DNA from: a virus
IMG/VR virus record: IMGVR_UViG_3300013285_000004
Span: 1 to 35,930 of that record
Strand: one strand, 5' to 3'
DNA length: 35,930 nucleotides
The notes under the pieces are model-generated. The model did no database searches, was not told the DNA's origin, and saw only the letters and a list, made by a program, of their open reading frames with translations. The translations under genes were made by a program, and so were the position numbers. Of this stretch, positions 1 to 35,930 are shown piece by piece (position 1 is the first letter of the stretch; each line of letters starts with the position of its first letter).

Positions 1-123
1 GGAGCCACAGAACCCGACAGTCGTTCAAGGAGTAGGCACTATCTTCGCCACCTACTTTGCGCTATTGCATCCTTTGATCCCCCAGTAACGCTTCTATTCT
101 GACCGCTGGTGGTGGTGAATCCC
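1..123. repeat. Terminal direct repeat, left copy
   Basis: These 123 bases are identical to 35808-35930, the last bases of the window. This is either the overlap left when a circular or circularly permuted genome is assembled, or a genuine short terminal repeat. The sequence is non-coding and visibly more GC-rich than its surroundings. P22-like phages package by headful and have permuted ends, which favours an assembly overlap, but sequence alone cannot decide. Confidence 0.95.
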
Positions 124-154
124 CAATCAGAACGATTGCAAATAGGAAACAAAA

Positions 155-247
155 AACCCCTTAAAAGGTAGATTGTATGGAAACTAATCTAATTAAATGG
201 TTCAAGTGCATTTAATTAAATCAGAACAATCCACCCATTAAGGGGTT
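155..247 (-). terminator. Large imperfect hairpin, possible terminator of the Cro-like gene
   Basis: Arms 155-176 and 226-247 pair over 22 positions with three mismatches; the outer ten pairs (AACCCCTTAA with TTAAGGGGTT) are perfect. The loop holds a second perfect 10-bp inverted repeat, 190-199 with 209-218. Read on the - strand, downstream of the Cro-like gene, the outer stem ends in GGGG followed by TTTTTT, like an intrinsic terminator. The loop is far longer than in a normal terminator, so a structured RNA or a replication or packaging site is also possible. The rest of 124-287 shows nothing recognisable. Confidence 0.5.
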
Positions 248-287
248 CTTACTTGTGCGGTTTCCATATCGCAATAAGTAAACTATA

Positions 288-524
288 TCACAAATTTATT
301 GCTTGCAACTCCGGCCAAATAATTTGCCAAGTATTAGGAAAAAGGTCTTTCCTAGTAACTAGGCCATGCGATTCCCTTTCAATTGTGGCCGCTATCAACA
401 TCAGGGGTGCGGCTGGAATTGAATTGTTGTTGCGCCATTGACACACCGCTTGAACCGTTACGCCACATAGCTTTGCCACTTTTGCTGGCTTTCCTAATAG
501 GTCGATTAGTTGTGCATCAGTCAT
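288..524 (-). CDS. Cro/YdaS-like helix-turn-helix regulator
   Basis: A 78-residue protein, the size of small phage Cro or YdaS-type DNA-binding proteins. Residues about 10-35 read as a helix-turn-helix (GKPAKVAKLCGV, turn, VQAVCQWRNNNSIP), with the tryptophan and Ser-Ile-Pro typical of YdaS relatives. It starts at an ATG 524 preceded by AAAGGAAAAT. It is divergent from the first early gene across a 100-bp control region, the usual place for a repressor acting on an early promoter. No CI partner or integrase is present, so it may be a timing switch rather than a lysogeny repressor. The fold is recognised from sequence; its targets are inferred. Confidence 0.75.
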   Translation of the reverse strand: MTDAQLIDLLGKPAKVAKLCGVTVQAVCQWRNNNSIPAAPLMLIAATIERESHGLVTRKDLFPNTWQIIWPELQAINL

Positions 525-551
525 TTATTTTCCTTTTTTTGTGAATTTTGC

Positions 552-580
552 TTTACTTTCACTAAATTTTACTTTACATT
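552..580 (+). promoter_or_regulatory. Early promoter P3 with operator-like spacer
   Basis: TTTACT (552-557), a 17-bp spacer and TACATT (575-580) precede the gene at 625 by 44 nt. The spacer contains CACTAAATTTTACTT, a degenerate relative of the inverted repeat in the spacers of the promoters at 3651-3679 and 35657-35685. Downstream, 600-614 reads CCGTGATAAATAAGGA, nearly the same as the leader of the gene at 35615 on the opposite strand. The boxes are weak taken alone; the shared architecture is the main support. Confidence 0.45.
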
Positions 581-594
581 TGATGGTATGGCAA
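566..594 (-). promoter_or_regulatory. Sigma70-like promoter of the Cro-like gene
   Basis: On the - strand, TTGCCA (594-589), a 17-bp spacer and TAAAAT (571-566) form a good sigma70 match about 40 nt before the ATG at 524. It overlaps the divergent early promoter at 552-580, so a protein bound to the repeated TAAAG/TTTAGT sequences would cover both. This fits autoregulation, which is inferred. Confidence 0.55.
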
Positions 595-624
595 TAGTGC
601 CGTGATAAATAAGGAGTAGCAAAC

Positions 625-825
625 ATGGATGAAATGGCAGAAGTAATGAATGAATTTGAACAACGCCTAGAAATAGCGTTAGAAAATATTGAGCATGACT
701 ATGCAAGCCTTGACGATATTGCAGTTATTCGTGCGGCTTGTGGCAAATTAAGAAATAGCCACGTTAACCCATTGTTACGTGATGTGATCAACGATTTTGG
801 ATCAATATTTGGGGGTGCAAAATGA
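625..825 (+). CDS. Small acidic early protein, unknown function
   Basis: A 66-residue acidic, helix-rich protein that I do not recognise. The ATG has AAGGAG at a good distance and the stop overlaps the next start by four bases (ATGA at 822). It is the first gene of the rightward early block and follows the divergent control region facing the Cro-like repressor. It should be made early in infection. No Cys motif, membrane segment or signal is visible. Confidence 0.75.
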   Translation: MDEMAEVMNEFEQRLEIALENIEHDYASLDDIAVIRAACGKLRNSHVNPLLRDVINDFGSIFGGAK

Positions 826-1619
826 ATTTAGCAACCCAACTTGTTAACGTTACGCCAGTAATGGCAAAAACAATGCTTGAATTAAATACTGACAATCGCA
901 ATAAACGTGGTTGGTGGGTAACTGGTCTTGCAAACATGATGAAACGTGGCGAATGGATCACAACCCATCAAGGCGTTGCATTTAATGAATTAGGAAAACT
1001 TATTGATGGCCAACATCGTTTAGAAGCGATTGTTGAAGCTGACATGACTATTCCTATGCTTGTAGTTACAGGCGTTTCTAATGAAGCTTACAAGGTCTTG
1101 GATAACGGTATTAAACGTACTTTGTCTGACCTTACAGGCGTCACACCTAAAACCGCAGAAGTTTGTCGTGTATTAGCCAGGCTTTGTTATAGCGGATCAC
1201 TCACAAGTGCAGAACAATGCCTTGAAATTTACAATACTGGTGTAGGTGAAGTTTCTAATAATTTGGTTGAATACTGCGGAAAAAACATAAAAGTTTATTC
1301 TTCAGCAATGGTTAGAAGTGCGGCTACTTGCCTAATTCTTGATGGTTATAACCAACAATACATTAAAGAATTGTATGGAAATTTATGTACACAAAAATTT
1401 AATGATTTGCCAAATATAGCCCATGCTTTTATTCGTCAAGTAACAGAAAATAAAATTAATTCAAACAGTAAATTAGATTTATTGGCACGTGCTTTAAAAG
1501 TTTTTAATCCTGAATTTAAGGATGTAACAAGGCTTCAAATTAGTGAATCAGAAGGTGCGGCCGCAAATTTATATTGCCGTACCGTGGTAAGAAACTTATT
1601 GACAAAGGAAAAAAAATGA
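822..1619 (+). CDS. ParB-like DGQHR-motif protein
   Basis: A 265-residue protein with the ParB/sulfiredoxin-type signature LIDGQHRLEAI near residues 61-71, preceded by a short beta/turn region and followed by a helical C-terminal part. The DGQHR loop binds or hydrolyses nucleotide in ParB and DndB relatives; phage proteins of this type are often labelled ParB-like nuclease, but activity cannot be read here. The C-terminal 150 residues show no motif I know. It is coupled to both neighbours by ATGA overlaps at 822 and 1616. Next to an ssDNA-binding-like protein and a RecB-like nuclease, it probably acts in early DNA metabolism. Confidence 0.7.
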   Translation: MNLATQLVNVTPVMAKTMLELNTDNRNKRGWWVTGLANMMKRGEWITTHQGVAFNELGKLIDGQHRLEAIVEADMTIPMLVVTGVSNEAYKVLDNGIKRTLSDLTGVTPKTAEVCRVLARLCYSGSLTSAEQCLEIYNTGVGEVSNNLVEYCGKNIKVYSSAMVRSAATCLILDGYNQQYIKELYGNLCTQKFNDLPNIAHAFIRQVTENKINSNSKLDLLARALKVFNPEFKDVTRLQISESEGAAANLYCRTVVRNLLTKEKK

Positions 1620-2254
1620 TTATTGCAAAACAAAGCCCCAGTACTGGTGGCGATTTTAAATTACCGCCAGCCGGTAGCTTCATGGCCCGCCTTTACCGCA
1701 TCATTGACATCGGTACGCAAACTACCGAATGGATGGGTAAGAAAAAGATGCAACGCAAAATTATTACTATGTTTGAATTGCATGGTGAAGATAACGATGG
1801 CCAGCCGTTGCAAACCGCTGAAGGTAAGCCGCTAATTGTATCTAAACGCTACACGCTATCCTTGGACGAAAAAGCTACGCTACGTAAGGATTTAGAAGCT
1901 TGGCGGGGCAAAGCATTTACCCAAGCAGAATTAGATGGTTTTAACCTAGAAGTCTTGCTAGGCAAATTTTGCATGGTTAACATTACTCATTCTAGTTATG
2001 AAGGTAAAGAATACGCAAACGTATCTGGCGTTAGTCAAGTGCCAGCCGCATTGAAAAAACTGGGTGAACCAGTTGGCGTAAATGAAGTAATGATTTTTAC
2101 TCTTGAACCATTTGACCAAGCTAAGTTTGAAAAGCTTTCAGAAGGTATGCAAGGGGTTATTAAGAAATCTGCGGAATACCGCAATACTTTTGAACCAAAC
2201 GCACCAGTATCTAATCAACTGTCCGATGAAGAATTGGACGATATTCCATTTTAA
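1616..2254 (+). CDS. Phage single-stranded DNA-binding-like protein
   Basis: A 212-residue protein starting at the ATG that overlaps the previous stop (ATGA) and follows AAAGGAAAAAAA. It resembles a phage family with conserved IIDIGTQTTEW, KRYTLSLDEKATLRKDLEAW and LGKFCMVNITH segments and an acidic tail, here ending DEELDDIPF. That DDIPF end is the protein-interaction tail seen in SSB proteins, so a role in coating ssDNA and recruiting replication or recombination partners is likely. It lies upstream of a RecB/Cas4-like nuclease, as in many phage recombination modules. An in-frame upstream start at 1574 is possible but would overlap the previous gene by 46 nt and lacks a clear binding site. 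Confidence 0.7.
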   Translation: MIIAKQSPSTGGDFKLPPAGSFMARLYRIIDIGTQTTEWMGKKKMQRKIITMFELHGEDNDGQPLQTAEGKPLIVSKRYTLSLDEKATLRKDLEAWRGKAFTQAELDGFNLEVLLGKFCMVNITHSSYEGKEYANVSGVSQVPAALKKLGEPVGVNEVMIFTLEPFDQAKFEKLSEGMQGVIKKSAEYRNTFEPNAPVSNQLSDEELDDIPF

Positions 2255-2266
2255 AAGGAGAAATGT

Positions 2267-2470
2267 ATGAACCCAGCTATTAAATGTATTTTGACTGAAA
2301 CCTATACCCTGAAAACAACTCAGGACGTTGGCTATGATGAAGAACAGGAAATAATTGGGTTCAGCATTGAAGATTTGTCACAATTTACCAACGCCATTAT
2401 TCGTGAATGTGCGGATAAAGCGTTGGATTCTGATAGTAGGAACTTAATCCTTAATCAATTAGGAACTTAA
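2267..2470 (+). CDS. Small conserved-looking phage protein, unknown function
   Basis: A 67-residue protein after an AAAGGAGAAAT binding site, ending directly before the next ATG at 2471. The C-terminal half (IIRECADKALDSDSRNLILNQLG) is a predicted amphipathic helix pair of a kind common in small early phage proteins. No catalytic motif is visible and no function is assigned. Its place between the SSB-like and nuclease genes makes it part of the same early operon. Confidence 0.65.
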   Translation: MNPAIKCILTETYTLKTTQDVGYDEEQEIIGFSIEDLSQFTNAIIRECADKALDSDSRNLILNQLGT

Positions 2471-2728
2471 ATGAAATGTATTGAATGTAAATGGTATTCC
2501 GGTACCGTAAACGATACCTATGGTTTGTGTAAACGTTACCCAACTACCCAAAACAAAACCCAGCACGATTGGTGCGGTGACTATGAAAGCAAAGTTTTGA
2601 TAGTTACGCCAGCCCAAGAAGAACCAATTCAAAAAATAGAAATTAAATTTAAAGAACCAACTGAATATGAATATGACATTCATACAGATGAAAAAAAACC
2701 AAAAAGAGGAAGAAAACCAAAAGAATGA
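2471..2728 (+). CDS. Cys-rich mini-protein with AT-hook-like tail
   Basis: An 85-residue protein with four cysteines in the first 35 residues (C3, C6, C20, C35), including CIEC, which could bind one zinc ion. The tail is lysine/arginine-rich and ends KKPKRGRKPKE, which matches the RGRKP core of an AT-hook that inserts into the minor groove of AT-rich DNA. The middle is acidic and low-complexity. I infer a DNA-binding accessory protein; no family name is assigned. The stop overlaps the nuclease start by four bases (ATGA at 2725), so the two are probably translated together. Confidence 0.7.
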   Translation: MKCIECKWYSGTVNDTYGLCKRYPTTQNKTQHDWCGDYESKVLIVTPAQEEPIQKIEIKFKEPTEYEYDIHTDEKKPKRGRKPKE

Positions 2729-3513
2729 TAATCAAAGAACGGCAATCGGAAAGCGGTCATTGGTACACACGTGAAGGACAACCGGCATACAACGTGGTTG
2801 GAAAAAATAATAAATTAAGGGGCACAACGCTACGTGATGCACGTGCCCTAAATTTATGTCCTAGTGTAACTACAATTTTAAGTGTTGCGGCCAAGCCAGG
2901 CTTAGACACTTGGAAACAACAACAAGTTCTTTTATCAGCGTTAACGCTTCCACGCCAAACTGGCGAACCAGAACAATCCTGGTTGGAACGTGTCATGATG
3001 GATTCCAAACAAACTGGCCGTGTAGCCGCTGACCGTGGAACGTCTATTCATGCCATCATCCAATCGTTTTTTGAAGGCGAATTAATACCGGAAACCCTTC
3101 CAATGTGTCGGCCCGTTGAGGAAGCCATTAAAGCCCATTTTGGGGAACTTTTGCTATTGGCCGAACTATCTTTTGCCCATCCCCTTGGGTACGGCGGTAA
3201 GGCCGATTTAGTGGCTAAATCAAGGCATGATTTTGATGGCGTAGTAATTGACATAAAGACCAAGGAAACAGAAGATATTTCCAAAGCTGAAATTTATTCA
3301 GAACATGGGATGCAATTGGCTGGTTACCGTATGGGATTTGGGATGCCTAAAGCCAGGTGTGCCAATGTCTTTGTGGGCTACAAAATGGTTGGCGGTATTA
3401 CCCAGTTTACTGGCGTTAAAGTGGTAGAACATGATCCGCTGGATATAGAACGCTATTGGCTAATGTTTACTAAATTGCTAGAATTTTGGCAATTAAAAAA
3501 CAATCACAAGTAA
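2725..3513 (+). CDS. PD-(D/E)XK nuclease, RecB/Cas4-like
   Basis: A 262-residue protein with the ordered motifs of RecB-family exonucleases: RGTSIHAIIQ with H109, GYGGKADLVA with D161, VVIDIKTKE with D176 and K178, and Q197xxxY201. These residues bind the metal and the DNA end. No Cas4-type iron-sulphur cysteine cluster is evident. Phage enzymes of this kind resect double-stranded ends for recombination; the nearby SSB-like gene suggests a recombination/repair unit, though no annealase is recognisable. It closes the first early operon. Confidence 0.8.
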   Translation: MIIKERQSESGHWYTREGQPAYNVVGKNNKLRGTTLRDARALNLCPSVTTILSVAAKPGLDTWKQQQVLLSALTLPRQTGEPEQSWLERVMMDSKQTGRVAADRGTSIHAIIQSFFEGELIPETLPMCRPVEEAIKAHFGELLLLAELSFAHPLGYGGKADLVAKSRHDFDGVVIDIKTKETEDISKAEIYSEHGMQLAGYRMGFGMPKARCANVFVGYKMVGGITQFTGVKVVEHDPLDIERYWLMFTKLLEFWQLKNNHK

Positions 3514-3624
3514 TAAAAAGGCGGTTAACTGGACATTGAAGGATGCAACAATTTGGGTTTTTTTCCAGTTTCCACCCAATTAGTAACAGTTGTTAAATTC
3601 ACGCCTTGTTGTTTTTTTACATAT

Positions 3625-3639
3625 TAGGGTATATCCCTA
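3625..3639. repeat. TAGGG-TATAT-CCCTA inverted repeat
   Basis: Five-base perfect arms around TATAT in the 209-bp gap before 3723, upstream of promoter P1. A related TATTAGGG half-site occurs at 35698-35705 near promoter P2. It may be an upstream regulator site. The other sequence between 3514 and 3624 shows nothing I can name. Confidence 0.35.
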
Positions 3640-3650
3640 GTAAATAATTG

Positions 3651-3679
3651 TTGCGTAGTGAAGTTTTCTTTAGTAAATT
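3651..3679 (+). promoter_or_regulatory. Early promoter P1 with operator in spacer
   Basis: TTGCGT (3651-3656), a 17-bp spacer and TAAATT (3674-3679) lie 43 nt before the ATG at 3723. The spacer carries AGTGAAG-TTTT-CTTTAG, matching 16 of 18 bases (with the following T) of the perfect inverted repeat in promoter P2 at 35662-35679. Spacing, -10 sequence and distance to the ATG are nearly the same in both promoters. Confidence 0.6.
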
Positions 3680-3685
3680 ACTAAT

Positions 3686-3701
3686 ACCGAAACGTTTCGG
3701 T
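3686..3701. promoter_or_regulatory. Perfect 16-bp palindrome in the leader of 3723
   Basis: ACCGAAACGTTTCGGT is a perfect palindrome between the predicted transcription start and the ribosome binding site. The leader of the gene at 35615 has an inverted repeat at the equivalent place (ACGGT-N5-ACCGT, 35635-35649). It could be an operator or a leader hairpin controlling translation. Confidence 0.5.
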
Positions 3702-3722
3702 GGTTAAATTAAAGGAAAAAAC

Positions 3723-4001
3723 ATGAAAGCAATGGACATTAAATTAAATCAAGTTGACCAATTAGGTATGTTATTGGCTCAAATTGCTGACCTAGAAAAA
3801 CAGGCAGAAATTATCAAAAACGAACTTAAACAAACAGAAGGCCACGTTGAGGGCAACTTGTTTAAAGCTTGCGTTACCCTATCCCAACGTGCAACCGTTG
3901 ACAACAAAGCAGTATTTGCAGAAGCCAATGTGCCAGCAGAATTGATTGCCAAGCACACCAAAACAATTGCCATTATTACTTTAAAAGTAACATCCAAATA
4001 A
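3723..4001 (+). CDS. Small coiled-coil early protein, unknown function
   Basis: A 92-residue protein: an N-terminal helix with heptad-like leucines (LGMLLAQIADLEKQAEIIKNE) followed by a compact second half (LFKACVTLSQRATVDNKAVFAE). This layout resembles a family of short phage proteins of unknown role. The ATG follows AAAGGAAAAA and is driven by promoter P1. A second ATG at 3732 would shorten it by three residues. Oligomerisation through the helix is likely; no enzyme motif is visible. Confidence 0.7.
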   Translation: MKAMDIKLNQVDQLGMLLAQIADLEKQAEIIKNELKQTEGHVEGNLFKACVTLSQRATVDNKAVFAEANVPAELIAKHTKTIAIITLKVTSK

Positions 4002-4007
4002 TCTACG

Positions 4008-4074
4008 ACCAGCCATTGACACTATTCAGCTTGATTACACGTGGTGGAAAGACTAAAAAGACCTTGGCTGGTCA
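4008..4074. repeat. 9-bp inverted repeat spanning an intergenic gap
   Basis: GACCAGCCA (4008-4016) and TGGCTGGTC (4066-4074) are perfect complements separated by 49 nt, filling most of the gap between genes ending at 4001 and starting at 4093. No T-run follows, so it is not a standard terminator. It may fold in the mRNA as an attenuating or stabilising stem. Confidence 0.4.
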
Positions 4075-4092
4075 CCCAATTAAGGAAAACAA

Positions 4093-4188
4093 ATGAAAGA
4101 CATTATTTTAGGTGGGTTGTTGGGGGCGGTAATTGCCGTTATTGTTGTAGTAACTTATGGATTCAGAATAGGGGTATATAGCTTATGA
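4093..4188 (+). CDS. 31-residue single-pass membrane mini-protein
   Basis: ATG at 4093 follows TTAAGGAAAAC and the stop overlaps the next ATG by four bases at 4185. The product is 31 residues: a short polar start (MKD), a continuous hydrophobic stretch rich in Ile, Val, Gly and Leu over residues 4-22, then a short tail with one arginine. Binding site and start/stop coupling make a real gene likely despite its size. Function unknown; inner-membrane location predicted. A second 31-residue membrane gene lies at 33511. Confidence 0.6.
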   Translation: MKDIILGGLLGAVIAVIVVVTYGFRIGVYSL

Positions 4189-4382
4189 AAGTATTTCCAA
4201 TATTAGATAAATCTTATTACAACGAGGGCATGGATTTACGTGATTATTTTGCGGCTAAAGCTATGCAAGCAATTATTACTCGTTGCGATGAAAGAAGTTC
4301 AGAAATAGAAAATATAGGTTTATGGGTTGGCGAATATTCTTATGTAGTTGCCGATGCAATGATGATAGCGAGGAAAGAATGA
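4185..4382 (+). CDS. Small conserved phage protein (LRDYFAAKAMQ motif)
   Basis: A 65-residue protein with GMDLRDYFAAKAMQAI and a C-terminal YVVADAMMIARKE, a combination found in many small phage proteins of unknown function. It is translationally coupled at both ends by ATGA overlaps. The predicted structure is mostly helical. No function is known for the family. Confidence 0.75.
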   Translation: MKVFPILDKSYYNEGMDLRDYFAAKAMQAIITRCDERSSEIENIGLWVGEYSYVVADAMMIARKE

Positions 4383-4582
4383 ACGAATATATATGGACGG
4401 CACCAGGAACAGATGTAACCATTAGATGGCGTTTACAGGGCTGGGTACCGCCTTCAGAATTGCAAGAATATCGCGATAAATGGAAGTATTACCAAAACCT
4501 TCCATTACGCAATCTTGATGATGCGGCAAAAGAACAATACGAACAAATATTATTTAAAGCAAAAATAGCCCGTATTCGGTAA
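4379..4582 (+). CDS. Small early protein, unknown function
   Basis: A 67-residue protein starting at the ATG that overlaps the previous stop, with AGGAAAG upstream. It is rich in Trp, Tyr and charged residues and ends in a helical basic segment. It is the last gene of the rightward early block. Its TAA is directly followed by the TTA that is the stop of the convergent gene at 4583, leaving no spacer. An in-frame upstream start at 4322 is less likely because it lacks a binding site. Confidence 0.65.
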   Translation: MNEYIWTAPGTDVTIRWRLQGWVPPSELQEYRDKWKYYQNLPLRNLDDAAKEQYEQILFKAKIARIR

Positions 4583-4741
4583 TTACTTTTTCATGGGGTG
4601 GGCCTTGTTCATAGGCTCATTTTCATGTTTTTTAAGTTCTTTTTTGAGTTCATATACGCCATTGCGTAATGTAATCATTTGTTTATCTTCACGCTTTTGC
4701 GTTGTTTTTGATTCAAATTCTTCGTGTTTTTCACTATGCAT
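4583..4741 (-). CDS. 52-residue charged protein at the end of the late operon
   Basis: The ATG at 4741 overlaps the endolysin stop by eight bases (ATGCATAG). The product is 52 residues, very rich in Lys and Glu, likely one long helix, with no cysteine or membrane segment. Its stop abuts the stop of the convergent gene ending at 4582. The overlap with the lysin gene suggests translational coupling. Function unknown. Confidence 0.55.
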   Translation of the reverse strand: MHSEKHEEFESKTTQKREDKQMITLRNGVYELKKELKKHENEPMNKAHPMKK

Positions 4742-5342
4742 TTTGTCCACCTAGGGCTTTAAGTGCTTCAATCATCTTAGATTTTCGGTCATCTAAACCT
4801 AATAATCCACCATTAATACGTTGTGTCATTGTTTGAAAAGAACTGCTTGTGCCTTCATCAGCCAAAGCGTTTAAGTTCTTTTTGTTCCAAAACCAGCCAG
4901 CCGATAAAGCGGCGTAGCAAGGTTCTTCTAATAGTTGAGGGGTAGCTATCAAGTCTATTCCTAAAGCTTCCCCACAATGCTTATACGCTTCCCTACCGGT
5001 AACTTGAATTAAACCACGTCCTATAAATTTGGCGGCATCTTCAGGGGTTTCATTACCCATACGCCCAAGATAAACTTTGCTGGCTATTTTTTCAGGTTGG
5101 CGTTCATATTGCGTTGCAACATCAATGGTAGGAAATCGACTTGGCCAGGTTGCCATTAATGCTTTGGCTGAATAGTTTAAATTTTCTTTAGTAAATTTGT
5201 AATTGCCAGATTCATGCAATGTTTGCCCTATGAAACACGCCTGGCGTTTAGGGGTAGAAATATCGTATTTAGCAAACGTTTCGTTTAATGGTTCAAGCCA
5301 TTGTTGGCCCAAACCAAGGGCTTTTAATTGTTCGCTATTCAT
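4734..5342 (-). CDS. Endolysin, glycoside hydrolase family 19-like
   Basis: A 202-residue muralytic enzyme of the GH19 (chitinase-like) fold, expected to cut peptidoglycan glycan strands at the end of infection. Visible hallmarks are TLHESGNY with the general acid E44, NLNYSAKAL, YLGRMGNETPED with candidate second acid E98, GRGLIQVTG (108-116), SAGWFW and RINGG near the end. No signal peptide or SAR-type membrane anchor is present, so it needs a holin to leave the cytoplasm. I chose the ATG at 5342, which overlaps the upstream stop by eight bases; a TTG at 5351 would add three residues. It lies directly after spanin and holin-like genes. Confidence 0.88.
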   Translation of the reverse strand: MNSEQLKALGLGQQWLEPLNETFAKYDISTPKRQACFIGQTLHESGNYKFTKENLNYSAKALMATWPSRFPTIDVATQYERQPEKIASKVYLGRMGNETPEDAAKFIGRGLIQVTGREAYKHCGEALGIDLIATPQLLEEPCYAALSAGWFWNKKNLNALADEGTSSSFQTMTQRINGGLLGLDDRKSKMIEALKALGGQNA

Positions 5343-5550
5343 TTGAGCCAATCTTGATGCCAGTTATAAGACCAATAAAGCCACCTACAATGGTTTGGAA
5401 CGCTGGGCCTACTATTTCAAATACTTTACTGTTATCTACTCTGTCATGAAATAAACCTATTAACATAACTAATACCATAGCCAAAAGAATAAAAGTAAGG
5501 GTGTACGTAGCAATTAAAGTTACCCGTGATGATAATTCGTCTTTATTCAT
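5335..5550 (-). CDS. Two-segment membrane protein, holin candidate
   Basis: A 71-residue protein with a charged N-terminus, a strong membrane segment at about residues 12-34 (LIATYTLTFILLAMVLVMLI), a short charged loop, and a second weaker hydrophobic segment ending in GIKIGSNE. Size, topology and position just before the endolysin fit a holin. Coupled to Rz by ATGA at 5547 and to the lysin by an eight-base overlap. A second holin-like gene lies at 5942, so one of the two could be an antiholin. Confidence 0.6.
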   Translation of the reverse strand: MNKDELSSRVTLIATYTLTFILLAMVLVMLIGLFHDRVDNSKVFEIVGPAFQTIVGGFIGLITGIKIGSNE

Positions 5551-5945
5551 TTAATGCCTATTTGTTCATTTATCCATTTTTGCAATTCAACAAGCATTAG
5601 CGTTGTTTGGGCGCAATTTCCAGCAAGTTCTGCGTAGGTGGCGTTAGCATCAAAGAACTTGGGGGTTGGGGAAATGCCGGACACGCTACCGGTACTAGGC
5701 TGGTGCATCCCATTAGAGTAATACTGGCGCAACAAAGCAAGCTTCGCATCATATTCATCTTGAATTCCTTTTGTTACAAGTTGGTTTTGTTTTTGGATTG
5801 ATTCAACATGGGCTTCTTGCGTTTTGGCGGCGATTTCAACTGATTTCTTGTATTCAACATATTGTGAATAGCCCATCCACCACCCACTACCGAAAGCAAT
5901 AGATAAAATAGCACTAATAATAGCCAGTTTTGCATAATCTATCAT
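5547..5945 (-). CDS. Rz: i-spanin, Rz-like
   Basis: A 132-residue protein with one N-terminal membrane anchor (residues about 6-26) followed by a long helical periplasmic part containing KTQEAHVESIQKQNQLV, the arrangement of inner-membrane spanins. Cys near the C-terminal end (GNCAQTT) could make a disulphide. It works with the outer-membrane lipoprotein encoded inside it (5597-5758) to fuse the two membranes at lysis. The start overlaps the preceding stop (ATGA at 5942). The family is divergent, so the call rests on topology, context and the embedded partner. Confidence 0.8.
   Translation of the reverse strand: MIDYAKLAIISAILSIAFGSGWWMGYSQYVEYKKSVEIAAKTQEAHVESIQKQNQLVTKGIQDEYDAKLALLRQYYSNGMHQPSTGSVSGISPTPKFFDANATYAELAGNCAQTTLMLVELQKWINEQIGIK
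5597..5758 (-). CDS. Rz1: o-spanin lipoprotein, Rz1-like, embedded in Rz
   Basis: A 53-residue frame lying wholly inside the Rz gene in another reading frame of the same strand. It starts at ATG 5758 after AAAAGGAATTC. Residues 1-18 are a lipoprotein signal (MNMMRSLLCCASITLMGC) with lipobox LMGC and the lipidated cysteine at 18. The mature part is only 36 residues and proline-rich (PAFPQPPSS, LTPPTQN), as in lambda Rz1. A second ATG two codons on could be used. Nested Rz/Rz1 pairs are well known; this one is supported by the signal, the prolines and the position. Confidence 0.88.
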   Translation of the reverse strand: MNMMRSLLCCASITLMGCTSLVPVACPAFPQPPSSLMLTPPTQNLLEIAPKQR

Positions 5946-6124
5946 TTCTCATCCAAAGGCTGTGTGGTTATAAAGCGCAATACACCAGTAATAATGCCAA
6001 TAACAACAAGGCTAACACCATAGTATCGAGGGTCAATAATATTTTGAACATAGGAGAAATTATCAAATAATGCGCCAAATACAACTAGCGCAAAAGAAAA
6101 CCACATTGTTTTGCTTTTAATCAT
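5942..6124 (-). CDS. Small two-segment membrane protein, holin-like
   Basis: A 60-residue protein starting at the ATG that overlaps the upstream stop (ATGA at 6121). Two hydrophobic segments, about residues 7-20 (MWFSFALVVFGALF) and 35-54 (YYGVSLVVIGIITGVLRFIT), flank a short polar loop. It resembles a common small phage membrane protein type placed next to lysis genes and is a good holin candidate. A longer in-frame reading from 6196 would overlap the upstream gene by 76 nt and add an unlikely polar N-terminus. Confidence 0.65.
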   Translation of the reverse strand: MIKSKTMWFSFALVVFGALFDNFSYVQNIIDPRYYGVSLVVIGIITGVLRFITTQPLDEK

Positions 6125-6333
6125 TTTGATGTGAAATAGTGTGTAATAAAGCCAATCATTGAACTTATGCCTGACACAACCATCATTCCCACCCAAAATC
6201 CACCCCGTCCTTTATTAGCAAGGGCTAAAAGTTCTTCCATGCCTTTTTCTAATTTATCTACCTTATTGGAAAGTTGATCTACCTTTTCCCAAAGTTGGCC
6301 ATATTTAACAGGGTCAATTTCAAAATCAGCCAT
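6121..6333 (-). CDS. Coiled-coil protein with C-terminal membrane segment
   Basis: A 70-residue protein: a helical N-terminal part with heptads (LWEKVDQLSNKVDKLEKGMEE), a Gly/Arg hinge, then one membrane segment at about 47-66 (WVGMMVVSGISSMIGFITHY). Such tail-anchored coiled-coil proteins are frequent in phage lysis cassettes, where they may modulate the holin. The downstream start overlaps its stop by four bases. Function inferred only from place and shape. Confidence 0.65.
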   Translation of the reverse strand: MADFEIDPVKYGQLWEKVDQLSNKVDKLEKGMEELLALANKGRGGFWVGMMVVSGISSMIGFITHYFTSK

Positions 6334-6337
6334 GACA

Positions 6338-6871
6338 TTATGTTTTCATGATGTACGCTAATGCGTAGTAGTTTGGAGTAGAAGTACCAACGTTAAATAT
6401 TGTTCCAGTTGCGCCAACAGAATAAGTAGAGCCAGCACCAATAACAAACTTTGAACGTAAATCAGGAGTTCCGTTGCTACCGTCACAAATTACCCAACCA
6501 GTAGGAATAGAGCCAGTAGAACCTGACCAAATAGAAATTAATCCACTAGGAATGGTTACGCTGGCACTAGCAGTTTGCAAGATTGGATAGATGTTATCCA
6601 ACGTAGTAATGGTTGTGTTGCTAGAAGTTTGAATAATAAACTTGTACGAATAGGCAGTTTGTAGCCACACTTCATTTGCTGGTTGTCCAGAACTATTTAA
6701 AACAATAGGGTTTGCATTAAGAACGTTGCCGGTGCTTGTTGTGTAAGTAGCTAGTGGAGTGCTAGAACCAGCTAAATACGTATAAATTAAGCCGCCATTT
6801 AATGGCACACCATTGTTATCAAAAAATGGTATTCCGCTATTGCCTACTGGGGATAAAAGTACCGTTGCCAT
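6338..6871 (-). CDS. Short tail fibre/collar-domain virion protein
   Basis: A 177-residue protein. Residues 1-80 resemble the head-binding domain of P22-type tailspikes (PFFDNNGVPLNGGLIYTYLAG, VLNANPIVLNSSG), a small beta domain that docks fibres on the neck. Residues 105-175 resemble a phage tail-collar domain (GSIPTGWVICDGSNGTPDLRSKF split over the core motif). It is therefore a miniature receptor-binding or plug protein. It follows the ejection-protein genes and has GGAAATA before its ATG. No enzyme motif. Confidence 0.75.
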   Translation of the reverse strand: MATVLLSPVGNSGIPFFDNNGVPLNGGLIYTYLAGSSTPLATYTTSTGNVLNANPIVLNSSGQPANEVWLQTAYSYKFIIQTSSNTTITTLDNIYPILQTASASVTIPSGLISIWSGSTGSIPTGWVICDGSNGTPDLRSKFVIGAGSTYSVGATGTIFNVGTSTPNYYALAYIMKT

Positions 6872-6872
6872 A

Positions 6873-8882
6873 TTATTTCCTTGAAGTTAATTCACTTAAT
6901 TTTGTTTTGCCTTTTTCAACCTGGGCTTTTGCGGCTTGGCCAATATCGCTAATTTTACGTGCGGCTTTTCCAGCACCGTAGGCACCGTAGCCAATAACTT
7001 TAGGGCTTTGCAATGCCATAGCGGCTAATAATGTTGGTTCACCTAATTGTGCGGCTAACATAGGTATAGGTACATTCATTAAAGAAGGCGGTAAATTACT
7101 GCTTAATGAATAACCAGCTAATTCACCTAAAAGGTTTTTACCGCCGGCTTTTTCCAGTTCTTTAGCAAGTTCTAATCTAGTTTGACGGGTTAAGCCATGC
7201 TTTGTTGACATAAGTTGTTGCAATCTATTAACCGCAATATCAACTTTATCTTTTTGTTTTAATTTTAGTGTATCTTCAATTTCATGGATTAATGAATTAA
7301 TTTCTTCATAATCTTTCATTGTTTTTGCATATTCAGGCGATTGTTTAACAATCGTATCTTTTACTGAATTACGTGTATTTCTAAGAATTGCTTTAGATTC
7401 ATTAGAAAGTGATGGTGAATATTCATCATCCAAACGTCTTTTTAAATGATCTAAATTTCCGGCAGTATGCAATTCAGGTTTGTTTTGCCATTCATTAATA
7501 ATTGAATTAATTTTTTTCTGAAAAGCCATTGTTTCATTGCTTACTTTTTGTGCGGATACGCCTAAATTTTCAGAACGTAAATCTTTAGAAGCTTCATTAA
7601 AAGCAGTACGAATTGGTTCAAAATCTAAAAAAACTTGATTTCCACGTGTTTTTTCAATTCCAGCATTGTATTGATCATTTTTAAGTTTTCTAAGACTATT
7701 TAAGCTAGTTTGAAAATTTTCAAGTATTGAAGTTGGGTTAACTGTGCCTTTTTCGCCTTTTAAAGCTTCTAAATATCTAGGGCTTCCACCTTCTCTATAA
7801 CCTTGTTCAAATCCAATTTTATTTGCATAAGGGCTTGTTGCTGATCCTTTTGCAAAAGCTTCTGAAATTAAATTACCAGCATTTTCAGCGGTTACGTTTT
7901 CAGCAATAACATTGCCTGTTTTTTTAGCCATACGTGCGGCAGTAGGTGCGGCCTTTAATAAAGCGGCATTGATAAACCAGGCGGCATCAGATTTAGACAT
8001 TCCGGTGTTATTAGCTACCCATTGGGCACCTTTATCTGAATGTTCAGCGGCATAGTCAAGAATTTGACGTGCGCCTTCAGTTTTATAAACTGGATCATCG
8101 GTAATGCCAAAAAACTTACCAACTGGCTTATCAAAAAAGCTAGTGGCTTTGGTTAATGCTTCTTCAGCAACTTTGATATTGCCTACACGGTCAACAAGCT
8201 TGGCAACTGGCTCTAATGCAAATTGTGCAATAGCTGGAGCACTTCCTAAAGCCACGTCAGCCAATGATGCAACTTCTTTGCCAAACCGTTTTGGATAATT
8301 TTTAGCATCTTGCAACATATTGCCAAGTTCTTCTGCGGCAGTTACTTTTGCTGGATTGTATTTGTATTGAAAGCCAGGGATTTCTTCGTCTGTGCTTACG
8401 TCATATGGCGTAGGTTGATAATCGCTTTTAAGATTAATTTCAACGTGCGGCATATCTTTTGCACCATATGGACGATGCAAACCAACTTGGCTTAAATAAC
8501 TATCTGGAACACGTGGGTGAAGGTCAATAGCTTCGCCTTTTACATGGCGGCTACCTTCAGGCGGGGCTACTAAATTGGGGTTTTTAAGGCGGTCAAGGTA
8601 CAACTGACGTTGTTGTTCTTTTGACCTGTAACCGCTAATAACTGGTAATTCTTCACCTTTAGGATTAAGAACTGTATCTTCTTTCCAAAGCTTGGCTAAT
8701 AAATCTACACGTTCTTTAAGGTCAGGCGTAAGGTCAGTTACATTAACTTTTGGTTTGTTAATAGCCGCCATTTCGGCATCAGTAGGCGCACGAACCGTAA
8801 CGCCAGCATTAGATGATGGAGTTGACGGCCCTAAATACTGGTACTTAAACCCAGGAATTTCATCATCTAATATGTCGGCCAT
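6873..8882 (-). CDS. Ejection protein with M15-type peptidase domain
   Basis: A 669-residue virion protein. Residues about 50-150 form a peptidase M15/VanY-like domain: SGYRSKEQQRQLYLDR, SRHVKGEAIDL (H113, D120) and HVE (H146, E148), the zinc ligands and catalytic acid of D,D- or L,D-peptidases acting on peptidoglycan cross-links. The rest is a long alanine/lysine-rich helical region with glycine/alanine segments, as in P22 gp16/gp20-type proteins that enter the host with the DNA. The motif DDEIPGFKYQY (6-16) is repeated as DEEIPGFQYKY (165-175), flanking the peptidase. The start overlaps the preceding stop (TAATG at 8882). Likely role: opening the cell wall during genome entry. Confidence 0.8.
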   Translation of the reverse strand: MADILDDEIPGFKYQYLGPSTPSSNAGVTVRAPTDAEMAAINKPKVNVTDLTPDLKERVDLLAKLWKEDTVLNPKGEELPVISGYRSKEQQRQLYLDRLKNPNLVAPPEGSRHVKGEAIDLHPRVPDSYLSQVGLHRPYGAKDMPHVEINLKSDYQPTPYDVSTDEEIPGFQYKYNPAKVTAAEELGNMLQDAKNYPKRFGKEVASLADVALGSAPAIAQFALEPVAKLVDRVGNIKVAEEALTKATSFFDKPVGKFFGITDDPVYKTEGARQILDYAAEHSDKGAQWVANNTGMSKSDAAWFINAALLKAAPTAARMAKKTGNVIAENVTAENAGNLISEAFAKGSATSPYANKIGFEQGYREGGSPRYLEALKGEKGTVNPTSILENFQTSLNSLRKLKNDQYNAGIEKTRGNQVFLDFEPIRTAFNEASKDLRSENLGVSAQKVSNETMAFQKKINSIINEWQNKPELHTAGNLDHLKRRLDDEYSPSLSNESKAILRNTRNSVKDTIVKQSPEYAKTMKDYEEINSLIHEIEDTLKLKQKDKVDIAVNRLQQLMSTKHGLTRQTRLELAKELEKAGGKNLLGELAGYSLSSNLPPSLMNVPIPMLAAQLGEPTLLAAMALQSPKVIGYGAYGAGKAARKISDIGQAAKAQVEKGKTKLSELTSRK

Positions 8883-10297
8883 TATTGATATAAACCCTTT
8901 TCCAAGCGATGAAGAATTTTAGCTTTATTTTCTAATGTTTTAAATTCTTCTTGTGACATACCGGCATCAATTTCACGAATACGTTTATCTTTTTCTTTTT
9001 CAGATAATTGTGAATTTTCTATGTTTTGACGTTGAAAAATACGTGGGTCATAACTATCTGCCCAAGCAGATTGAAACTTTTTAGCCAATATTTGACCGTT
9101 AACATCGCCATGTTTTTCAACAAATTTAAGTAACCCATTATTGTATTTTTCAGCGGCAACGGCATCACCTTTAACTTGTTGCATAACACCAGCCAAAGCT
9201 TTAGCATCAATTTTTTCACTACCGGAAAGCTTGGCATTAAGGTCTTGCATATGGTCAGTTTTAGTAAGGCCCATAGTTTCAGCATTTCTAGCTTGAACTT
9301 GTGCAATGTTTTTAACCAAAGCATCATAATCAGCGTTTCCAGCCGTCCATTTACCAGCCGCTTGTAAGCTTTGATAAAGTTTTGAACCGCTTGCACTACC
9401 AAGAAATTCTTCAACTTTTCTAATGGGTTGTTGAATATCACGTGCGGCTTTAAGATTTAATGGAGCATCAGCTACCATTTGTGAACCAATTACTCTTGCT
9501 TCTTTTTGAGCAGTATTAAGATTCATTAATTCTGGTTCGCCGCTATATTTCAAACTTCCATAGTTAATTAAACTAGGTGTTTTGCCACCAGTAGTAGGCG
9601 TTGTTGTACCACCACTAATTGGCTGACCACCAAAGCCACCAGGGGTAACAGTAGGTTGTTCACCACGAACTGAAGGTTGGGTAACAATTGGACGTTCAGC
9701 ACCGCCAATAGTAGCCATTCCAGCTTTAGGCGCAAATTGGTCAATAACTTGAATTGGCGATAAAGTTTCATTTCTAGCTTGATAAAGCTTTTTATTAAAT
9801 TCAGGGCCGCCAGGTATTTGTTTTAAAGCTTCAATTTTTAAACCAACTAATCTATCTAAATTAGGATTTTCTTTTCTTAAAGCATTTAATGATGCAATAA
9901 CTGCATTTGGGTCTTGTGTTCCACCTTGTGCATGGGCGGCATAAACACCACCAACAATTTGACGTTCTACTTGTGATGCTTGATTTAAAGCTTGTGAAGC
10001 TTCAATATGATTTTTAGTCATGCCTACTATTTTTGTTGCGTATTCAGGCCCAGTAATTGGGGCAATAGCTGGCAAAATTTGAGTAATTTTTTTAATGTCA
10101 AAAGAACCATCAGCAAGTTTGTTGTCAGGGTCGGCCATTACGCTTTGAATTAATGGCATTTCTCTTTGTTGCTCTGCCGCAATTTGCGCCCGTCTATTGG
10201 CAATTTCGGTTTCAGCCGAATAAAGGCCCATTTTCATCATGTCACCTAATGACATATTGTTACTTTTTGGGTTTAAGTCCGCACTAAATTCAGCCAT
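8882..10297 (-). CDS. Internal virion / DNA ejection protein
   Basis: A 471-residue protein, helical and Gln/Ala/Lys-rich with a Gly/Thr/Pro-rich linker near residues 205-245, placed between two other ejection-type genes, the usual position of P22 gp20/gp16 equivalents. Its first 23 residues (FSADLNPKSNNMSLGDM core) are closely matched by the N-terminus of the separate 66-residue protein at 29294, which suggests a docking or packaging signal. The ATG follows AGGAAAATAT. No enzymatic domain is visible. The ejection role rests on composition and synteny. Confidence 0.7.
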   Translation of the reverse strand: MAEFSADLNPKSNNMSLGDMMKMGLYSAETEIANRRAQIAAEQQREMPLIQSVMADPDNKLADGSFDIKKITQILPAIAPITGPEYATKIVGMTKNHIEASQALNQASQVERQIVGGVYAAHAQGGTQDPNAVIASLNALRKENPNLDRLVGLKIEALKQIPGGPEFNKKLYQARNETLSPIQVIDQFAPKAGMATIGGAERPIVTQPSVRGEQPTVTPGGFGGQPISGGTTTPTTGGKTPSLINYGSLKYSGEPELMNLNTAQKEARVIGSQMVADAPLNLKAARDIQQPIRKVEEFLGSASGSKLYQSLQAAGKWTAGNADYDALVKNIAQVQARNAETMGLTKTDHMQDLNAKLSGSEKIDAKALAGVMQQVKGDAVAAEKYNNGLLKFVEKHGDVNGQILAKKFQSAWADSYDPRIFQRQNIENSQLSEKEKDKRIREIDAGMSQEEFKTLENKAKILHRLEKGLYQ

Positions 10298-10306
10298 AAT
10301 ATTTTC

Positions 10307-10996
10307 CTAGTTAGTAGTTTTGGTTGGAGTTGCACCACCAAAAGCACCATTTTTCATACCGTATAACATAGCGTAATTACTTAAATTGCTTAATCCGCTA
10401 GTAATAGCATTGGATTGGCCCATAATGCCAGCGGCTTGTGCATTGCCCATTGATGAATATAAACTTGCCGCATTGGAAGCGGCACCAGTTCCAGCTTGTG
10501 CAGTCGTTTGATTTGCATTTAATCCATATGAAATAGGCGTACTTAAATTACTTGCAACGTTTTGACGGTTAGCTTGATAGTTATTAAAAGCACCTTGAAG
10601 TGAATTGCCAGCATAATCTTGGGCAAATTGTTGGCCGCCTTGAATAGCATTACCACTTATTGCGCCACCAGCGGCGTTAACACCAGCATTAAATTGGCCC
10701 ATGCCTTGCTTTAGTCCAAACGCATAATTTGGCATTAAACTGGTTAAATCATTCATTGATGGTTGGGCAGTAAAATATCCGTTATCAATAAATTTTCCAT
10801 ATTGACTAGCGGCATTTTCACCCAAAGTACGATAAGGCGCATTTTGGGCATTAATAGTGTTAAACATTTCTCTATTAAATTGCAAACCTTGATTTGCGGA
10901 ATTTCCATAGGCACTAGCCGCACTTCCAGCGGCTTGGCTTCCCATATATCCAGCCACAACGGTTGCGCCAGCAACGGCAGTCATTCCCCAAGTCAT
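10307..10996 (-). CDS. DNA transfer/ejection protein, gp7-like
   Basis: A 229-residue Ala/Gly/Asn/Gln-rich protein. A hydrophobic glycine/alanine N-terminus (AVAGATVVAGYMGSQAAGSA) is followed by the PYRTLGENAASQYGKF and FGLKQGMGQFNAGVNAAGG segments and long small-residue stretches seen in P22 gp7-like DNA transfer proteins. These are packaged in the capsid and form part of the conduit for DNA into the cell. Coupled to the upstream cupin-like gene by ATGA at 10993. Confidence 0.75.
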   Translation of the reverse strand: MTWGMTAVAGATVVAGYMGSQAAGSAASAYGNSANQGLQFNREMFNTINAQNAPYRTLGENAASQYGKFIDNGYFTAQPSMNDLTSLMPNYAFGLKQGMGQFNAGVNAAGGAISGNAIQGGQQFAQDYAGNSLQGAFNNYQANRQNVASNLSTPISYGLNANQTTAQAGTGAASNAASLYSSMGNAQAAGIMGQSNAITSGLSNLSNYAMLYGMKNGAFGGATPTKTTN

Positions 10997-11514
10997 AATT
11001 GTGCTCCTTTATTTTCAATTTTAGCCAATTCATCAATAGAGGCAATTAAACCCATTTGATTATAATTTGGGCATATTACTTCTTCTTCAATCTTGTCTAA
11101 ATTTTCTTCGCCAACAAATTCAGTTAAATGGATAGTTGTCCATAAGGTATCTTCTAACGCATAAACTGAACGTTTCAATCCTATTTCAGAAATAAAAGTA
11201 ATTGGCCCTTCCATGTGCTTTTCACCAAATTCGGTGTAAACCACTACTTTTCCTTTTGAAATAATATTAAGGTGCTTATGTTTGTGTATTTTACCGATAA
11301 TTAGCGTACCTTTGGGAATTAACATTTCTCTAGCATAAGTGCAACATCCATATTTTTCATCTTTTGGCGAAAAATAATGTTTAACAATGCAATCTTCTAA
11401 AGTTGATTTAATAACGCCATCTTCAATCATTTTATTAAGGCCGTTTTGTACGGTCATAATATCTTGACGAAATTGCACTTTTTGCAAAGAATTATCAGCA
11501 GTTGTAAGGTTCAT
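10993..11514 (-). CDS. Cupin-like virion-cluster protein
   Basis: A 173-residue protein whose middle (about 65-145) reads as a cupin-type beta barrel: YAREMLIPKGTLIIGKIHKH, NIISKGKVVVYTEFGEK, SEIGLKRSVYALEDTLWTTIHL. Residues H77, H79 and nearby E/H could bind a metal. Related proteins occur among podophage tail genes with unknown role. The gene sits between neck and ejection genes and is coupled to both by ATGA overlaps (11511, 10993), so a structural or assembly function is more likely than metabolism. Confidence 0.65.
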   Translation of the reverse strand: MNLTTADNSLQKVQFRQDIMTVQNGLNKMIEDGVIKSTLEDCIVKHYFSPKDEKYGCCTYAREMLIPKGTLIIGKIHKHKHLNIISKGKVVVYTEFGEKHMEGPITFISEIGLKRSVYALEDTLWTTIHLTEFVGEENLDKIEEEVICPNYNQMGLIASIDELAKIENKGAQL

Positions 11515-11759
11515 TGGTTGTAATAAGGCACTTTAAATGGTTGACCATCAACGGTTATGTTAATAAAGCCAACTGGGTTAGGTGGTAGCGTTCCGGTGCC
11601 TTTGGTGGCATTAGTAGCTGAAGTAAAGTTTAGTAAATTTAAGAAATACTGTTGCCAAGCCCTAGTTGGGCGTTTGGTTTGGTCATCCACCATAGGTGAT
11701 TGTGGATAAGGGTTGTTTTGGGTACTATTCCAAACGCCATTGTTTTGATTGTTTGCCAT
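11511..11759 (-). CDS. Small Asn/Gln-rich neck-region protein
   Basis: An 82-residue protein with a disordered Asn/Gln/Pro-rich start, an aromatic helix (RAWQQYFLNLLNF) and a short beta-rich end (VGFINITVDGQPFKVPYYNQ). Immediately downstream of the gp10-like gene and coupled to the cupin-like gene by ATGA. Similar short proteins occur next to podophage stabilisation genes. Function unknown; probably virion-associated. Confidence 0.6.
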   Translation of the reverse strand: MANNQNNGVWNSTQNNPYPQSPMVDDQTKRPTRAWQQYFLNLLNFTSATNATKGTGTLPPNPVGFINITVDGQPFKVPYYNQ

Positions 11760-14227
11760 TAGTTATCCCCAGCACTTGCTTTAAGATTGGCGGCAATAAT
11801 TACGGCATTAATAGGGTCTGTAACCACTACTTCAAAAATTCTATCCCTGGCTTGGCCCATTCTGCGCCAAATAGCACGGTTTTTATAAGCACCCATTTGA
11901 CCAATAGTTACCCAATATTCATTAGACCAAGTAGAACCGCCATCATCTGACCAACGCAACATAGCTTGAGGGTTAACCCCTATTGTTATTACATGGCCGT
12001 TTCCAGCAATGGCTTGACCAGCAATAGCCGTAGCCGCTACCGCATTGCCAGATATAACAATGGTTGTAAGATTTCCATTTAAACCGGTGCCAGGCTGGAA
12101 ATAAATTTGTAATTCATCAAAATATTGACGTTGGTAATCACTAATTAAATGGGGCGCACGGCGCAAACGCCGAATTTCGCTTCCATTATCAGTAAAGTTT
12201 TGGGGGTCTAATTGATAAATTAAGCCATTTTCGTAATCACCAACTAAATTGATGTTTTGGAATAAAGCATGGCAATTTGAACGATGACGATGGAAAACGT
12301 TTTTACTATCAACTGCCAGCCATTTATGCCACATTCCCGTTGTAAAGTCATAAACCCACGTTAAATCTAGCGTAGGGAATGTAAGCACATAACATTCATG
12401 ACCTTCCATTTGATAGGTATAGGCTACGGCATCTTCAACGTATTGGTCAACTAAAGTGTTTTCTACGGCATGGGTGCTAATACGAGTAGGCGTATAGCCA
12501 TTCATCATCATTACTTGGGATTGGCCACGAATGTTTTTGCTCAAATAAGCAAACGAATTGCCAACCCTTGAAACAGAAAATTGGGCTACGATGCCGTGCT
12601 GGGTAGAAGTGCCAGGAATACGCTGGAAAGCAAAAGGAAATAATCCGCTATCAATCCACACTTCAGAAGAAGCTTCACCAATTAAATACACTTCCCGATG
12701 GTCAACAATAATAGACACTAAATTATCAGGTGCGCCATCCTTAGAACTAAAGTTTAGTTGATTAGAAATGGGGGAAAGTAGATTAGACGAACCCCATTGT
12801 TGAGTGCTAGGGCGGTTATAAACAAAGTAGTTGTCCACAATATCAACGGTATCAGCACCACTAAATGCGCCGTCAGAACTAGGCAATACACTAAAATTAA
12901 GCACATACATAGGCTCAGAACTGACTGTTTGCGAACCACTAACTACATAGGTTCCTGTGCTACCAATACCAGTTCCAAAACTTAAACTAAGGGTTAACCC
13001 TGTACCATTACCAGTTGTTGTAGTGCTTACATTATTTGTAGGTTGAACGGTATAAGCATTTGAAGAACCAGAATTAGTCAATGCCAAGCCTGTAACGGCT
13101 CCATTAGCTAAAGCAGTAACTGGAATACTAAACCCAGAACCCGTGCCACCAATAGAAGCGGCAGTTGCAGATAAAACAGTTCCAGTATTGGTAAACCCAA
13201 CTCCAGAACTTGCTAAAGTAACAGAAGTAACTACCCCGCCAGCAACAACAATATTAGCAGTTGGATAACTTGTGGCTAATGCTCCGCTTACATAAGTTAA
13301 TTGAACGCCTGTATAAGTGCCATTTGTGTAGCCAGAACCAGCAGTAATTGAACCTAATGTTTGAACGCCGGTGGTAATGCTTGTAACCGTATAACTTGCT
13401 GGAACGCTATAAATTCCACCATTGACTGTAACAATATCGTTTACAGAATAACCAGAACCAGAAATAATAATTGAATTGCTAAGTACGGTATCGCCACCAT
13501 AAGACACAATTATTGTTCCGTTGGCTACGCCAGCACCAGTTATAGTTTGACCTGGATATAAAGTGCCGTTTGTTACGCTTGTAACAGTTAAAACGTTGCC
13601 CAAAATTGAACCATTAATTAACCCAGCAACTGGTGCTGAACCCATTACTTGTGAAGCTACTGTTTGGCTATTGTTTAAATAGTATGTTCCAGCACCGCCA
13701 GAACCAGTTCCTTGAGCAATAATGAGGGTTTCAGGACTAATTCCCAATCCAAAAAGTTGTTGATTAAGTCCAATTTGACCGCTATTTAGTTGGGTTACAT
13801 TTAATACAGTTGTTGAAATTGAGCCAATAAAACTCGATGCACTTGGATCAGAAATTCGCCATGTGTAACGGTAAGCACCATCAACAATGTAAACGTTTTG
13901 ACCGTTATCAGTAAGGCCTACTATGCCGGTAGTTGTATTAAGCTGACCAATTATGTAAGACGTAAACGATGAATTAATGGCATACACATATCCACCGCAC
14001 ACTACTATTAAGTATTGACCGCCTGAAATGGTACGCATACCACGTATTGGGGCGGTATTTAAAGTTACTTTTTTAGTAAGCCCAGGGGTTGGGTATAACG
14101 CAACTACGCCGTTTTGACCAGGTTGTTTTAATGGGTCAATTTCAGGGCGAAAATTAATACATTCCTGTGCATCTTGATAGATGGAAGGGGCTTCATATGA
14201 TGGGCCAATGAATCCAAAATCAGGCAT
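11759..14227 (-). CDS. Packaged-DNA stabilisation protein, P22 gp10-like, with inserted beta modules
   Basis: An 822-residue neck protein. Residues 1-132 and 445-822 match the P22 gp10 type (YEAPSIYQDAQECINFRPE, DNYFVYNRP, GAPDNLVSIIVDHREVYLIG, TPTRISTHAVE), which closes the portal channel and holds DNA in. P22 gp10 is about 470 residues; the excess is an insert at 133-444. That insert holds two copies of a beta module (133-195 and 205-243 plus 418-442), also found in the gp4-like protein at 14570. The second copy is split by a further Gly/Ser/Thr-rich insert at 244-417. These modules probably decorate the neck surface. The split is read from motif matches and not from a structure. Confidence 0.83.
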   Translation of the reverse strand: MPDFGFIGPSYEAPSIYQDAQECINFRPEIDPLKQPGQNGVVALYPTPGLTKKVTLNTAPIRGMRTISGGQYLIVVCGGYVYAINSSFTSYIIGQLNTTTGIVGLTDNGQNVYIVDGAYRYTWRISDPSASSFIGSISTTVLNVTQLNSGQIGLNQQLFGLGISPETLIIAQGTGSGGAGTYYLNNSQTVASQVMGSAPVAGLINGSILGNVLTVTSVTNGTLYPGQTITGAGVANGTIIVSYGGDTVLSNSIIISGSGYSVNDIVTVNGGIYSVPASYTVTSITTGVQTLGSITAGSGYTNGTYTGVQLTYVSGALATSYPTANIVVAGGVVTSVTLASSGVGFTNTGTVLSATAASIGGTGSGFSIPVTALANGAVTGLALTNSGSSNAYTVQPTNNVSTTTTGNGTGLTLSLSFGTGIGSTGTYVVSGSQTVSSEPMYVLNFSVLPSSDGAFSGADTVDIVDNYFVYNRPSTQQWGSSNLLSPISNQLNFSSKDGAPDNLVSIIVDHREVYLIGEASSEVWIDSGLFPFAFQRIPGTSTQHGIVAQFSVSRVGNSFAYLSKNIRGQSQVMMMNGYTPTRISTHAVENTLVDQYVEDAVAYTYQMEGHECYVLTFPTLDLTWVYDFTTGMWHKWLAVDSKNVFHRHRSNCHALFQNINLVGDYENGLIYQLDPQNFTDNGSEIRRLRRAPHLISDYQRQYFDELQIYFQPGTGLNGNLTTIVISGNAVAATAIAGQAIAGNGHVITIGVNPQAMLRWSDDGGSTWSNEYWVTIGQMGAYKNRAIWRRMGQARDRIFEVVVTDPINAVIIAANLKASAGDN

Positions 14228-14236
14228 TTTGAATCC

Positions 14237-14560
14237 TTATGGGGTCGTACCGTTAATTGTAGATACTAATGTTCTAAAGTTTCCGGATGTGTCTAATGAT
14301 GCAATATTGGTTCCGTTATAGGCAAAATACAATTTTGAAGCAGAAGTGCTAATAGTAAAACCATTGCCTAAACTTCCAACTAAATTTCCAATAGTGGCAG
14401 TAGTAAATGTTGCATTAGTAGCAGTAATGTTTGAACAATTGACTGTTGTTGGCGAAATAGTGCTTGCTTGAAATACACCGTTATAAACGGCATTATTTAC
14501 ATCATTTAGCCATGCCGCATAAATAATGGTTTGATTATCAACAAATGTAGTAGAAGCCAT
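14237..14560 (-). CDS. Small fibre-like protein
   Basis: A 107-residue protein. The start (FVDNQTIIYAAWLNDVNNAVYNG) matches the N-terminal segment common to podophage fibre proteins that carry an A-WLNDVN motif. The rest is Thr/Ala/Asn-rich beta sequence resembling one turn of a fibre repeat (ATNATFTTATIGNLVG, FAYNGTNIASLDTSGNF). It lies between the gp4-like and gp10-like genes, so a short neck whisker or adaptor is likely. No receptor-binding domain is evident. Confidence 0.65.
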   Translation of the reverse strand: MASTTFVDNQTIIYAAWLNDVNNAVYNGVFQASTISPTTVNCSNITATNATFTTATIGNLVGSLGNGFTISTSASKLYFAYNGTNIASLDTSGNFRTLVSTINGTTP

Positions 14561-14569
14561 ATAAAGTCC

Positions 14570-15559
14570 TTATTGTGTAAAGCCGCCAGTTAGAATCCAG
14601 CCAGCATCTTTTGCTCTACTCATTAATAAAGCATCTTGATAACGTGAAACACGCATAGGTGCCATGTTTGTGCTTTTTAATGTAGCTTTAGATTGCGCCG
14701 CAAACTGACTAATTTGTGCCAACAATACTGGGTTAACTTTGCCATACATAGGCATTAGTCGTTCAGCTAAACACCAGCGTAATGCCGCCGTATAGCCTTG
14801 GGGCAAGGTTGCATCATCGGTCAAGGATGTGTAATTTCTAAATAAAGTTTCAGCAAACATATGGATTTCACCTTGACTTGGGTTTGGCCATAAAAATACG
14901 TTGCCTGAATCTTCATTAGCATTGAAATAAAGTGCTTTTGGCCAAGGGCCGTTAAGCGTTTTTAGACCAATGGAATTGTAGTTATCTAGCGAAATACAAG
15001 CTATTGGATAGTCAATACCGCCATTTAATACTGGGCTACCGCTTTGGCTAGTAGCAATCCGCACGTAGGCAGAATTGATGTTTAATGGCTTTGAATAATA
15101 AGCTTGAAACAATTGTGAAGATACTGGGCTTGCATAGGTCTTATTGAGTAAATACGTTCCTACTTCGTTGACGTTACCGCCAGCACCGGTCAAAGTTGAA
15201 ATAATTTGGGTTCCATCAGTAATTCCTGAACCGCTTAAATATTGATTTACCACTACTGCGCCAGTTGTTATGGCAGTTACGGTTAAAACGTTACCAGCAA
15301 TTGAGCCTGTATATTGCGCCCCAATAAAGTTTGCAGTTGTGTGATTAGGGCCAATAGTGTATTGAACCTGACCTGGCACTACATTCCATATAATTTCTTG
15401 AATGTTAAAAACCATCATATTTTCGTTAGACCATTGGTCAACGATAAGGTTTAACATAGCTAAAGCATCTTGTGCCGCATCTGCGGTTGGCGTTTCACCA
15501 GCCGCTAATGCGCCAATATCTTTAAGGGCACCACTAATAATATCAATTGGCTGGGCCAT
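14570..15559 (-). CDS. Tail accessory / head-completion protein, P22 gp4-like, with beta module
   Basis: A 329-residue protein of the P22 gp4 type, which binds the portal and extends the neck. The N-terminus (ISGALKDIGALAAGETPTADAA, LNLIVDQWSNENMMVF) and later AALRWCLAERLMP and SRYQDALL-like segments support this. P22 gp4 is about 166 residues; half of the excess is a beta module at residues 80-152 (GSIAGNVLTVTAITTGAVVV, GTYLLNK) that also occurs twice in the gp10-like protein. Conserved sequence resumes directly after it. No catalytic muramidase residues can be assigned. Starts at ATG 15559, 3 nt after the preceding stop. Confidence 0.8.
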   Translation of the reverse strand: MAQPIDIISGALKDIGALAAGETPTADAAQDALAMLNLIVDQWSNENMMVFNIQEIIWNVVPGQVQYTIGPNHTTANFIGAQYTGSIAGNVLTVTAITTGAVVVNQYLSGSGITDGTQIISTLTGAGGNVNEVGTYLLNKTYASPVSSQLFQAYYSKPLNINSAYVRIATSQSGSPVLNGGIDYPIACISLDNYNSIGLKTLNGPWPKALYFNANEDSGNVFLWPNPSQGEIHMFAETLFRNYTSLTDDATLPQGYTAALRWCLAERLMPMYGKVNPVLLAQISQFAAQSKATLKSTNMAPMRVSRYQDALLMSRAKDAGWILTGGFTQ

Positions 15560-15562
15560 AAT

Positions 15563-15868
15563 TTATTCCACCGTAAATGTTTCTACCCAGGGAAAATCAA
15601 CTTTTTGTGAATTTCCTAAAGCTTTTAATTGATTTTGTATGCTTAATTTTATATGGCATACCCCTTTTTGGGTAGTATCTTTTTCAATCCAAAGGCCAAT
15701 ATCATCTTCGACAATATCAGCTAAAGATTTGTTTACTGTGTCAGGTTCAAACGTATGATTACCTTCTGTTTCGACAGTATTTGTATCATCTGTTACGGAT
15801 AAATGATAGCGAACTGAAGTTAGCTTATCGCCATCAGCATACATTTCTAATATTTTCCAAGTAAACAT
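15563..15868 (-). CDS. Small phage protein in fibre cluster
   Basis: A 101-residue beta-rich, acidic protein beginning FTWKILEMYADGDKLTSVRY and containing TVETEGNHTFEP, a pattern I know from short uncharacterised phage proteins near tail genes. It overlaps the upstream stop by one base (TAATG at 15868). It could be a tail-associated or chaperone protein; there is no motif to choose between them. Confidence 0.65.
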   Translation of the reverse strand: MFTWKILEMYADGDKLTSVRYHLSVTDDTNTVETEGNHTFEPDTVNKSLADIVEDDIGLWIEKDTTQKGVCHIKLSIQNQLKALGNSQKVDFPWVETFTVE

Positions 15869-16134
15869 TATGCTTGTATTGCTGGTTTAAGTTGATCAGT
15901 AGTTAATACTTGAGTTGTTGTGTTCCAAGTAAATCCAATAGAACCAGCACCTAAAACTTCAACTAATACATAATCTGTGTTATCTGAATTTGATTCCCAA
16001 ATTAAAGCATTTGTATCTGCTTTAATCAGCATTGTTGCGTCAAGTGGTGGTTGCCATGTATTGATGTCACCATCCCATACGCACACATTAGTTACTACAT
16101 CAGCTTCTACTATTAAATAATTTTGAGTTGTCAT
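15868..16134 (-). CDS. Small tail-cluster protein
   Basis: An 88-residue protein with NYLIVEADVVTNVCVWDGDI and LVEVLGAGSIGFTWNTTTQV, likely all-beta. Sequences starting with this IVE/NVVxWDGD-type segment are common beside phage fibre genes and may help fibre assembly or attach to fibre tips. It sits between the Gly-rich gene and the 101-residue gene in one tight cluster. Function not known. Confidence 0.65.
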   Translation of the reverse strand: MTTQNYLIVEADVVTNVCVWDGDINTWQPPLDATMLIKADTNALIWESNSDNTDYVLVEVLGAGSIGFTWNTTTQVLTTDQLKPAIQA

Positions 16135-16140
16135 ATTAAA

Positions 16141-16821
16141 TTACCATTCAATAATAACTGCACCACCAGCACCAGAAGCACCATTTGTAGTACCACTGCC
16201 ATCGTAAGAGCCACCGCCGCCACCTGAACCATAGGCTAATCCAGCGCTTGCTAAAGAAGTATTAAATCCACCGCTACCGCCACCTCCTAAACTACTTGAA
16301 CCGCCATTACCACCAGAACCACCTTGGGGTGAATTATAGTTAGCACCACAACCACCACTACCACCAGAAATATTTAAAGTTCCATTAGTTGCCGTTCCAC
16401 CAGCACCACCGATTGAACTTGCACTAGATCCACCACCAGTACCACCGCCACCTGTAATGGTTGTAATAGATTGTGTGCCTGAAGCAACAGTTGTAGAACC
16501 GCCAACACCACCAGTAGCACCATTAGCACCGCCTGCGCCAACTGTTACGGCTAATGTGTTTCCAGGGGTTACTCCAGTTAAATATTTAATTGCCGTTGCA
16601 CCACTACCACCACCACTACCAGGATTAGCAGTTCCGCTTGCATTTGCTCCACCAGCACCGCCACCAACTACTGTAATTTTTAGAGCAGTAACGCCAACTG
16701 GAATAGTGTATGTTCCATTAGCGACAAAAGTTTGGCCACGAATTCCATTTAAAGCCGCAGTAGTCTGTGCAGATGAATCAGCGGAAAACGTTAAAGTTGT
16801 TCCTGAAGTTGTAATTGACAT
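16141..16821 (-). CDS. Glycine-rich fibre-tip / adhesin-like protein
   Basis: A 226-residue protein. After a 25-residue start there is a small beta domain (GQTFVANGTYTIPVGVTALK), then about 150 residues dominated by glycine runs (GGGGTGGGSS, GGSGGNGGSSSLGGGGSGG), ending GGAVIIEW. Polyglycine-sandwich adhesins at the tips of phage fibres have this make-up. The ATG overlaps the stop of the large fibre by one base (TAATG), so it is probably made with the fibre and may be its tip. Gly-rich tips are typically variable host-range determinants; that is inferred here. Confidence 0.7.
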   Translation of the reverse strand: MSITTSGTTLTFSADSSAQTTAALNGIRGQTFVANGTYTIPVGVTALKITVVGGGAGGANASGTANPGSGGGSGATAIKYLTGVTPGNTLAVTVGAGGANGATGGVGGSTTVASGTQSITTITGGGGTGGGSSASSIGGAGGTATNGTLNISGGSGGCGANYNSPQGGSGGNGGSSSLGGGGSGGFNTSLASAGLAYGSGGGGGSYDGSGTTNGASGAGGAVIIEW

Positions 16822-19800
16822 TATTTATTTCCTTTTAATAGTGCAATTTCTTGCTTTAATTCCATAACTTGTTTAGCCAATTCAATAGCGGCTACTAATG
16901 CGGCACTACCATAATTAACTGACAACATACCTTCATCATTAGCTAGAACTGATCTAGGCAATACTGACTGTAAAGATTGTGCTGAAACTCCAACTTCTTT
17001 GTTTCCATTAGCAATTCTAGTGAAATTACCATGTTTAACATTAGCAAGATTTTTAACAAAATCAACTGGTAAATCTTCCCAATCGGTTTTTAATCGTTCA
17101 TCTGAACTTGAAACCATTGAAACGGCTGATAAAGCACCAGTATTGGCATTATAAGACACCACGTTGGTATTTGAAATAGAAGCCGTGGATAAACTTCCAG
17201 AAGTTAAAGTAGTTCCTACAACGTAATAAGTGCCAGTTGTAGTTGTACCAGTAATGGTTGCGCCGCCACCTGAAGAAGTAGCCCAAGTAGGAACACCACC
17301 AGCTACCGTTAATACTTGTCCAGTAGTGCCTATGGTTAATTTAGATAAAGTATTTACGGCACTAGCATAAATGGTATCGCCAGTTGCATAGGTAGATTGA
17401 GCCGTACCACCATTTGCGGCTGGTAAAGTGCCTGTAACACCAGTTGATAATGGCAATCCAGTTGCATTAGTTAGAACGCCACTTGCTGGAGTACCCAAAG
17501 CTGGTGTTACTAATGTAGGGCTTGTGGCTAATACTACGCTTCCGCTACCAGTAGAACTTGTTAAAGTTGGTGCTTGTGCAACTGTGCCAGTACCAGTAGA
17601 AGTTACAAATTGAGGCGTTGTAGTGGTATTGCCAGTTAAAAATGCCGTTGCGCCAGCGGCTGATTGGTAATGAATTGCCCCAACTGTTCCACCAGCTACG
17701 TTAGTTGCAGTAGTTGCGCTAGTAGCAGTTGCGGCATTGCCACCAATAGATAAATTGGCTACTGCGGTTGTGCTTGTAACTGTAAATGGGGCAGTTCCCG
17801 TGGCAATGGTTGATGTAATTACGCCAGTAGCTGAAACAGTTGTAAAAGCACCCGTAGAAGCCGTTGTAGCACCCACCGTGCCGTTAATATTAATTGAAGC
17901 CGTACCAGTAAGGTTAGTTACTGTTCCGCTAGATGGAGTGCCTAATGCGCCACCTGAATACAATAAAGTCGCATTGGAATCAGGTAAAGTATATGTTTTT
18001 TCGGCAGTTGTTGCACCTGAAAATTTAGTAAATCCGTTACCAGTTCCACCGTAAGTAGAAGCAATAATTTGGGTAAGTGCGGCTGAACCATCAAAGTTAT
18101 TACCGTAAATGGCTCTAGGAGTGGTTAAAGTAGCCGCTGAACCGGTTGTGCTTTGATTTAATGTAGGAACATCGGTGGCTACTAATGCTCTAAATGTAGG
18201 TGTTGCCGCCGCACCAGTTGCTGGCCCAGCAAATACAGTAGCCGCCGTTTGCGTTGCTAAAGTGCCAGTTAAAGTGCCAGTTGTTGTTACTGGGGAGCCT
18301 GAAACAGTAAATATTGAAGGCAAAGACAAGCCAACGGAAGTAACTGTTCCTACCCCAGCGGATGCCGCCCATACCAATGAAGTGCCGTTATATGACAAAT
18401 AAGTGCTTGAAAGCGTAGGTGCGGCAACAAATGAAGTTGCGCCAGCACCCGTTTGATAAGGTATTTGTAAATTAGCCCCACCAGCAATATTTGTAGCAGT
18501 AGTTGCTGAAGTTGCCGATGTTGCAGAAGTAGCCGTGGCCGCATTGCCGCCAATAGAAAGACTTGAAGCAGTACCAGTTAACCCCGTTCCAGCACCAGTA
18601 AAACTAGTGGCACTTAAAACGCCAGTTGAAGGCACAAAAGATAGCTTTGTTGAACTTGTAGTTGCTGGTAAATTACCCGTTGTTGTTGAAACTATGGTTG
18701 GATACCAAGTTGCAACTGAACTTGTATTGTCTGTAATGGCAATATTGGTAGCATTGGTAGCGGTTGTGGCCGTTGTTGCTGAACTAGCATTGCCAGTTAA
18801 AGCACCTACAAAAGTAGTAGAAGTAACGCTTGTAAGACCAGCAAAAGTGGTAACTGTTGCGCCCAAAGCAACACCAGTAGAGCCAATAGTTACACTTGAA
18901 TTGACCAATGCGGCATTAGGGATGCTAGTAAGACTTGCGCCTGAACCGCTAAATACGGTTGATGAAAACGTTCCAGTAGAGGGCACATACTGTAATTTGG
19001 TAGAACTGGTATTAATAGAACTTGCAGAACCGCTAGTAGTGCTTACAAATGTAGGGTAAAACGTGCTTGCGCTAGAAGTTTGGTCGCTAATAGTTACAGA
19101 AGCGGATGAAGTTGTCCAGCTAGGGGCACTAGAACCATTAGAAGTTAAAAATTGGCCTGTTGTTCCATTAGCAATAAAAGATGTTGCACCGCTTCCAGTT
19201 TGATAAGGAATTTGGCTTGCGGCACCACCAGCTAGATTAGTTGCAGTTGTTGCAGTTGTTGCTGAACCTACTGCAAGGGTAGATTGGGCTACATATTGCG
19301 GCGCAGTACCGCTAGAAGTCAATACGTAATTTGCAGAGCCAATACCTAAAAAAGTAGTGGTATTTAAAGCCGATTGGTAAGGCAAAGAACCAGCCAAACC
19401 ACCTGAAAGATTAGTGGCGGCGGTTGCCGATGCAACTGCACCACTTACGATAGAACCTGAAATTGATGTAATCCATGTAGGATTTGAGTAACTGCCGGTG
19501 GTATAAACACCATTTGTTACTGTGGCGGCATTACCAGTAATACTAATACCCCATGTTCCAGAAGCATTTGCACCAGTTATGGATGGTGCGCCAATGGTGT
19601 TATATGAAACAGTTAACGCAGAACCACCATTAAAAGTTGACCCTGAAGCACCACCAGCACCAGCATTATTAAATGTCACGCTATTCGTTACACTTCCAGC
19701 CGATGTTGCGGATGTTGCAGTAGCGGCATTTCCACCGATGGATAAAGACGTTGCAGTACCCGTTAAACCCGTGCCAGGGCCGCTAAATTGACTAGATGCC

Positions 19801-20708
19801 GTAATGGTACTACCACCAACAGTTGACCCGCTTATGGGCGTTCCTGTAATAGTTCCACCAGTAATTGCTACGTTATTAGCGTTTTGGGTGGACATTGTGC
19901 CAAGCCCTGAAACTTGGGTATTGGCAATTCCAATTGTTGTGTTGGTAACGCCAGTAATTTGACCGCTGGCATTAGTAACCAATACAGGAACAGAACTAGC
20001 AGAACCATAAGTTCCAGCAGTTCCAACTGGAGTAATGCTAAATGTATTAGAAGCTAGGGTTAACCCTGTGCCAGCGTAATAAGTATTCAGTACGGAAAAC
20101 TGAACCCAAGGCATTGTCGTTACATCAATTGTTCCAACTTTTGTTGCGGTGCAAACCCAACCCGTTCCAGCTTGACTACCATTTAAAATAATTGTGTAAG
20201 CACCTGGCACTTCTGCCCATACATCCATATCTACGGCACGTGTCCAAGTAGTAGCGGATGCTATGTAAATGCCATTAAATTGACTAGCAGATTGGTTTTT
20301 AACCAAAACTCTATCGCCAGCTACGGTTGTGTAACCATCAATTGTCTGTAATCCTGACAATGTAATGTTGATGGTTGTGCCAACTTGACAGGCCGCTTTA
20401 GGGCCAAGTCCTTGGGTTACTGTATCTACATACAGTTTATTGGTTATGTCTGTATTGGCTGAAGGGCTAGTAGCTATTGTTCCAGTATTGGTTGCAATGT
20501 TTGTAAAGTAACCAGCCGCTGGAGTTGTGCCGCCAATAATAGAACTGTTAATCGTGCTATTGGTAATGGTTAACCCTGATTGAACAGGATTAAACGTTGC
20601 ATAAAAAGGAACTCCCTGACCAATAAAGGTTAGGAAGTTGCCTTGTAAATCGAAATAAGCCTGAACCGGCAGTAGGTTTTGAACCGCCGAATTCGATGGG
20701 TTAGCCAT
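16821..20708 (-). CDS. Large tail fibre with C-terminal S74 self-cleaving chaperone
   Basis: A 1295-residue protein, the largest in the genome. The N-terminal 220 residues include VQAYFDLQGNFLTFIGQGVP and a beta domain with DRVLVKNQSASQFNGIYIAS. About 220-1190 is a long Ser/Thr/Ala/Gly-rich shaft with recurring units: ATN-(A/S)GG-x-IPYQTG-GATSF four times, D-N/Q-TSS-x-YPT-VSTT twice, and SIGGNAATATSATS four times. Residues 1201-1295 are a peptidase S74 intramolecular chaperone: SDERLKTDW (1202-1210) with the Ser/Lys dyad, GVSAQSLQSVLP, and a C-terminal coiled coil. S74 domains trimerise the fibre and then cut themselves off. Receptor binding is expected. Confidence 0.88.
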   Translation of the reverse strand: MANPSNSAVQNLLPVQAYFDLQGNFLTFIGQGVPFYATFNPVQSGLTITNSTINSSIIGGTTPAAGYFTNIATNTGTIATSPSANTDITNKLYVDTVTQGLGPKAACQVGTTINITLSGLQTIDGYTTVAGDRVLVKNQSASQFNGIYIASATTWTRAVDMDVWAEVPGAYTIILNGSQAGTGWVCTATKVGTIDVTTMPWVQFSVLNTYYAGTGLTLASNTFSITPVGTAGTYGSASSVPVLVTNASGQITGVTNTTIGIANTQVSGLGTMSTQNANNVAITGGTITGTPISGSTVGGSTITASSQFSGPGTGLTGTATSLSIGGNAATATSATSAGSVTNSVTFNNAGAGGASGSTFNGGSALTVSYNTIGAPSITGANASGTWGISITGNAATVTNGVYTTGSYSNPTWITSISGSIVSGAVASATAATNLSGGLAGSLPYQSALNTTTFLGIGSANYVLTSSGTAPQYVAQSTLAVGSATTATTATNLAGGAASQIPYQTGSGATSFIANGTTGQFLTSNGSSAPSWTTSSASVTISDQTSSASTFYPTFVSTTSGSASSINTSSTKLQYVPSTGTFSSTVFSGSGASLTSIPNAALVNSSVTIGSTGVALGATVTTFAGLTSVTSTTFVGALTGNASSATTATTATNATNIAITDNTSSVATWYPTIVSTTTGNLPATTSSTKLSFVPSTGVLSATSFTGAGTGLTGTASSLSIGGNAATATSATSATSATTATNIAGGANLQIPYQTGAGATSFVAAPTLSSTYLSYNGTSLVWAASAGVGTVTSVGLSLPSIFTVSGSPVTTTGTLTGTLATQTAATVFAGPATGAAATPTFRALVATDVPTLNQSTTGSAATLTTPRAIYGNNFDGSAALTQIIASTYGGTGNGFTKFSGATTAEKTYTLPDSNATLLYSGGALGTPSSGTVTNLTGTASININGTVGATTASTGAFTTVSATGVITSTIATGTAPFTVTSTTAVANLSIGGNAATATSATTATNVAGGTVGAIHYQSAAGATAFLTGNTTTTPQFVTSTGTGTVAQAPTLTSSTGSGSVVLATSPTLVTPALGTPASGVLTNATGLPLSTGVTGTLPAANGGTAQSTYATGDTIYASAVNTLSKLTIGTTGQVLTVAGGVPTWATSSGGGATITGTTTTGTYYVVGTTLTSGSLSTASISNTNVVSYNANTGALSAVSMVSSSDERLKTDWEDLPVDFVKNLANVKHGNFTRIANGNKEVGVSAQSLQSVLPRSVLANDEGMLSVNYGSAALVAAIELAKQVMELKQEIALLKGNK

Positions 20709-20717
20709 GCTTATCCT

Positions 20718-21065
20718 TTAAGACTGATCGCCAACTGGCGTTACATATAAAGTACCTGACGTTCCAATAGTAGTAATTGAAAACGTTTGTGGAACGGCAA
20801 TAACCATTGGCATTTGCATAGAAATACCTAAAACTACTGTGTTTGTTGGTGTGCCGGTAGGTGCAACTGCCGCACCAGCGGTACCTACTCCACCTACTAC
20901 CGGGGCAATATTAATTGTCACCGGAGTAGCCGCAGTATTCAAAAACGCACAATAGTCCATTTGGTTGTTGCCTGAAGCACTAATAGTGACCGCAGTAGAT
21001 GAACTTGCTCCAACTGTAATTCCAGTTGTAGGGCCAATAGGACGTAATACGTTAGTGGTAGCCAT
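20718..21065 (-). CDS. Small beta-rich structural protein
   Basis: A 115-residue Thr/Gly/Val/Ala-rich protein with alternating hydrophobic residues typical of a beta sandwich (TGITVGASSSTAVTISASG, SFSITTIGTSGTLYVTPVG-like). No enzyme motif or membrane segment. It follows two other small beta proteins between the coat and the fibre genes, where decoration or fibre-base proteins are usually encoded. Binding site and spacing are ordinary. Confidence 0.65.
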   Translation of the reverse strand: MATTNVLRPIGPTTGITVGASSSTAVTISASGNNQMDYCAFLNTAATPVTINIAPVVGGVGTAGAAVAPTGTPTNTVVLGISMQMPMVIAVPQTFSITTIGTSGTLYVTPVGDQS

Positions 21066-21068
21066 GAT

Positions 21069-21395
21069 TTAAGCCATATTAATAGGTGCTGAGCCATCTA
21101 AACGACTGACCATAAAATAATATGTTCCAGCAGATGCAGTAGCTGAAGAAGCGGTCACGTTCAAAAATTGAACTGACAAAATGCCGTTTGTATAGCAATC
21201 ACATTCGCCCATAACAATACCAGCGGTTTGTGCGCCAACTGCGCCAATTGCTTGAATAGCATCAGTTGTTAGCAAACCAGGAACGTTAAATGTTTGAACT
21301 GCGCTTGTGTATGAAGCAGTTGCGGCTGGAGTAAGTGATGGGCCAATAATGGTTGTTGACAATAAATTTCCACGGCCGATAGTAGTTGATGGCAT
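21069..21395 (-). CDS. Small beta-rich structural protein
   Basis: A 108-residue protein resembling its neighbours in composition (Thr, Ala, Ile, Gly), with a MGECDCYTNG segment holding two cysteines near the middle. ATG 21395 follows TAAGGAAATAT. Just upstream, 21441-21466 is a strong terminator, so this gene probably has its own promoter or depends on read-through. Role inferred as virion decoration or tail. Confidence 0.65.
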   Translation of the reverse strand: MPSTTIGRGNLLSTTIIGPSLTPAATASYTSAVQTFNVPGLLTTDAIQAIGAVGAQTAGIVMGECDCYTNGILSVQFLNVTASSATASAGTYYFMVSRLDGSAPINMA

Positions 21396-21440
21396 GATAT
21401 TTCCTTTAAGTTAGGATAATTAATTATAAGCGTAAAAGCG

Positions 21441-21466
21441 AAAAAAACCACCCTTTATGGGGGTGG
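21441..21466 (-). terminator. Rho-independent terminator after the 140-residue capsid-cluster gene
   Basis: On the - strand, CCACCC (21466-21461), a 7-nt loop and GGGTGG (21453-21448) are followed by seven T residues. It lies just below the gene ending at 21493 and would separate high-level coat transcription from the fibre genes. Partial read-through is expected, as the genes below need transcripts too. Confidence 0.85.
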
Positions 21467-21492
21467 CTTTCCTCACTATTTCCTATTCCCTA

Positions 21493-21915
21493 TTAAGGTA
21501 GGAAAGTTAAGTCGTAACCGTAAACAAATACGTCAGCAGTAGCGGCGGCACCTTGTGCAGTAGCAACGTTGAAATAAATATTTTGGGTAGTTTGTGCGGC
21601 AGTAGAAGCAACAGTACGTTGGCTAACTACGGTTGCACCGGTACAAGCTGATAATGCGGCATTAGCAACAATTGCAGTTCCACCAGCAGATGGTGCTGGG
21701 AATACACCGGCGGCGGCAGTTGTTAAGCTAGTAGAAGCATTAGTAACGATAACGTTAGATACAGAATAGCTAGTTGTGTTGTTAACTGCTAATACGGTAT
21801 CGCCAGTTGCGTTAAGGTTTACACCCTGAAAAGAAGCAATTAAGCGAATAGCTTGGTTGCTTGTTAAATTCGATGGGTGATTTGCTACGGTTGTTGCTGG
21901 GCCTGGATTTGCCAT
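21493..21915 (-). CDS. Small beta-rich protein next to coat, decoration candidate
   Basis: A 140-residue Ala/Thr/Val-rich protein of predicted beta structure (TGDTVLAVNNTTSYSVSNVI; NIYFNVATAQGAAATADVFV) directly downstream of the coat gene and ended by a strong terminator, so it should be transcribed with coat at high level. Size and position suit a capsid decoration protein. No family match recognised. The ATG follows AAGGAAATAAA. Confidence 0.65.
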   Translation of the reverse strand: MANPGPATTVANHPSNLTSNQAIRLIASFQGVNLNATGDTVLAVNNTTSYSVSNVIVTNASTSLTTAAAGVFPAPSAGGTAIVANAALSACTGATVVSQRTVASTAAQTTQNIYFNVATAQGAAATADVFVYGYDLTFLP

Positions 21916-21968
21916 GATTTTATTTCCTTAAATTAAGTTAAAAAGTAGGGGTTTCCCCCTACGATTAA

Positions 21969-23210
21969 TTACGATGCGATACGGCAAGCAAGTTCAGGGT
22001 ACAAAGGTGCCCAGCCATACAGAACATCTAAACGAGTAGGAATACTATCGTTGTTGATGGTGTATTGACGTACGACACGCATTGAAAGACCGATTTCCTT
22101 GTCGCTTGCACGGCCAGCGAAATGAACGCCTTCTGGCAATTCCAAGTCAGCACAAGCCAATGTAAACGCATTGCGGTGCATCAAAATGTTCTGTGCAGAT
22201 ACTGTACCGGTGTTATTAAACGGAGTAACAGTCTGTGAACCAGTTGATGTGATGCTTACGTTTTGGAACTGGCCAGCGGTGATAACGGCTGGAACAACAG
22301 TAACAGTAGCAGTACCACCAGAACCAATTGCAGTTGTGGATTGAACTACGAATGAACGCAGTTTGTTGCCATAAGTCTGACGGTTTTGTGGGTTAACTGC
22401 ATAAACGCCAGCGATAGTAAATGTATCACCTTGGTTTAATGTAGCGGCCGCAGATGTAGCACCAACAGTAATTGCGCTTGAATAAGCCCAACCACTTGTT
22501 AGGAAGCCAGTTGCAGTTGTTACGTTGCATGACAATGTTGCAGAAGCATAAGAACCGAATGTTTGTGAAACAACGTTCTGATCCATACGCCAGTTCATAC
22601 CACCTGAATCACGGCCCATCAAGCCTTTTGTATATTGGCTAGAAATCTGTGCAGTTGGAACAAACAAACCTTTTAAGCTATCAACGATAGTTGCAGATGT
22701 AAATGGCTCAACGATTACAGAACGGCGGCCATCACGTGGAGCACCTTCAGAATCAAGGTAAGCGGCGGCAGTCAGGTAAGTAATCAAACCGGTAGGCGCA
22801 GTACCAGCGGTACCAACGATGTTTGCGGTGTTGTTCTTAGCCATTACTAGGCCATCACGATCCATTTTGTTAGCAATAGTTGCAATTGCTGGTTTCAATA
22901 CACGGTCGCTAAACATATCAAGGCTTAATGCCAAGTCTTGTGTAGTGAACTGTGTATCAACGTGGAATTGTGTTGACAATGTTACAGGAACTGAAGTTTC
23001 GTTGAAATCTTCAACGTTCAGGGCTGGGCCAGTTGTACCGATAAAGCGGCCTGGACGGCGTACGTTTACAGTTTGGCCAATTTTTGCGCCAACTACTGCG
23101 AACTGGTCATCATAGTTACGGTCAACTTCACCAGTAAAGGTTAGTTCGTTTTCAAGAACCATCAACGCTTCGTTGGTGATTTTACTAATAGTCAATAAAT
23201 TATTTGACAT
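21969..23210 (-). CDS. Major coat protein, P22 gp5-like
   Basis: A 413-residue capsid subunit (P22 gp5 is 430). It begins LLTISKITNEALMVLENEL and contains VGAKIGQTVNVRRPGRF, DTQFTTQDLALSLD, a beta insertion region with GDTFTIAGVYAVNPQNRQTY, and a C-terminal MRVVRQYTINNDSIPTRLDV segment, all typical of P22-type HK97-fold coats. The gene follows scaffold and has AAGGAAATAT before the ATG. It assembles with the scaffold into the procapsid. High confidence from pattern and synteny. Confidence 0.93.
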   Translation of the reverse strand: MSNNLLTISKITNEALMVLENELTFTGEVDRNYDDQFAVVGAKIGQTVNVRRPGRFIGTTGPALNVEDFNETSVPVTLSTQFHVDTQFTTQDLALSLDMFSDRVLKPAIATIANKMDRDGLVMAKNNTANIVGTAGTAPTGLITYLTAAAYLDSEGAPRDGRRSVIVEPFTSATIVDSLKGLFVPTAQISSQYTKGLMGRDSGGMNWRMDQNVVSQTFGSYASATLSCNVTTATGFLTSGWAYSSAITVGATSAAATLNQGDTFTIAGVYAVNPQNRQTYGNKLRSFVVQSTTAIGSGGTATVTVVPAVITAGQFQNVSITSTGSQTVTPFNNTGTVSAQNILMHRNAFTLACADLELPEGVHFAGRASDKEIGLSMRVVRQYTINNDSIPTRLDVLYGWAPLYPELACRIAS

Positions 23211-23242
23211 GATATTTCCTTAAAATTAAATTAGGTTTAACC

Positions 23243-24160
23243 TTATCTAATCTTCCCAGCAAGTCGGCCAGCTTTCCATTGTTGAAATGATAGTTTGTCA
23301 CCATCCATCGCAACATCTGCAACGCCACCAGTTGATCTTAAAGGTCGGATCGGTTCAGGTGCATTAGACTTCGCCGCAACAGATTTTCTTTCAGCTTTAA
23401 CTGGTTCTTCAGTCTTTTCAAACTGTCCTTCCAGCTTCCCAATCAATTTTAAAGCACTTGCAGTAGTCATAGTGGAAAGCTTTTCAGCCATTTCGTCATC
23501 ACTTGCTAGTTCATATAGGATTCTTGGGCCTACATCGCTTTCAAGGATCGCATCACGTACTGTGTCATTTACCATGACCGTGCTTGATGCCACCATATCA
23601 TCGTAATCAGGTAATTCTGCTTTAGTAACTTCAAGCTTTTGTTGCCAGGTCTTAATGACCGTGTCACGTTTAGCTTCAATTTCCTTCTGCTTTACTTCCT
23701 GTTCACGTTTTGCTAATGCTTGTTCTGTTGACCATTCAGCTAGTGCTTCAGCGTATTCAAAAGCATCTTTAAAATCATCTGGTGATGGCTTTCGATTGCT
23801 TTCAGGTTCCTGATTAGGTGTCCTAAAGCTTTCTTTTGCCGCCAATTGACTTTCAAGTTCTTTAACTTTTGCTTCTGCTTCTTTACGTGCTTTGGTCAGT
23901 TCAGAAAATCGCTTTTCTAACTTTGGGTTTTGCTTCTTTTCTTCTGTTTCGGTCGCTTCATCCTTCGCCAATTCAGGTTCACTCTGTCCTTTTTCTGCCG
24001 CTGGCTCTACTGGAGTTTCCTCAACAGTAGCCTCAGTTGGGCTTTCTTCGAAAGCTAAACCTAATTTATTAGCATTAAAATCCGCTAAATTTTCACTTGT
24101 TACTACTGTTCCAGCCTGTTTTGGTTGGTCAGTTACTTCTACTACTTGTGCTTCTGACAT
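23243..24160 (-). CDS. Scaffolding protein
   Basis: A 305-residue, strongly charged protein, nearly all helix: Glu/Pro-rich start, coiled coil at about 75-115 (EKRFSELTKARKEAEAKVKE), further Lys/Glu helix at 135-185, and a basic C-terminal end (FQQWKAGRLAGKIR) of the kind that contacts the coat. P22 gp8 is 303 residues. It sits between portal and coat as expected. The family is recognised by composition, length and place more than by fixed residues. Confidence 0.85.
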   Translation of the reverse strand: MSEAQVVEVTDQPKQAGTVVTSENLADFNANKLGLAFEESPTEATVEETPVEPAAEKGQSEPELAKDEATETEEKKQNPKLEKRFSELTKARKEAEAKVKELESQLAAKESFRTPNQEPESNRKPSPDDFKDAFEYAEALAEWSTEQALAKREQEVKQKEIEAKRDTVIKTWQQKLEVTKAELPDYDDMVASSTVMVNDTVRDAILESDVGPRILYELASDDEMAEKLSTMTTASALKLIGKLEGQFEKTEEPVKAERKSVAAKSNAPEPIRPLRSTGGVADVAMDGDKLSFQQWKAGRLAGKIR

Positions 24161-24181
24161 GAGAAATCCTCAAGAATTAAC

Positions 24182-24201
24182 CCTATGAATAACACCATAG
24201 G
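24182..24201 (-). promoter_or_regulatory. Small hairpin in the scaffold leader
   Basis: CCTATG and CATAGG (24182-24187, 24196-24201) form a 6-bp stem with an 8-nt loop in the 87-bp gap before the scaffold gene, just upstream of GAGGATT. It may tune translation or mark an mRNA processing site. The rest of the gap is AT-rich and could hold a weak promoter, but I see no convincing boxes. Confidence 0.3.
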
Positions 24202-24247
24202 TAGTGTTGTGTAGTTATCTTAATACTATATCTAGTGTTTTGCAACA

Positions 24248-26392
24248 TTACTGCATAGGTTGTTGTGCTGGCTGGGGCAACATTTGTTGCATATTATCTT
24301 CAATGCTTTGTGTTGCCTGGGTCATAACACCATACTGTTCTTTATTTCTGGCTTGGATTTCACGTTCTAAACGTGCCGTATCCATATGGCCAAGGATTAA
24401 TTGCATCAACGCATCAATTTCAGTCTTGTTTTGGGTAGTTACAGAACGTGTATTTTGGTCACGCATACGAACTTCTGCATCCAATACTGCACGTCTATCT
24501 TCCCCAACTTGACGTACTTGTTCCACGTCTTGACGGTTTTTAATCATCATCTGTAATTGCTGGATTTGCTGGCTCATTTGTTCCATTTGCTTCTGGCTAT
24601 TAGCCAATTGCATTTGAACTTGTGGGGGAATTTCTGATTTATCGTCAATTTGGGCTAATGGATTGACTGCGGCTAGGCGGTCAGCAATAACTTCAGCACC
24701 TGGGAAGTCCATATTTCTAAAGATTAGGTCACCAGCTTGTTGCATCAGGGCTGGGTCAGCGGCCAATAGGGTCATCATGGAATCAACTGCTTCTTGGCGT
24801 TTGGTGTTGTAACCAGGGCCAGTTTCCATTACTACGTCATATTCACCAATGGTTACGTTATTAAGCACTTGCTCAATACCGTTTTCATCTTGTTGGCCTG
24901 TTTTTTGGTTAATTGTGACTAATTCAGGTTTGCCGTCATCCCCAATAATCCTCATAACACGTTCTGCGCTATAAATTTTAGGGATAAGGTCAAGGATGAT
25001 ACGTCCAGTATGGGCAATTGAACGTGTCAAATTGTCGTAATAATGGAAGTTAGTCATATCAATCTGACTTTGTTGGCCTTGCAATGCTTTGCCGCTAATG
25101 TTGCCTTGTGGCAATTGATTAGGATCAAATATGCCTACTACGGCTTGTAAGTCTTGGGTGATTGACTGCGCCGCCGCCATGATTGCGGCCGGTGGTTGTT
25201 CAGGGGTTTGACGAATTGGGGGTGGTGCTGGTTGACCGTTAATATCAGTCATTTTGTAACGTAAATACGCATAAGACGTATTGTTTGCACTAGCCCACTC
25301 TTGTTCGTGCCCTTCATCCTGACCTTCAGCCATGATCCATTTAGCCCGTGGTGCTAGGGCTACTGATTCAGTCATGGATGTTTGCCAGAAGTTATACATC
25401 CGTTGTGGGTCTTTAGCCATACGAACCAAGCCAAACTTCTTACGCTTGTTATCTACTACGCATTGTTGACCGTAAGTTGGCACGATTGGGATGTATTTAC
25501 CAGCCCAAGTGCCTTCTTCTAGCACTTCCATTGCGGTGACTTTGCACCATTTGATAGATTTTCTAAAGGTTTTGCGGCGGCTTACTTCATATACGCCAGC
25601 CAATTCCATAGCATCAGCAAATGGTAATTCATCTTCATATGCGCTTGTGCCATCAGATAACAGAACTAAGTAAGTGCTTTCAATCCGTGTGTAAAAGTAT
25701 TCTGCAATGCGAATATCGTGCTTAGTTACCCATTCGCTATTGGAATCGCCAGTACCACGTGCAGAAAAGTTACCGCCATCATCTTTGCCTGGGTACATCT
25801 TTCTAAAGTTTTCTTTAGCCATTACTACGGTTACTAGGCATTTCTCTGCATCAGAACCATCAGGGGCTACTGAATTAGGGTCAAAGTAAACGGTGAATGG
25901 ATTATCAATTGGCTTAATATAAATTTCCTGGTCAAAAGAATCAGGACGTACATAATCAGTAGTGACACGCCAATAACCCCAACCCATACGAACGGCAAAG
26001 TCGTACGCAGTATCGTACGCATGGTCAGCATTTGAATTGACTTCCACATGGCGGCATATCCCTGTAATGATTTCAGCCATCTTGGCATCAGTTTCATTGT
26101 TCATGCCTTGGCACTTGATACGTGGGCGTTGCTGGCGTTGCTGGTTGGTAATCTGTCTTACATACGCATCAACTTTATTGATGGTTAGGCATGGCCTAGC
26201 TTCAAGGTTACGGCTATTTTGAATTTCAACTGGCCATTGGTCACCAGCGGCAAACTTTACGTCATCTAGGGCTTCTGCACGATTAGTAGTATCGGCTTCT
26301 GCGGCTTGTCTTAAGAACTCAATTGCTTCTGAAATCCTTGGGTCACCATCAGCATTGCCGTAGTAAACTTTTTCATCGTATGTGTCAGCCAT
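24248..26392 (-). CDS. Portal protein, P22 gp1-like
   Basis: A 714-residue protein (P22 gp1 is 725). Early segments AVEFLRQAAEAD-like, FAAGDQWPVEIQNSR, ARPCLTINKVDAYVRQITNQ, MGWGYWRVTTDY and NPFTVYFDPNSVAPDGSDA are characteristic of P22-type portals. The C-terminal part is a Gln/Met-rich helical barrel (MEQMSQQIQQLQMMIKNRQ), the domain that extends into the capsid and helps eject DNA. It forms the dodecameric ring at the packaging vertex. I use ATG 26392, 2 nt after the terminase stop; a TTG at 26407 is less likely. Confidence 0.93.
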   Translation of the reverse strand: MADTYDEKVYYGNADGDPRISEAIEFLRQAAEADTTNRAEALDDVKFAAGDQWPVEIQNSRNLEARPCLTINKVDAYVRQITNQQRQQRPRIKCQGMNNETDAKMAEIITGICRHVEVNSNADHAYDTAYDFAVRMGWGYWRVTTDYVRPDSFDQEIYIKPIDNPFTVYFDPNSVAPDGSDAEKCLVTVVMAKENFRKMYPGKDDGGNFSARGTGDSNSEWVTKHDIRIAEYFYTRIESTYLVLLSDGTSAYEDELPFADAMELAGVYEVSRRKTFRKSIKWCKVTAMEVLEEGTWAGKYIPIVPTYGQQCVVDNKRKKFGLVRMAKDPQRMYNFWQTSMTESVALAPRAKWIMAEGQDEGHEQEWASANNTSYAYLRYKMTDINGQPAPPPIRQTPEQPPAAIMAAAQSITQDLQAVVGIFDPNQLPQGNISGKALQGQQSQIDMTNFHYYDNLTRSIAHTGRIILDLIPKIYSAERVMRIIGDDGKPELVTINQKTGQQDENGIEQVLNNVTIGEYDVVMETGPGYNTKRQEAVDSMMTLLAADPALMQQAGDLIFRNMDFPGAEVIADRLAAVNPLAQIDDKSEIPPQVQMQLANSQKQMEQMSQQIQQLQMMIKNRQDVEQVRQVGEDRRAVLDAEVRMRDQNTRSVTTQNKTEIDALMQLILGHMDTARLEREIQARNKEQYGVMTQATQSIEDNMQQMLPQPAQQPMQ

Positions 26393-26394
26393 AT

Positions 26395-27672
26395 TTATCC
26401 CATCCAACTTGCTGGTGCCCTATAACCCTTTTGAACTTGGGCTTTTTTAGGCTCATTAATCATTAAACCAATATATCGGAAAGCATCAGCCCCGTGCGAA
26501 TATTCATCATGTAGTGGCTTGGCACTAAACATTTTCGTTTCAGGGTCAACATCATACCGATAGTGTCTAAGGCATTGTAAGCCTTCTTCAGTATTTTGCC
26601 TATCGAAATAGCATTTATTGAATATTGTTCTGGCGGCGTTAATACTATCTGCAACTGGCACACGGTCAAGGATTTGCACTTTCATGCCGGTAGCCCTAAC
26701 AATTTCTTCGATGGATTTGCCAGTACCTAATGACTTTGCTTTAGCATCGTGCGGCAACCAAATTGTGTCGTACAAGTAGCCAAAAGATTGTAGCTTTGCC
26801 ATGTAATAAGACATGGTTTGCTGGCTATCCTCAAAATAACGTATCAGTCGTGTTTCTTGGCCAATAAATTGCAGTAGCCAACAGGCCGTACTATCGGCCC
26901 AACCAAGGTCAAAAATTGCATGAACTGGTTTGGTAGCATCGTATGGCACGTTGCATATGCGCCCTTCTAAATCAGCCATAGTGACTTCTTTAGCAAATAT
27001 GGCACCATCTATCGTCTGACGTGGAATACCTTCCCATACGTTGTTATAGGCTTCTATATCCCTACCCTTGAGGGCACGGCGTTCTAAATCTAATACTTTA
27101 GGAAAGTAAGGGTTATCTGACCAGTTGATTTTCTGAACTACTGAGTTTTCAGGTGGGCTAAGTACGAACCGCTTCCACGTTTCATCAGTTGGCAGTTCAG
27201 GGTTAAAGCTAATCCATATTTCAGAATCTGTTTTACGGATTGTAGGAACTAGCACGTTCCAGCTATTGGGGCTTACAGATTGGGCTTCTTCTACCCACGC
27301 AAAGTCTATGCCCTCAATGGATTTGACGTTGTTTGTATTGTTCTTAATACCTACAAATATGAACTCTGTACCGTTTATGCCTTTAATTGACCGTTCTGTG
27401 ATTTCATAATGGGCTTCAATCCCTAGATTAAAGATTTGGTCGCATAGCAGTTTATGTACGGAATCTTTAATACTGGTTTGGTATTCACGGGCGCATAGCA
27501 CCCTAATGGTTTTTTCACATCCCTTGAGCAGTAATGCCCTGGCTATGTTCCAAGACTTAGAACCACCACGCCCACCATAAAGCACACGGTAACGTGCCTT
27601 GGCTGGTTCAAATAAACATTTTAGTTTTGCCGGAAACTTTGCCCTGGCTTTAGCTTCCTGAATCGTTGCCAT
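26395..27672 (-). CDS. terL: Terminase large subunit (PBSX/Terminase_3 type)
   Basis: A 425-residue packaging motor. ATPase domain: Walker A GGRGGSKS (33-40), Walker B FAWVEE (124-129), coupling motif SFNP (155-158). Nuclease domain: acidic residues in IFDLGWADST (D255), WLPHDA (D309) and HGADAFRY (D396). It pumps DNA through the portal and cuts it. The ATG at 27672 overlaps the small subunit by 23 nt; a TTG at 27687 would add five residues. This subfamily often does headful packaging, consistent with the lack of obvious cohesive ends. Confidence 0.93.
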   Translation of the reverse strand: MATIQEAKARAKFPAKLKCLFEPAKARYRVLYGGRGGSKSWNIARALLLKGCEKTIRVLCAREYQTSIKDSVHKLLCDQIFNLGIEAHYEITERSIKGINGTEFIFVGIKNNTNNVKSIEGIDFAWVEEAQSVSPNSWNVLVPTIRKTDSEIWISFNPELPTDETWKRFVLSPPENSVVQKINWSDNPYFPKVLDLERRALKGRDIEAYNNVWEGIPRQTIDGAIFAKEVTMADLEGRICNVPYDATKPVHAIFDLGWADSTACWLLQFIGQETRLIRYFEDSQQTMSYYMAKLQSFGYLYDTIWLPHDAKAKSLGTGKSIEEIVRATGMKVQILDRVPVADSINAARTIFNKCYFDRQNTEEGLQCLRHYRYDVDPETKMFSAKPLHDEYSHGADAFRYIGLMINEPKKAQVQKGYRAPASWMG

Positions 27673-28105
27673 TGGATGGTTCTTCAAACGTTAGGATGAA
27701 GCCTGTCTTTAGCTGGGTGCCATCAGGGCCGCTAATTTCTTGTTTAACCCGTTCAGAATACTTTCTAGGAAATCGTGCCGCCATAGACCGTGACCACAAG
27801 CTAGAGTTCAAACGTTCCCCATCCTTGTGTTCAAGCATATAGGATTGGGCTTGTTCTTCCCACCAAGACATAGAAAGTGCATGGGCATCTTCCAAGGCAT
27901 GAAAAAATTCTTCATGAGTATCACGCCAATTGCATAAAGTTCTATATGAAACATTGAGTTGCGCTGACATTTGTTCAAATGACTTACCAAGCTTACCCAG
28001 TTCTATAACCTTATCGCAATACGATGGGTCATAAGTGGATGGCCTACCTACTGGATTAGCAGTAAAGGTGGCTTCATCAGGGTTTACGTTGATAGTGTTA
28101 TTCAT
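27650..28105 (-). CDS. terS: Terminase small subunit
   Basis: A 151-residue protein with a helix-turn-helix region typical of small terminases: GRPSTYDPSYCDKVIELGK, then SFEQMSAQLNVSYRTLCNWR (about 41-60), DALALSMSWWEE-like helix, and NSSLWSRSMAARFPRKYSE. It recognises the packaging site and loads the large subunit. It overlaps the large subunit gene downstream. The N-terminal 20 residues are probably disordered. Confidence 0.88.
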   Translation of the reverse strand: MNNTINVNPDEATFTANPVGRPSTYDPSYCDKVIELGKLGKSFEQMSAQLNVSYRTLCNWRDTHEEFFHALEDAHALSMSWWEEQAQSYMLEHKDGERLNSSLWSRSMAARFPRKYSERVKQEISGPDGTQLKTGFILTFEEPSNGNDSGS

Positions 28106-28298
28106 CAGCCGTTGTGTCCATGTTTGCCTCTATCTGGTCTATGTCTGCTTGTACCTCTGGTGATTGTTCAATAGCCGTTACTAGGTTCAATAGTGATGTA
28201 GGTACACATGATTGGGCTATTAGCGCATTAATGTCATCTAGCAGTTCAGTTGTGTTTTGGGGGCACGGATAAGGCAAATATACGTTTGGAGTTGTCAT
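28098..28298 (-). CDS. Small acidic protein upstream of terminase
   Basis: A 66-residue acidic protein with a proline-rich start (VYLPYPCPQN) and a helical rest (LLDDINALIAQ, QADIDQIEANMDTTADE). Coupled to its neighbours by ATGA at 28295 and an eight-base overlap at 28098. No recognised family. It could be a terminase accessory or small virion protein, from position alone. Confidence 0.6.
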   Translation of the reverse strand: MTTPNVYLPYPCPQNTTELLDDINALIAQSCVPTSLLNLVTAIEQSPEVQADIDQIEANMDTTADE

Positions 28299-28483
28299 TC
28301 TGCGGCCTTGGTTACAGTAATGTCATCAGGATTAACCTGGGGTTGCTGGGCTAAGAACTGCTCATTAGCCATAGCCAATAGTTTGTTATGTAGTGATTCT
28401 ACTACTTCCATAGGAAGCTTTTTTAAGCCAGCTAGGACTACTTGGGCTTCTTGGATTGTCATATCGCCAAAATTGATAATCAT
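28295..28483 (-). CDS. Small helical protein, unknown function
   Basis: A 62-residue protein: MTIQEAQVVLAGLKKLPMEV then a helix, ending VNPDDITVTKAAE. Coupled upstream and downstream by ATGA overlaps (28480, 28295). No motif or membrane segment. Small helical proteins of this make-up are frequent ahead of terminase genes in related phages, without known function. Confidence 0.6.
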   Translation of the reverse strand: MIINFGDMTIQEAQVVLAGLKKLPMEVVESLHNKLLAMANEQFLAQQPQVNPDDITVTKAAE

Positions 28484-28740
28484 TTTTTTCCTTTCGTGGT
28501 TGCTTGACGTTTTTCAGCATAAGCAATAGCTACGGCTTGCTTTACTGGCTTACCAGCTTTTACTTCTGCCTTAATGTTTTCTTTAAATGCTTTAGGGCTG
28601 GCTGACTTTTTAAGTGGCATAGTGGTCTTTCGTGTTGTGGCCTTTTTAACTTGGGGCCGTTTATGTTGAAGCGGAAATGGTGGAATTAATGGGGCTGGCT
28701 CAAATACATTCATCATCCACTCAAGTATTCGTTTAATCAT
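28480..28740 (-). CDS. Basic small protein with MPLKKSxSPKAF domain
   Basis: An 86-residue protein. Residues 41-79 (MPLKKSASPKAFKENIKAEV then GKPVKQAVAIAYAEKR) form a small conserved domain that I know as a stand-alone phage protein; here it carries a 40-residue N-terminal extension rich in Pro and basic residues. The methionine at 41 could be an internal start. Strongly basic, so nucleic-acid or scaffold contacts are possible. Coupled at both ends by ATGA. Confidence 0.65.
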   Translation of the reverse strand: MIKRILEWMMNVFEPAPLIPPFPLQHKRPQVKKATTRKTTMPLKKSASPKAFKENIKAEVKAGKPVKQAVAIAYAEKRQATTKGKK

Positions 28741-28901
28741 TTTTTAGCCGTCTTTGCTGATTCTTTAAACGCTTTAGCAGTTGGTGCGCCTTTGCTACCA
28801 GGCTTACGCATATGCTCTACCTTACCGCCGCTAGATTTTTCTCTTTCAATGCGTTCTTGCTTTGCATGAATGTTGGCATACAAGCCAAGTTTAGTTGCCA
28901 T
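28737..28901 (-). CDS. 54-residue conserved phage protein (LYANIHAK family)
   Basis: A short basic protein with LGLYANIHAKQERIE and MRKPGSKGAPTAKAFKESAK, a pattern recurrent in small phage genes close to head genes. The ATG overlaps the GroES stop by 11 bases and the stop overlaps the next ATG (ATGA at 28737). Function unknown. The pairing with the similarly basic next gene (both end in Lys-rich AFK..K) suggests related roles. Confidence 0.72.
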   Translation of the reverse strand: MATKLGLYANIHAKQERIEREKSSGGKVEHMRKPGSKGAPTAKAFKESAKTAKK

Positions 28902-29226
28902 TTGCTAGTTCCTTTTCAGTTATAAAGCATACGTCTTGCCATGACATTATCAGATAACGTTCACCGTTAGTAAAGTATTCTTGATATTTTAGGTATTCAT
29001 CCTTGGAGTTGTCACTCATAGTGCCAAACCTGACGTATTCGCCTACTTGTACCGGCATATCCTGTCGGCGGCCATTTATGCGCTTTCCAGGCCCTACGGC
29101 TACTACCGTGCCCATATTGTCGTATTCCCTATTATTCACAATGATTACTGAACTTAAAGCACGAACATCTGGCTTGACAATTATTTTGTCAGCCAGGGGT
29201 TTGAGTATAAAATCTACATCAGCCAT
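28891..29226 (-). CDS. GroES-like co-chaperonin
   Basis: A 111-residue protein with the Cpn10 pattern: FILKPLADKIIVKPD at the start, MGTVVAVGPGKR, MPVQVGEYVRFG, and a C-terminal YLIMSWQDVCFITE. The mobile loop that contacts GroEL should be near residues 20-35 (VRALSSVIIVNN). It probably replaces or competes with host GroES so that host GroEL can fold the coat or other phage proteins, as T4 gp31 does. No phage GroEL is present. It is among the first genes of the late block. Confidence 0.8.
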   Translation of the reverse strand: MADVDFILKPLADKIIVKPDVRALSSVIIVNNREYDNMGTVVAVGPGKRINGRRQDMPVQVGEYVRFGTMSDNSKDEYLKYQEYFTNGERYLIMSWQDVCFITEKELANGN

Positions 29227-29258
29227 TACAATTTCCGATTATTGTGGTGGTTAGAAAG

Positions 29259-29285
29259 CCCCGCTAGTTTCACGTGCTAGTGGGG
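29259..29285. terminator. Stem-loop between late genes, strand uncertain
   Basis: CCCCGCTAG (29259-29267) and CTAGTGGGG (29277-29285) form a 9-bp stem with one G-T pair and a 9-nt loop. On the + strand it is followed by TTTTC; on the - strand by CTTTCT. No + gene ends here, so it may limit - strand transcription into the GroES and packaging genes, or be a processing site. Confidence 0.5.
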
Positions 29286-29293
29286 TTTTCGCT

Positions 29294-29494
29294 TTAATCT
29301 TCTGATTGATAGTTGTTGCCAAATTTGAATGGAACGCCAGGGTCAAATGCGCTACTTTTGATTGGTGCGGCTGGCTTTTTATTAACCATAGCATCATCAT
29401 AGTATTTTTTTCTAGCCATTTCATAATCCATCTTTAGCATATCGCCCAATTCCATACCTTTGGTTTTGGGGTTTAAATCAGCAGTAAATGGCAT
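29294..29494 (-). CDS. 66-residue protein with ejection-protein-like N-terminus
   Basis: The first 22 residues (core FTADLNPKTKGMELGDMLKM) match 14 of 20 positions of the N-terminus of the 471-residue ejection protein at 8882-10297. After that the sequences differ: here a short basic helix and a Pro/Phe-rich tail. The shared segment may be a signal for packaging into the capsid or binding to portal or scaffold. Preceded by an unidentified Cys-ended protein in the same short operon. No enzymatic motif. The match is too long and ordered to be chance, but its meaning is inferred. Confidence 0.7.
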   Translation of the reverse strand: MPFTADLNPKTKGMELGDMLKMDYEMARKKYYDDAMVNKKPAAPIKSSAFDPGVPFKFGNNYQSED

Positions 29495-29496
29495 GA

Positions 29497-29730
29497 TTAG
29501 CAGTTATCGTCAACACATTTGTAGGCTTCACGTGTATGTGTATAACACACACCAGCAGTACGGCCTGTGTTGAATAATTTGTCTGCGCCGGTCATATCTT
29601 CTTTGCCCATAGCTACGCCATTGACTAATTTGCCCATGCGTTCGCCAGTTGTATCTGAAGAATCAGCACCTTTTGGTGGGGTTGCGCCAGTTGTTGAAAG
29701 TACGCCCTTCATTGAATCCATTTTGCCCAT
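29497..29730 (-). CDS. Small protein, first gene of the late block
   Basis: A 77-residue Gly/Met/Lys/Thr-rich protein (VLSTTGATPPKGADSSDTTG, MGKEDMTGADKLFNTGRT) ending in a Cys-containing VCYTH..YKCVDDNC. The three cysteines at the end might bind metal. It starts after a strong TAGGAGAACT binding site and lies about 60 nt below the promoter-like sequence at 29790. Similar short proteins occur in related phages with no known role. Confidence 0.65.
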   Translation of the reverse strand: MGKMDSMKGVLSTTGATPPKGADSSDTTGERMGKLVNGVAMGKEDMTGADKLFNTGRTAGVCYTHTREAYKCVDDNC

Positions 29731-29789
29731 GATTAGTTCTCCTATGTGATGGGGTATAACAAACTACATTTTCGTCTATTTTACTACCT

Positions 29790-29810
29790 TGTCAACTATT
29801 CACGTGAATA
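29790..29810 (-). promoter_or_regulatory. Candidate late control site: palindrome plus TTGACA
   Basis: TATTCACGTGAATA (29797-29810) is a perfect 14-bp palindrome; one base downstream on the - strand is a consensus -35 box TTGACA (29795-29790). A matching -10 at normal spacing is poor, which suggests that an activator is needed. Its place in a 92-bp gap ahead of the first late gene makes it the best candidate for the late switch. No recognisable late activator is encoded, though small genes could serve. Confidence 0.45.
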
Positions 29811-29822
29811 TTCTCAAACTTT

Positions 29823-29966
29823 TTAAGGCTCAAAAGATATACCAACTTCGGTATTTTGATTAAAGTAACCTTGATACCCAGTTTCACGCATCATGCGTTC
29901 TATATTATTAGACCGGCCAGCAGTATCTAATATGCCATTTTTGTTACGATTAAAATTATCTGCCAT
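29823..29966 (-). CDS. 47-residue protein, unknown function
   Basis: ATG 29966 lies 8 nt after the RusA stop. The product (starting MADNFNRNKNGILDTAG) is Asn/Gly-rich with a short helix (NNIERMMRETGYQGYF) and an acidic end. The binding site is weak. It is read as a gene because of the tight spacing with RusA and the full open frame; otherwise it is unsupported. Confidence 0.5.
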   Translation of the reverse strand: MADNFNRNKNGILDTAGRSNNIERMMRETGYQGYFNQNTEVGISFEP

Positions 29967-29974
29967 GTCTTATT

Positions 29975-30322
29975 TTATAAGACTTCTATCATTACATCAA
30001 CGCCGCCGCCTTTTTTTATTTCACCACGTTGAATCATAAGCACATCAATCTGCCCGTCATTGTCATAAACGCCCGCATCTTCCAAACCGTCTAAAACGGC
30101 TTTTAAGCGATTATCTAGGTCGGTGACTATCTTTGACCGTGGATATAGCCACAATGTCACTTCTAACCGTTTGCCGCCAAATTTAGGAACATTTTGTGCT
30201 ATTACACATTCTGCTACTGCCGTTTTAAAATCACGGCCAGCTTTACTTAATACCGTATGACCACGAAAATTACGCCAATAAGTATTAACCGATGGTGGGT
30301 AGGGTAATTTAATGGTTGTCAT
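29975..30322 (-). CDS. RusA-like Holliday junction resolvase
   Basis: A 115-residue protein (RusA is 120) with the family pattern: LPYPPSVNTYWR at the start, VTDLDNRLKAVLDGLEDAGV (catalytic aspartates in TDLDN and DGL) and YDNDGQIDVL with the third acidic pair. RusA dimers cut four-way junctions. In a phage this resolves recombination or replication branches before packaging. It is divergent from the phosphoesterase gene across a 64-bp promoter gap. Confidence 0.9.
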   Translation of the reverse strand: MTTIKLPYPPSVNTYWRNFRGHTVLSKAGRDFKTAVAECVIAQNVPKFGGKRLEVTLWLYPRSKIVTDLDNRLKAVLDGLEDAGVYDNDGQIDVLMIQRGEIKKGGGVDVMIEVL

Positions 30323-30332
30323 TTGTAAGTAA

Positions 30333-30360
30333 TTGATTTGTAATTAGGTTTTGTTAGTAT
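30333..30360 (+). promoter_or_regulatory. Sigma70-like promoter for the phosphoesterase operon
   Basis: TTGATT (30333-30338), a 16-bp spacer and TAGTAT (30355-30360) lie 26 nt before the ATG at 30387. It does not carry the ACTAAAG/CTTTAGT operator seen in the other early promoters, so this pair of genes may be under different control. Confidence 0.45.
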
Positions 30361-30386
30361 TGCATGAAACTAAAAAAAGGTAAATT

Positions 30387-31607
30387 ATGGCTAACCCCGG
30401 ATTGTCTAAAGAGCAAATGCAAGAAGCAATAAACGCTTATGCCAAAACTGGCAATAAAGTTGAAGCCGCAAAACTATTAAAAATTAATCAAAATACTTAT
30501 ATTAATAGGCTTAATTGTGCAAATTTGGCTGGCGTTCAGCCAACCGTGTTAGTTATGAATAAAGATAAAAGCGAACTATTAGAAGCATTGGACAAAATAC
30601 GGCAATTAGAAGCCAGCATTAATGCCCAAGAAGAACAAACTTTAACCGCTGAATATATTAAAAAGGTTATTTTAAATCTTTCACAATCTAAGCCAACAAT
30701 TCCACATTGGTTACTCAAACCAGCAAAAGGTAAAAAAAGTGCTGGCGTTCCCACCCTATTTGCATCAGATTGGCATTGGGGTGAAGTGGTTGATCCCAAC
30801 CAAATAAATAATGTTAACGAATACAACGTAGCCATAGCCCAAGACCGTGCTAGGGTCATGATTGAAAAGACTGTTGACCTACTTAAAAACCATGTAGCCC
30901 ATACAGATTATCCTGGAATAGTGTTTGTTTTAGGTGGGGACATGGTTTCAGGCGATATTCATGAAGAATTGATGGCTACCAACTCAATGGAAATTATGCC
31001 AACTGTATTGGATTTGTTTGGCATATTGACCTGGTGTATTGAAACTTTAGCTAATGAATTTGGAAATGTCTTTATTCCGTGCGTAAGTGGCAATCATGGG
31101 CGCAACACGCACAAAATCAGGGCTAAAGGCCGTAACTTTACCTCTTTTGATTGGTTACTCTATCAATTCCTAAACAAAAGATTTGAAAGTGACAAACGTG
31201 TTCAATTCCATATTCCTGACGGCTCCGATGCTTATTATTCCATCTACGGACACAAATATCTTCTTACACATGGGGATCAATTTCGTGGGGGTGACGGTGT
31301 CATTGGTGCTTTAGGGCCAATCATTCGTGGTGACCACCGCAAACGGTCTAGGAACGCCCAAATTGACATGGAATACGACACCATGCTACTGGGGCATTGG
31401 CACCAACTTATTCAGCTAGAACGCTTAATAGTTAACGGTAGTCTTAAAGGATACGATGAATACGCTTATGCCAATAACTTTGGATTTGAGCCGCCACGCC
31501 AGGCTTTGTGGCTTACGCATCCTGACCATGGATTGACATTTAGTATGCCGGTTTATGTTAACCGTAAACAAAAGAATTTAAACAAAGAATGGATTAGTTG
31601 GAAATGA
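30387..31607 (+). CDS. Calcineurin-like metallophosphoesterase with N-terminal helix-turn-helix
   Basis: A 406-residue protein. Residues 1-45 look like a small helix-turn-helix (EAINAYAKTGNKVEAAKLLK, NQNTYINRL), followed by a helical linker. From 120 on it has the metallophosphoesterase motifs in order: ASDWHWGE (D128, H130), LGGDMVSGD (D185), SGNHGR (N236, H237; Gly replaces the usual Asp), THGDQF (H295) and LGHWHQ (H337, H339). The Mre11/SbcD-type nucleases share this core, and DNA is the likely substrate because of the binding domain. The next gene overlaps by four bases. Nuclease versus phosphatase action is not decided. Confidence 0.82.
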   Translation: MANPGLSKEQMQEAINAYAKTGNKVEAAKLLKINQNTYINRLNCANLAGVQPTVLVMNKDKSELLEALDKIRQLEASINAQEEQTLTAEYIKKVILNLSQSKPTIPHWLLKPAKGKKSAGVPTLFASDWHWGEVVDPNQINNVNEYNVAIAQDRARVMIEKTVDLLKNHVAHTDYPGIVFVLGGDMVSGDIHEELMATNSMEIMPTVLDLFGILTWCIETLANEFGNVFIPCVSGNHGRNTHKIRAKGRNFTSFDWLLYQFLNKRFESDKRVQFHIPDGSDAYYSIYGHKYLLTHGDQFRGGDGVIGALGPIIRGDHRKRSRNAQIDMEYDTMLLGHWHQLIQLERLIVNGSLKGYDEYAYANNFGFEPPRQALWLTHPDHGLTFSMPVYVNRKQKNLNKEWISWK

Positions 31608-31960
31608 GGCTGACGTCTGACGTGTTACGCAATTTATACAGTACGTTGTATTGTGTATATCCATTTACTAAATGGAAAATGCCTTTGCCTGAAGAAATTG
31701 ATTTTGTAGTAGATAAGCATGATAAAAATGCGTATGGCTACTATATGTATGATACCGGCGATGATTATGAACATACCATTACTATTTCATCTGCTTTATG
31801 CGGCCACATGATTACAGTTATTAGGGTCATGTGCCATGAAATGACACATTGCAGTTTTCATAGCCAAAAAGGTGAAAAATGGGCACATCATTCTAAACAG
31901 TTCAGAACTAGGTGTTCTATTGTGGCTCAAGAACTGGGTCTTGATCCTTTGGAATTGTAA
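31604..31960 (+). CDS. SprT-like zinc metalloprotease domain protein
   Basis: A 118-residue protein with HEMTH (H78, E79, H82), the zinc-binding active site of SprT/Spartan-like proteases, and candidate third ligands H95/H96. Spartan removes proteins cross-linked to DNA; bacterial and phage SprT-like proteins are little studied. It starts at ATG 31604, overlapping the phosphoesterase stop (ATGA); a TTG at 31598 is less likely. Pairing with a DNA-type phosphoesterase suggests joint work on blocked DNA ends. Its stop directly abuts the stop of the convergent gene at 31961. Confidence 0.8.
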   Translation: MRLTSDVLRNLYSTLYCVYPFTKWKMPLPEEIDFVVDKHDKNAYGYYMYDTGDDYEHTITISSALCGHMITVIRVMCHEMTHCSFHSQKGEKWAHHSKQFRTRCSIVAQELGLDPLEL

Positions 31961-32104
31961 TTATTTAGCCATCATATACAGCCCAACATTGCCAAGAGCA
32001 TATCCAAAATACGTGATAGCCAATCCAAGATTTCCTTTAGCCAATTGTTCAATTGATATATACGCATAAATTAACCCTGTAAGGATGATTAGCCAACTAC
32101 TCAT
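31961..32104 (-). CDS. 47-residue two-segment membrane protein
   Basis: ATG 32104 overlaps the HNH gene stop by eight bases (ATGAGTAG). The protein has two hydrophobic stretches (SSWLIILTGLIYAYIS and LGLAITYFGYALGNVGLYM) joined by EQLAKGN, so both ends may face the same side of the membrane. Small phage proteins with this outline are common; function unknown. It ends the - strand early block and touches the stop of the convergent SprT-like gene. Confidence 0.68.
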   Translation of the reverse strand: MSSWLIILTGLIYAYISIEQLAKGNLGLAITYFGYALGNVGLYMMAK

Positions 32105-32366
32105 TCAATAATGCCTTTGTTTGTTCAAGTAGTTCTTCTTCCGTGATGCCGTAATGTTTTTCAAACCATTTGCGGCCGGTATGAATACTGGTATTTGCTC
32201 CTCGATGGTGAAAGGGACACAACGGAATAATAGGACTGCGGCTTCGTATGCCACCTCGTCTAATGTGATGTAATTCCGCTGGCGTACCTTCGTTGCCTTG
32301 GTGCCGACACAAGGAACACCCAAGGTCTGCAATTTTTCCAAGACGTTTTTTCTCATCCTTAGTCAT
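32097..32366 (-). CDS. Ref-like HNH nuclease
   Basis: An 89-residue protein with two Cys/His zinc pairs and an HNH core: CSLCRHQG, AELHHIRRGG, IPLCPFHHRGANT and a C-terminal WFEKHYGITEEELL. This is the pattern of the phage P1 Ref family, RecA-dependent single-strand or D-loop nucleases used in recombination. It starts at ATG 32366, overlapping the upstream stop; a TTG at 32369 is possible. RecA dependence is family knowledge and not visible here. Confidence 0.83.
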   Translation of the reverse strand: MTKDEKKRLGKIADLGCSLCRHQGNEGTPAELHHIRRGGIRSRSPIIPLCPFHHRGANTSIHTGRKWFEKHYGITEEELLEQTKALLNE

Positions 32367-32859
32367 CAAGCCAATCTTTTACTTTTGTAGGTGGTGTAGT
32401 TATTTGAATACTGTCATCTATTAAAGCAGATTGCGGCACAAAATAAGCAAACCTATTCTTTTTAGTAGGGTCACGCCACCATTCTTGGCGTTTAGCATCT
32501 TTTCCATACAAATAGCCACGTACAACATATTTACCCAAAATGCCTGTTACTAGGTAGAACCTTCTATTATCATCGTCAGTAGGATGAATGATTAGGGAAT
32601 ACGAATGGTCGTGTGTTTGCCTAACATCATGGGGGCCTACGTCAGTTGCGCCGGGGGTTCCTTTTGACCAAAATAAGCCAAGGTGCTTTGCCAGGGCGCA
32701 CTCCGCTAAAGCCCCTTCAATCGTCATCTGCCACGTTTCCGTGTCTTTGGCACCATATCTATGCTTAGAGCCATTTTGAAGGCATTGAACGGTTCTTTGG
32801 CACCCTACAAACGATGCCATTTGTATTTCGGCTGGGGATAGTTCAATTAAGTTTGGCAT
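32359..32859 (-). CDS. Conserved phage protein (EGALAECALAKHLG type), possible nuclease fold
   Basis: A 166-residue protein with WQMTIEGALAECALAKHLG, ATDVGPHDVRQTHDH, YLVTGILGKYVVRGYLYGKD and FAYFVPQSALI. Spaced acidic residues (E48, D75, D79-region) followed by beta strands suggest a restriction-endonuclease-like fold, but a clean (D/E)xK is not obvious, so this is a guess. Proteins of this family are common in small phages and are called hypothetical. It uses ATG 32859 (a GTG precedes it) and overlaps both neighbours. Confidence 0.65.
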   Translation of the reverse strand: MPNLIELSPAEIQMASFVGCQRTVQCLQNGSKHRYGAKDTETWQMTIEGALAECALAKHLGLFWSKGTPGATDVGPHDVRQTHDHSYSLIIHPTDDDNRRFYLVTGILGKYVVRGYLYGKDAKRQEWWRDPTKKNRFAYFVPQSALIDDSIQITTPPTKVKDWLDD

Positions 32860-33016
32860 CACGCACTTTTTTAATTACATCTTCTAATTGTTGGGCAACG
32901 TCAGTAATATTTACGGCTATTTCATGCGCCCGGTGGTAATTGCCAATATTAAAATTTTCATAAAACTGGCGAATTAATTTATCTAGTATTAACAAATATG
33001 TTACTGGATCATTCAT
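32843..33016 (-). CDS. 57-residue helical protein, unknown function
   Basis: ATG 33016 overlaps the upstream stop by four bases (ATGA) and its end overlaps the next gene's start. The product is two helices (VTYLLILDKLIRQFYENFN; HEIAVNITDVAQQLEDVIKK) rich in Ile, Leu and charge, likely a small helical hairpin that self-associates. Overlaps at both ends argue it is translated. No homologue recognised. Confidence 0.62.
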   Translation of the reverse strand: MNDPVTYLLILDKLIRQFYENFNIGNYHRAHEIAVNITDVAQQLEDVIKKVRDAKLN

Positions 33017-33354
33017 TTAGTAAGCCTTTCAAGGTTACGGTTGCTTGCTTCTTGAGTGCGCCACGCTTCAAACCGCAACTTGGCACTTTCCAATCTGTAT
33101 TTCCACATTTCGGTTTTGTATGTGGCCGCACCAATTGCTTTGCATAAATCTTGATAATCTTGGCTGGCGTAAGCTTCACGTTCCTGGGCACCCAAACTTT
33201 GTTCGGATGACTGCTTCATTTTGATACTTTTTAAACTATTTTTATAACACTCCAACTCTGCTAACTCACCCTTGGCTTTTGCATATTCCGGAGCAAATTC
33301 ATATAAATAATCTACACAATCATTTGGGTCAACTACACGTGTATCAGCTTTCAT
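33013..33354 (-). CDS. Helical conserved phage protein (AQEREAYAS motif)
   Basis: A 113-residue helical protein with EYAKAKGELAELECYKNSLK, LGAQEREAYASQDYQDLCKA and LRFEAWRTQEASNR. This A-x-REAYA...YQ..L...A...E..WR.EA.NR pattern recurs in a short phage family of unknown function found among recombination/replication genes. It probably forms a coiled-coil bundle. ATGA and 11-base overlaps link it to its neighbours. Confidence 0.72.
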   Translation of the reverse strand: MKADTRVVDPNDCVDYLYEFAPEYAKAKGELAELECYKNSLKSIKMKQSSEQSLGAQEREAYASQDYQDLCKAIGAATYKTEMWKYRLESAKLRFEAWRTQEASNRNLERLTK

Positions 33355-33514
33355 TGTTTTGTGCCTTTTCTAATATAGCTTTTGCAAAAGTATAAATATC
33401 ACAATCTTGCGGGCTTAAATATTTATCCCTAATATCCGATATTTCTTTTTTTGTTAGTTTTTTTAATATTTGACCGCAACGAGAACAAGCAACATATAAA
33501 CATTGATTATTCAT
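33344..33514 (-). CDS. Small Cys-motif protein
   Basis: A 56-residue protein with CLYVACSRCGQ near the N-terminus (C5, C10, C13) and C38 later, which may bind zinc, followed by a charged helix (KKLTKKEISDIRDKYL). The ATG at 33514 overlaps the membrane mini-gene stop (ATGA); a TTG at 33526 would add four residues. Its end overlaps the next gene by 11 bases. Unknown role. Confidence 0.62.
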   Translation of the reverse strand: MNNQCLYVACSRCGQILKKLTKKEISDIRDKYLSPQDCDIYTFAKAILEKAQNNES

Positions 33515-33606
33515 TTTTTCGTCCAAAGTTTTAAAATTTCAAAAAAGATTGCGGCCCAAAAAAATATGCCGGCAATTAATAAAATAATTATTAAAAATTC
33601 AATCAT
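33511..33606 (-). CDS. 31-residue membrane mini-protein
   Basis: A very short gene with ATGA overlaps at both ends (33603-33606 with the gene above, 33511-33514 with the one below). The product is almost entirely hydrophobic over residues 4-23 (FLIIILLIAGIFFWAAIFFE) with a basic end (KLWTKK). Both overlaps make it credible. It mirrors the 31-residue membrane gene at 4093. Function unknown. Confidence 0.62.
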   Translation of the reverse strand: MIEFLIIILLIAGIFFWAAIFFEILKLWTKK

Positions 33607-33830
33607 TGCCAATCCCCTTTTTGTCCGCGGTTGCCTTTTTTCCATTGGTCGTAAAGATCGCCAGCAATTTGCTCTCGGCGTTTGTCAAAATGAGGATTAG
33701 CAAAATAACCCCTAAAACCGGTAAGCCCAAGCTTGGCACGGTAAATAAGCAATTGTCTGATTTCACACCGATGCCTTTCCAATTGCTTGGCTGATTCGTT
33801 GTCGGTATTGGGCCATTGATTCCCCAGCAT
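33603..33830 (-). CDS. Small basic protein overlapping the replication-type gene
   Basis: A 75-residue protein with CEIRQLLIYRAKLGLTGFRG and HFDKRREQIAGDLYDQWKKG, basic and helical, resembling short conserved phage proteins of unknown function. Using ATG 33830 it overlaps the upstream gene by 68 nt in another frame; a TTG at 33782 would give a 59-residue protein with an overlap of 20 nt and cannot be excluded. The conserved part begins after that TTG. Confidence 0.62.
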   Translation of the reverse strand: MLGNQWPNTDNESAKQLERHRCEIRQLLIYRAKLGLTGFRGYFANPHFDKRREQIAGDLYDQWKKGNRGQKGDWQ

Positions 33831-34137
33831 AAGCTTGAAGTCCTAGTTCCTGGCCTTTGGCCAATGTTAGTTCATCATTACTATACCAAGGTAATGAAGG
33901 GCGCTTTAGTTCTTTTGGGGTCATATCTAAAATATCTTCCCATCTGCCCTGGTGCAACCACGTACTGGCATGGCATATGAAATCCATTTCAGTACCTTTT
34001 AATTTCCAGTACGCTATGTGTTGTTCAATGGCTTCTACGGCCTGGGATTGTTCATCTTTAGTCAGGCGATTAAATGCCCCCAGGGCGGCACGTTTAGCCA
34101 CCTTCCTAGGATATAGTTTCCAAAAAGTGTCAAACAT
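33763..34137 (-). CDS. Replication-type protein (FWKLYPRK domain)
   Basis: A 124-residue protein beginning FDTFWKLYPRKVAKRAALGA and continuing with HASTWLHQGRWEDI. This FW..YPRK...(A/H)xTWL-Q-RWE arrangement is known from the C-terminal part of phage replication initiators and helicase-loader-like proteins; here it stands alone. No ATPase motif is present. It is the only sign of a replication protein in the genome, so it may recruit host machinery. ATG 34137 overlaps the methyltransferase stop by eight bases. Confidence 0.6.
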   Translation of the reverse strand: MFDTFWKLYPRKVAKRAALGAFNRLTKDEQSQAVEAIEQHIAYWKLKGTEMDFICHASTWLHQGRWEDILDMTPKELKRPSLPWYSNDELTLAKGQELGLQAYAGESMAQYRQRISQAIGKASV

Positions 34138-35389
34138 TTTCAATTCTTTCGCCAATCCATTTCATAACTGGCACCGCCATTGAATTGCCAAGGGCTTTGT
34201 ATCTTGGGCCATCAGGGCAATTTTCTTTAATATTGGTGTAATTGTCGGGGAAACCTTGAAGGCGTTCACATTCTGTTGGAGTAAGTCTGCGTACCGCCAT
34301 TGTTGGGCTATATACATTGGGTACATGGTGATAATCAGCACCAGTATCTAAAGTTTTAGAAACATTGCCAGTAACAGAATTGTTATAAGCATCAAATCCT
34401 TGCGCAATAAATGTTTGAGCATGGTGGCTTTGCACAGATGGTCTTAATGCTTGCAGCGCTGGAGTAACTTTCAATGCTGTCGCACTAAAATTGTTTGCAG
34501 TAGCATCTTCTCTTATGCTATAGGCTTTTTGTACAAATGGCACATTCCCCCCCCCTGTTCCCCAACTGCTAGTAACAGTTTGACAAACATCACCCATTTC
34601 TTTAACTCTGCTATCGCTTGGGTGGTTTTCGTAAACCATCATAGTAAATCCATCTGCTCTACTGTAATCATTACAACTTGTTTGTAAGGTTGGTGCTACC
34701 TTTTCAGTCATTATTAGTTTCCCCCCCCCCCCTGCGGCATCGTCTGAATTGACTCCTTTGTAATCTCTTGCACACAATGTTCCAACGCTGTCCGCAATAG
34801 GGTAGGTAACTCTTTCCCTCGCTTTTCTGCCCTTCTTAGTATTCCCTGACAAGCTGTGGGGGTCAAATAATACTTCTGCGGCAGACTTCCAATTTCCAAG
34901 ACATCCGACAACAAACACTCGTCTGCGTCTTTGGGGTACTCCAAAGTATTGAGCATCAAGCACCCTGTATGCCCACCCATACCCGAGTTCGCCCAACGCC
35001 CCAAGGAAGGCACCAAAATCCCGTCCACCGCCTGAACTGAGGACACCTGGCACGTTTTCCCATATGCACCACTTGGGTCTAAACTTGTCAAGAATTCCAA
35101 CATAGGTAAGGGCAAGGTTTCCCCTTGGGTCATCAAGCCCTTTTCGCAATCCAGCAACGCTGAAACTTTGACATGGGGTTCCCCCAACGAGTAAATCCAA
35201 TCGGTTTGTTCCAAAATCCCACTCCTTGTATTTGGTCATATCCCCTAGATTTGGGGTATTTGGATAATAATGGGCAAGCACTTCACTAGGAAATTTTTCA
35301 ATTTCACTAAACCCCAAAGGTTTCCAACCTAAATCATGCCAAGCAACGGTAGCGGCTTCTATACCGCTACATACGCTTAAATAGTTCAT
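34130..35389 (-). CDS. DNA cytosine-5 methyltransferase with poly-G tracts
   Basis: A 419-residue enzyme with the full m5C motif set: I SVCSGIEAATVAW (5-17), IV GGTPCQSFSVAG (69-80, catalytic C73), VI ENVPG (111-115), VIII PQRRRRVFVVG (152-162), IX RRLTPTECERLQGFP (367-381) and X GNSMAVPVM (401-409). The target-recognition stretch (about 165-365) is long and made of five loose repeats. Two G tracts lie in it: G12 encoding Gly220-223 and G9 encoding Gly279-281. Each +1 or -1 change brings a stop within 2-13 codons, before motifs IX and X. This suggests phase-variable self-methylation. ATG 35389 follows an AT-rich leader without a clear binding site. Confidence 0.93.
   Translation of the reverse strand: MNYLSVCSGIEAATVAWHDLGWKPLGFSEIEKFPSEVLAHYYPNTPNLGDMTKYKEWDFGTNRLDLLVGGTPCQSFSVAGLRKGLDDPRGNLALTYVGILDKFRPKWCIWENVPGVLSSGGGRDFGAFLGALGELGYGWAYRVLDAQYFGVPQRRRRVFVVGCLGNWKSAAEVLFDPHSLSGNTKKGRKARERVTYPIADSVGTLCARDYKGVNSDDAAGGGGKLIMTEKVAPTLQTSCNDYSRADGFTMMVYENHPSDSRVKEMGDVCQTVTSSWGTGGGNVPFVQKAYSIREDATANNFSATALKVTPALQALRPSVQSHHAQTFIAQGFDAYNNSVTGNVSKTLDTGADYHHVPNVYSPTMAVRRLTPTECERLQGFPDNYTNIKENCPDGPRYKALGNSMAVPVMKWIGERIENV
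34547..34555 (-). repeat. G9 homopolymer in the methyltransferase gene
   Basis: Nine C on the + strand, nine G in the coding strand, encoding three glycines (Gly279-281). Losing one G gives TAA after about a dozen codons; gaining one gives TAG after about ten. A G run of nine is unusual for this AT-rich genome. Confidence 0.95.
34721..34732 (-). repeat. G12 homopolymer in the methyltransferase gene
   Basis: Twelve C on the + strand, twelve G in the coding strand, encoding Gly220-223. Losing one G gives GGA AAC TAA directly after the tract; gaining one gives GAA ACT AAT AAT GAC TGA. It is the longest G/C homopolymer I see in the window. Confidence 0.95.
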
Positions 35390-35393
35390 ATAA

Positions 35394-35615
35394 TTATCTT
35401 GAAAAAATTGCTTCAGCCGCCCAGCTTTCAAAACGCATAGCTGGTTGACCATTAACTTTATCGTGCATTGCCCATGTAAAGTTTTTGCCGTTTACGTCAG
35501 GATCAAGGTCAGGGTAAACTTTTTTAGCTTTGTCAAGATTTGCAAACTCATAACCTTCACGCATAGATAAAACAACTACTACTGGGCAGTTAGCTGGGAA
35601 TGGTAATTTAGTCAT
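35394..35615 (-). CDS. First gene of the leftward early block, unknown function
   Basis: A 73-residue protein that I do not recognise. It begins MTKLPFPANCPVVVVLSMRE and has LDKAKKVYPDLDPDVNGKNF and an aromatic helical end. ATG 35615 follows AAGGAAATAAAA and promoter P2. As the first gene after an early promoter it could be a host-takeover protein, which is a guess from position. The start at 35636 is less likely because it would cover the binding site. Confidence 0.7.
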   Translation of the reverse strand: MTKLPFPANCPVVVVLSMREGYEFANLDKAKKVYPDLDPDVNGKNFTWAMHDKVNGQPAMRFESWAAEAIFSR

Positions 35616-35634
35616 TTTTATTTCCTTGTTTATC

Positions 35635-35649
35635 ACGGTAAAGCACCGT
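35635..35649. promoter_or_regulatory. Inverted repeat ACGGT-N5-ACCGT in the leader of 35615
   Basis: Five-base arms, 35635-35639 and 35645-35649, next to the sequence CCGTGATAAACAAGGA (- strand, 35638-35623). That sequence recurs with one change at 600-614 in front of the first rightward gene. A palindrome sits at the same relative place in the leader of 3723. Confidence 0.45.
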
Positions 35650-35656
35650 AATTAAG

Positions 35657-35685
35657 AATTTACTAAAGTTTTCTTTAGTTAACAA
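35657..35685 (-). promoter_or_regulatory. Early promoter P2 with perfect operator in spacer
   Basis: TTGTTA (35685-35680), a 17-bp spacer and TAAATT (35662-35657), 41 nt before the ATG at 35615. The spacer lies within the perfect inverted repeat ACTAAAG-TTTT-CTTTAGT (35662-35679), so a bound dimer would block RNA polymerase directly. Related sequences lie in the spacers of P1 (3651-3679) and P3 (552-580). Confidence 0.65.
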
Positions 35686-35807
35686 GCTTTTTTTATCGTA
35701 TTAGGGTTTTTCTTACTTCTTATTAATTTCTGTTGTATATAAGTAACATTCCCGTTTGGTGGACGAACCTAGCCCACCTGGTTCGCCTTCAACTGTTTTC
35801 CCTATAT
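35686..35807. other. Non-coding segment before the end repeat
   Basis: With the end repeat and 124-287 this forms a gene-free stretch of about 480 nt on the circle. The AT-rich left part holds TATTAGGG (35698-35705). Right of 35750 it becomes GC-richer and contains CGAACC-N10-GGTTCG (35764-35785), a 6-bp hairpin. Inside the end repeat, GTAGG and CCTAC (30-34, 49-53) can also pair. This could be the origin, the packaging start or a structured RNA; no coding frame is convincing. Confidence 0.5.
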
Positions 35808-35930
35808 GGAGCCACAGAACCCGACAGTCGTTCAAGGAGTAGGCACTATCTTCGCCACCTACTTTGCGCTATTGCATCCTTTGATCCCCCAGTAACGCTT
35901 CTATTCTGACCGCTGGTGGTGGTGAATCCC
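35808..35930. repeat. Terminal direct repeat, right copy
   Basis: Exact copy of bases 1-123. Joining the ends gives a circle of 35,807 bases in which the non-coding region lies between the leftward early promoter P2 and the Cro-like gene. Confidence 0.95.

Follow-up and report, generated by a model that had tools for sequence, protein, structure and literature searches.

The locus studied here raises the question of whether the reading frame of a phage DNA methyltransferase is set by the length of poly-G tracts inside the gene. The window, i.e. the whole stretch of DNA that was analyzed, comprises the 35,930 bases of a virus record (IMG/VR IMGVR_UViG_3300013285_000004).

A methyltransferase gene with two poly-G tracts

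The following features of the window are relevant to the question.

34130..35452, minus strand: C5-cytosine DNA methyltransferase (MTase) gene, ORF of 440 amino acids (PF00145, PHROG 116)
35168..35176, minus strand: motif IV, catalytic Pro-Cys-Gln; invariant in 30 aligned relatives
35024..35032, minus strand: site 1 (LSSGGGRDFG), encoded by GGC GGT GGA; tract-free in the window, whereas many relatives have G9 or G10 here
34721..34732, minus strand: site 2 tract, G12, four GGG codons in GAT GCC GCA (GGG)4 AAA (DAAGGGGK; motif AAGGGGKLI)
34547..34555, minus strand: site 3 tract, G9, three GGG codons in TGG GGA ACA (GGG)3 AAT GTG (WGTGGGNV(P))
34247..34291, minus strand: motif IX region (RRLTPTECERLQGFP), conserved in 30 aligned relatives; lost if either tract is out of frame
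34166..34189, minus strand: motif X region (GNSMAVPV), invariant in 30 aligned relatives; lost if either tract is out of frame

Judged by its sequence, the gene is a C5-cytosine methyltransferase of the PF00145 family, and methylation is predicted. A profile search gave a match to PF00145 over the whole domain (1.4e-55, residues 22–438); the match to PHROG 116 was 2e-96, and the nearest solved relatives are M.HhaI and M.HaeIII. Motifs IV (PCQ), VI (ENV), VIII (QRRRR), IX and X are all present, and the motifs are invariant or nearly so among the 30 aligned relatives. The conserved start of the MTase is probably Met22 at position 35389. The target-recognition region was not resolved by structure prediction (mean pLDDT 49.5), which precluded mapping of the tracts onto a fold.

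An earlier, sequence-only reading had reported a G12 and a G9 tract in frame in this gene. This was confirmed: both tracts are in frame on the coding strand, and each begins with the first base of a codon. The 35.9 kb contain no other run of at least six G or C, the next longest run being 5. Matches to seven G occur nine times in the window, compared with an expected 2.5 ± 1.7, and none of 100 shuffles gave as high a number. GGG is rarely used for glycine in the other main ORFs of the window (52 of 761 codons, 6.8%), and the naive chance that all seven tract codons would be GGG is about 7e-9. Glycine richness alone does not account for the tracts, because another ORF of this phage that is rich in glycine (16141–16821) contains 10 Gly-Gly-Gly windows with a longest G run of 2.

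In silico, gain or loss of one G resulted in a stop 1–5 codons past the G12 tract and 9–10 codons past the G9 tract, and truncated the MTase ahead of motifs IX and X in either case. The earlier estimate of a stop within 2–13 codons was therefore about right. A change of three G in either tract kept the frame. In the MTase of the window, the reading frame is hence determined by the length of homopolymers within the coding region.

Poly-G tracts in related methyltransferases

Homology and pattern searches of IMG/VR provided a set of 179 distinct related MTase sequences. A tract of at least seven G is present in 30 of them and absent in 149. The closest MTases, which are 75–86% identical, carry tracts at sites 2 and 3 and also at site 1; their in-frame tracts are 9 or 10 G long, versus 12 and 9 in the window. 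Among the relatives, tracts of G9, G10, G11 and G7 occur at site 2, and those at site 3 range from G7 to G10. The length that is in frame depends on the flank: ACA followed by G9 and ACG followed by G10 both read through.

The closest relative of the phage as a whole (G011/L058, terminase 91% identical) has an MTase with a similar N-terminus, a different target-recognition region and no tract. This indicates that the tracts travel with the target-recognition cassette. The sequence-only reading had named absence or interruption of the tracts in close relatives as a refutation of the switch. Within the MTase lineage the outcome favors the switch, since the tracts are kept, but the closest whole-phage relative lacks them. 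In the whole records of 34–40 kb that carry L090, L096, L100 and L009, no run of at least eight G was found beyond the MTase. Four relatives from isolated phages (H1, H7, H9 and H27) have no run of seven or more G in the fetched stretch. P1 Dmt, a phage orphan C5 MTase found as a match with 34% identity, belongs to the same fold family and has a variable target-recognition region; we know of no long poly-G tracts in phage orphan C5 MTases such as this one.

A block of about 300 bp at site 1 (codons about −52 to +51) has hardly any synonymous differences among numerous phages that are divergent elsewhere, a pattern which suggests that the block was spread recently by recombination. Synonymous-site conservation at site 1 was dropped as proof of selection because the carriers hardly differ in any part of this block; the corresponding signal at sites 2 and 3 is weak. 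In one phage with a tract-free MTase, two G8 runs 20 bp apart are located just upstream of an apparent terminase large subunit gene (L415; G016:C1 about 21935–21962, minus strand).

The pattern search also gave five hits in bacterial genomes (L306–L310), none of which was used as evidence. Only L309, on the minus strand of a beta-proteobacterial MAG, matched the phage MTases by tblastn; it is frameshifted at its tract but has a second indel elsewhere. Its MTase has a deaminase-like stretch (CPRGDMPTGVGYELCKSICKQEGHAEINAL) inserted after motif IX and ahead of motif X. As for the other hits, L308 does not look like an MTase, and no match was obtained for L306, L307 and L310.

Reading frames are broken at the tracts

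A tblastn frame analysis identified frameshifts in 6 of the 30 MTases with a tract of at least seven G and in none of the 149 tract-free MTases (Fisher p = 1.4e-5). Some of the tract-bearing MTases had been found by the tract pattern; homology alone sufficed to retrieve three of the six frameshifted contigs (as L171, L183 and L230). Two distant MTases whose frame changes lie away from tracts (L402 and L404) were left out of this count. The six breaks are located as follows.

L081: site 2, G11
L086: site 1, G10, and site 2, G7
L090: site 3, G9; an extra TAA is present
L096: site 1, G10
L089: a different glycine site (LGGGSET), G8; the stretch beyond is unaligned and the exact point is less certain
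L142: site 3, G7; only about 30% identical

With the exception of L090, which has the TAA, the frameshifted MTases contain no further stop within the aligned segments.

Two contigs from different metagenomes, L044 and L086, share 2,142 bp over the MTase, which are 99.77% identical with two mismatches. Gaps in this alignment are confined to two tracts (+1 G for site 1, −2 G for site 2), meaning that tract length evolves far faster than the neighbouring DNA. Beyond the shared segment L044 (L044/L102) and L086 are only about 82% identical or less; the segment therefore represents a recent exchange between different phages. Three other near-identical contig pairs were compared and showed no tract difference. 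Tract length thus differs between close relatives, and both in-frame and out-of-frame states are found. Together, these comparisons indicate that poly-G slippage breaks and sets these reading frames in nature.

Tracts in other modification-type genes

The flanks of the 30 tract-bearing loci (169 kb) contain just two more tracts of at least seven G on the MTase strand, and both are situated in PAPS-reductase-like genes downstream of the MTase; a single C9 run adjoins L142. Among 80 relatives of one PAPS-reductase-like gene, a G9 is found in frame in three lineages. The PAPS-reductase-like gene of L329 has a G10 at which the frame is broken while the remainder is intact. Tracts in these genes occur at Gly-Gly-Gly (L329, position 3073; L095, 2302; L324, 1348; L374, 511; L083, 1440). 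Its resemblance to DndC-type enzymes suggests that the PAPS-reductase-like gene has a role in modification, and it is possibly a second switched modification gene.

In the loci selected by homology (1.615 Mb, which includes some contigs that were retrieved repeatedly), 30 of the 31 distinct tracts of at least eight G are in modification-type genes, which make up roughly 23% of this DNA by a rough estimate. Counted as modification-type were C5 MTases of two groups, putative MTases of the HPPC type, which were assigned by motif recognition, and PAPS-reductase-like genes. The one tract counted as outside (L325) reads like GGGNVPL and has no recognisable gene around it. G8 to G12 tracts were also seen at glycines in unrelated or distant MTase-like phage genes of the C5 and HPPC types (L324, position 450; L319, 1025; L368, 3717; L377, 5446; L379, 4347).

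Alternative explanations

The tracts could be a mutational by-product: Gly-Gly-Gly codons would drift to G runs, slippage would extend them, and the frameshifted copies would be losses of a dispensable anti-restriction gene. Two of these copies carry two lesions each, L086 in its second tract and L090 in the TAA, and gradual loss of a dispensable gene is for this reason a serious rival. It also agrees with the lack of a tract in most of the relatives, with the weak synonymous-site signal and with the free swapping of target-recognition cassettes, by which one lineage can spread a tract. On the other hand, simple gene loss predicts frameshifts in the tract-free MTases too, and there were none. 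GGG is moreover the rarest glycine codon in the phage, whose other glycine-rich proteins are devoid of G runs, and the tracts, which are found repeatedly at different glycine sites and across several modification-type families, are nearly absent elsewhere. With this evidence on both sides we regard the by-product explanation as unlikely.

Homopolymers are error-prone, and the tract lengths were taken from assembled contigs; miscounts in the metagenome contigs might therefore imitate the frameshifts. A few contigs (L085, L044 and L107), too few to carry weight, also end at a tract, which suggests branching of the assembly and would be no more than a hint of reversible switching within a population. 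However, 24 of the 30 tract-bearing MTases assemble in frame, and frameshifts occur at tracts as short as G7 and G8. The difference between L086 and L044 includes a change of −2, L081 and L085 agree on G11 although they come from two metagenomes, and 15 A/T runs of 7–8 in the same MTase genes are without any frameshift. Sequencing or assembly error is thus a very improbable source of the pattern.

Programmed recoding, in which the poly-G would be slippery for RNA polymerase or ribosome and give two products per gene, has in its favor a 166-codon open frame that overlaps the MTase (34714–35214, minus strand), ends just beyond the G12 and is also open at the equivalent place in L081 and L086, but it is the least credible explanation, since the length encoded in the DNA itself varies between nearly identical copies, which recoding does not need, and the open frame, which lies over codons under strong constraint, may be due to chance.

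Discussion

The comparative data make it likely that hypermutable poly-G tracts set the reading frame of the phage C5-cytosine methyltransferase in the window, i.e. that they act as a frame switch. Because relatives carry runs that are one or two letters off and the gene is broken exactly there, it probably flips on and off at random. The sequence-only reading had proposed phase variation of this kind, together with bursts that would mix methylated and unmethylated particles and so hedge against host restriction systems of opposite preference. The phase variation is well supported: the close MTase relatives keep the tracts, the frameshifted assemblies break at a tract, and the 99.8% identical pair differs in tract length as its only indel. 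The interpretation as a whole is supported in part.

In such a switch, slipped-strand mispairing during replication would add or remove G in the glycine stretches of the target-recognition region. A change by three would be tolerated and leave the gene ON, while any other change would cut the protein short of motifs IX and X and turn the gene OFF. Selection would keep the tract as a reversible switch, so that the progeny would differ in DNA methylation; methylated and unmethylated virions might then serve as a hedge against host restriction. The window genes that were examined included no recognisable DNA polymerase. The phage is hence probably replicated by enzymes of the host, on whose mismatch repair slippage would then depend. 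The presence of two or three tracts makes it easier to switch the gene off than back on. The fact that two tracts are out of frame at once in L086 favors either a switch that operates at a high rate and is often under selection, or a gradual loss of the gene.

Intragenic poly-G tracts have a precedent in Campylobacter phages, where hypermutable polyG tracts are present in receptor-binding protein genes and phase variation was shown (Sorensen et al. 2021, Cell Rep 35:109214, as cited in PMC11868660 and PMC10877375). According to these citing accounts, slippage there alters expression and diversifies the progeny, as it would do here. Switching of the receptor-binding protein was demonstrated experimentally in that system, whereas the evidence here is comparative and the switched gene encodes a DNA-modification enzyme, a C5 MTase. 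Phase-variable methyltransferases of bacteria have long been known (e.g. PMC3711429). The bacterial phasevarions, for example those with type III mod genes, similarly have a DNA methyltransferase that is switched by simple repeats in the coding region. These are chromosomal and regulatory, while here the C5 MTase is encoded by a phage, its repeats are mononucleotide tracts that occupy up to three sites, and no regulon is implied. A literature search for phage DNA-modification genes switched by poly-G returned no report, which is weak evidence of novelty because most subscription papers were outside its coverage.

The chances seem evenly balanced that the switch extends further, to a broad group of environmental phages in which poly-G-switched modification genes, namely C5 MTases with up to three tracts, PAPS-reductase-like genes and putative MTases of the HPPC type, would generate many virion modification patterns and so form a randomly switching counter-restriction system. 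If this is true, phages apply to their own DNA modification the kind of hypermutable contingency locus that is used by pathogenic bacteria. Their susceptibility to host restriction could then shift at the rate of slippage instead of by rare escape, and the switch could account for some of the phage methyltransferases that are found broken at one spot.
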